39,432 bases of DNA from Caulobacteraceae bacterium (GTDB taxonomy: Bacteria; Pseudomonadota; Alphaproteobacteria; Caulobacterales; Caulobacteraceae), in the NCBI GenBank assembly GCA_025352085.1, contig JANXUA010000077.1:1-39432 (forward strand). Direction: 5' to 3'. The notes under the pieces were generated by a model, which saw only the letters and a list, made by a program, of their open reading frames with translations, did not search any database and was not told the DNA's origin. Of this stretch, positions 1 to 39,432 are shown piece after piece. The number at the start of each line of letters is the position of its first letter. The first letter of the stretch is position 1. The position numbers were made by a program, and so were the translations under genes.

Positions 1-262
1 AAATTAGGAATGGGCTTTTGGGCCGTCAAGACGCCGCTCGCGAAATTTTTTCGTTGAAAAAGGCTTGCCATCCGACCGCATTTTTCCGTTGGTCCGATCG
101 TCCGAATGTCTTGCACGAAGATGATCCAAGCCGATCTCCCGCTGGCCTAACGTTCCCCCATGTGAAACCAATTGTCTGTTTGCGATTGATCGCGCAACAT
201 CTGCGGCGGGCGTGCGAACAAGCAGCCGGCGCGAATGGCCGCCATGCATTCGGGGGGAGACG

Positions 263-1177
263 ATGCCGAGCCACGAAATCAAATGGCCAGTGAAGACGAG
301 GGAAATCCACGACACCTTTTTCGACTCGCACGTGTGGAACGATTTCGAGTTCCGGGACGACGACATCGTCATCGGCACCTGGGCGAAATCGGGTACGACC
401 TGGATGCAGCAGATTATCGGCCAGTTGGTCTTTAACGGCCAGGAGGATCTGCCCGTCTCGGACCTGTCGCCCTGGCTGGACATGGTTCTCCCGCCGCTCG
501 AGCCCATGCTGCAGGGCCTTAAGGCTCAAACGCATCGCCGTTTCATCAAGACCCATCTTCCGCTCGACGCTCTCGTGTTCTCGCCGAAGGCCAAGTACCT
601 TTATGTCGGCCGGGACGGTCGGGACGTGGTGTGGAGCATGCACCACCATCAATTCAACTTCACCCCCGAGGCCTTCGCGGCGTTCAACGACAATCCCCGG
701 CGCGGCTCGGGGCCAGACCTGGTCCCCCCGACAGCCGACGTGGTGCAATACTTTCGCGATTGGCTGGCGAAGGATGGTTACCCCTGGTGGCCTTTCTGGG
801 AAAACATCCGGACCTGGTGGGTGGCGCGCGACCTGCCGAACGTGATGTTGATCCATTTCGATCAGCTGAAGGCCGACATGCCCGGCGAGATGCGGCGGAT
901 CGCGGAATTTCTCGACATTCCCATCGACGAGGAGCGGTGGCCGGCGATCGTTGAACACTGCACATTCGATTATATGAAGGCGCACGCGCAATATAGCGCG
1001 CCCCTTGGCGGCGCATTCTGGGAGGGCGGCGGCTCGACCTTCATCAACAAGGGGACCAACGGGCGTTGGCGTGTCGCCATGTCGGCTGCGGACGTCGAAG
1101 CCTATGAACTGCGCGCCCGCGAGGCCCTGGGAGATGAGTGCGCTCATTGGCTTGCGACAGGAGAGGCAGGTAAATAG
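263..1177 (+). CDS. Sulfotransferase domain protein (PAPS-dependent)
   Basis: A cytosolic-type sulfotransferase of about 304 residues, expected to move a sulfuryl group from PAPS to a hydroxyl or amine acceptor. The 5'-phosphosulfate loop is visible as AKSGTTW at residues 41-47, with Lys42. The probable catalytic His98 lies in FIKTHLP, and the 3'-phosphate-binding segment is RDGRDVVWS at 117-125. The length fits the family. The ATG at 263 is chosen because GGGGGGAGA lies just upstream; an in-frame GTG/ATG start further upstream would only add a low-complexity extension. The gene stands alone, with 320 bases before the next gene, so context does not name the acceptor. The family is secure; the substrate is unknown. 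Confidence 0.9.
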   Translation: MPSHEIKWPVKTREIHDTFFDSHVWNDFEFRDDDIVIGTWAKSGTTWMQQIIGQLVFNGQEDLPVSDLSPWLDMVLPPLEPMLQGLKAQTHRRFIKTHLPLDALVFSPKAKYLYVGRDGRDVVWSMHHHQFNFTPEAFAAFNDNPRRGSGPDLVPPTADVVQYFRDWLAKDGYPWWPFWENIRTWWVARDLPNVMLIHFDQLKADMPGEMRRIAEFLDIPIDEERWPAIVEHCTFDYMKAHAQYSAPLGGAFWEGGGSTFINKGTNGRWRVAMSAADVEAYELRAREALGDECAHWLATGEAGK

Positions 1178-1497
1178 GGCCGCCGAAGCACGTCCTCACG
1201 TGAAGGTCGAAGCGCCTGGACTGGCTTTGTCAGATTAAACTAGGCGGGTGATAACCACCTATTGCGAAATCGGCCGGATGCCGAAACCGTTCTGATATTT
1301 CAACTCGTCGCCCGAGGTCATCCGCCGCGTGGTGATGATGGACGTCAAGTATGCGGAAAGATGAGACACAATCCTTCATTGCTGCCGGATCTTCAAAATT
1401 CATCAGTCTTATTAATAAGATATAAGCATTGTGTCCGGGTGTGTCCTGTGGCAACTTGTTGAGCGACGGCGCGAGGGGCCGCCAATGGGGAGACACC
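1178..1497. other. Intergenic stretch, no intact gene
   Basis: These 320 bases separate the sulfotransferase from the next NTF2-like gene. No supported gene is seen. The stretch is less GC-rich than its neighbours around 1390-1430 (ATTAATAAGATATAAG), which could hold the promoter of the gene at 1498. On the minus strand it carries a 20-codon reading frame resembling the start of homogentisate dioxygenase, listed separately. Confidence 0.5.
1259..1321 (-). pseudogene. Possible remnant of an hmgA (homogentisate dioxygenase) 5' end
   Basis: A 20-codon minus-strand frame starts with ATG and reads MTSGDELKYQNGFG before diverging and stopping. The ELKYQ-x-GFG string resembles the N-terminal signature of homogentisate 1,2-dioxygenases, where it is normally followed by Asn and an acidic/Thr-Glu segment. 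Here homology-like sequence ends at the Gly, so at most a decayed fragment is present. There is no strong SD. Chance similarity over eight or nine residues is possible. Confidence 0.2.
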
Positions 1498-1947
1498 ATG
1501 AACAAGATGTGGATTGCGGCCATGGCCGCGGGGATGTGCACGATGGGTTGTGGGGTCTTGGCCGCCACGGCCACGCCCGGGAGTGAACTGGTCGCCATTG
1601 AGGCGTCGTGGTCCAAGGCGGTCGTCGCCAAGGACGCCGCGGCGGTCAGCCGGATCGTCGCGGACGACTGGATCGGCCAGAACGCCGACGGCGGCCGCGC
1701 GACCAAGGCCAAGATGCTGGCCGGCCTGAAGACCGGCGCCGACAGCGCCACGATGATGACCAATCACGATGTGCACGTCCGCATCATCGGCGACATCGCG
1801 ATTGTCCAGGGCGCCGACGACGAAAAGAGTATGCACATGGGCAAGGATGTGAGTGGGACGTACACCTGGACCGACATCTTCCAGAAGCGCGCGGGTCACT
1901 GGGTGGCGATCGCCTCCCAAAACACCCCGGTGAAGCCGAAGAAGTAG
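1498..1947 (+). CDS. Exported NTF2-fold (DUF4440/SnoaL-like) protein
   Basis: A small protein of 149 residues. The first ~24 residues (Lys near the N-terminus, then a hydrophobic Ala/Met/Cys/Gly run ending near AATATPG) look like a Sec signal peptide, so the mature protein is probably periplasmic. The rest has the pattern of DUF4440 proteins: an N-terminal helix starting ELVAIEASWSKAVVAKD, the segment VADDWIGQNADG, and a closing strand with WVAIASQN. Such folds serve as small hydrolases, isomerases or binding proteins, so no reaction can be assigned. The ATG at 1498 has GGGGAG five bases upstream and is preferred over the in-frame upstream ATG. The gene is monocistronic in appearance. Confidence 0.75.
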   Translation: MNKMWIAAMAAGMCTMGCGVLAATATPGSELVAIEASWSKAVVAKDAAAVSRIVADDWIGQNADGGRATKAKMLAGLKTGADSATMMTNHDVHVRIIGDIAIVQGADDEKSMHMGKDVSGTYTWTDIFQKRAGHWVAIASQNTPVKPKK

Positions 1948-2216
1948 GGCTTGTCGCGCGGGGTCTGCGACCAGGGCCTTCGACCGGACGGGGTCTGGCG
2001 AGGCGGTCGACGTCGTAGAGGACGGTGGACAACCCGTCCGGCCCGCGCGATCTTCGAAGGCGTCATGTGGCGGCCGAGCCGTCCACCCTCCAAGTGCGGA
2101 TGGAATGGGTCAACCCAGCCGATGCGTGCGCTGGACGCCGAGGATAATGGTCGAGCCGGCGGATCGGCGTGACCGTGGCAACGGCACGCGGCGTGACTGT
2201 GGGGGAGATTTCGAAC

Positions 2217-2654
2217 ATGACGGGACCTTTCGAGACCGTGGACGCGGCGCTGGAAGAGGCCCATCGCGCGCTGACAGCCATCCTAAATGGAGACCCCTCG
2301 GTCTACCTCGGTCTGTTCGCCGAGCGGGAGGAGATCTCCCTGGGCAACCCGTTCGGTCCGTTTGGATGCGGACGCGAGGCGGTGCGCAAGAACCTGGAGA
2401 ACGCCGCGACGAAATATCGGGACGGCGAGGTTCTGGGTGTCGAGCGACTGGCGACCTACGCCAGCGGCGACATCGCCTGCTTCGTCGAAATCGAGCACGC
2501 CCGGGCCAGGCTGGGCGGCGGTGATGTGTTCGGCGAAGCGCGCGTGCGGGTCACGACCATCTACGAGCGACGCGACGGCGGATGGAACCTGGTGCATCGG
2601 CACGCCGATCCCATTACGACGCCCCGGGGGATCGAGTCATTGGTGACGGATTGA
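2217..2654 (+). CDS. Cytoplasmic SnoaL/DUF4440-like protein
   Basis: A 145-residue protein with no signal peptide. It has the order typical of the NTF2-like DUF4440/SnoaL group: an N-terminal helix (FETVDAALEEAHRALTAILN), a segment beginning GNPFGPFGCGREAV that forms the pocket rim, central strands with DIACFVEIEHARA, and a C-terminal strand YERRDGGWNLVHRHADPI. The last motif is characteristic of these proteins. The ATG at 2217 is supported by GGGGGAG at 2201-2207; the upstream GTG at 2169 has no comparable site. The 269 bases before it contain nothing recognisable. Function unknown; it may bind or modify a small molecule. Confidence 0.75.
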   Translation: MTGPFETVDAALEEAHRALTAILNGDPSVYLGLFAEREEISLGNPFGPFGCGREAVRKNLENAATKYRDGEVLGVERLATYASGDIACFVEIEHARARLGGGDVFGEARVRVTTIYERRDGGWNLVHRHADPITTPRGIESLVTD

Positions 2655-2976
2655 AATCTATCGCACGTTCGCAGACTCCACCTCACGTGACATGTAGACG
2701 AACGCCGACTCCAGCCCGCTAAAGTCCGAATTGGGTCGAACGTACCCGTTCGGTCGCCACCGCGAATGGCAAGTGTCGGGCGCAAAGCCAACTTCCGTTC
2801 ATGGCGCCGAACGGACCTTCGTCCGACAAGAACGCAAGATCTCTGTTCACCCTCTACGGTGATACCGAACGGCAACTTTGGGCGCCGGATACGGATAGCC
2901 GCATTTTAGAGCGCCATGGCGTACGAATCGTTCTCGGCGCCTACCGGTTCGGCTCGCCATTGCGGTGGTCCGCTGA
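2655..2976. other. Intergenic stretch, nothing recognised
   Basis: About 320 bases lie between the 3' end of a plus-strand gene and the 3' end of the minus-strand SulP gene. No SD-led reading frame, strong hairpin with a T-run, or RNA gene is evident. The short open frames here have no protein-like composition. The region may carry transcription ends of both flanking genes. Confidence 0.4.
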
Positions 2977-4686
2977 TCAGCTCGCCGCCGGCTCGCTCTC
3001 GGCCATGACCAGCGCCTCCGCATAACTTGCCGCATAGATCACGCCGCCGCTTTCGGGGCCCATGCCCATCTGCCGCAGGGTGTCGAGGGGCTGTTCGCGA
3101 ACGCCGCTGAGAATGATCCGCACGCCTTCGCGCCGCCAACGCTGGATGAAATCGTGCAGCACGCCGGCCCCGGTCGCGTCCATCACCGGCGCTCGGCTCA
3201 TGCGCAGAATGATCGCCCGCGGCGGGCGGTCGATGACGTCGAGCAGCTCGGCGATGACCCCGGCCGCGCCGAAGAACAACGGACCGCGCAACTGGAACAC
3301 CTCCACGCCCGGCGGCACGACGTCGCGCTGATCGTCGGGCTCGGGCGCGCCCGGATCCTCGTCTTCATCGATGATCGAGCCCTGAGCCAGTGTGGCGGCT
3401 TGCGCCATCCGATGCATGAAGATCATCGCGGCCATGACGACGCCAACGCCAATGGCGATGGTCAGGTCGACGAGCACGGTCAGGGCGAGGGTGGTGACCA
3501 GCACCAGACGCTCGCCCATCGGCGCCCGCATCAGGCGCACAAGCTTGTGGGGCTCGCTCATGGTCCAGGCCACCACCAACAGAATGGCCGCGAGGCTGGC
3601 CAAAGGCGCGAAGCTCACCAGAGGGGCGCCGGCCAGCATAAAGGCGAAGATCAGGGCGGCGTGGATGATGCCGGCCACCGGCGTGCGTCCACCCGAACGA
3701 ATGTTGGTCGCCGTTCTGGCGATCGCTCCGGTCGCCGGCAGGCCGCCCAACACCGCTGACGCGAGATTGGCGATCCCTTGCGCCACAAGCTCCATGTTGG
3801 AGCGATGACGTCGGCCGGTCATGCCGTCGGCGACCATGGCCGAAAGCAGGCTCTCAACCCCGGCCAGAAAGGCGATGGTGAAGGCGCTGGGGATGAGGGC
3901 GCGCAAACGCGGCCAACTCACCATCGGCAAATCGGGGGCCGGAAGGGCGAGATTGAGGCGGCCAAAGCGCGAGCCGATGGTCTCGACCGGTAGGTGCAAG
4001 GCGTGGACGGCCAAGGCGGCGAGGACCACGGCGATCAGAAAGCCCGGCGCGCGGGGCGCGAAACGTCGCAGGATCAGGATGACGCCCAAGGCGCCCGTCG
4101 CGACCGCGACGGCGTAGGGCGAAACGCTGGCCCGCGCGGCCCACATGGCCGCCCATTTGGCGAAAAATTCCGCCGGCGCGGCGTGCATGGTCAGGCCGAG
4201 CAAGTCGCGCACCTGACTGGAGACGATGACGATCGCGATTCCGCCGGTAAATCCGGCCACCACCGGTTCGGGTATGTATTTGATCCACGATCCCAACCGG
4301 GCCAGTCCTGCAATCACGAGCAGGGCCCCGGCCATCAGCGTGGCCAGCAACAGTCCATCGAAGCCCTGACGCGCGACAATATTGTAGACCACGACGACGA
4401 AGGCGCCCGTGGGACCGCCGATCTGGAAGCGGCTGCCGCCAAACGCCGAGATCAGGAACCCCGCGACGGCCGCGGTCAGCAGCCCCTTTTCCGGCGTGCT
4501 TCCGGACGCGATCGCCAGGGCCATGGCCAGCGGCAGAGCCACAATGGCGACGGTGAGGCCGGCCAGGCCGTCCTGGCGCAGGGTCTTGAGGGTGTAGCCT
4601 TCGCGAAAAACGCTGACCAGCTTGGGGGTGAACTCGCGCCAACTACGGGCCGTCGTCCGGCTTGATTTGGTCGCGGTGAAGGCCAT
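2977..4686 (-). CDS. SulP-family inorganic anion transporter with STAS domain
   Basis: A 569-residue inner-membrane carrier of the SulP/SLC26 family. After a cytosolic N-terminus of ~40 residues come about a dozen hydrophobic segments. Family marks include the first core helices (GLAGLTVAIVALPLAMALAI), the FGGSRFQIGGPTGAF segment, and IPEPVVAGFTGGIAIVI. A C-terminal STAS domain (about 450-560) contains APVMDATGAGVLHDFIQ, the usual anti-sigma-factor-antagonist loop. Family members move sulfate, bicarbonate, C4-dicarboxylates or other anions, and sequence alone does not choose. The start lies 51 bases after the RcnA-like stop on the same strand, so it may be the third gene of that unit. The sulfur genes nearby make sulfate attractive, but that is inference. 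Confidence 0.9.
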   Translation of the reverse strand: MAFTATKSSRTTARSWREFTPKLVSVFREGYTLKTLRQDGLAGLTVAIVALPLAMALAIASGSTPEKGLLTAAVAGFLISAFGGSRFQIGGPTGAFVVVVYNIVARQGFDGLLLATLMAGALLVIAGLARLGSWIKYIPEPVVAGFTGGIAIVIVSSQVRDLLGLTMHAAPAEFFAKWAAMWAARASVSPYAVAVATGALGVILILRRFAPRAPGFLIAVVLAALAVHALHLPVETIGSRFGRLNLALPAPDLPMVSWPRLRALIPSAFTIAFLAGVESLLSAMVADGMTGRRHRSNMELVAQGIANLASAVLGGLPATGAIARTATNIRSGGRTPVAGIIHAALIFAFMLAGAPLVSFAPLASLAAILLVVAWTMSEPHKLVRLMRAPMGERLVLVTTLALTVLVDLTIAIGVGVVMAAMIFMHRMAQAATLAQGSIIDEDEDPGAPEPDDQRDVVPPGVEVFQLRGPLFFGAAGVIAELLDVIDRPPRAIILRMSRAPVMDATGAGVLHDFIQRWRREGVRIILSGVREQPLDTLRQMGMGPESGGVIYAASYAEALVMAESEPAAS

Positions 4687-4737
4687 CCACCTGGGATGGC
4701 GCCTAGCCCACTAACGAGTCAACAACGACGCCCGGAT

Positions 4738-5598
4738 CTAGGTCTGCCCGGCGATCGCGCCCAGGGCCTGCCAGGTCAGGGCTGCGCCGACCACGGTGAT
4801 CAGCGCGGCCGAGGCATAGGGCGCGCGGCGCGCGAGCGTGGCGAAACTGTCGGACCAGCGCTTCTCCATGTGCCGCATGCCGAGCGCCGCGACCACGCCG
4901 ACCGAAACCATCGTCGCCGCCAGGCCGATCGAGAAGCACAACACCAGAACCGCCCCCATAGCCACCTGTTTCAGTTGCAGACACAGCAGCAGGACCGTGA
5001 TCGAAGCCGGGCACGGGATCAGGCCGCCGGTCAGGCCGAAAATGATGATCTGGCCGGTGGTCACCTTCCGGTCGGCGAAGCGCCGGCGGATGTCCTGGGC
5101 GTGCGCCCGCTCGTGGGCATCCTGAAAGCCCGGCGCGGCGACGTCGAGGCCGCCATGATCGTGGTCGTGATCATCGTCGTCGTGGTCATCGGCGTGATGA
5201 TGGTCGTGATCATGATCGTGGTGATGATGATCGGCCTCCGCCGCCTCCTGGCGTTGTTCGCGCCAGGTTCGCCAGATCATCCAGCCGGCCACGGCGAAAA
5301 TGATTACGGCGGAGGCCAGCTGGAAATAGGGTTCGGAGGTCTGCAGGTTGAGCCGGGCGCCGAAATAGAGACCGCCAAGTGCGATGGCCCACACGATGGC
5401 GGTGTGCGACAGCGTCGCCGAAAGGCCCAGCAGTACGGCCTGGCCCACGGAGCCGCGGATGGCGACGATGAAGGCGGCCATCATGGTCTTGGAATGGCCG
5501 GGCTCCAGCCCGTGCAGGGCCCCCAGCAGGATGGCGCTGGGGATGAACAGCCACAGATTGACGCTGCCTTGCTGCAACAGGTGGGCGATGTCGGGCAT
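4738..5598 (-). CDS. RcnA-like nickel/cobalt efflux protein
   Basis: A 286-residue membrane protein of the NicO/RcnA group, expected to export Ni(II)/Co(II) across the inner membrane. Two family marks are visible: GALHGLEPGHSKTMMAAF near residues 22-39, and the GLIPCPASITVLLLCLQL segment in the second half. Between the two membrane halves lies a cytosolic loop very rich in His and Asp (roughly residues 130-160), the usual metal-collecting region. The ATG at 5598 is chosen because it forms a TGATG overlap with the stop of the metal sensor upstream and begins the conserved protein. A longer in-frame extension to 5952 is merely the sensor gene read in another frame. Co-transcription with the sensor is clear. 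Confidence 0.9.
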   Translation of the reverse strand: MPDIAHLLQQGSVNLWLFIPSAILLGALHGLEPGHSKTMMAAFIVAIRGSVGQAVLLGLSATLSHTAIVWAIALGGLYFGARLNLQTSEPYFQLASAVIIFAVAGWMIWRTWREQRQEAAEADHHHHDHDHDHHHADDHDDDDHDHDHGGLDVAAPGFQDAHERAHAQDIRRRFADRKVTTGQIIIFGLTGGLIPCPASITVLLLCLQLKQVAMGAVLVLCFSIGLAATMVSVGVVAALGMRHMEKRWSDSFATLARRAPYASAALITVVGAALTWQALGAIAGQT

Positions 5599-5843
5599 CA
5601 GAGGTATTTGGCCAATTGTTTGATTTCTTTGAGATCGGCGGGCGTGGCATCGTCGAGACAGTTCTCGAAATGGTCGTGGATCAGTTCGCGCTTGGCGCTG
5701 GTCACCGCCGCTTCGACCGCGTGCAACTGTTGCGCCAGGTCGACGCAGGATCGGCCATCCTCGATCATGGCGATCACCGAACGCAAATGGCCTTCGACCC
5801 GCTTGAGGCGTTTGATGATGTCGGTGTGGGAGCCGTGGGACAT
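5598..5843 (-). CDS. Metal-sensing repressor, CsoR/RcnR/FrmR family (DUF156)
   Basis: An 81-residue all-helical repressor of the DUF156 family. The pattern IIKRLKRVEGHLRSVIAMIEDGRSC followed by LAQQLHAVEAAVTSAKREL is diagnostic when read in parts. Cys33, His58 and Cys62 have the spacing of the X-Y-Z ligands of CsoR and of the nickel sensor InrS. His3 and His6 near the N-terminus could add the extra ligands seen in RcnR-type nickel/cobalt sensors. It overlaps the exporter gene by one base and has a G-tract palindrome directly upstream, so it very probably represses its own operon until metal binds. Ni or Co is favoured by the exporter; Cu is less likely. Confidence 0.9.
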   Translation of the reverse strand: MSHGSHTDIIKRLKRVEGHLRSVIAMIEDGRSCVDLAQQLHAVEAAVTSAKRELIHDHFENCLDDATPADLKEIKQLAKYL

Positions 5844-5848
5844 GGCTG

Positions 5849-5872
5849 TATCCTATCCCCCCTGATAGGATA
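5849..5872 (-). promoter_or_regulatory. Operator of the metal-sensor/exporter operon
   Basis: A perfect 8-base inverted repeat, TATCCTAT and ATAGGATA, flanks an 8-base spacer holding a run of six C (six G on the gene strand). RcnR and CsoR proteins bind this layout: a G/C tract with AT-rich dyad arms. It ends five bases before the sensor's start codon and overlaps the SD region (GGGGGGATAGGA), so binding would block expression of the whole unit. A further GGATAGG at 5878-5884 repeats part of an arm in inverted orientation and may be a second half-site. Confidence 0.8.
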
Positions 5873-6002
5873 TGCAAGGATAGGCTTTTGCCACTCGGAA
5901 CCGCCAAAGCAACAGGCGGACGAATTGACTCGCTCTGCGCCCCCTCCGTCATGCGCGAGCGCGCGCGTCACCTCCCCAGCTGCGCCAACTCAACCGGTGA
6001 AT

Positions 6003-6016
6003 GCGCCGGGCGGCGC
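6003..6016 (-). terminator. GC hairpin after the ABM gene
   Basis: GCGCCG and CGGCGC form a perfect 6-bp stem with a 2-base loop, starting nine bases after the stop codon of the ABM gene. There is no T-run on the transcribed side, so it is a weak terminator candidate or a 3'-end-stabilising hairpin for the long operon. Confidence 0.3.
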
Positions 6017-6024
6017 GTCCGTTC

Positions 6025-6324
6025 TCAGAAGTATGCCGCGACGCTCTCGCTGTGCGTCACGTCCGGTGTTCCAACGAAAAACGGGCCGGCAAGGGCGCGC
6101 CATTCGCCAAAGGCCGCGGAGTTGCGGAAGTCGCGCATGTGCGCCTCGACGCTCTCCCAACGGACAACGAGACGGTATTGGCCGGGGCGCTCGATCACGC
6201 GTTCGAGGGCTATGCCGTGACAACCATGGGCCGCCCGGAACAGGGGCGCGGCTATCGCCACGGCGGTCTCGAAGTCGGCGGCCCTGGCCGGATCGATGGT
6301 CAGCATGGCGATTTCGGTGATCAT
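6025..6324 (-). CDS. Antibiotic biosynthesis monooxygenase (ABM) family protein
   Basis: A 99-residue single ABM-domain protein (dimeric ferredoxin-like fold). The pattern is typical: first strand MITEIAMLTIDPARAADFE, then GCHGIALERVIERPGQYRLVVRWES, and the late helix HMRDFRNSAAFGEWRALAGPF. Members include small cofactor-free monooxygenases, haem-degrading enzymes and many stress-linked proteins without known reaction. The gene is last in the apparent seven-gene minus-strand unit, 32 bases after the cystathionine beta-lyase stop. Its role in that sulfur/molybdate setting is unknown. The family call is solid. Confidence 0.8.
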   Translation of the reverse strand: MITEIAMLTIDPARAADFETAVAIAAPLFRAAHGCHGIALERVIERPGQYRLVVRWESVEAHMRDFRNSAAFGEWRALAGPFFVGTPDVTHSESVAAYF

Positions 6325-6356
6325 CGTGTTTGAACCTTTAAGAGACGGAGCGCCGT

Positions 6357-7523
6357 TCAGCGGGCGCCGACGACCGCCAGAGCGCGATCAAGATCGGCGA
6401 TCAGGTCGCCAGGATCTTCCAGACCAACGTTTAGGCGTACGACCGGGCCTTCGAAGGTTTCGCGAAACGAGCGCACGCCGAACTGCGGATCGCCGTCGAG
6501 AGCCAAACTCTCGAACCCGCCCCATGAAAAACCCAATCCAAATATCTGTAACGTATCGAGAAAGGCGTGCACGTCGCGCTTGCGACAGGGTTTGAGCACC
6601 ACGCCAAACAGCCCCGCCGCGCCGGCATAATCGCGCGCCCAAACGGCGTGGTCGGGAGACTCGGGGAGGGCGGGGTGGAGCACCCTCGCCACCCTGGGAT
6701 GGTCGCGCAGCCAGCGCGCCACCGCCAGACCGCTTTGCTGGTGGCGCGTCATGCGGGTCGGCAGGGTGCGCAGGCCGCGCAGCATCTGATAGGCGTCCTC
6801 GGGGGCGACGGACCAGCCGAAATCCATGATCGCCTGGTCGAGGGCCTCGGTCAGGGCGCGCTCGCGGGTCGCCACACTGCCCATGAACACGTCGGCATGG
6901 CCGCCAACGTATTTGGTCAGCGCCTGCATCGACAGGTCGATGCCGTGGTCGAGCGGTTTGAAGAGAAGCCCCGCCGCCCAGGTGTTGTCCATCAGCGTCA
7001 GGATGCCCCGTTCGCGGGCGCGCCGCGCGATCCCCGGCGCGTCCTGGATCTCGAAGGTGAGCGAGCCGGGCGACTCCAGCACGATCAGGCGGGTGGCGGG
7101 AGACGCCATGGCCATGATCTCGTCGGGCGTCGCTCGCGGCGGATAATAACGGACGGTGACGCCAAAGCGCTTCAGCGTCCGGTCGCAGAACCGGTGCGTG
7201 GGTTTATAGGCCGCGTCGGTGACCAGAACGTCGTCGCCGGCCTTCAGCACCGCCAGCATGGCGCCGGTGATGGCGGCCAGACCGGACGAAAACAGGCGCA
7301 CGGTCGTGGCGTGCTCCAGTTCGGCCAGGGCGCTCATCAACGCTTCCTGCGTCGCCAGCCCGGCCCGGCCGTAGGTAGCCTTGGAGTCATCGTAGAGGGC
7401 CGCGGCGGTGGGGACGAGAACGGTCGATCCCTTCTGGATCGGCGGCCCGACGGTGCGCAGCAGGGGCTCGTCCACCCGGCCGGCGTGGATCAGGCGGGTG
7501 GCGTCCTTGTCGGAGGCGCTCAT
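6357..7523 (-). CDS. metC: Cystathionine beta-lyase (PLP)
   Basis: A 388-residue PLP enzyme of the Cys/Met-metabolism family (fold type I) that cleaves cystathionine to homocysteine, pyruvate and ammonia. Members can also release H2S from cysteine. Visible marks are the start TRLIHAGR, YGRAGLATQEALMSALAELE, the cofactor region LFSSGLAAITGAML, DNTWAAGLLFKPLDHGIDL, and the Schiff-base Lys204 in ALTKYVGGHADVFMGS. The DNTWAAG form points to the metC branch rather than gamma-lyases. The ATG at 7523 overlaps the upstream sulfurtransferase stop as ATGA; the longer upstream start would overlap that gene much more. Cytosolic, translationally coupled to its neighbour. Confidence 0.88.
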   Translation of the reverse strand: MSASDKDATRLIHAGRVDEPLLRTVGPPIQKGSTVLVPTAAALYDDSKATYGRAGLATQEALMSALAELEHATTVRLFSSGLAAITGAMLAVLKAGDDVLVTDAAYKPTHRFCDRTLKRFGVTVRYYPPRATPDEIMAMASPATRLIVLESPGSLTFEIQDAPGIARRARERGILTLMDNTWAAGLLFKPLDHGIDLSMQALTKYVGGHADVFMGSVATRERALTEALDQAIMDFGWSVAPEDAYQMLRGLRTLPTRMTRHQQSGLAVARWLRDHPRVARVLHPALPESPDHAVWARDYAGAAGLFGVVLKPCRKRDVHAFLDTLQIFGLGFSWGGFESLALDGDPQFGVRSFRETFEGPVVRLNVGLEDPGDLIADLDRALAVVGAR

Positions 7524-8362
7524 GGCCCGACCGCGACCGGCGTGTCGGCCCGCGCGCCCCATTCGCTCCACGATCCGTCGTAGACCGCCACGTCATCGCG
7601 GCCGATCACGGCCAGAGCGAGGGCCAGCGACGCCGCGCTGACTCCCGAGCCACAAGTGGTGATGATGGGCCCCGCCAGATCGACGCCCGCGGCTTCGAAG
7701 GCCGCCTTGAGCGTTTCGGGGGGCTTGAGGGCGCCGTCCGCGACCAGGGCTGACCACGGCAGGTTCAGGGCGCCCGGCATATGGCCGCCGCGCAGGCCGG
7801 CGCGGGGTTCGGCGATCTCGCCGGTAAAGCGCCCCGCCGCCCGCGCGTCGACGATCTGCGCGGCATGGTCGTCGAGTGTGCGTTTCACCGCCTCAAGATC
7901 GCGCACCAGGCGGGGTTCCGGCCGGGCCTTGAAATCGCCGTGCGGCGCGTCCCGCCAGCCGGTCTCGACCGCGTGGCCTTCGGCGATCCAGCGCGGCAGG
8001 CCGCCATCGAGCACGAAAGTCGCCGCGTGGCCCATGGCGCGGAAATTCCACCATACACGGGGGGCCGAAAACAGCCCTTCGGCGTCATAGACAACCACGG
8101 TCGAGGCCGCATTGACCCCCAGGCGTCGCGCGGCGACGGCGAAGTCGGCCGGGGCGCTCAACATATGCGGCAGGTCGGTTGTGTGGTCGGAGATTTCGTC
8201 GATCGAGAAGAACCGAGCGCCGGGAACGTGGCCGGCGGCGTAACCAGCGGCGGCGTCGCGCGTGTCGCCGGGCATGAACCAGGTCGCGTCCAGGACAAGC
8301 AGCAGCGGATCATCCAGATGATCGGCCAGCCAGGCGGTCGAAACGAGGGGGGATTTTATCAT
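7520..8362 (-). CDS. sseA: 3-mercaptopyruvate/thiosulfate sulfurtransferase
   Basis: A two-rhodanese-domain protein of about 280 residues. The N-terminal inactive domain carries WLADHLDDPLLLVLDATWFMP and HVPGARFFSIDEISD; the C-terminal domain carries DARAAGRFTGE and HMPGALNLPW. The active-site loop is TCGSGVSA with Cys near residue 237. CG(S/V)GV(S/T)A loops mark 3-mercaptopyruvate sulfurtransferases rather than thiosulfate rhodaneses. The enzyme makes a protein persulfide from mercaptopyruvate and passes sulfur to thiols, and it can feed H2S or cofactor sulfuration. The ATG at 8362 overlaps the cysK stop as ATGA, which sets the start. It sits between cysK and metC. Confidence 0.88.
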   Translation of the reverse strand: MIKSPLVSTAWLADHLDDPLLLVLDATWFMPGDTRDAAAGYAAGHVPGARFFSIDEISDHTTDLPHMLSAPADFAVAARRLGVNAASTVVVYDAEGLFSAPRVWWNFRAMGHAATFVLDGGLPRWIAEGHAVETGWRDAPHGDFKARPEPRLVRDLEAVKRTLDDHAAQIVDARAAGRFTGEIAEPRAGLRGGHMPGALNLPWSALVADGALKPPETLKAAFEAAGVDLAGPIITTCGSGVSAASLALALAVIGRDDVAVYDGSWSEWGARADTPVAVGP

Positions 8363-9429
8363 GCCAGCCACGGCGGTATCGCCAGGCCGCGCTCCTTGAG
8401 GAATTGGGGGTTGAAGAGCTTGCTCTGATAACGCGAGCCGTGATCGCACAGAATGGTCACGATGGTGTGGCCCGGGCCCATGTCCCGCGCCATGCGGACG
8501 GCGCCGGCGACATTAATGCCTGTCGATCCACCCATCAGCAGGCCCTCGTGTTGCGCCAGATCGATCACGGCCCGCATCATCTCCTGATCGTTGATCTGAT
8601 AAGGGTGGTCGACGGTCAGCCCCTCAAGATTGGCGGTGATCCGACCCTGGCCGATGCCTTCGGAAATCGAGGTTCCTTCGGCCTTGAGTTCGCCGTTGGC
8701 GTACCAGTTGTAAAGCGAGGCGCCGAGGGGGTCGGCGAGGCCGATCGCGACCATCGGATTTCGCGCGCGCAGGGCCATGGCGACGCCCGCTAACGTGCCG
8801 CCAGAGCCAACCGCGCATATGAACCCGTCAACCTTGCCGCCGGTCTGCGTCCAGATTTCCGGACCGGTGGTTTCCTCGTGCGCCTGGCGGTTGGCGACGT
8901 TGTCGAACTGATTGGCCCAAACCGCGCCGGCCGGCTCACTTTTGTTAAGTTCCTCCGCCAAACGACCGGAATAGCGCACATAATTGTCCGGATTTGTGTA
9001 AGGAACCGCGTCGACTTCGACCAGAGTCGCGCCCATCAGGCGGATGGCGTCCTTCTTTTCCTGGCTCTGGGTGCGCGGAATGACGATGGTCGTCGAATAG
9101 CCGAGCGCCACGCCGACCATGGCCAGGCCGATGCCGGTATTGCCGGCGGTCCCTTCGACGATCCGGCCGCCCGGTTTGAGCGCGCCGCGGCGCTCGGCGT
9201 CGCGAATGATGTACAAGGCGGCGCGATCCTTCACCGACTGGCCAGGGTTCATGAACTCGGCCTTGGCGAGGATTTCGCACCCCGTCGCCTCGCTGGCGCG
9301 GCGCAGACGGATGAGCGGGGTATTGCCGATGGCGTCGACGATGGAGGCGGCGATGGACGGGGTCATCGCCCCTTCATTCGCCATCAACCGGCGCCGATGC
9401 AAGGGAAAATGGCCGCCGAACGCGCCCAT
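8359..9429 (-). CDS. cysK: Cysteine synthase (O-acetylserine sulfhydrylase)
   Basis: A PLP enzyme (fold type II) that makes cysteine from O-acetylserine and sulfide. Seen in sequence: VDAIGNTPLIRL, the cofactor lysine in NPGQSVKDRAAL (Lys67 with this start), the substrate loop EGTAGNTGIGLAMV, the phosphate-binding AVGSGGTLAGVA, and GLLMGGSTGINVAGA. It resembles the CysK group without a regulatory domain. The start is uncertain: 9429 has AGAAGG five bases upstream, while 9384 and 9366 give 341 and 335 residues and fit the core better. With the first start only 27 bases separate it from modA, so the sulfur genes appear to continue the modE-modA transcript. Confidence 0.88.
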   Translation of the reverse strand: MGAFGGHFPLHRRRLMANEGAMTPSIAASIVDAIGNTPLIRLRRASEATGCEILAKAEFMNPGQSVKDRAALYIIRDAERRGALKPGGRIVEGTAGNTGIGLAMVGVALGYSTTIVIPRTQSQEKKDAIRLMGATLVEVDAVPYTNPDNYVRYSGRLAEELNKSEPAGAVWANQFDNVANRQAHEETTGPEIWTQTGGKVDGFICAVGSGGTLAGVAMALRARNPMVAIGLADPLGASLYNWYANGELKAEGTSISEGIGQGRITANLEGLTVDHPYQINDQEMMRAVIDLAQHEGLLMGGSTGINVAGAVRMARDMGPGHTIVTILCDHGSRYQSKLFNPQFLKERGLAIPPWLA

Positions 9430-9456
9430 TCGGACCTTCTTTAGGGGCGCGTCGCC

Positions 9457-10245
9457 CTAGCGCTTGGGCAGGACGACGAACCCGTATCTGCGAAACAGCG
9501 CCGTGGCCTGGGGCGCATCCAGAAAGCCCAGGAACGCGCGCGCGCCGGGGTTAGTCGATGCGGCGATCGCCGCGGTGGGATAGACGATCGGGGGGTGACT
9601 ATCGTCGGGCAGCAGGCCGACAACGCGCACATCCGGCTCGACCTTGGCGTCGGTGTCATAGACCACGCCCAGTGGCGTCTCGCCGCGCGCGACAAAGGCC
9701 AGGGCCGCGCGCACGTTTTCCGCCCGCGCCAGCTTGTCCTTGACGCTGTCCCACACGCCGAGCGTGGTCAGGGACGCCTGGGCGTATTTGCCGGCGGGCA
9801 CATCGGGTCCGGCAACCGCCAGGCGCCCGGCGCCCAGCGCCGCGGCTATCGGCATGCCCTTGGCGACGCGGAGCCTGGTGTCCGAAAACGCCGGAGCGAT
9901 CAGGGCCAGATGGTTGGTGAGCAGGTCGCGGCGACTGGCCGGCGCGATCAAGCCGCGCTGGCCGACATAGTCCATCCACTGGCTGTCGGCCGAAATGAAC
10001 ACGTCAGCCGGCGCGCCCTGCTCGATCTGCCGGGCGAGGGCGGAGGATGCGCCGTAGGAAAACCGCACCGGCGCATGGGTCCTGGCCGTATAGGCCTTGC
10101 CGATGTCGTCCATGACGTTCTTGAGCGAGGCGGCGGCGAAGACGGTCACCGGCGCGGGCTCGGCGGCCGTAGCCGCGATCGGCGCGGTCAAGACCAACAC
10201 CGCCAATGCGACCAACAGGGTTCGGCGTGGTCGAATGAGGATCAT
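9457..10245 (-). CDS. modA: Molybdate-binding periplasmic protein ModA
   Basis: A 262-residue solute-binding protein with a clear Sec signal peptide (Arg-rich start, hydrophobic LLVALAVLVLTAPIAATAA, cleavage near residue 28). The mature part opens with VTVFAAASLKNVMDDIGKAY and then FSYGASSALARQIEQGAPADVFISA, the ModA oxyanion pocket segments in which Ser residues bind molybdate or tungstate. YDTDAKVEP and FLDAPQATALFRRYGF are typical of the C-terminal lobe. It starts three bases after the modE stop, with GTGGAG inside modE serving as SD. ModA normally works with ModB and ModC, but neither is encoded in this window, so the partner permease must be elsewhere or different. Confidence 0.92.
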   Translation of the reverse strand: MILIRPRRTLLVALAVLVLTAPIAATAAEPAPVTVFAAASLKNVMDDIGKAYTARTHAPVRFSYGASSALARQIEQGAPADVFISADSQWMDYVGQRGLIAPASRRDLLTNHLALIAPAFSDTRLRVAKGMPIAAALGAGRLAVAGPDVPAGKYAQASLTTLGVWDSVKDKLARAENVRAALAFVARGETPLGVVYDTDAKVEPDVRVVGLLPDDSHPPIVYPTAAIAASTNPGARAFLGFLDAPQATALFRRYGFVVLPKR

Positions 10246-10248
10246 GAT

Positions 10249-11052
10249 CTACTCCACGGCCAGAATGATGTGCGAGGCCTTGATCAAGGCCGCCGCCGGC
10301 TGGCCGGCGCACAGATCAAGTTCGCGGGCGCTTTCGCGGGTGATGGTCGCGGTGAGCACCTTGCCGGCCTCCAGGATCAGAGTGATCTCGCTGTTGACCG
10401 CGCCGTCCTCGCGATGGTCGACAACGCCGGTCAAACGGTTGCGCGCCGACGTCCGCAGCGCCTCGCCGGCCGGCGCCAGGATGATCGAACTGGCCTTGAT
10501 CAGCGCTATGGCCTCCCGTCCGGGCGCGAGATCCAGGTCGGCGACGCTCTGACGGGTGATGATGGCGACAACCTCGACACCCTCGGCGATTTTCAGCACC
10601 ACCTCCGAATTGACCGCGCCGGGGGTGACGGCGACGACGACCCCGCGCAGGGCGTTGCGCGCGCTGGTTTTCATGGCGAACCTCCCGAACACGGACGAGA
10701 GCGGCGCCGCCCGGTCGCCCAACCGCCGCTCCACCCTTTCCAAGGCGAGATTAAGCTCGATCTCCAGCGCGTGGAAGACGGTGATCACGTCCAGACCTTC
10801 CTGCGTCACCGCCGCCAGGCCGCCGCTTCGGCCACCGACGCGTGTCGTCACCAGAGGGGTTTCAAACAGATTGTTGATCGCCTGGACCGCGTCCCAGGCG
10901 GCCTTGTAGCTCAAGCCCACGGCCTTGGCGGCCAGGGTGATCGAGGCATGGTCGCGCACCGCTTCCAAGAGGGCGATCCGGGCGCGTCCGACCGGCGAGC
11001 GCGCGCCCCGGCTCAACACCAGCGAGGCCGTGACTGTGTCCGCCCGCGTCAT
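10249..11052 (-). CDS. modE: Molybdate-responsive transcription regulator ModE
   Basis: A full-length ModE of 267 residues. The N-terminal winged helix (about 20-125) has ARIALLEAVRDHASITLAAK and AVGLSYKAAWDAVQAINNLF, the ModE DNA-binding signature. Two tandem Mop/TOBE domains follow: TSARNALRGVVVAV...AVNSEVVL (about 130-195) and TSARNRLTGVV...AVNSEITL (about 200-265). These bind molybdate at the dimer interface. With Mo bound, the family usually represses uptake genes. It lies between the porin and modA, three bases from each, and its likely site is the palindrome before the porin. It should therefore regulate its own operon. Confidence 0.93.
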   Translation of the reverse strand: MTRADTVTASLVLSRGARSPVGRARIALLEAVRDHASITLAAKAVGLSYKAAWDAVQAINNLFETPLVTTRVGGRSGGLAAVTQEGLDVITVFHALEIELNLALERVERRLGDRAAPLSSVFGRFAMKTSARNALRGVVVAVTPGAVNSEVVLKIAEGVEVVAIITRQSVADLDLAPGREAIALIKASSIILAPAGEALRTSARNRLTGVVDHREDGAVNSEITLILEAGKVLTATITRESARELDLCAGQPAAALIKASHIILAVE

Positions 11053-11055
11053 CGT

Positions 11056-12732
11056 CTAAAACCCAAATTGCGAACGCAGAGCAACCGCGTTGTAGCTCTG
11101 GCCGATCTGCGCGCCGACCGGCGTGCCGTAGGTGAAGGCGTCGGGCGACAGGCGGTCGAGTTTGACGTGCTGCCCCTCCAGCGCCAGGCGGACATAAGAA
11201 TTGAGGTACCAGTTCAAACCGGCGGTCCACACCTGAAGCTCGCCGCCGCGCACGGAGTCCGCGAACGGGGCGCTGCCCGCAGCTCCGGTATGGTAGTTCA
11301 GGTTCATATCCGAATAGCGTACCGTAAGCTCCATCGCCCCGAAACCGCCGTTGGCGCCCAGAGGCCGTCGCACCGTCGGGGCGTCAAAGGCCGCCGTCGC
11401 GTTATTGTAACGTCGCGTCTCGCCGGTGACGAGCCAGCTTCCCTCGACATAATAGCCCTGAAAGCGCGGGTTGCTGACACCGACCGCCGCGCGCTGGACG
11501 TCGAAGTGATCGTATTCGCTCTGCACCAGAAAACCGCGCCATTGGGCGGCGAATTCCACGCCCTCGTTGGCGGCGTGGCGTGCGTCGATGTTGCCGGTAT
11601 TGATCAGGCGGGTTCCATCGATCCGCAGTTCGGCCTGATCGCTGAAGGCGACCGTACGGCCGGAAATCGGCGTGAGCCCGGAGGCGGCCGGACCGCTGAC
11701 ATTGGCCGGACGATCCAGATATTGCCCGTGAACGCCGACGTGGACGCGCCAATCGGCGCCGTGCAGCGGCGTCGCGGCGAGGCGCCCGACAAAGGCGAGG
11801 GGGTCGCCGAACGTCTGCGCCGTGCCGGTCAGGCTGGTGTTGACCACGCCGATGGCGCGGCCGGTGACGGCGACCGAAGCGAGCCAGTGATCGCCGTAGC
11901 CGAAAACCTGCGCTGCCGTGCGCGTATCGCCGGCGGCGAAATTGCGGGCGACATCGGCGGACGCGGCGCGCTCGAGCAGGGGCTGAGCGGCCGTTGAATC
12001 CTGGTCGGCGAGACCCTGCAGGGGCGCGAAGGCCCCGATCCGGATATGTAGGGGCCTTAGCCCGTTGTACTGCCCCCAGGCCTCATAGAGCTGGCCGGAA
12101 TTCTCCACCCCCGAACCGCCAAAATCATAGACGCCGCGATACTGGAAATCCCGAAACAGGGTTCCGCTCACGCCAAAGCGGCCGCGCCGAAAATTGTCGC
12201 CGTCCTTCAGCTGCCGGGCGTGCGCCGCGTCGACGTTTGCCGCCGTAAAGCCGAGCGCCGGGCCGCTCCGACGCAAATCGCCGGCGACGGGCCCGGGAGC
12301 TCTCTGGTCATAGAAGCCGGTGTCAAGTTGAACCAGTCCATAGAGGTTCAGGCTGAATTTGTTGTCGGCCGTGGCGAGACCCACCTCACCATTGTTGAAG
12401 GTCGTAAGGACGACGGGGCCTTTGGGTTTGACCGCCGGTTCGGCGGCGATCGGGCGGCCTGTCATCACGGTCAGGTCGGTGACTCTCGCCTGCAGCTGGC
12501 TGACCCGGTCCTTCAGAGCCGCGTTTTCCGCCGCCAGGCCGCTTTGCGCTTGCACCTGCGCCTGGAGCGTCGCGACCGCCGCCTCCAGACGCGCGATCCG
12601 CGCATCCTCGGACGCCGCTGCGCTCTGGGCCCAAACAGGCGCGGCGCACATCAGCATTGAGCCGCTCAACAGGACGGTCGATAGCCCGCCGGCCCGCGTC
12701 ATTTTCAGCATCGAGGAACCCATGTCGTTCAT
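11056..12732 (-). CDS. OprP/OprO-like outer-membrane porin
   Basis: A 558-residue outer-membrane beta-barrel protein. It has a signal peptide (hydrophobic TVLLSGSMLMCAAPVWAQ, cleavage after AQA/S near residue 36) and a periplasmic coiled-coil segment at about 43-88 (DARIARLEAAVATLQAQVQ, then ENAALKDRVSQLQARVTDL). A long barrel follows, with alternating aromatic strands and a C-terminal Phe (RSQFGF) as recognised by BAM. NFRRGRFGVSGTLFRDFQYRGVYDFG matches the phosphate-selective porin O/P family when read in parts. It heads the modE-modA unit with a three-base gap to modE. No SD precedes 12732 or the internal ATGs at 12723, 12711 and 12702, so a leaderless or very short-leader transcript is likely; the true start could be 12723. 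Confidence 0.85.
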   Translation of the reverse strand: MNDMGSSMLKMTRAGGLSTVLLSGSMLMCAAPVWAQSAAASEDARIARLEAAVATLQAQVQAQSGLAAENAALKDRVSQLQARVTDLTVMTGRPIAAEPAVKPKGPVVLTTFNNGEVGLATADNKFSLNLYGLVQLDTGFYDQRAPGPVAGDLRRSGPALGFTAANVDAAHARQLKDGDNFRRGRFGVSGTLFRDFQYRGVYDFGGSGVENSGQLYEAWGQYNGLRPLHIRIGAFAPLQGLADQDSTAAQPLLERAASADVARNFAAGDTRTAAQVFGYGDHWLASVAVTGRAIGVVNTSLTGTAQTFGDPLAFVGRLAATPLHGADWRVHVGVHGQYLDRPANVSGPAASGLTPISGRTVAFSDQAELRIDGTRLINTGNIDARHAANEGVEFAAQWRGFLVQSEYDHFDVQRAAVGVSNPRFQGYYVEGSWLVTGETRRYNNATAAFDAPTVRRPLGANGGFGAMELTVRYSDMNLNYHTGAAGSAPFADSVRGGELQVWTAGLNWYLNSYVRLALEGQHVKLDRLSPDAFTYGTPVGAQIGQSYNAVALRSQFGF

Positions 12733-12757
12733 CGTTATGTAGATTGACTACATAGCG
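12733..12757 (-). promoter_or_regulatory. ModE-binding palindrome (Mo-box)
   Basis: The half-sites CGTTATGTA and TACATAGCG are near-perfect inverted repeats (CGYTATGTA) around a 7-base centre; the inner 7-base arms TATGTAG/CTACATA match exactly. The CG(T/C)TAT...ATA(A/G)CG ends agree with the ModE consensus known from E. coli and Rhodobacter mod promoters. It abuts the porin ATG and covers the probable -10 element, as expected for a molybdate-dependent repressor site. The presence of modE two genes into the same operon supports the call. Confidence 0.8.
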
Positions 12758-12765
12758 CCGGTCAA
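12736..12765 (-). promoter_or_regulatory. Probable sigma70-type promoter of the porin-modE-modA unit
   Basis: On the minus strand TTGACC (12765-12760) and TACATA (12741-12736) are separated by 18 bases, a good -35/-10 pair. Transcription would begin about at the porin start codon, explaining the missing SD. The -10 hexamer lies inside the Mo-box. Confidence 0.55.
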
Positions 12766-12798
12766 GGATCTCCAAAGGCCGCATCGGCGAGAGCAGAT

Positions 12799-14067
12799 TT
12801 AAGGTCGCGCCAAGGTCAGCTGAATCACATTGGTGCGTTCGGTGCGAAACGCCGCCTCGCAATAGCGAAGATAAAAGGTCCACAGCCGCCGGAAGCGCTC
12901 GTCGAAGCCGAGGGCCGATATTTCGTCCCACGCGCTCTCGAACCGCGTCGCCCATTGCGCCAGGGTCTCGGCGTAGCTCTGGCCAAAGCGGGTGAGGGCG
13001 CCCCATTGCAAACCGGCCCGCGCGCTCTCTTCACGCAGGCGTCGTTCGCTCGGCAGCATGCCGCCGGGAAAGACATATTTGCGCATGAAGTCGGACCGGC
13101 GGCGATAGACGGCGAAGAGGTCGTCGCGGATGGTGATGATCTGCAGCCCGGCGCGGCCGCCCGGCTCCAGGACGTCGCGGACCTTGTCGAAATAGCCCGG
13201 CCAATAGGCCTCGCCGACCGCCTCGAACATTTCGATGGAGGCGACCCGGTCGAAGCGCCCGACGATATCGCGATAGTCCATCAGCTTGATATCGACGCGA
13301 TCGGCGAGGCCCTGATCGAACAGGCGTTTGCGCGCGAAATCATATTGCGCCGGCGAGATGGTGACGCCAGTCACCTTCGCGCCGACCTCCTTGGCGGCGA
13401 ATTCCGCGAATCCGCCCCAGCCGCAGCCGATTTCGAGAACAGAATGTCCGGCCTGAAGATCAATGCTTTGGGCCAGGGCCTGGTATTTGTGATTTTGGGC
13501 GTCGGCGAGGGACTGTCCGGGCTCCTCGAACAACGCCGCGGAATAGGTCATGCCGGCGTCCAGCCATTGCGAATAAAAGGCGTTGCCCAGATCGTAGTGG
13601 GCCAGAATGTTGCGCTTGGACCCAGCGCGGGAGTTGCGGTTGATCAGATGGGCGAGGAAATTGATCGTCCGCGTCACCGGATTTCCGTCGACCAGCTTTT
13701 CCAGGTGGTCGAAGTTGAGGGTGAAAGCCTCCAGCAGGGCGGGCAGATCGGGCGTGTCCCACTCGCCGGCCATGTAGCCCTCGCCAAAGCCGATGTCGCC
13801 GCCGGCCAGGACGCGGCCGACAAAGCGAAAGTCGTGAATGATGAGCCGGGCGTGGGGTCCCGGCGCGAGCCCTTGAATGTGCATGGACCGACCCGAAGGG
13901 AGCACGAAGGTCAGATTGCCGGCGGCCCACTTTCGCCGCGCAATGGCCACGGCGGTTCGGAACGCCGCCGGCGCCGCCAGCAACTCGCGAACATCAATGG
14001 CGTCGGGGGTTCGATCGTTCGGCCCGATGGGTGAAAGGGCCGGGCGTCCAAAAGCGGTGTCGGTCAT
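12799..14067 (-). CDS. cfa: Cyclopropane-fatty-acyl-phospholipid synthase family methyltransferase
   Basis: A 422-residue SAM-dependent enzyme of the CFA/mycolic-acid cyclopropane synthase family that adds a methylene to unsaturated phospholipid acyl chains. The order is typical: a lipid-binding N-terminal domain (about 35-140, with FGEGYMAGEWDTPDLPALLE), HYDLGNAFYSQWLD at 157-170, MTYSAALF at 173-180, the SAM loop LEIGCGWGGFAEFA at 211-224, and SIEMFEAVGEAYWPGYF later. The ATG at 14067 overlaps the photolyase stop as ATGA, so the two are coupled. The pairing matches stress operons of other alphaproteobacteria where both respond to singlet oxygen. An upstream in-frame extension to 14391 is the photolyase gene in another frame. 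Confidence 0.9.
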   Translation of the reverse strand: MTDTAFGRPALSPIGPNDRTPDAIDVRELLAAPAAFRTAVAIARRKWAAGNLTFVLPSGRSMHIQGLAPGPHARLIIHDFRFVGRVLAGGDIGFGEGYMAGEWDTPDLPALLEAFTLNFDHLEKLVDGNPVTRTINFLAHLINRNSRAGSKRNILAHYDLGNAFYSQWLDAGMTYSAALFEEPGQSLADAQNHKYQALAQSIDLQAGHSVLEIGCGWGGFAEFAAKEVGAKVTGVTISPAQYDFARKRLFDQGLADRVDIKLMDYRDIVGRFDRVASIEMFEAVGEAYWPGYFDKVRDVLEPGGRAGLQIITIRDDLFAVYRRRSDFMRKYVFPGGMLPSERRLREESARAGLQWGALTRFGQSYAETLAQWATRFESAWDEISALGFDERFRRLWTFYLRYCEAAFRTERTNVIQLTLARP

Positions 14068-15476
14068 GGCTTGGCTCTCTGGTAGGCTTCGAGCGCGCGG
14101 TTGCGCGCCGTGGCGTGGTCTACAATTGGGGCGGGGTAGGTCGCGGGCGGGCGGGCCGTGCGCCAGGGTTGATGGATATCGGCGTCCGGCAAGCCCGCCA
14201 ATTCCGGGACCCAGCGGCGAACGTAGGCGCCGGAAGGGTCGAATTTTTCGCCTTGGAGTGTGGGATTGAAGATCCGAAAATACGGCGCGGCGTCGGCGCC
14301 GCAGCCCGCCACCCATTGCCAGTTGGCGGCGTTGTTGGCGACGTCGGCGTCGACGAGGGTGTTCCAGAACCAGCCCTCGCCGGCCCGCCAATCGATCATC
14401 AAATCCTTGACCAGGAAGGAGGCGACGATCATTCGCACCCGATTATGCATCCAGCCGGTCGACCAGAGCTGCCGCATGCCCGCGTCGATAATGGGATAGC
14501 CGGTGCGACCCGCGCGCCACGCCGCCAGCTTGGCCGGATCGTCGCGCCACGGGAATCGGTCGAAGGCGGAATTGAAGTTTTCGGTCGCGATATGCGGGAA
14601 ATGGAACAGCAGGTGATGGTTGAACTCGCGCCAGCCGAGTTCCTTTTGAAACACCTCGATCTGGCCCAGCGGCGCGGCGTCGACATGCGCGGCGGCGTCG
14701 GTCGCAGCCCACACTTGGCGCGGGCTGATTTCGCCAAAGTGCAGGTGCGGCGACAGGCGCGAAGTGCCTTCGAGATCGGGTCGATCCCGGTGTTCGCCGT
14801 AACTCCGCGCCGGGGCGTCCAGAAACGCATCAAGACGGGCTCGACCGCCCGCTTCCCCGGGCGACCAGTTGCCAAAACCGCCCGACCAATCTGGCTTTGA
14901 CGGATGCAGACCCCATTCGGACAGGCGCTCCGATCGGGGCGAAATGGCCGGCGCCACCAGACGCTTTGGCGCCGGGAGGGGAGGCGACTCGCCCACCGTG
15001 GTCCGCGCCGCGCGCCAATAGGCGGTGAACACCCGATATGGCCCGCCTGCTCCAGCATTGATCGTCCAAGGCTCGTTGAGGAGAGCGCCATTGAAGGATT
15101 GGACGTCGAGACCGGCGCCCGTCAATTCGCCTTTAAGCGCCGTGTCACGCGTGACGGTGGCGACGTCATAGAGCCGGTTCCAATACACCGCCGTCGCGCC
15201 GGTCTCGGCGATCAGGGCGCGCAAAGCCGTCGCCGAGTCCCCGCGACGCAGGATGAGCGGACTGCCGAGCGCGGCCAGGTCGTCCGCCAAACGCGCCAGA
15301 GATTTATCAAGCCACCAGACCGACGCGGCGCCCAAGGCGCGCGGCGGACCGGCGGGGTCGTGGATGTAGATCGGGATGACCGGTCGTCCGCCCTCGGCCG
15401 CCGCCGTCAGCGCCGGATGATCGCCTGTTCGCAGGTCGCGTCGAAACCAGACGATGGCCAGCGAAGTAGACGTCAT
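14064..15476 (-). CDS. phrB: Deoxyribodipyrimidine photolyase
   Basis: A 470-residue cryptochrome/photolyase-family flavoprotein that repairs UV-induced pyrimidine dimers using blue light. The N-terminal antenna-binding domain starts IVWFRRDLRTGDHPAL. The C-terminal FAD domain shows TSRLSPHLHFGEISPRQVW, KELGWREFNHHLLFHFP, the TGYPIIDAGMRQLWSTGWMHNR signature in parts, and NTLVDADVANNAANWQWVAG. The SPHLHFGE and Trp-rich segments favour a class I CPD photolyase over a 6-4 enzyme. The ATG at 15476 begins the conserved domain; further starts at 15497 (ATG) and 15512 (TTG) add a short extension, and no start has a strong SD. First gene of a two-gene unit with cfa. Confidence 0.9.
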   Translation of the reverse strand: MTSTSLAIVWFRRDLRTGDHPALTAAAEGGRPVIPIYIHDPAGPPRALGAASVWWLDKSLARLADDLAALGSPLILRRGDSATALRALIAETGATAVYWNRLYDVATVTRDTALKGELTGAGLDVQSFNGALLNEPWTINAGAGGPYRVFTAYWRAARTTVGESPPLPAPKRLVAPAISPRSERLSEWGLHPSKPDWSGGFGNWSPGEAGGRARLDAFLDAPARSYGEHRDRPDLEGTSRLSPHLHFGEISPRQVWAATDAAAHVDAAPLGQIEVFQKELGWREFNHHLLFHFPHIATENFNSAFDRFPWRDDPAKLAAWRAGRTGYPIIDAGMRQLWSTGWMHNRVRMIVASFLVKDLMIDWRAGEGWFWNTLVDADVANNAANWQWVAGCGADAAPYFRIFNPTLQGEKFDPSGAYVRRWVPELAGLPDADIHQPWRTARPPATYPAPIVDHATARNRALEAYQRAKP

Positions 15477-15534
15477 TGGCGCAGGGAACTCCAACATCGC
15501 GCGCGTCTTCAAACTGGACGCGCTTCACCTTCGG

Positions 15535-15563
15535 TTCTACGTCCGGGGGACTGTCTTAGATCA
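15535..15563 (-). promoter_or_regulatory. Candidate sigmaE/ChrR-type promoter before the photolyase
   Basis: On the minus strand TGATCT (15563-15558) is followed after exactly 18 bases by TAGAA (15539-15535). The singlet-oxygen sigmaE promoter described in Rhodobacter is close to TGATCC-N18-TAAGA, and phr and cfa are members of that regulon. The -35 match is good and the -10 match partial. The site overlaps the kdsA leader. Confidence 0.35.
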
Positions 15564-15577
15564 AGGAAGCCGCCGGT

Positions 15578-16432
<855 letters not shown>

Positions 16433-16467
16433 CCCCGGACGCCGCTGTGGGGCAGAGGCTGCCCGTC

Positions 16468-17934
16468 ATGGACCTGCAAAGTCTGCAGAAGAATTTGGGC
16501 CGGATGCACGGCGTGCGCGCCGTCTGTGTCGGCGATGTGATGGTCGACCGGTTCATCTATGGCGATGTCTGCAGAGTGTCGGCCGAAGCGCCGATTCCGG
16601 TGCTGGCCAAGAGCCACGAAACGGTGATGTTGGGCGGGGCTGGCAATGTCGCGCGCAATGTGGCGACGCTGGGCGGCGTCGCGGCCCTGATCGGCGTCAT
16701 CGGCGATGATGCGCCGGCGCACGAGGCCCTCGCTTTGATCGGCGATGAGACAGGCGTCGAGGGTTTCCTGATCAGCGATCCCGACCGCGCGACAACGGTC
16801 AAATCAAGGTTCGTGTCGTCCGGCCAGCAATTGCTGCGTCTGGACGCCGAAACCGTCGTTCCGGTCAGCGGCGTGGTCGAAGCGCGGCTGGTGCGCACGA
16901 TTGCCGACGCCGCCGTCGGCGCCAAGGCGATCCTGCTCTCGGACTACGGCAAGGGGGTCGTTACGCCGGCGGTGATCGAGGCGTGCCGCGCGGCGGCCAA
17001 GCGCGAAGGCGCCGCGCTGATCGTGGATTCCAAGTCGCGCGGCTTCGCCCATTATGGCGACGTTGACATCGTCAAACCCAACGCCGGCGAACTGGCCCGC
17101 GCGACCGATCTGCCCACCGACACCGACGAAGAGATCGAGGCGGCCTTGGCTGCGGCTTTGGCGGCGTGCCGCTGCGACGCCATTCTGGTCACCCGGGCGG
17201 CCAAGGGCATGTCTTTGGCCCGGCGCGGTGGTGGCGTGCGGCATTTCCACCGCACACCGCCCGAAGTGTTCGACACCGCCGGCGCCGGCGACACTGCCCT
17301 GGCGACGGTGGGTCTGGCGCTGGCGTCAGGCGCGAGCGACGAGGAGGCGATTGAGTTGGCCCTGCTGGCCTGCGGCGTCGTGGTCGAAAAGGCCGGTGTC
17401 GCCACGGCGTCCCCCGATGATCTGATCGAGGCGGAACTGGCCGCCCATCGCGCGCCGATCGAGGGCAAGATCGCCTCCAGCGCGCGGATGGTCATGGAGG
17501 CCAACCGTTGGCGCGAGCGCGGCCTGAAGGTCGGCTTCACCAACGGCTGTTTCGACATATTGCATCCGGGCCACATCGCCTATCTAGCCGAAGCCAAGAG
17601 CTGGTGCGACCGCCTGATCGTCGCCCTCAACACCGACGCCTCGGTGCGCAGCGCCAAGGGGCCGGATCGGCCGATCAACACCCTGGAGGCCCGCGCCCTG
17701 GTTCTGGGCGCCCTCAGCTCCGTCGATCTGGTCGTGCCGTTCGACGAGGAAACGCCTGAATCGCTGATCCGCGCGGCGCATCCCGACCTCCTGGTCAAGG
17801 GTGGCGACTATCAGGTCGAAACGGTCATCGGCGCCGACATCGTGCGGTCCTGGGGTGGGGAAGTGCGTCTGGCGGCCTTTCTTGAAGGGCATTCGACGAC
17901 CGCGACTCTGCGCCGCGCGGCGGGACGGTCCTGA
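16468..17934 (+). CDS. hldE: Bifunctional heptose-7-P kinase / heptose-1-P adenylyltransferase
   Basis: A fused 488-residue enzyme for ADP-heptose synthesis. The N-terminal ribokinase-fold kinase domain (about 1-320) has CVGDVMVDRFIYGDVCRVS, LGGAGNVARNVATLGG, SDYGKGV, DIVKPNAGEL and the catalytic-site DTAGAGDTALAT. The C-terminal nucleotidyltransferase domain (about 345-485) has FTNGCFDILHPGHIAYL, with the HxGH motif as HPGH, and VKGGDY. The ATG at 16468, preceded by GGCAGAGG, is preferred over a TTG overlapping the kdsA stop. It overlaps hldD by one base (TGATG). Between the two domains lies a short linker. Acts in the cytosol upstream of HldD. Confidence 0.94.
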   Translation: MDLQSLQKNLGRMHGVRAVCVGDVMVDRFIYGDVCRVSAEAPIPVLAKSHETVMLGGAGNVARNVATLGGVAALIGVIGDDAPAHEALALIGDETGVEGFLISDPDRATTVKSRFVSSGQQLLRLDAETVVPVSGVVEARLVRTIADAAVGAKAILLSDYGKGVVTPAVIEACRAAAKREGAALIVDSKSRGFAHYGDVDIVKPNAGELARATDLPTDTDEEIEAALAAALAACRCDAILVTRAAKGMSLARRGGGVRHFHRTPPEVFDTAGAGDTALATVGLALASGASDEEAIELALLACGVVVEKAGVATASPDDLIEAELAAHRAPIEGKIASSARMVMEANRWRERGLKVGFTNGCFDILHPGHIAYLAEAKSWCDRLIVALNTDASVRSAKGPDRPINTLEARALVLGALSSVDLVVPFDEETPESLIRAAHPDLLVKGGDYQVETVIGADIVRSWGGEVRLAAFLEGHSTTATLRRAAGRS

Positions 17935-18932
17935 TGGGCGCGAACGTCCTCGTCACCGGCGGCGCGGGTTTCATCGGCTCGAACATCGTCGCCGAACTGA
18001 CCGGGGCGGGCGGCTATGACGTCGCCGTCTGCGATCGCCTGCGCGGCGCCGAAACCGGCAAGTGGCGCAATATCGCCAAACACCCGATCACCGACTTCGT
18101 CGCGCCCGACGATCTGTGGACCTGGCTGGACGGGCGCGGCCGCGACGTTGAGCTCATCATCCACATGGGCGCGATTTCCTCGACCCAGGAAGCCGACGCC
18201 GACAAGATCGTCCACACCAATTTTGGCCTGTCGCGCGATCTTTTCGACTGGTGCGCGGCCCGCAAACGCCGATTCATCTATGCGTCGTCCGCCGCCACCT
18301 ATGGCGACGGGGCGGTCGGCTTCGATGACGCGGCGGATAGCGAGAGCCTCAAAGCGCTGCGACCCCTCAATGCCTACGGCTGGTCCAAGGCCCTGTTCGA
18401 CATTCACGCCGCTCGCCGCGCGGCCGACGGGGCCGCCCCGCCGCAATGGGTTGGACTGAAATTCTTCAACGTTTATGGCCCCAACGAGGGGCATAAGGGC
18501 GCCATGAGCTCCATGGTCGCCCAGATGTGGCCCAAGGTCGCCGCCGGCGAGCCGGTGCTGCTGTTCCGCTCCTATCGCGATCCATGGGCGGATGGCGGCC
18601 AGGAGCGTGATTTCGTCTATGTCCGCGACGCCGCGCGCATCGCCGTTTGGTTGACGGAGCATGCCGAGATCGGCGGAATCTTCAACGTCGGCTCTGGCGT
18701 GGCGCGATCATTCAACGATCTGGCGAGAGCAGTGTTCACGGCGGCGGGGCGACCCGCTGAAATCGGCTATATCGATATGCCGCAGACGATCCGGCCCACC
18801 TATCAATACCAAACGTGCGCCGCGATGGAGCGCCTGCGCGCCGCCGGCTACGCCGCGCCCCTGACCTCGATCGAAGACGGCCTGGCGGACTATGTGCAGA
18901 GGTATTTGGCGCGGCCCGACCCTTACCGATAA
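17934..18932 (+). CDS. hldD: ADP-L-glycero-D-manno-heptose-6-epimerase
   Basis: A 332-residue extended SDR that epimerises ADP-D,D-heptose to ADP-L,D-heptose, the donor for LPS inner core. It opens with the NAD(P) loop LVTGGAGFIGSNIVAEL. The catalytic region shows SSAATYGDG and NAYGWSKALFD (YxxxK as YGWSK), then GLKFFNVYGPNEGHKGAMSSM, RDFVYVRD and FNVGSGVARSFNDLA. These make the assignment specific within SDRs. It is coupled to hldE by TGATG and ends six bases before the convergent DUF2306 gene. Confidence 0.94.
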   Translation: MGANVLVTGGAGFIGSNIVAELTGAGGYDVAVCDRLRGAETGKWRNIAKHPITDFVAPDDLWTWLDGRGRDVELIIHMGAISSTQEADADKIVHTNFGLSRDLFDWCAARKRRFIYASSAATYGDGAVGFDDAADSESLKALRPLNAYGWSKALFDIHAARRAADGAAPPQWVGLKFFNVYGPNEGHKGAMSSMVAQMWPKVAAGEPVLLFRSYRDPWADGGQERDFVYVRDAARIAVWLTEHAEIGGIFNVGSGVARSFNDLARAVFTAAGRPAEIGYIDMPQTIRPTYQYQTCAAMERLRAAGYAAPLTSIEDGLADYVQRYLARPDPYR

Positions 18933-18938
18933 GGTGGC

Positions 18939-19772
18939 CTAAAACTTGATGAAGGGTCGCCACATGAACATATAGGCCCCGAATATTCCGATACCCATCG
19001 CGACCGTAACGGCAAAGAGGGCCGTGGCCATGACAGACTTGCCGCGCGAGTCGGCTCGGTCCCGGGTCCGCAGGTAGATTTCGAGCACGGCGAGCGGCAG
19101 AAGATAGCAGCCAAAGCCCCAGAAAATGTCGAATGGACCGTCCATGTGCTTGCCCATGCCGGCGGGGCCTCGGTTGAGAATGGTCCAAAACATGTAGCCG
19201 ATCCGCTGAAACCACACGCCGTTCACCACCATGAATGTGCGCAGCGCCCAGCGGTGATGGAGGTCGATCCGGCGGGCCAGCGCCTGGCGCACGGTCATGG
19301 TGGCGCAGACCATGATCAGTATGGCCAGGAACGTGCTGCTGGCGGCGCCGTAGGCGGTGAGGATGGTGCCGCGCACCCACACCAACCACAGACCGCCAAG
19401 GGCCATCAGGAATGCGGCCGAAATATAGACGCGGCCATTCCAGCGATGGAATGAAATGGCGCGGGCGCGGATTTGCGGAACAAGCTGAAGGGCGCCGCTC
19501 GTGGTTATCAACGCGGCGATGAATACGTGGGCGGTGAAGTACAGATTGCCGACGTGGTCGCCGACAATGTATCCCTTTATGAGACTGTCGTTGCTACGCC
19601 ACCGCCCGGAGTAGCCCATAACGGTCGGGACCACATAGACCGAGGCGATATAATAGACGAACGTCCATTGACCGAGCACGGCCACCACAAACCAAAGCTG
19701 GGCCGCCGCGTCCAAGGCGGCGTCCGCGACGGATTTTCGCGTCAACTCATTGGTCGATACAGCCGCCGTCAT
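18939..19772 (-). CDS. DUF2306 integral membrane protein
   Basis: A 277-residue membrane protein with about seven hydrophobic segments. The DUF2306 pattern is visible: a first helix LWFVVAVLGQWTFVYYIASV, HVFIAALITTSGALQLVPQIR, FHRWNGRVYISAAFLMAL, and the conserved His-rich IDLHHRWALRTFMVVNGVWFQRIGYM. The pattern recalls haem/quinone-binding four-helix membrane proteins, but no activity is established. GGTGGAG just before the ATG at 19772 decides the start over 19814. It is divergent from an AraC regulator that may control it, and convergent with hldD. Confidence 0.75.
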   Translation of the reverse strand: MTAAVSTNELTRKSVADAALDAAAQLWFVVAVLGQWTFVYYIASVYVVPTVMGYSGRWRSNDSLIKGYIVGDHVGNLYFTAHVFIAALITTSGALQLVPQIRARAISFHRWNGRVYISAAFLMALGGLWLVWVRGTILTAYGAASSTFLAILIMVCATMTVRQALARRIDLHHRWALRTFMVVNGVWFQRIGYMFWTILNRGPAGMGKHMDGPFDIFWGFGCYLLPLAVLEIYLRTRDRADSRGKSVMATALFAVTVAMGIGIFGAYMFMWRPFIKF

Positions 19773-19826
19773 GCGCTCCACCCGAAGAAAAGTCGTCAAA
19801 GGAATACGGGGCAATCCCTTGTGCGA

Positions 19827-19860
19827 GGAATGGAAATTATTCGCTCGCTCATGCCATTCC
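19827..19860. promoter_or_regulatory. Inverted repeat between DUF2306 gene and AraC gene
   Basis: GGAATGG and CCATTCC form a perfect 7-base inverted repeat with centres 27 bases apart in the 141-base divergent region. The position suits an operator for the AraC protein or a shared promoter element, but this is inferred from symmetry and place only. Confidence 0.3.
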
Positions 19861-19913
19861 CATGATTTCAGGGATCAATATGATGTCTGTGGTGTTCAGA
19901 TCGGGAGAGCGTG

Positions 19914-20927
19914 ATGATTGGGCCCACGGTGTCGGCGGGCTATGCGAAGGCGTTGACGGATCTGGCGGTTTCCAGAGGTGCGAGCCGGCCAGCTCTGCTC
20001 GATCGCTCAGGGATCAGTCCGGGCGATCTTCTGGATCAGGATAACCGCATCCCGTTCGAGCGCTTCAAGGCGCTGATGCGCGCGGCCAAGGCGTTGTGCA
20101 ACGATCCCGCGCTGGCCCTGCATTTTGGCGAGACGTCCCCGTTTACCGAAATGTCGATTGTCGGGCTGATTGCTCACGCGTCCGAAACCATGGGCGAGGC
20201 GTTCAGGCAATTGAACCGCTACGGACGTTTGGTCATCGAGGTCGATGGCGGCGACTCGACGGACCGATTTGCGACCGTTCGAAGCCCTGACGGTGCCTGG
20301 CTGGAGGACAGGCGCACCGATCCGAACGATTTTCCGGAACTCACCGAGTCGACATTCGCGCGGTTCGTTTGCGATTGCGCGCGCCTGTTTCCCGACACGC
20401 CGCTGGCGAAGGCCGTGCATGTGACGCATGCCCAGCCGGTTTACCGCACTGAGTATGATCGCATATTCAAGGCGCCGGTGGTTTTCGACAGCGACCGAAA
20501 CGCCCTCCTGATCGATGCTTCATGGCCGTCGCGGAAAATTGGCGGTTCGAACCGCTATGTCTTTGGCATATTCAGCGAACGCGCGGCGGCCCTGCTCAAG
20601 AGTCTGGAAAGCGCCAGGACGGCGAAGGGGAGGGTCGAGAGCGTGTTGATTCCCATCCTGCATACCGGCGAAGCGGGCATGGAGCGGGTGGCGAAGACGA
20701 TGGGGCTCAGCCGCCCGACGCTCTATCGTCAGTTGAAGGCCGAGGGCGTGCGCTATGAGGCCCTGCTCGATCAACTGCGCCACAGGATGGCGCTGCACTA
20801 TCTGGACGGAAAGAAGGTGTCGGTGAGTCAGACCGCCTATCTGGTCGGCTTTGCGGACCCAAGCGCGTTTTCACGGGCGTTCAAGCGCTGGACGGGGAGC
20901 AGCCCCGCGCAGCGCCGCGAGAGCTGA
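19914..20927 (+). CDS. AraC-family transcriptional regulator
   Basis: A 337-residue regulator. The N-terminal region (about 15-200) matches the arabinose-binding-like domain of the PF12625 type: ALLDRSGISPGDLLDQDNRIPFERFKALM, LALHFGE, and PVYRTEYDRIFKAPVVFDSDRNALLID. The C-terminal AraC double helix-turn-helix (about 240-335) shows GMERVAKTMGLSRPTLYRQLKAEG and VSQTAYLVGFADPSAFSRAFKRWTG when read in parts. GGGAG at 19903-19907 favours the ATG at 19914 over the overlapping GTG at 19911. Divergent from the DUF2306 gene, its most likely target; the DUF3089 gene 46 bases downstream might be co-transcribed. Effector unknown. Confidence 0.88.
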   Translation: MIGPTVSAGYAKALTDLAVSRGASRPALLDRSGISPGDLLDQDNRIPFERFKALMRAAKALCNDPALALHFGETSPFTEMSIVGLIAHASETMGEAFRQLNRYGRLVIEVDGGDSTDRFATVRSPDGAWLEDRRTDPNDFPELTESTFARFVCDCARLFPDTPLAKAVHVTHAQPVYRTEYDRIFKAPVVFDSDRNALLIDASWPSRKIGGSNRYVFGIFSERAAALLKSLESARTAKGRVESVLIPILHTGEAGMERVAKTMGLSRPTLYRQLKAEGVRYEALLDQLRHRMALHYLDGKKVSVSQTAYLVGFADPSAFSRAFKRWTGSSPAQRRES

Positions 20928-20973
20928 GAATCCGCCCTCGCCGGGCGGCGCCGGTCCGTAGTATCCTTGACCG

Positions 20974-22143
20974 ATGATCCGCCCCCGGGGATTTTCGTTG
21001 TGGACTGTCCTCGCCGGTGTTGGCCTTGCGGGTCTGCTGATCACGGCGGGGTGGATCTTTCGCGGCGATATCCTGCAGTCGCTCCTCGATCCTGAGATTC
21101 CCTATGCGGTGTACAAGCCGCCGCCCGCGCCGGACTATGCGTTGGCGTCCAGTTGGGCGCTGGCGCCCGGATCGCCGCGACCAGGCGATCCGGCCGACGA
21201 CGTTTTCTTCATCCATCCGACCACCTTCGATGGCGGCAGGGATTGGAATGGGCCGATTGGCGACGGTAAGTCGGCGGGCGTGCTGGCCCGCTCCATGCTG
21301 CCCAACTACGCCGCCCCCTTCGCCGCCGCCGGTCGGTTGTTCGTTCCGCGCTATCGTCAGGCCAGCCTCTACACCTCGCGCACCATGTTCGACGACGCCA
21401 TCGAGGCGCGCCAGTTCGCCTATGGCGACGTCCGCGCCGCCTTCGCCGCCTTTCTCCCGAGGATCCCGCCAGACCGGCCGTTTATCCTTGTGGGAGTCGA
21501 GCAGGGCGGCGTTCTGGCCTCGCGCCTGCTGACCGAGGTGATCGCCCCCGATCCGGTGCTGCGCGGTCGACTAATCGGGGCTTACCTCATCGAAACCGCT
21601 GTTCCGGCGGAGACATTTTCGCAAGGCGAACCGGTTCCCGCCTGTCAAAAGCGCGCGCAGTCGGGTTGCGTGGTGGCGTGGATATCGGCCTCGCGCCTCG
21701 ATTTCATCCGTCCACAGCGCATCCAAGGCCGTAGTCTGGTGTGGAACGGCGGCGGCCGTCTGACACCTGTGGCCGGACGTGCGATCCTGTGCGTCAATCC
21801 CTTGCTGGGCGGCGCGGGCGACGCCGAGGCGCCCGAGCGGTTGAACCTCGGCGCCGTCAACGCCACCGGCCTCGAGGCCGGCGCCCGACCGGCCTTCATG
21901 GTCCGTCAGGTGTCGGCGCAATGCGTGGACGGCATATTGCGGGTCAGCCGGCCGCGCTCCGGGTCGCTTTTGCCGAGCGGGACCTGGGCCGAGCGCCTGC
22001 GCGCGCCGTCGTACAACGTCTTTTGGGGCGATGTCGAAGCCGACGCCCTCGCGCGCGCGGCGGCCTGGCGCGCCGGCCATTCGTCAGTGGTCAGCCCGCT
22101 TGAGACACCGACCCGTCCGGGCGCCAGTCAAACAGTTCCTTGA
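20974..22143 (+). CDS. DUF3089 alpha/beta-hydrolase-like membrane-anchored protein
   Basis: A 389-residue protein with an N-terminal membrane segment (about 9-28, LWTVLAGVGLAGLLITAGW) and a DUF3089 domain. DDVFFIHPTTFDGGRDWN and FVPRYRQASLY are characteristic. The nucleophile-elbow position reads FILVGVEQGGVLASRLL, with Glu176 where the family commonly has Ser (GHSQG type), so catalysis by the standard triad is doubtful. SGCVVAWISA and CVNPLL are also family-like. The 3' end overlaps recG on the other strand by 53 bases. Its start has no strong SD. Substrate unknown; it may be a pseudoenzyme or use another nucleophile. Confidence 0.75.
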   Translation: MIRPRGFSLWTVLAGVGLAGLLITAGWIFRGDILQSLLDPEIPYAVYKPPPAPDYALASSWALAPGSPRPGDPADDVFFIHPTTFDGGRDWNGPIGDGKSAGVLARSMLPNYAAPFAAAGRLFVPRYRQASLYTSRTMFDDAIEARQFAYGDVRAAFAAFLPRIPPDRPFILVGVEQGGVLASRLLTEVIAPDPVLRGRLIGAYLIETAVPAETFSQGEPVPACQKRAQSGCVVAWISASRLDFIRPQRIQGRSLVWNGGGRLTPVAGRAILCVNPLLGGAGDAEAPERLNLGAVNATGLEAGARPAFMVRQVSAQCVDGILRVSRPRSGSLLPSGTWAERLRAPSYNVFWGDVEADALARAAAWRAGHSSVVSPLETPTRPGASQTVP

Positions 22144-24172
22144 GCACCGCAACCGCCTGACCGCGCGGGGAGGCGAGGGCCGGGTCTCGCGCCAGGATCA
22201 GGCGCGCGTCGTCGGCGGCCGCCGCGATCAGGTCGCGATGGGCGACCGCGTCGGCGATGCGATAGGCGGGAAAGCCGCTTTGAGCCAGGCCAAGCGGATC
22301 GCCGCCGCCGCGCAATTCCAGATCCTTTTCGGCGATGACAAAGCCGTCGTCGGTGCGGCGTAGAACGTCCAACCGGCTCTTGGCGGTCTCAGACAGCGGC
22401 GGGTCGTAGAGCAGGACGCAGCTGCTCTCGCCGCTTCCGCGACCAACGCGCCCGCGCAGCTGATGCAATTGCGCCAGACCGAAGCGTTCGGCCTGCTCGA
22501 TGACCATGATGGTGGCGGCGGGCACGTCGACGCCGACCTCGACCACCGTGGTCGCCACCAACACCCGCAACGACCCATCGACAAAACGGGCCATGACGTC
22601 GTCCTTGACCGTGCTCGGCAGACGGCCGTGAACCATTCCGACCGTCTCGCCGAACACCGCCCGCAAGGCCTCCCAGCGGGCCTCGGCGGCGGCGACATCA
22701 AGGATCTCCGATTCCGACACCAAAGGGCAGATCCAGAACGCCTGCGCGCCCTTGGCGACGGCCTCATTGAGGCGCGCGACGACGTCGTCAAGGCGCGGCA
22801 TGGGCGCCACGCGCGTCGCCACCGGCATGCGACCGGGCGGCTTTTCATCGAGGTGCGAGACATCCAGATCGCCGTAAACCGTCAACTCCAGCGTGCGCGG
22901 GATCGGCGTCGCCGAAAGGGCCAGCATGTGCGCCGCCTCGCCCTTGCCGCGCAGTCGGCCGCGCTCGTTGACCCCGAACCGGTGCTGTTCATCGATCACC
23001 GTCAGGGCCAGATCGCGGAAGACGACGTCGTCCTGAAAGAGGGCGTGGGTGCCGATCGCCACCGCGGTCAGGCCACTCGCCAGTTCGGCCAGCCGCTCGG
23101 CGCGCGCCGCGCCCTTGTGGCGACCGGTCAGCAGGACGGCCTTGACGCCGACGGCTGCGAGCGGCCCGGCGAGGGTCTCGAAGTGCTGCCTCGCCAGGAT
23201 TTCCGTCGGCGCCATCAACACCGCCTGGCGACCGCTCGCCGCGACATCGAGCATCGCCAGCAGGGCGACGACGGTCTTGCCGGCCCCGACGTCGCCTTGC
23301 ACGATTCGGGTCATCCGCCGGCCCGATTGCAGATCGCCGCGAATTTCGGCCAGGGTCCGGGTCTGGGCGCCGGTCAAGCGGTAGGGGAGGGCCGCCTGCG
23401 CGCGCTCGGCGAGTGCGCTGGCGGCGACTGCCGGCGCCGGGTCGGCGCGCGCCGATTGTTTGCGCTGGGCCAGGGCCAGTTGATGGGCGAGCAGTTCGTC
23501 GAACGCGAGGCGCCGGCGATGCGGCGATTGCAGCGAAACATCGGCCTCCGACGCCGGCGTGTGCAAGCTCGCCAGCGCCTCGCGCCACGACGGCCAGCGC
23601 TGTTTCGCCAACCAGGCGGGATCCTGCCATTCGGGGAGGACCGGCGCGCGCTCGAGGGCCGCCAACACCAGCCGGCGCACGCCGCGCGAGGGCAGACCGG
23701 CGGTGGCCGGATAGATCGGCTCAATTTGCGGAATGTCGGCCGCCCGCTCAAACGAAACCATATAGTCCGGGTGCACGATCTGCAGGTGGGTTCCATAGCG
23801 ATCGCGCTCGATCTTGCCGCTGACCGCGCGCACGGCGCCGACCGGATTGCGTTGTTCGAGATGGGCGCCCACGCCCTTGAAGAACACCAGATGCACGAAA
23901 CCGGTGTCGTCGAAGGCGCGAATCCGCCACGGCTGGCCCGGTCGCGCCGGTTTCTGATGCGACTCGATGGTCACGGTGAGGGTCTGCACCGCGTCCTCCA
24001 CCAGATCGATCACGCGCGCCGGACGGCGCGCCACCACGCTCGTCGGCGCCAGGAATACGACGTCCCGCACCAGCGGTCCCGCCACCTTGCGCAACAAGGG
24101 CGCGACCCGCTCGCCGACGCCTTTCAAGGTCGTGATCGGACCAAACAAGGGAAAGAGACTCTCGGGACGCAT
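22091..24172 (-). CDS. recG: ATP-dependent DNA helicase RecG
   Basis: A 693-residue superfamily-2 helicase that remodels stalled replication forks and Holliday junctions. The N-terminal wedge/OB region includes PLFGPITTLKGVGERVAPLLRK and HLVFFKG. The helicase core has LTGAQTRTLAEI, Walker A GDVGAGKTVVALLAMLD, the DExH box DEQHRFGV, ALSATPIPRTL, VEVGVDVPAA and the motif VI region HQLRGRVGRGSGESSC. The C-terminal piece ELRGGGDPLGLAQSGFPAY is RecG-specific. No SD is seen before the ATG at 24172, so the transcript may be leaderless. Divergent from DUF3297-sdhE-mfd, a neighbourhood common in alphaproteobacteria. Confidence 0.95.
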   Translation of the reverse strand: MRPESLFPLFGPITTLKGVGERVAPLLRKVAGPLVRDVVFLAPTSVVARRPARVIDLVEDAVQTLTVTIESHQKPARPGQPWRIRAFDDTGFVHLVFFKGVGAHLEQRNPVGAVRAVSGKIERDRYGTHLQIVHPDYMVSFERAADIPQIEPIYPATAGLPSRGVRRLVLAALERAPVLPEWQDPAWLAKQRWPSWREALASLHTPASEADVSLQSPHRRRLAFDELLAHQLALAQRKQSARADPAPAVAASALAERAQAALPYRLTGAQTRTLAEIRGDLQSGRRMTRIVQGDVGAGKTVVALLAMLDVAASGRQAVLMAPTEILARQHFETLAGPLAAVGVKAVLLTGRHKGAARAERLAELASGLTAVAIGTHALFQDDVVFRDLALTVIDEQHRFGVNERGRLRGKGEAAHMLALSATPIPRTLELTVYGDLDVSHLDEKPPGRMPVATRVAPMPRLDDVVARLNEAVAKGAQAFWICPLVSESEILDVAAAEARWEALRAVFGETVGMVHGRLPSTVKDDVMARFVDGSLRVLVATTVVEVGVDVPAATIMVIEQAERFGLAQLHQLRGRVGRGSGESSCVLLYDPPLSETAKSRLDVLRRTDDGFVIAEKDLELRGGGDPLGLAQSGFPAYRIADAVAHRDLIAAAADDARLILARDPALASPRGQAVAVLKELFDWRPDGSVSQAG

Positions 24173-24319
24173 GGGCTGAGTGTAGCGGAATTCGCCGCCG
24201 TGTTTGCACCCCTAACCGCGCACGAGGCCATGGTCGGGATAGACCCCGGGCCGCCGGCTCTATAACTAGCGGCGCCGGCCTCGCCGGCCGCGACTCTTAT
24301 CTCAAGGCCTGGAACAGAC

Positions 24320-24589
24320 ATGAGCGACACGCCGCCGGACCGCCTGGCGATCGATCCCGACAGCCCCTATCACGACGCGGCCCTGCTGGAGCGCGGCGTG
24401 GGCGTGCGTTTCAAAGGCGTCGACAAGACCAATGTCGATGAATATTGCGTCAGCGAGGGTTGGGTGCGCCTGAGCGTCGGGACCACGGTCGATCGGCGCG
24501 GCAAGCCGATGACGATCAAGCTGCAGGGGCTGGTTGAACCCTATTTTCGCGATTCGGATGAGCCGGTCGCCGATCCTGATCATGGATGA
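24320..24589 (+). CDS. DUF3297 family protein
   Basis: An 89-residue soluble protein matching DUF3297. HDAALLERGVGVRFKG, KTNVDEYCVSEGWVRLSVG and DRRGKPMTIKLQGLVEPYF cover nearly the whole chain, and the family usually is about 80-90 residues. No function is established. GGAACAG lies before the ATG. The last eight bases (ATGGATGA) overlap the sdhE start, implying translational coupling. It is first in the run DUF3297-sdhE-mfd, divergent from recG. Confidence 0.8.
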   Translation: MSDTPPDRLAIDPDSPYHDAALLERGVGVRFKGVDKTNVDEYCVSEGWVRLSVGTTVDRRGKPMTIKLQGLVEPYFRDSDEPVADPDHG

Positions 24590-24860
24590 CGCGCGCCTGG
24601 GCAGGATCAAATTCCGCGCCTGGCGGCGGGGCTTTCGCGAGGCCGATCTGATTCTCGGTCCGTTCGCCGACCGCTTCGCGCCCACGATGACGGTAAGCGA
24701 GCTCGATCATTTTGAGGCCCTGCTCGACGAATCCGATCACGACCTCTACGCTTGGATTGTCGGAACGGACCCAGCGCCCGCGAGGGTCGACGGCGCCCTG
24801 CTTGAACGCCTGCGCGCCTTTCGCCCGTGGGCGCAAGACAGCGCGGCGCGGGGCGGGTAG
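24582..24860 (+). CDS. sdhE: SdhE, FAD assembly factor for succinate dehydrogenase
   Basis: A 92-residue protein of the SdhE/YgfY (SDH5, DUF339) family that helps attach FAD covalently to the SdhA flavoprotein. RLGRIKFRAWRRGFREADLIL carries the RGxRE-type motif (as RRGFRE). FADRFAPTMTVSELDHFEALLDESDHDLYAWI is the family core in parts. The ATG at 24582 begins this core and overlaps the previous stop; the longer frame from 24534 is the DUF3297 gene read out of frame. It ends 12 bases before mfd. sdhE beside recG and mfd is a frequent alphaproteobacterial order. Confidence 0.9.
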   Translation: MDDARLGRIKFRAWRRGFREADLILGPFADRFAPTMTVSELDHFEALLDESDHDLYAWIVGTDPAPARVDGALLERLRAFRPWAQDSAARGG

Positions 24861-24872
24861 GCGATAGGTTTC

Positions 24873-27800
24873 GTGGCTCAGGGTTTCGACAGCAAACGCG
24901 TCGCCGGCGATCCCGGCGACCTCATCCTCACCGGCGCGCCGGAGGGGTTCGACGCCCTGGTGATGGGCGATATAGCCCGCGCGCGCGGCGGCCTGACCGC
25001 CTTCGTGGCGCGGGACGGTTCACGCGCCTCGGCCTTCGCCGACGCCCTGACGTTTTTTGCGCCGGAAGTCGAGGTGATTCGTTTCCCGGCCTGGGATTGC
25101 CTGCCCTACGACCGGGTGGGGCCCTCGCCCGGGGTGGCGGCGGCGCGAATGGCGACGCTGACGCGGCTGGCGCGCGGGTTCGACGCCAAAAAGCCGGTTC
25201 TGCTGCTGACCACTGCTGCGGCCCTCGTCCAGCGGGTTCCCGCGCGCGCGGTCATCGCGAAGGCCGGCTATTCGGCGACGGTCGGCAACAGTGTCGATAT
25301 CGCCGATCTGGAACGCTATTTCGCCATCAACGGCTATCAGCGCGCCTCGACGGTGTCGGAACGCGGCGAGTTCGCGGTGCGCGGCGGGGTGATCGACGTC
25401 TTTCCGCCGGGCGCGCAGGAACCGGTGCGGCTGGATCTGTTCGGCGACACCATGGAATCTATTCGCGGCTTTGACCGTGAGACGCAGCGCTCAACCCGGC
25501 AGTTGAAGGCGGTCGACCTGCCGCCGGTCAGCGAAGCTCTGCTCGACGCCGCCGCCGTGGCGCGGTTCCGCACCGGCTACCTCGCCGCCTTCGGCGCGCC
25601 GGGCGATGATCCGCTCTACGCCACGGTCAGCGAAGGCGGCCGGCGGGCCGGCATGGAACATTGGCTGCCGCTGTTTTACGACGGCCTTGAGACCCTGTTC
25701 GATTATCTGCCGACGACCGCCCTGATCGGCGTGGATCATCTGGCCGACGAGGCACGCGAAGAGCGCCTGGCCATGATCACCGACGCCTTCGAGGCGCGCG
25801 AACAGGCCGAACGCAAATCGCATTATCGCGCCCTGCCGCCGACCGGCCTTTATCTCACCACCGACGAATGGACGCAGCGGTTGGGCGCGCGGCCCAGCCG
25901 GCATTTTTCGCCGTTCCAGCGCGATGGCTGGGAGAACGTCATCGACATGGGCGCTACGCTCGGCCGCGCCTTCGTCGCCGAGCGGGCTAAGGACAGCGTC
26001 AATCTGTTCGAAGCGGCGTCCGATCACGCCCGCGCCCTAACGACTGCGGGCAAGCGGGTGCTGTTCGCCTCGTGGTCGGAGGGTTCTTCCGAGCGCCTGG
26101 GAACCATGCTGGCCGATCATGGGCTCACGGGTATTTTGCTCGCGCCGTATTGGCAGGCGGCCAAGGCGGCCGATCCGAAGAAACCGCAACGTGTAGTTCT
26201 GCCCCTCGACGCTGGCTTCGAGACCGAAAATCTGGCGGTGATTTCCGAGACCGATATCCTTGGCGACCGGTTAGCGCGCCCGCGCAAGCGCCGTCGGGCC
26301 TCTAATTTTCTGGCCGAAGCCTCGGCCCTGGCGCCGGGTGATCTCGTCGTTCACATCGACCACGGCATCGGGCGATACGAGGGCTTGAAAACCCTGGAGG
26401 TGATGGGGGCGCCGCACGATTGCCTGGAGCTGCATTATTTCGGCGAGGCCAAGCTTTATCTGCCGGTCGAGAACATCGATCTACTGACGCGCTATGGCGC
26501 CGAAAGCGACGGCGTTCAGCTCGATCGGCTGGGCGGGGCGGCGTGGCAGGCGCGCAAGTCCCGCGCCAAGGACCGTCTGCGCGACATGGCCGAGGGCCTG
26601 ATCGCCATCGCCGCCGCCCGCGCCACGCGCGAAATCGAGGAAACCGATCCGCCGCACGGCCTGTTCGACGAATTCTGCGCCCGTTTCCCGTATGACGAGA
26701 CCGAGGATCAGCTGAACGCCATCGGCGACGTCCTCACCGACCTGGCGTCGGGCAGGCCAATGGATCGGCTGATCTGCGGCGACGTCGGCTTCGGCAAGAC
26801 CGAGGTCGCCCTGCGCGCGGCCTTCGTGATGGCCATGAGCGGGCGGCAGGTGGCGTTGGTCTGCCCCACCACCCTGCTGGCGCGCCAGCACTATTCGACC
26901 TTCATTACCCGGTTTCAGGGCTGGCCGATCCGCGTGCGGCGTCTGTCGCGGCTGGTCCCGGTCACCGAGGCTGCCGAGACCCGCGCCGGCCTGGCGCGCG
27001 GCGAAATCGAGATCGTCATCGGCACCCACGCGGTCCTCTCCAAGCAGGTCAGTTTCAAGGACCTCGGCATGGTGATCGTCGACGAGGAGCAGCACTTCGG
27101 CGTTAAGCACAAGGAGGCGCTGAAGGCCCTGCGCGCCGAGGTGCATGTGCTCACCCTGACCGCGACGCCGATCCCGCGCACCCTGCAGATGGCGCTGTCG
27201 GGCATTCGCGAGATGTCGATCATCGCTACCCCGCCGGTCGACCGCCTGGCCGTGCGCACCTATGTGACGCCGTGGGACCCGGTGGCGATCCGCGAGGCGA
27301 TCCTGCGCGAGAAATATCGCGGCGGTCAGGTCTATTATGTTGCTCCGCGCATCAGCGATCTGCCCGATCTGGAAACCTTCCTGCGCGAGCAGGTTCCGGA
27401 GGTGAAGTTCGTGGTCGGCCACGGCCAGCTCGCGCCCACCCAGCTGGAAGACGTGATGAGCGCCTTCTACGAGGGCCGATACGACGTCCTCTTGTCGACC
27501 ACCATCGTCGAATCCGGTCTCGTTATCCCCAGCGCCAACACCCTGATCGTCCATCGCGCCGATATGTTCGGCCTCTCGCAACTCTACCAGCTCCGCGGCC
27601 GGGTCGGCCGGGCCAAGGCGCGCGCCTACGCCTACCTGACCACCCCGTTCGGCAAGCAGATCACTCCGACGGCGGAGCGGCGTCTGCGGGTGCTGCAATC
27701 TCTCGACAGCCTGGGCGCCGGCTTCCAGCTGGCCAGTCACGACCTCGACATTCGTGGCGGCGGCAATCTTCTGGGCGACCAGCAGTCGGGGCATATCCGC

Positions 27801-28352
27801 GAGATCGGCGTGGAACTTTATCAGCAGATGCTGGAGGACGCCGTCGCCGATCTAAAGGCCAAGGGCCTGGGGGAGGCGGCCGATCTCTCACTGGATCGCG
27901 GATGGTCGCCGCAGATCAACACCGGCGCCGCCGTCCTCATCCCGGAGGCCTATGTGCCGGACCTCAACGTCCGTCTGGCCCTTTACCGGCGCCTGTCCGA
28001 CGCCGAACGGGCCGATGACCGCGAAGCTCTGGCCGCCGAACTGATCGACCGCTTCGGCCCCTTGCCGGCCGAGGCCGACCAACTGCTCAAGGTCGTCGCC
28101 ATCAAGGGACTGTGCCGCGAAGCCAATGTGGCCAAGATCGACGTGGGGCCCAAGGGCGCGGTGGTGTCGTTCCGCGGCGACCATTTCGCCAATCCGGCCG
28201 GCCTCGTCGCCTTTGTGCAGAAGAACGCCGTCGCCTGGCGTCTGCGGCCGGATCAAAAGGTGGTGGTCAAGGGCGAGTGGGAAACGCCCGTCCAGCGTCT
28301 CTCGGCGGCGGAACGGATGTTGAAGGAATTGGCGCGGATCGTGAAGGCTTGA
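24873..28352 (+). CDS. mfd: Transcription-repair coupling factor Mfd
   Basis: A full-length 1159-residue Mfd that removes stalled RNA polymerase at lesions and recruits UvrA. The N-terminal UvrB-like module spans about 1-330 (FPAWDCLPYDRVGPS, GGVIDVFPPG). The RNA-polymerase-interacting CarD-like domain follows (about 475-555; PGDLVVHIDHGIGRYEGL and YLPVENIDLLTRYG). The RecG-like motor has Walker A CGDVGFGKTEVALRA, DEEQHFGVKH, LTATPIPRTLQMAL, ESGLVIPSANT and QLRGRVGRAKARAYAYL. The C-terminal TRCF domain contains LDIRGGGNLLGDQQSGHI upstream and LIDRFGPLPAEADQLL. The start codon is GTG. It ends three bases before the convergent CcdC-like gene. Confidence 0.96.
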   Translation: MAQGFDSKRVAGDPGDLILTGAPEGFDALVMGDIARARGGLTAFVARDGSRASAFADALTFFAPEVEVIRFPAWDCLPYDRVGPSPGVAAARMATLTRLARGFDAKKPVLLLTTAAALVQRVPARAVIAKAGYSATVGNSVDIADLERYFAINGYQRASTVSERGEFAVRGGVIDVFPPGAQEPVRLDLFGDTMESIRGFDRETQRSTRQLKAVDLPPVSEALLDAAAVARFRTGYLAAFGAPGDDPLYATVSEGGRRAGMEHWLPLFYDGLETLFDYLPTTALIGVDHLADEAREERLAMITDAFEAREQAERKSHYRALPPTGLYLTTDEWTQRLGARPSRHFSPFQRDGWENVIDMGATLGRAFVAERAKDSVNLFEAASDHARALTTAGKRVLFASWSEGSSERLGTMLADHGLTGILLAPYWQAAKAADPKKPQRVVLPLDAGFETENLAVISETDILGDRLARPRKRRRASNFLAEASALAPGDLVVHIDHGIGRYEGLKTLEVMGAPHDCLELHYFGEAKLYLPVENIDLLTRYGAESDGVQLDRLGGAAWQARKSRAKDRLRDMAEGLIAIAAARATREIEETDPPHGLFDEFCARFPYDETEDQLNAIGDVLTDLASGRPMDRLICGDVGFGKTEVALRAAFVMAMSGRQVALVCPTTLLARQHYSTFITRFQGWPIRVRRLSRLVPVTEAAETRAGLARGEIEIVIGTHAVLSKQVSFKDLGMVIVDEEQHFGVKHKEALKALRAEVHVLTLTATPIPRTLQMALSGIREMSIIATPPVDRLAVRTYVTPWDPVAIREAILREKYRGGQVYYVAPRISDLPDLETFLREQVPEVKFVVGHGQLAPTQLEDVMSAFYEGRYDVLLSTTIVESGLVIPSANTLIVHRADMFGLSQLYQLRGRVGRAKARAYAYLTTPFGKQITPTAERRLRVLQSLDSLGAGFQLASHDLDIRGGGNLLGDQQSGHIREIGVELYQQMLEDAVADLKAKGLGEAADLSLDRGWSPQINTGAAVLIPEAYVPDLNVRLALYRRLSDAERADDREALAAELIDRFGPLPAEADQLLKVVAIKGLCREANVAKIDVGPKGAVVSFRGDHFANPAGLVAFVQKNAVAWRLRPDQKVVVKGEWETPVQRLSAAERMLKELARIVKA

Positions 28353-28355
28353 TGT

Positions 28356-28877
28356 TCAAGCCGGTCGGTTGGTCAAGAGCGCGCGCGCCCGCAGGCCCAT
28401 TTCAACGTTTTGCACGATGATCATTCCGGCGAACAGGAGGATCAATCCATCGGCCAGGGTGTTGGGCGACAGGCCGACGATGGTTTGACCTTGCATCATA
28501 TAGCCACGCAGCCCGACTCTCAGGAGCACGATGGCGACGAGCATCATCACGCCGGCGGGGGACGCTTGCGCGGTCAATCCCCCCGTCGCCGGGTCGACGG
28601 TGATCCGCGTGAATTTACCTCTCTGCCAGCCGAGCGTTCCGCCGACCGTCAGGGCCAGTAAGAGGATAGCTACGCCGCTCAATGTCAGGGTGGGCGGCGT
28701 TGTCAGGAGAACGGCCAGAGCGATGACGGCAAAAAGCGCCGGCCGTATCCACAAACCGTTGAGCGTCAGAGCCTGCGGCCGGCTGCTGCGCATGAGTCGA
28801 AAGACGATCAGCGCCCCGACGACGACCAAAACGCCGATCATCGGTCCACCGGGCAAACTGCTTCCCGAAGGCGCCAT
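28356..28877 (-). CDS. CcdC-like/DUF1453 membrane protein
   Basis: A 173-residue protein with about five hydrophobic segments (VLVVVGALIVFRLM, ALFAVIALAVLLTT, LSGVAILLLALTVGGTLGW, MMLVAIVLLRVGLRG, ADGLILLFAGMIIVQNVE). The segment GWQRGKFTRITVDPATGGLTA after the third helix resembles the CcdC/DUF1453 family, whose role is unclear. AGGAAA seven bases upstream supports the ATG. It is convergent with mfd and appears monocistronic. Family assignment is tentative. Confidence 0.55.
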   Translation of the reverse strand: MAPSGSSLPGGPMIGVLVVVGALIVFRLMRSSRPQALTLNGLWIRPALFAVIALAVLLTTPPTLTLSGVAILLLALTVGGTLGWQRGKFTRITVDPATGGLTAQASPAGVMMLVAIVLLRVGLRGYMMQGQTIVGLSPNTLADGLILLFAGMIIVQNVEMGLRARALLTNRPA

Positions 28878-29056
28878 CAGCGTTTTCCTAAGCGAAAGGT
28901 CAAAGGGTTGGCGAGGTTAGAACAGCCCGTAAGTTGCAAGCGTTCTAGGTCAGCTTCGGGGTTTCATCAAACGGACCGACCGTCGCCTCTGGCGTGACGC
29001 TCGCTCTTGCCCCATATTAACAGTGATTAGACTTGGGATCAGCGGGAGAAGCGCGC

Positions 29057-29893
29057 ATGGCGCAGCACCTGGAAGTTGTCGGCCTCTCGACCGAGGCCCC
29101 GCCCGTCTGGGCGGCTCTGCGCAATGAGGCCGAGCACGTCGCGCGGCAGGAGCAGAGCTTGGCCTCGCTGCTGAACGCCGTCATTCTGCGCCATGATAAT
29201 TTAGCCGACGCCCTCTCTTACCAACTGGCGCGCAAGCTCGCCGATCAGGAGTTGCGGGCGATGAGCCTGCGCGAAGTCGCCGAGGAGGCCTATGCCGCCG
29301 ATCCGGCGATCATCGCCATGGCCGAGGCCGATCTGCGCGCGGTGTTCGAGCGCGACCCGGCCTGCAAGGGTTATGTGCAGCCGTTCCTGTATTTCAAAGG
29401 CTTTCTCGCCCTGCAGACCCATCGCGTATCGCATTGGCTGTGGACCAACGACCGCGAAGCCATGTCGTTCTACTTGCAAAGCCGGATGTCGGAGCTGTTC
29501 CAGGTCGACATCCATCCGGCGGCGCCGATCGGTCGCGGGGTGTTCATCGACCACGGCACCGGCATTGTCATCGGCGAGACCGCAACGGTCGGCGATGACG
29601 TCTCCATGCTGCACGGCGTGACATTGGGCGGCACGGGCGCCGAGCGCGGCGATCGCCATCCCAAGATCGGCAAGGGCGTTCTTCTGGGCGCCGGGGCCAA
29701 GGTGCTCGGCAATATCACCGTCGGGGACTACGCCAAGGTGGCCTCTGGTTCGGTGGTTCTGCGATCCGTGCCGCCGCACTGCACCGCCGCCGGCGTGCCG
29801 GCCCGCCTGGTCAATTGCCCGACCTGCCCCGAACCGGCCCGCTCAATGGACCACACCCTGGCGGCCGAAGTTTACGAAGACTACGTGATCTGA
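29057..29893 (+). CDS. cysE: Serine O-acetyltransferase
   Basis: A 278-residue enzyme that acetylates serine to O-acetylserine, the CysK substrate. The N-terminal helical domain (about 15-140) includes VWAALRNEAEHVARQEQSLAS in part and FKGFLALQTHRVSHWLW. The left-handed beta-helix follows: FQVDIHPAAPIGRGVFIDHGTGIVIGETA, MLHGVTLGGTG, RHPKIGKGVLLGAGAKVLGNI. It ends in ...YEDYVI; a C-terminal Ile is what CysK grasps in the cysteine synthase complex. GGGAGAAG upstream fixes the ATG at 29057. It stands alone, about 20 kb from cysK, so the two are not co-transcribed here. Confidence 0.94.
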   Translation: MAQHLEVVGLSTEAPPVWAALRNEAEHVARQEQSLASLLNAVILRHDNLADALSYQLARKLADQELRAMSLREVAEEAYAADPAIIAMAEADLRAVFERDPACKGYVQPFLYFKGFLALQTHRVSHWLWTNDREAMSFYLQSRMSELFQVDIHPAAPIGRGVFIDHGTGIVIGETATVGDDVSMLHGVTLGGTGAERGDRHPKIGKGVLLGAGAKVLGNITVGDYAKVASGSVVLRSVPPHCTAAGVPARLVNCPTCPEPARSMDHTLAAEVYEDYVI

Positions 29894-29928
29894 AGACTGG
29901 CCGGCTGCGTTCGCACGGAACAGAAGCC

Positions 29929-31227
29929 TTACGCCGTCTCCCGCTTGGCCGCGATTTCGCCCTCCACGGCAGGGCTGGCTTGGCCGTCGCAGGTCGCCAT
30001 CAGCGACTTGGGCACCATCAGCAGCACCGGCAGCATTGAGGCGTAGACGATGGTGATGGCGATCACGCAGTAGAGGAAGCCGTGGGTCGGGCTGAGGCCA
30101 TAGATCCACGATCCGACCACGTCGCTGCCGCGGGTTGACAGCAGATTGGCCGCCTCGACCAGCATCATCAGGCTGCCTTGCAACCCCGGCGGGCAGGAGC
30201 GGATCGCCAGGTCAAAGATCGCCACGGCGATAATGCCGCCCAGCACCCCGATCAGGGCGGCGCACCACAGGGCGCTCTGGGCCGAGTCGATGAACGCAAG
30301 CGGGATCATTTGCGGAACCGAGATCACCGTGCCCCAGAACAGCAGCTTGCCCAGCGACACCCGCTTGCACAGCCAGCCGTACAGAAAGAATACCGGGATG
30401 AAGGCGCCGGCGAAGATCGCCTGGAAATCGCCGTACACGGCGTCCGAGGCGTGGAGGTGGTTGGTGAGGTAATACTGCAGGGGCGTGTTCGCCCCCGGGG
30501 CGAACTGGAACAGGAAGATCAATAGCACCGCCGGATATATGGCGCGGTGGCGAAACAGCCGCTTGAGATCGCCGAGGAAGTTGGTGTGGCGGGCCGCCGG
30601 CTTGTCGTAGGCGCCGGCGAACACCGCCTTGGGCTTCCACAGGCCGATCAGGCCGATGCCGGCGGCGATGGCGGCCATGACCATGAATGACTGGCTGGGC
30701 TTGAGATGCTCGGTCATCCAGCCCGAGGCGACGGCGCCCAGAAGCACCGGCAGGCTTGAGACCACCTGCCACAGGACGCTCAGGCGGCCGGACATCAGCC
30801 GCTCCTGGCCAACCATGGCGATCAGACCCTGATAGGCGGCCTTGACGAACATGAACACGAACATCACCAGCAGCAGGCCGATGAACAGCTGGGGGTAGGA
30901 CAGCCGGGTCAGCGCCATCCACAGGAATACAGCCGCCGTGGCCAGGCCGAACAGGATGAAGTAGCCGCGGTCGCGCAGGCCCAGCGGGCTCCAGGAATCG
31001 CGGGCAAAGCCGAACAGGAAGGCGAAATAAATGGGCCCCGCCGTCAGCAGGCGGAACATCGACACCTGGGCGGCGCTGGCATGCAGCTGGTTCTTCATCA
31101 TGAAGGCCGTGGTGATGTCGACGAGGTAGGTGTTGGGCGTCGCCAGATAGACGAGGGCGGTGAGCAATCCGAAGTAGCCGTAGGTGGCGCCTGCCCCCTG
31201 GGCGGTCTCCGCAACCGTGTCTTTCAT
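29929..31227 (-). CDS. MFS transporter
   Basis: A 432-residue inner-membrane transporter with about 12 hydrophobic segments. GYFGLLTALVYLATPNTYLVD, then a first loop FARDSWSPLGLRDRGYFILFG, and FMFVKAAYQGLIAMVGQERLMSGRLS place it in the major facilitator superfamily. The loop FARDSWSPLG resembles the folate/biopterin transporter (BT1)-like branch, but no substrate is assigned. The start at 31227 begins the conserved part; an upstream ATG at 31320 adds a poorly conserved, Arg-rich stretch. Convergent with cysE (35-base gap) and downstream of the EamA gene on the same strand. Confidence 0.85.
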   Translation of the reverse strand: MKDTVAETAQGAGATYGYFGLLTALVYLATPNTYLVDITTAFMMKNQLHASAAQVSMFRLLTAGPIYFAFLFGFARDSWSPLGLRDRGYFILFGLATAAVFLWMALTRLSYPQLFIGLLLVMFVFMFVKAAYQGLIAMVGQERLMSGRLSVLWQVVSSLPVLLGAVASGWMTEHLKPSQSFMVMAAIAAGIGLIGLWKPKAVFAGAYDKPAARHTNFLGDLKRLFRHRAIYPAVLLIFLFQFAPGANTPLQYYLTNHLHASDAVYGDFQAIFAGAFIPVFFLYGWLCKRVSLGKLLFWGTVISVPQMIPLAFIDSAQSALWCAALIGVLGGIIAVAIFDLAIRSCPPGLQGSLMMLVEAANLLSTRGSDVVGSWIYGLSPTHGFLYCVIAITIVYASMLPVLLMVPKSLMATCDGQASPAVEGEIAAKRETA

Positions 31228-31350
31228 CGCCGTGCGCGTTCCAAAATGCCCTGCCTCTCGTCGGCTCTGGCGCACAGGAACCGGGTTTTCGGCATTTGGC
31301 AAGCGCGCGGCAATTCGCATCCCTGGCGTCAGGCCGTCATTGATCAGACC

Positions 31351-32229
31351 CTAGCCGAGCGCCGCCAGTCCCACGCCAAGCGCCGTTACGATCGCCGCGC
31401 CAATCTGCCTAAACGTCAGCCGCTCGGCGAACAGCCGCCGCCCGGCCAGCGCCGCGATGGGCATTTCCACCACCCCGACCGCCCGCACCGGCCCCACCGG
31501 CGAAAGATTGAAGGCGGTGAACCACAGGCCGGACGCCGCAGCGCCGAGAAATCCCGCGCCCAGGGAGGATCGCCACGCCGCGATCACGGCGACGAGCGCG
31601 CCGCGATCGCGCCTGGCCAACCATACGCCGAGAGCCGCCGCCTGCATCACCTGCACGACCAGCAAGGTCGCCATGGCGGCGGCGAGGGAGTGGCCGGGCG
31701 CTATGGCATGTCCCGCCTGACGATAGAGATTGGACGACAGGGCAAAGCCCGCGCCGGCGGCGACCCCGAGCGTGGCGGCGACCAGGGCGCCGCGCCCTTC
31801 CAGTTTCCTGGGCGCGCCCAGGACGATTAGGCCCAGGGTGGTCAAAGCCAGGCCCAGCCATTTGAGCGGTCCCAGGATCTCGCCGAACCCCAGGGCGAAG
31901 ACGGCCGTGAGCGGTATGCCGCTTTGAGAAAACACCGTGCCGAGCGCGAAGCTCGACCGGCGCATGGACTCGAGCAAAGCCGCCGTTGCGCCCATCTGCG
32001 CCGCGCCGCCGATGACGCAGGCGACCCAGAATGTCAGCGAAAAGACCAAATGGTCCGGCGCATCGACCAGCATGGCCGCGCCGAAAAATAGCAGGGCGAA
32101 CGGCGCGCCGAACAGGAAGCGCACCAGGGTCGCCCCCCACGGTCCGGCCTCCGCCAGCAGGCCGCGCTGCAGGGCGTTGCGGGCGACCTGAAGCGTCGCG
32201 GCGCCGACGGTGAACGGAATCCAGAGCAT
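31351..32229 (-). CDS. EamA/DMT-family transporter
   Basis: A 292-residue protein with ten hydrophobic segments arranged as two repeats of five helices, the drug/metabolite transporter (EamA) architecture. Examples are WVACVIGGAAQMGATAALLE, GTVFSQSGIPLTAVFALGF and WLGLALTTLGLIVLGAP in the first half, and the PVGPVRAVGVVEMPIAALAG region in the second. The substrate is not predictable. Its upstream region lies in a palindromic repeat whose arm supplies an SD-like GGGAGGAAG, though it is rather far (about 11 bases) from the ATG. Confidence 0.85.
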   Translation of the reverse strand: MLWIPFTVGAATLQVARNALQRGLLAEAGPWGATLVRFLFGAPFALLFFGAAMLVDAPDHLVFSLTFWVACVIGGAAQMGATAALLESMRRSSFALGTVFSQSGIPLTAVFALGFGEILGPLKWLGLALTTLGLIVLGAPRKLEGRGALVAATLGVAAGAGFALSSNLYRQAGHAIAPGHSLAAAMATLLVVQVMQAAALGVWLARRDRGALVAVIAAWRSSLGAGFLGAAASGLWFTAFNLSPVGPVRAVGVVEMPIAALAGRRLFAERLTFRQIGAAIVTALGVGLAALG

Positions 32230-32240
32230 CAGGAATATTC

Positions 32241-32382
32241 TTCCTCCCTCCCCTCTATGGGGAGAGACAGACGGCGAAGCCGTCAGGGTGGGGACGTGTC
32301 GTGGCGCGGTCGGCGATCAAGACTTCCCCACCCCGGACTTCGCTTCGTTACGTCTCGACCCTCCCCATAAAGGGGAGGGAAG
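32241..32382. repeat. Nested palindromic intergenic repeat
   Basis: Two arms, 32246-32264 and 32361-32379, are inverted copies matching at 18 of 19 positions. Each arm is itself a hairpin (CTCCCC, 5-base loop, GGGGAG). Inside are GACGGC-GAA-GCCGTC (32270-32284) and a 9-base pair GGGTGGGGA/TCCCCACCC (32286-32294 with 32325-32333). Elements of this type recur between genes in Caulobacterales genomes. It separates leuA from the EamA gene and may end or stabilise transcripts. Confidence 0.75.
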
Positions 32383-32403
32383 ACATCGGAAGACGTTTTG
32401 TCG

Positions 32404-34005
32404 CTAAAACCCGCTCAGCGTAATCGGTTCCGGCGCGCTCTTTTCCTTGCGGGCGAAGAGGTTGTTGAGCGCGTTGACATAGGCCGTGGCGCTGGCGGTG
32501 AGGGTGTCGGTGTCCGCCGCCTGGCCGGTGGCGATGCGGCCGTCCTCCTCCAGGCGCACCGAGACCTGCGCCTGGGCGTCGGTGCCCTCGGTAACGGCGT
32601 GGACCTGGAACAGGCGCAGCACCGCGGCGTGCGGCACGATCTGGCCAATGGCGTTGAACACTGCGTCGACCGGACCATCGCCGGTGGCCGTGGCCGAAGT
32701 CTCGGCGCCGTCGACAACCAGGGTCAGATGAGCTTCCTGCGGCCCCTCGGTGCCGGCGATCACCCGCAGGGCCTTGACCTGGATCCGCTCGGCCCCCCGC
32801 GCCAGGGCGTCGTCAACCAGGGCGACGATGTCGTCGTCGTAGACGTTCTTTTTCTTGTCGGCCAAATCCTTGAACCGGCCGAAGGCTTCGTTCAGCGCGT
32901 TCTGGCCCAGATCGTAGCCGAGCGCCTTCAGCTTCTCGCGGAAGGCGTGGCGGCCGGAATGCTTGCCCATCACCAGGTTGGACGCGCCTTGCCCGACGTC
33001 TTCGGGCCGCATGATTTCATAGGTGACGGCGTTCTTGAGCATGCCGTCCTGGTGGATGCCCGCCTCGTGGGCGAAGGCGTTCTTGCCGACGATGGCCTTG
33101 TTGAACTGCACCGGAAAGCCGGTGATGGCCGAGACATAGCGGCTGGCGCGGGTGATGTGCTCGGTGTGGACGCCGGTGACGAAGCGCAAACGATCGGCCC
33201 GCACTTTGAGCGCCATGACCACTTCTTCGAGGGCGCAATTGCCGGCTCGTTCGCCGATGCCGTTGATCGCCACCTCGACCTGACGCGCGCCGGCCTGAAC
33301 GGCGGCCAGGCTGTTGGCGACGGCCAGTCCCAGATCGTTGTGACAGTGGGCCGAGAAAATAACGTCATCCGCGCCGGGGACATTTTCGATCAGATCACGG
33401 AACATCGCGGCGTATTCGTCCGGATAGGTATAACCGACGGTGTCAGGCAGGTTGATCGTCGTCGCTCCGGCGCGGATGGCCGTCTCGACGCAGCGGCGCA
33501 GCACGTCGCGCTCGGTGCGGGTGGCGTCCTGCGCCGACCACTCCACATCGCCGCACAGATTGCGGGCGTAGGTCACCGACCCATGCACCTGATCGATCAC
33601 CTGTTCGGGCGTCATGTTGAGGATGAAGTCGCGGTGCTGCGGGCTGGTGGAGATGAAGGTATGGATGCGTCCGCGCTTGGCCGGCTTGATCGCCTCGGCG
33701 CAACGCTCGATATCCGGCACGCCGGCGCGAGCCAGACCGGCCACCGTGCTTTCGGTGATGATTTCTGAAACCTTGCGCACGGCCTCGAAGTCGCCGTTGG
33801 AGGCGATCGGAAAGCCCGCCTCGATAACGTCGACGCGCATGTCTTCGAGGATCTTGGCCAGTTCCAGTTTTTCATCGATCGACATCGACGCGCCGGGCGA
33901 TTGCTCGCCGTCGCGCATGGTGGTGTCAAAGACGATGACGGTGTCGGCGGCAGGCGCGGCTTGCGCGCGCGGGCCTAAGTCGTTGGCGGGTGTATCGGTG
34001 GTCAT
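32404..34005 (-). CDS. leuA: 2-isopropylmalate synthase
   Basis: A 533-residue enzyme, the first step of leucine synthesis (acetyl-CoA plus 2-oxoisovalerate). The catalytic TIM barrel opens with [19 protein letters not shown], has [17 protein letters not shown], the metal-binding [35 protein letters not shown] and [27 protein letters not shown] leads into the C-terminal LeuA dimer/regulatory domain (about 400-510) that binds leucine for feedback inhibition. AAGAAGAG lies about nine bases before the ATG. A Leu-rich leader peptide ends 71 bases upstream, so expression is probably attenuated by leucine supply. Confidence 0.95.
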
Positions 34006-34048
34006 TTTGGTGTCTCTTCTTGGGATAAGGGCTTGGGGGAAAGGATAC

Positions 34049-34106
34049 CGCCCCTGAGCGCCTCAGCCGCGAAGGATCACGCAGCCCGCGGCGACGCCCA
34101 GGGGCG
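34049..34106 (-). promoter_or_regulatory. Attenuator-like RNA fold in the leuA leader
   Basis: In the leuA transcript the segment encoding the leader's SRPW (CGCCCCTG, 34106-34099) pairs perfectly with CAGGGGCG (34056-34049). Nested inside is GCCGCG (34092-34087) with CGCGGC (34071-34066), enclosing the leader stop codon. A competing hairpin CTGAG/CTCAG (34054-34066) and a GGGG/CCCC pairing toward the leuA start exclude the outer stem. This switch layout fits ribosome-position-dependent control. No T-run is seen, so termination versus translational control is unresolved. Confidence 0.55.
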
Positions 34107-34154
34107 ACTAAGCCCGAGAAGCGCAAGTTCAATCCTGTTGCGGCGGCAATTCAT
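34077..34154 (-). CDS. leuA leader peptide
   Basis: A 25-codon frame with GGAGGGG just before its ATG. The product begins MNCRRNR and contains IELALLGLS with four Leu in seven residues, encoded CTT, CTT, CTC and CTT. CTT is rare in this GC-rich DNA, where CTG dominates, as expected of a leader that senses charged tRNA-Leu. Its stop codon sits in the loop of a stem that can pair with the region before leuA. Leucine attenuation of leuA is known in alphaproteobacteria. The sequence of this leader itself is not recognised from memory. Confidence 0.65.
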   Translation of the reverse strand: MNCRRNRIELALLGLSRPWASPRAA

Positions 34155-34204
34155 GCCCCTCCGTCTAGCGGCACGGCGGCCAAATAGCAATAACTTTGCG
34201 CCCA

Positions 34205-34825
34205 TCAGGCGTGACCGCCGATAAACCTCATGATCGCGCCGCCGGCGAAGGCGGTCAGGGCGATCTTCGGCACAATCCCGATCGCCGTTCCGATGACGAA
34301 GTCGACAATGCTGATCGGCGCGACGCCGGCGGCGGTGTTGACCACCACGAACGGGGCCATCGGCACAAGCCGCACAACGAGGCTGGCGAGCATGCCGTTC
34401 TTGCCGACCAGCCGCATAAAGCGGTCGAAACCTTCGCCGCCGATGCCGCTGACCGCGGGCGCGCCGACGACGCGACCGATGGCGAAGCCGATCAGGGCCG
34501 AAACCATGGTGCCGGTCCAGGCATAGCCCGCGCCGCGCCACGGGCCGAAGACGGCCACGGCGGCGGCGATCAGCACCACCTGCGGCACGCCGATGAAGGC
34601 CAGGACGGCGAAGGCGCCGATCACCGCGGCCAGCGCCCAAGGCCCTTGCGCCTGGGCGAGCCATTGCCGCGCCGCCGCCGCGCCGTCGATCCCCAGCAAA
34701 GGCGCGGCGAAAAAGAACAGTCCGGCCACAACGCTGAACAGGGTGAGGATGACGAGGGCGCGTCGCCCGCTCGGCCGGGGGTTCACGGCGCCGATGTCGT
34801 CGCTCCGGTCAATCGGATCAACCAC
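34205..34825 (-). CDS. VTT/TVP38-TMEM64-family membrane protein
   Basis: A membrane protein of about 206 residues of the DedA-like VTT (SNARE-associated) family. After one N-terminal helix (LVILTLFSVVAGLFFFAAPLL) come AVIGAFAVLAFIGVPQVVLIAAA, FGPWRGAGYAWTGTMVSALIGFAIG and LVVRLVPMAPFVVVNTAAGVAPISIVDFVIGT in overlapping parts. The GxxxG/RxxP-like LVRLVPMAPF is typical. Relatives are thought to scramble or move lipids. The start is uncertain: a GTG at 34825 overlaps the SDR stop by eight bases and avoids the Pro/Arg-rich extension reaching 34963. Same strand as, and coupled to, the SDR gene. Confidence 0.78.
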   Translation of the reverse strand: MVDPIDRSDDIGAVNPRPSGRRALVILTLFSVVAGLFFFAAPLLGIDGAAAARQWLAQAQGPWALAAVIGAFAVLAFIGVPQVVLIAAAVAVFGPWRGAGYAWTGTMVSALIGFAIGRVVGAPAVSGIGGEGFDRFMRLVGKNGMLASLVVRLVPMAPFVVVNTAAGVAPISIVDFVIGTAIGIVPKIALTAFAGGAIMRFIGGHA

Positions 34826-35690
34826 CCGAGAGCAGCGCCTCGGGCAGGCCGCGCGGCCCAAGGGCGGCCAGGGCGGGGCTATGTTCGGCCTTGTCGAAGG
34901 CCGCCAATATGCGCTCGAAGCGGGCGGCGACCGGCGCGCGAAATTCAGGATGGGTGAAGACATAGAGATCGTTGTCGCGCACCGCCTCGACCACGCGGGC
35001 GCCGACCGGTTCGGTGGGAATGCCGGTCAGGACCGGCGACAATGCGGCGTCCGGCGTGGCGTCGTGTTCATCCGGTCCATAGGCGGCGGGCCGGTTGCGG
35101 CGGCTCTCGTGAATGCGGGTTTTTACAAAGCCGGGGCACAGAATCGAGACGCCGATGTTCTGCGGTGCAAGCTGGATCGCCCAGCCCTCGCTCATGGCCA
35201 CGACGGCGAACTTGGTGGCGCTATAGGCCTCAAGGCCGGGTGGGCTGATCATGCCGGCGATGGAGGCGGTGTTGACGAAATGGCCGCCCTCGCCGTGACC
35301 GACGATCAACGGTGTGAAGATCTCCACCCCGTGCACGACCCCCATCAGGTTGACATCGACCACCCAGTTCCAGTCACGCTCGGAGGCCTCGCCGATCAGG
35401 CCGCCGGCGGCGACCCCGGCGTTGTTGCAAACCACATGCACCTTGCCGAACGCGGCGACGGTCTCCAGCGCTGCCGCGCGCAAGGAATCGCGGCTGGCGA
35501 CGTCGACGAGCACGCCCTCGGCGCGCACCTGCCCGGCGCGCAGCTCCTCGACGGCCGCCGTCAGCGCGTCGCGCTCGATGTCGGCGATCATCACCGCCAT
35601 GCCTTCGCGGCCGAACGCCTTGGCCATGGCCAGGCCAATGCCGCCGGCCCCACCGGTGACAAAGGCGATCTTACCGTTCAGATCCTGCAT
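34818..35690 (-). CDS. SDR-family NAD(P)-dependent oxidoreductase
   Basis: A 290-residue classical short-chain dehydrogenase/reductase. The cofactor loop is FVTGGAGGIGLAMAKAFG (TGxxxGIG), followed by CNNAGVAAGG (NNAG), the catalytic Ser in ASIAGM and Tyr/Lys in YSATKFAV. An Asp after the second strand (MIADIE) favours NAD(H). A C-terminal tail of ~60 residues resembles SDRs annotated for steroid or acyl substrates, but none can be named. AAGGGAG eight bases upstream supports the ATG. Coupled to the VTT gene; divergent from the aminotransferase. Confidence 0.88.
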   Translation of the reverse strand: MQDLNGKIAFVTGGAGGIGLAMAKAFGREGMAVMIADIERDALTAAVEELRAGQVRAEGVLVDVASRDSLRAAALETVAAFGKVHVVCNNAGVAAGGLIGEASERDWNWVVDVNLMGVVHGVEIFTPLIVGHGEGGHFVNTASIAGMISPPGLEAYSATKFAVVAMSEGWAIQLAPQNIGVSILCPGFVKTRIHESRRNRPAAYGPDEHDATPDAALSPVLTGIPTEPVGARVVEAVRDNDLYVFTHPEFRAPVAARFERILAAFDKAEHSPALAALGPRGLPEALLSGG

Positions 35691-35804
35691 TGACGCGTCT
35701 CCCTTTGGTTGGCGCCGGTATCCGCGAGGCGCGCATCACCGTCAAGGCGCGGCGGTGCGTTGCGCGCGCGCGCCACAGGTTCTAAACAGCGCCGCCGTCT
35801 ATAA

Positions 35805-37025
<1,221 letters not shown>

Positions 37026-37032
37026 GCAAGCC

Positions 37033-37236
37033 GTGAGACGGCTGGTCAAACGCTCCATCGTTCTGGCCGGTCACGCCACCTCGGTGGCCCTGGAGCCGGA
37101 ATTCTGGACCGCGCTGGAGGCCCTCGCCATGGAACGGCAATTGAGCCTGGCGGCGATCGTGGGCCAGATCGATGCCGGGCGCGGCGATCGGCCCCTGGCG
37201 TCGGCCTGCCGGGTCGCGGCCCTGCTCGGCGTCTAG
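37033..37236 (+). CDS. Ribbon-helix-helix (RHH_4) domain protein
   Basis: A 67-residue protein that is a single RHH_4 domain: LVKRSIVLAGHATSVALEPEFW, then ALEALAMERQLSLAAIVGQID, and SACRVAALLGV. This alphaproteobacterial family is presumed to bind DNA as dimers, but no targets are known. The start is GTG. It follows aatA by seven bases and its stop overlaps the convergent hydrolase by four bases. Too short to give more. Confidence 0.8.
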   Translation: MRRLVKRSIVLAGHATSVALEPEFWTALEALAMERQLSLAAIVGQIDAGRGDRPLASACRVAALLGV

Positions 37237-38384
37237 AACCCGCGCTGATCCAGCCAGCCTGTCACCGCCGCGACCGCCTTGGGCAGCAGGTCGCGACGCT
37301 CGATGTAATAGTGATCGGCGTCCTTGATGTAGGCGAGGGTCTTGTCGCGCGACGCGACGGCTTCGAACAGGCGCGTCGCGTGGCTGGGCGTGCAGGCCAG
37401 ATCGGCGGTGTTGCCGACCACCAGAACGGGGCAGGAGATGCGGCCGGCGTTGATCACGCCATTGGCCCGGCTCTCGTCGTAACTCCACTGCGAGAGCCAT
37501 GACCTCAGGGTGGTGAATCGCGCCAGGCCCACCGGCCCGTCATTGGCGATCTTCGGATCACCCAGATACGACGTGCCGGGTCGCCGGTCGGACGGATCCT
37601 GCGTCGGATCGGTCCAGCGCACGTCGCACATGGTGCCCTGGACCACGAAACAGCGCTCGGCGTCGGGGTCGCCCCGGGCTTTCAGATCGGCCAGCTGGGC
37701 CTTGGCCCAGGCGGTGATACGCCGATTGCGGGCGAGCTGGGCGGCGCGAAAGGTGTCGACGAAAGCGGCGGTGTAGGGCGGCTGCGCCGGGCAGTTTGGG
37801 TCATAGATATTCAGGCCGCCGTCGCGTTCGAACGGGCGCGCCTCGTTCAGGATCGACGGATCGAGCCATTCAGTCATGGTGACCGAGCGGCTCACGTGCG
37901 CGGCCAGCAGAAGGATGCCATCGGCCGGGATCAGCCCGACGCCGACGATATCCACCGGGTCACCCGCCGGGGTGTGAGTGATGGTCGGGTGTTCGGCCTG
38001 ATCCTGATAGAACAGCGACAGCGAACCGCCGCCGGACCAGCCGCCCAGGATCACCTTTTCATAGCCGAAACGCTTTTTCAGATCCGCGATGCACGCGCCC
38101 AGATCGAGCAGGCATTTTTCCAGAATAAGCGCGGTGTCGTTGCCCCGATAGCGCGGGTTGCAGAAGATCACGTGCCGCCCGGCCGCCGCCAGCGCCGTCA
38201 CCATCGGCAGGAACGAGCCGCCGCCGATCGGGTGACTGAACACAATCACCGTCTTCGACGATCCCGCCTCGGGGCGGATGCGCATGCATTCGACGAACAC
38301 CTGGCCGGTCGGGCCGCCGTAGACTTCCTTCAGGCGGCTGGTGTCGACATGGGCAAAACCGTAGGCCTCTCGAACCACCGACAT
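37233..38384 (-). CDS. Alpha/beta hydrolase
   Basis: A 383-residue alpha/beta-hydrolase-fold enzyme. The oxyanion-type strand VIVFSHPIGGGSFLP (HPxGGG) is followed by the nucleophile elbow GGWSGGGS with Ser117. The late strand CPVLVVGNTADLACTPSHATRLFEAVA carries the probable acid, and DADHYY near residue 358 the catalytic His. An insertion between about 140 and 250 forms a cap. GAGGGGAAG upstream supports the ATG. Divergent from a VOC-family gene across 115 bases, which suggests joint regulation, perhaps in catabolism. Substrate unknown. Confidence 0.85.
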   Translation of the reverse strand: MSVVREAYGFAHVDTSRLKEVYGGPTGQVFVECMRIRPEAGSSKTVIVFSHPIGGGSFLPMVTALAAAGRHVIFCNPRYRGNDTALILEKCLLDLGACIADLKKRFGYEKVILGGWSGGGSLSLFYQDQAEHPTITHTPAGDPVDIVGVGLIPADGILLLAAHVSRSVTMTEWLDPSILNEARPFERDGGLNIYDPNCPAQPPYTAAFVDTFRAAQLARNRRITAWAKAQLADLKARGDPDAERCFVVQGTMCDVRWTDPTQDPSDRRPGTSYLGDPKIANDGPVGLARFTTLRSWLSQWSYDESRANGVINAGRISCPVLVVGNTADLACTPSHATRLFEAVASRDKTLAYIKDADHYYIERRDLLPKAVAAVTGWLDQRGF

Positions 38385-38439
38385 GGCGCGCTTCCCCTCG
38401 TGAAATGACGTGTCTTGTCGCCTCGCGGGCGAAGGCCTA

Positions 38440-38474
38440 CGAGTTTGGCTGAAGCGGCCGAGGAGTCAAACTCG
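38440..38474. promoter_or_regulatory. Inverted repeat between hydrolase and VOC genes
   Basis: CGAGTTTG and CAAACTCG form a perfect 8-base inverted repeat with a 19-base spacer in the divergent promoter region. It could be an operator for both genes. No matching regulator gene is adjacent. Confidence 0.3.
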
Positions 38475-38499
38475 GTCGGGCGCAAACGGGAGCGGACGA

Positions 38500-39189
38500 A
38501 TGGCCCAGCAGCCGAGCGGCATCCACCATCTGGCCTTCATGGCCGGCGACATCAAGAAACACATTGCGTTCTTTTCGGAGGTTATGGGCTGCCCGCTGGT
38601 GGCCCTGTTCGACATGCATGGCGTACCCGGCGGCCTGCATGCCTTTTTGCGCATGAACGATCACAGTTATTTCTCGATCGTTCAGCTGCCGAAGACCGCC
38701 GATATTCCGATCGAGATCGGCCGCACCCACGCCGGTTCGGGCGCCTTGCCCAGCGCGCCGGGCACGCTTCAGCACCTGGCCTTCGGCGTTGACACCGACG
38801 AGGCGCTGATCGCCATGCGCGACCGCATCCGCAGCCATGGCGTCAACGTCATCGGCCCGATCGACCACGGCATGTGCCGCTCGATCTATTTCGCCGGTCC
38901 CGATCAGATGACCCTGGAAGTCGCCAGTTCGGGGGGAGCGATCAACCCCGACGCCTGGATCGATCCGGCGACCCTCGCCAAGGCCGGAATTTCAACCGAA
39001 GAAGCGGTTCGTTTCCGCAGCCCCGCGGCCTATGTCGGGCCGAGCCCGGTCGCCCAACCTCCCTTCGATCCGGCCAAGCCGCACTTGGCCTATCCCAAGG
39101 AGGCCTATCTGAAAATGCTGGCCATTCCCGACGACGTCCTGACCCAAACCGCCTCGTACGCGCAGCCGCCGGTGGCGGCGGCGGTCTGA
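38500..39189 (+). CDS. VOC-family protein (glyoxalase/extradiol dioxygenase fold)
   Basis: A 229-residue vicinal-oxygen-chelate protein. Two beta-alpha-beta modules are visible: GIHHLAFMAGDIKKHIAFFSEVMG (first His), and TLQHLAFGVDTDEALIAMRDRI (second His), closing with SIYFAGPDQMTLEVASS, where Glu would be the third metal ligand (His-His-Glu). An unusual Pro-rich C-terminal tail of ~70 residues follows (AYVGPSPVAQPPFDPAKP). GGGAG seven bases before the ATG at 38500 sets the start. The type resembles catechol-cleaving or glyoxalase enzymes; the divergent hydrolase would fit a ring-cleavage pair, but that is inference. Confidence 0.82.
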   Translation: MAQQPSGIHHLAFMAGDIKKHIAFFSEVMGCPLVALFDMHGVPGGLHAFLRMNDHSYFSIVQLPKTADIPIEIGRTHAGSGALPSAPGTLQHLAFGVDTDEALIAMRDRIRSHGVNVIGPIDHGMCRSIYFAGPDQMTLEVASSGGAINPDAWIDPATLAKAGISTEEAVRFRSPAAYVGPSPVAQPPFDPAKPHLAYPKEAYLKMLAIPDDVLTQTASYAQPPVAAAV

Positions 39190-39192
39190 TCG

Positions 39193-39246
39193 CTAGAGCA
39201 AATCCCGTTCGGACGGTTTCGTCCGAACGGGGATAATTTGCTCTAG
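39193..39246. repeat. Palindromic repeat, CTAGAGCAAAT type
   Basis: Outer arms CTAGAGCAAAT/ATTTGCTCTAG (39193-39203 and 39236-39246) and inner arms CCCGTTCGGAC/GTCCGAACGGG (39204-39214 and 39221-39231) are each perfect 11-base inverted repeats around a 6-base loop, with a 4-base bulge on one side. Such elements are dispersed in many alphaproteobacterial genomes. It follows the VOC stop by three bases and could act as its terminator. Confidence 0.8.
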
Positions 39247-39256
39247 AAGCAAAAGT

Positions 39257-39310
39257 GTAGAGCCTGATTCAGCGTCCGCATCTGTTCCGTGCAAACGCAT
39301 CAGGCTCTAC
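39257..39310. repeat. Palindromic repeat, GTAGAGCCTGAT type
   Basis: Perfect 12-base inverted arms GTAGAGCCTGAT (39257-39268) and ATCAGGCTCTAC (39299-39310) flank about 30 bases that contain a further GCGT/ACGC match. It resembles a second family of dispersed palindromes. Its right arm contains the stop codon of the dehydrogenase read on the minus strand. Confidence 0.75.
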
Positions 39311-39432
39311 GGCAGGGCGAAGGCGATGACCTGATCGCCGCGTTTGGTGTTCGTTTTGGCGTGACCACCGGCGGCGATCACGATGTATTGGCGACCCTTC
39401 CACACATAGGTCATCGGCGTCGCCTGGCCGCC
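39307..39432 (-). CDS. PQQ-dependent dehydrogenase, C-terminal end (partial)
   Basis: The last 41 codons of a minus-strand gene that continues beyond the right edge. The translation contains GGQATPMTYVWKGRQYIVIA and GDQVIAFALP. This is the usual C-terminus of PQQ (quinoprotein) glucose/quinate-type dehydrogenases, where GGQATPMTY is followed by a strand and AAGGHG (here AAGGHA). These are periplasmic beta-propeller enzymes that pass electrons to ubiquinone. Which sugar or polyol it uses cannot be told from this piece. Confidence 0.7.
   Translation of the reverse strand, partial: GGQATPMTYVWKGRQYIVIAAGGHAKTNTKRGDQVIAFALP

Follow-up and report, generated by a model that had tools for sequence, protein, structure and literature searches.

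The molybdate and sulfur genes on the minus strand at 6025-12765 of a Caulobacteraceae contig probably form two head-to-tail transcription units (a probability of roughly 0.78), namely a porin-modE-modA cassette and, behind it, an older cysK-sseA-metC unit that would have its own promoter. The window (the whole 39,432-nucleotide stretch of DNA that was analysed) is one entire contig. In the first unit, a Mo-box would overlap the promoter so that molybdate-loaded ModE represses the cassette and with it its own gene, and scarce molybdate would open it. The second unit would be transcribed from a conserved element at 9404-9374, with an mRNA that begins at the cysK start codon or within a few bases of it. 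The cassette would have entered between a cyclopropane fatty-acid synthase gene (CFA) and cysK in an ancestor, and any molybdate response of the sulfur genes would be due to readthrough past modA, for which no selection is evident. Repression by ModE, the activity of the cysK promoter and the extent of readthrough are all predictions from the DNA sequence.

The initial annotation described seven minus-strand genes in the order porin-modE-modA-cysK-sseA-metC-ABM, and profile searches together with comparison to solved structures confirmed these identities. The genes encode an outer membrane porin of the Porin_O_P family (11056..12732, first gene of the cassette, Pfam 1.6e-40), a full-length ModE (10249..11052), the molybdate-binding protein ModA (9457..10245, over the cut-off of TIGR01256), cysteine synthase A (cysK, 8359..9366, over the cut-off of NF007989 with 561 bits), 3-mercaptopyruvate sulfurtransferase (sseA, 7520..8362, over the cut-off of NF008557), cystathionine beta-lyase (metC, 6357..7523, over the cut-off of TIGR01324), and an ABM-domain protein (6025..6324, Pfam ABM 1.7e-11). 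Most of the spacing given for these genes was reproduced, with 3 nt between porin and modE, 3 nt between modE and modA, 4-nt overlaps at cysK/sseA and sseA/metC, and 32 nt between metC and ABM. The exception is the modA-cysK gap, which is more likely ~90 nt than the 27 nt proposed because the shorter value rests on an ATG at 9429 whereas the start codons of cysK in the genus relatives lie at most a few codons from ATG 9366. The ABM gene is present, but its membership in the sulfur unit is unsupported since tblastn (E 1e-4) gave no match in L194-L197, the four loci of the genus whose sequence extends past metC. CFA (12799..14067) lies on the same strand with its stop at 12799, 66 nt upstream of the porin, and marks the left edge of the proposed insertion.

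ModE contains a winged HTH at the N-terminus (Pfam HTH_1, 4.2e-07), and residues 24-265 align with the ModE structure 1o7l. Two C-terminal TOBE/Mop domains follow, with PF03459 matched in two stretches and TIGR00638 over its cut-off; the protein scored below the cut-offs of TIGR00637 (87.4 vs 98.5 bits) and the equivalog NF007957 (143 vs 369). Its best solved relatives, 1o7l and 1b9m, are both named ModE and are presumably the E. coli protein, and the best solved relative of ModA is 2h5y. Relatives of the porin, both Porin_O_P, were found in a mod operon (49%, L245) and in a sulfate operon (59%, L041). Neither modB nor modC accompanies modA in the cassette; a ModB over cut-off is encoded on a separate contig (C163), and no ModC over cut-off was found in the genome, a threshold that only one of 14 control genomes passed.

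The candidate promoter of the cassette has a -35 TTGAC at 12761..12765 (minus strand), identified by inspection of the sequence, and a predicted ModE operator, CGCTATGTAGTCAATCTACATAACG, at 12757-12733 that would cover the spacer and the -10. The operator matches CGNTATNTA-N7-TANATANCG with 0 mismatches, and this layout is that of the palindromic modABC operator of E. coli ModE. The motif occurred at 28 sites in 57 sources and at none in one simulated control, and of the 27 sites found beyond the window, 23 have a mod gene or a porin no more than 400 nt downstream. A pattern built from the Mo-box itself had no second match in the genome with up to 3 mismatches allowed. These results support the assignment of porin-modE-modA as a Mo-box/ModE-controlled molybdate-uptake unit, as had been proposed; extension of this control to cysK-sseA-metC was not supported.

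The neighbourhood of cysK in the genus points to an insertion. CFA is the usual gene before cysK, immediately upstream in 11 of the 15 genus genomes that have cysK, and metC follows sseA in 10 of these 11 (in the remaining one, G009, the contig ends first), whereas here porin, modE and modA stand in between. A search for the same gene order in related genomes, suggested as a check in the initial annotation, was negative in all 80 named loci with flank available and in all 47 fetched modE-match neighbourhoods outside the window, and among 118 fetched cysK loci the only 3 that also hold modE or modA at >60 bits are from this genome. The partial exception is G004, where the last 47 codons of modA remain ~7 nt past the CFA stop. 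This remnant was matched in protein (22/47 residues identical, E 9e-8) and in DNA (98/144 columns, E 2e-14) when the gap alone was searched, and with E 8.6e-6 in a search of six loci. G004 has an ACT-domain gene upstream of cysK and retains the sulfur genes despite the probable loss of most of the mod cassette. The genome studied here (G000) and G004 are sisters with a support of 0.999 in a CysK+SseA tree. This tree is unrooted and lacks G006, and its two sequences from other genera fall among the members of the genus. It is likely from these comparisons that the cassette was inserted in an ancestor shared by this species and G004 and that most of it was later deleted in G004. The genes modE and modA each have one match in the genome and are nearest to the genus member G013 (69% and 75% identity, respectively), so a horizontal origin of the cassette from a distant donor need not be assumed.

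At the modA-cysK junction, neither an E. coli-type scan nor a further terminator search found a terminator, and a hairpin immediately after modA was no better than shuffles (z 0.60). The lack of a terminator says little since none was found past the 12 other gene ends that were searched in the same way (13 stretches in total, one of only 34 nt). Readthrough into cysK may nevertheless be substantial, as there is no detected terminator to stop it, and a molybdate-dependent readthrough is possible as a side effect. A reading in which the autoregulated cassette made cysK-sseA-metC molybdate-responsive by readthrough on top of their own promoter, as a young link already lost in the sister species, is unlikely.

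The initial annotation placed the Mo-box at the only evident promoter and named a separate, molybdate-insensitive promoter or a terminator between 9366 and 9457 as a point against its operon. The Mo-box is present, but a second, predicted candidate lies within this interval, a promoter-like element, CCTTGCATCGGCGCCGGTTGATGGCGAATGA, at 9374..9404 on the minus strand. The element pattern was found in 15/15 genus genomes with cysK, with its TTG 34-37 nt before the start codon (36 nt before ATG 9366 here); one start codon was chosen where several are possible, and the pattern was composed with 14 of the 15 sequences already seen, only G005 being unseen. With a matrix built from the 14 other genus genomes, this genome being left out, 9404-9374 is the top site of the window at 24.4 bits, followed by a site at 13.4 bits. 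The 14 others aligned with a score of 371, and 100 shuffles reached no more than 189; these shuffles keep only the single-base make-up and leave shared ancestry out of the model. Six sites scored >20 bits in 819,606 strand-bases, all of them before cysK and five of them training sequences. A Gibbs search over the 100 nt before cysK picked up the 3' end of the CFA gene, which is itself conserved, and the search was therefore repeated with a different routine on the 45 nt closest to cysK. Outside the genus, 0 of the 25 loci tested had the pattern, so conservation of the element is limited to the genus. An E. coli-type scan reported no promoter at 9366-9457, and none at the mod promoter either, where the candidate TTGAC was not picked up. 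In Caulobacter, 93% of RpoD motifs begin 34-37 bp upstream of the transcription start (PMC4287350), and PMC4117421 reports 375 leaderless mRNAs. We infer that 9404-9374 is a candidate promoter from which a near-leaderless cysK mRNA would be made.

The same element could instead be an operator or a translation signal, with cysK transcribed from the upstream genes in every relative. The second hexamer here, GAATGA, is a weak -10 (GATTTA or GATCTA is found in 4 of the 15 genus members), and several relatives have a GGAAGG-like stretch close to their start codon (GAAGGAAGG in G015 and G008), both of which would fit such a role. However, the TTGC is 34-37 nt before the ATG and thus too far for a ribosome site, and the element is kept beside five types of upstream neighbour: CFA, the mod cassette, the ACT-domain gene of G004, a DsbA-like gene (G006) and other DNA (G003). 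This alternative is quite unlikely.

In the operon originally envisaged, all the genes would answer to ModE, and low molybdate would raise porin, ModE and ModA together with the sulfur enzymes, either for sulfuration of the molybdenum cofactor or against competition by sulfate. The shared strand, the short gaps, the undetected terminator and the zero-mismatch Mo-box upstream all agree with such an operon, but its gene order occurs in no other examined genome, the sister species kept the sulfur genes without most of the cassette, and a conserved promoter-like element of their own precedes cysK. To our knowledge, the molybdenum cofactor is sulfurated in known systems by cysteine desulfurases and not by CysK or MetC, which also counts against this proposal, and we consider it very unlikely. 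The same low standing is given to mixed control, i.e. a constant supply from the cysK promoter with a physiologically relevant molybdate-dependent increment from the mod promoter; both candidate promoters are present and nothing was found to terminate transcription between modA and cysK, but the junction lacks the conservation that would indicate selection. A chimeric contig, conceivable in an assembly of 187 contigs, is rejected as extremely improbable because G004, a separate assembly, has its modA remnant at the same place, and the single, genus-like modE and modA also argue against it.

The preferred arrangement of two units can be compared with known molybdate systems. The E. coli ModE/modABC system is similar in having an HTH and two Mop/TOBE domains in ModE and a palindromic Mo-box of the same layout, and differs in that modE here lies inside the cassette predicted to be under its control and modB is elsewhere in the genome. 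In Rhodobacter capsulatus, mopA-modABC (PMC6925177) likewise has a modE-type gene before modA and, as is predicted here, Mo-box repression by ModE-type proteins with molybdate, whereas here a porin precedes modE, and modB and modC are absent. A member of the family, G258 (L245), has the order Mo-box (2 mismatches)-porin-modA-modB-modC-modE and thus shares a Mo-box upstream of a Porin_O_P gene heading mod genes; there, modB and modC are present, modE is last, and no cysK was found in the 12 kb fetched. The CFA-cysK-sseA-metC loci of the genus share the sulfur genes, their order and the promoter-like element, but lack mod genes in the CFA-cysK interval. No ModE-controlled cysK/sseA/metC operon was found among the literature matches listed (title and start of abstract), which is no proof of novelty since "ModE" also matches an ordinary word and the listing covers a minority of the papers matched.

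Since the sulfur genes seem to keep a start signal of their own, the arrangement resembles a chance outcome of gene order more than a circuit for joint control. The molybdate genes modA, modB and modE are scattered in the genus and adjoin sulfur genes in several genomes. Close spacing on the same strand can mislead, and an inserted cassette can be told apart from an older operon by comparison with sister species. The analysis also yields a prediction for the genus as a whole, that cysK would be transcribed from a conserved, near-leaderless promoter.

The initial annotation described seven minus-strand genes, and their order, strand and most of their gaps were borne out. Family searches identified a Porin_O_P porin, a full-length ModE, ModA, cysteine synthase A (cysK), 3-mercaptopyruvate sulfurtransferase (sseA), cystathionine beta-lyase (metC) and an ABM-domain protein, and the ModA and ModE identities are backed by solved relatives. 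The proposed gap of 27 nt between modA and cysK is doubtful; in genus relatives cysK starts near ATG 9366 rather than ATG 9429, so that about 90 nt would separate the two genes. Terminator scans found none after modA, where the hairpin is unremarkable; as the search came up empty in all 13 stretches that it covered, the missing terminator speaks neither for nor against readthrough. Downstream of the cluster (2977-5843) lie a SulP-family permease that falls below the sulP and DauA cut-offs, a Ni/Co efflux protein that exceeds the NF007454 cut-off and, judged by eye, a small RcnR-like gene. Judged from sequence, the best-supported account, with a probability of roughly 0.78, is that the mod cassette (porin-modE-modA) and the sulfur genes form two adjoining transcription units; readthrough from one into the other may occur as a by-product.

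A conserved promoter-like element precedes cysK at 9404-9374. The pattern TTGCNN-N17-[GA]ANNN[AG], written after 14 of the 15 genus sequences had been inspected, is present in all 15 genus genomes with cysK, its TTG lying 34-37 nt before start codons chosen by us, and in none of 25 loci from elsewhere, of which 11 belong to other members of the family and 14 are named loci whose titles mostly point to Caulobacteraceae. Because those 14 sequences had been seen beforehand, leaving the own genome out is the better test. An ungapped 31-column alignment of the last 45 nt before the cysK start in the 14 other genus genomes gave a best score of 371; 100 single-base shuffles averaged 170 and peaked at 189. 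The 14-genome matrix ranks 9404-9374 top across both strands of the whole window (24.4 bits; next 13.4), and around the seven other gene starts, that of the CFA gene included, it gave no site above 0 within 60 nt. With a 13-of-14-row matrix, six sites exceeded 20 bits in 819,606 strand-bases from 37 genus sources, all before cysK, the window's site being the sole non-training sequence among them. In the excerpts consulted, 93% of Caulobacter RpoD motifs have their first base 34-37 bp upstream of the transcription start (PMC4287350) and 9.6% of Caulobacter coding sequences have leaderless mRNAs (PMC4117421); with the RpoD spacing, cysK transcription would start at its ATG. The weak point of the promoter reading is the -10, which is GAATGA in the own genome; the sigma-70 -10 region is described as poorly conserved in Sinorhizobium (PMC3616915, in part). 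An E. coli-type promoter scan detected neither a mod promoter nor a cysK promoter.

cysK was matched in 59 of 60 genomes (E 1e-30) and in 15 of 16 genus genomes (E 1e-100), the own genome included in both counts. The CFA gene lies directly before cysK in 11 of the 15 genus genomes that have it, and in 10 of these 11 sseA is followed by metC, the G009 contig ending too early to show it. The four exceptions have upstream of cysK the mod cassette (own genome), a 939-nt gap (the sister species G004), a DsbA-like gene (G006) or no CFA gene within reach (G003). The mod-cysK order was not recovered in relatives: modE or modA occurred in none of the fetched flanks (up to 7 kb, less at contig ends) of 80 named loci, the nearest of which come from Caulobacter and Phenylobacterium, and cysK in none of 47 modE-match neighbourhoods fetched outside the window, which represent part of the modE matches; in three of them (L044, L045 and L046) the modE match is partial. 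Of 118 loci fetched whose cysK exceeds 60% identity, some from the same genome and many genus loci with a 1.5 kb flank only, modE or modA exceeded 60 bits in three, all from the own genome. A selected operon joining molybdate uptake to sulfur amino-acid enzymes is improbable and not supported: its gene order was found in no other genome examined, and a separate conserved promoter-like element precedes cysK.

An unrooted CysK+SseA tree of 16 sequences, built without G006 and G007 and with two other-genus sequences placed among genus members, groups G004 with the own genome as sisters (support 0.999). A search of the G004 gap alone detected the 3' end of modA about 7 nt past the CFA stop (47 codons, 22 identical, E 9e-8; as DNA, 98 of 144 columns match, E 2e-14). 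The order is CFA, modA remnant, an ACT-domain gene (2222-2740 of locus L050) and cysK with its element. On the simplest reading, the common ancestor of the two genomes would already have had the cassette between CFA and cysK, and G004 would have lost most of it and retained the sulfur genes. An assembly chimera at the CFA-mod-cysK junction is strongly argued against by the remnant at the same place in G004.

The mod cassette is led by a Mo-box (12733-12757), and a pattern built from it, with as many as three mismatches allowed, matches nowhere else in the 3.02-Mb genome. A scan for CGNTATNTA-N7-TANATANCG with up to two mismatches covered the window plus 56 further fetched sources (701,777 bases, leaving out L046 and the AT-rich outlier L045). 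It found 28 sites in 26 sources, the window's own among them, and none in a single simulated sequence matched in length and dinucleotide composition; 23 of the 27 sites outside the window are followed within 400 nt by a mod gene or porin match. The genus relative G013 has a site with one mismatch 119 nt before the modE match of a modE-modA pair, and in G258 a site with two mismatches leads porin-modA-modB-modC-modE. Sites at this threshold were absent from 31 of the 57 sources, including four loci in which modE has sulfate ABC genes next to it or close by (L038, L041, L043 and L044). Of 299 family genomes, 107 have a ModE match (E 1e-40). The sites before mod genes in relatives indicate that the Mo-box-led porin-modE-modA cassette is a predicted variant of the ModE-repressed uptake operon, whose closest studied case in the literature consulted is mopA-modABC of Rhodobacter capsulatus (PMC6925177, in part). 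Additionally, modE-modA of G013 is followed after 121 nt, on the same strand, by a gene of the inositol-monophosphatase family that may be cysQ (L032 551-2225).

The mod genes are scattered across this genus. In five genomes (G014, G002, G011, G008 and G015; L220-L224) modA has a TonB-dependent-receptor-like gene as its neighbour, with molybdoenzyme-like genes near modA in several of these loci, all named by eye. modB is paired with a siroheme-synthase-like gene in all ten loci examined, from 13 genomes with ModB over cut-off (L179 7006-8594 on contig C163 of the own genome, with a 4-nt overlap; also L182, L184 and L186-L192). The own modB exceeds the TIGR02141 cut-off and its partner carries CysG_dimeriser and NAD_binding_7; the nine other partners were named by eye and two copies are cut by contig ends. 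A Moco-binding oxidoreductase gene lies near the pair. In the own genome no ModC exceeded the family cut-off, a strict one reached in 1 of 14 control genomes; the best matches were the sulfate-operon CysA (C106) and an ATPase of sugar type by eye (C13). As a lead, ModA and ModB may use CysA jointly. In G014 (L038) and G011 (L044) a sulfate ABC operon ends in cysA and modE is the very next gene (sbp-cysT-cysW-cysA-modE); no Mo-box was found near sbp in either at up to four mismatches, the L044 modE being cut by a contig end. In G002 (L041, cysTWA-porin-sbp-modE) modE directly follows sbp, and no Mo-box was found in this locus, which is cut upstream. Neighbourhoods of mod and sulfur genes are not confined to the genome in which one was first noticed.
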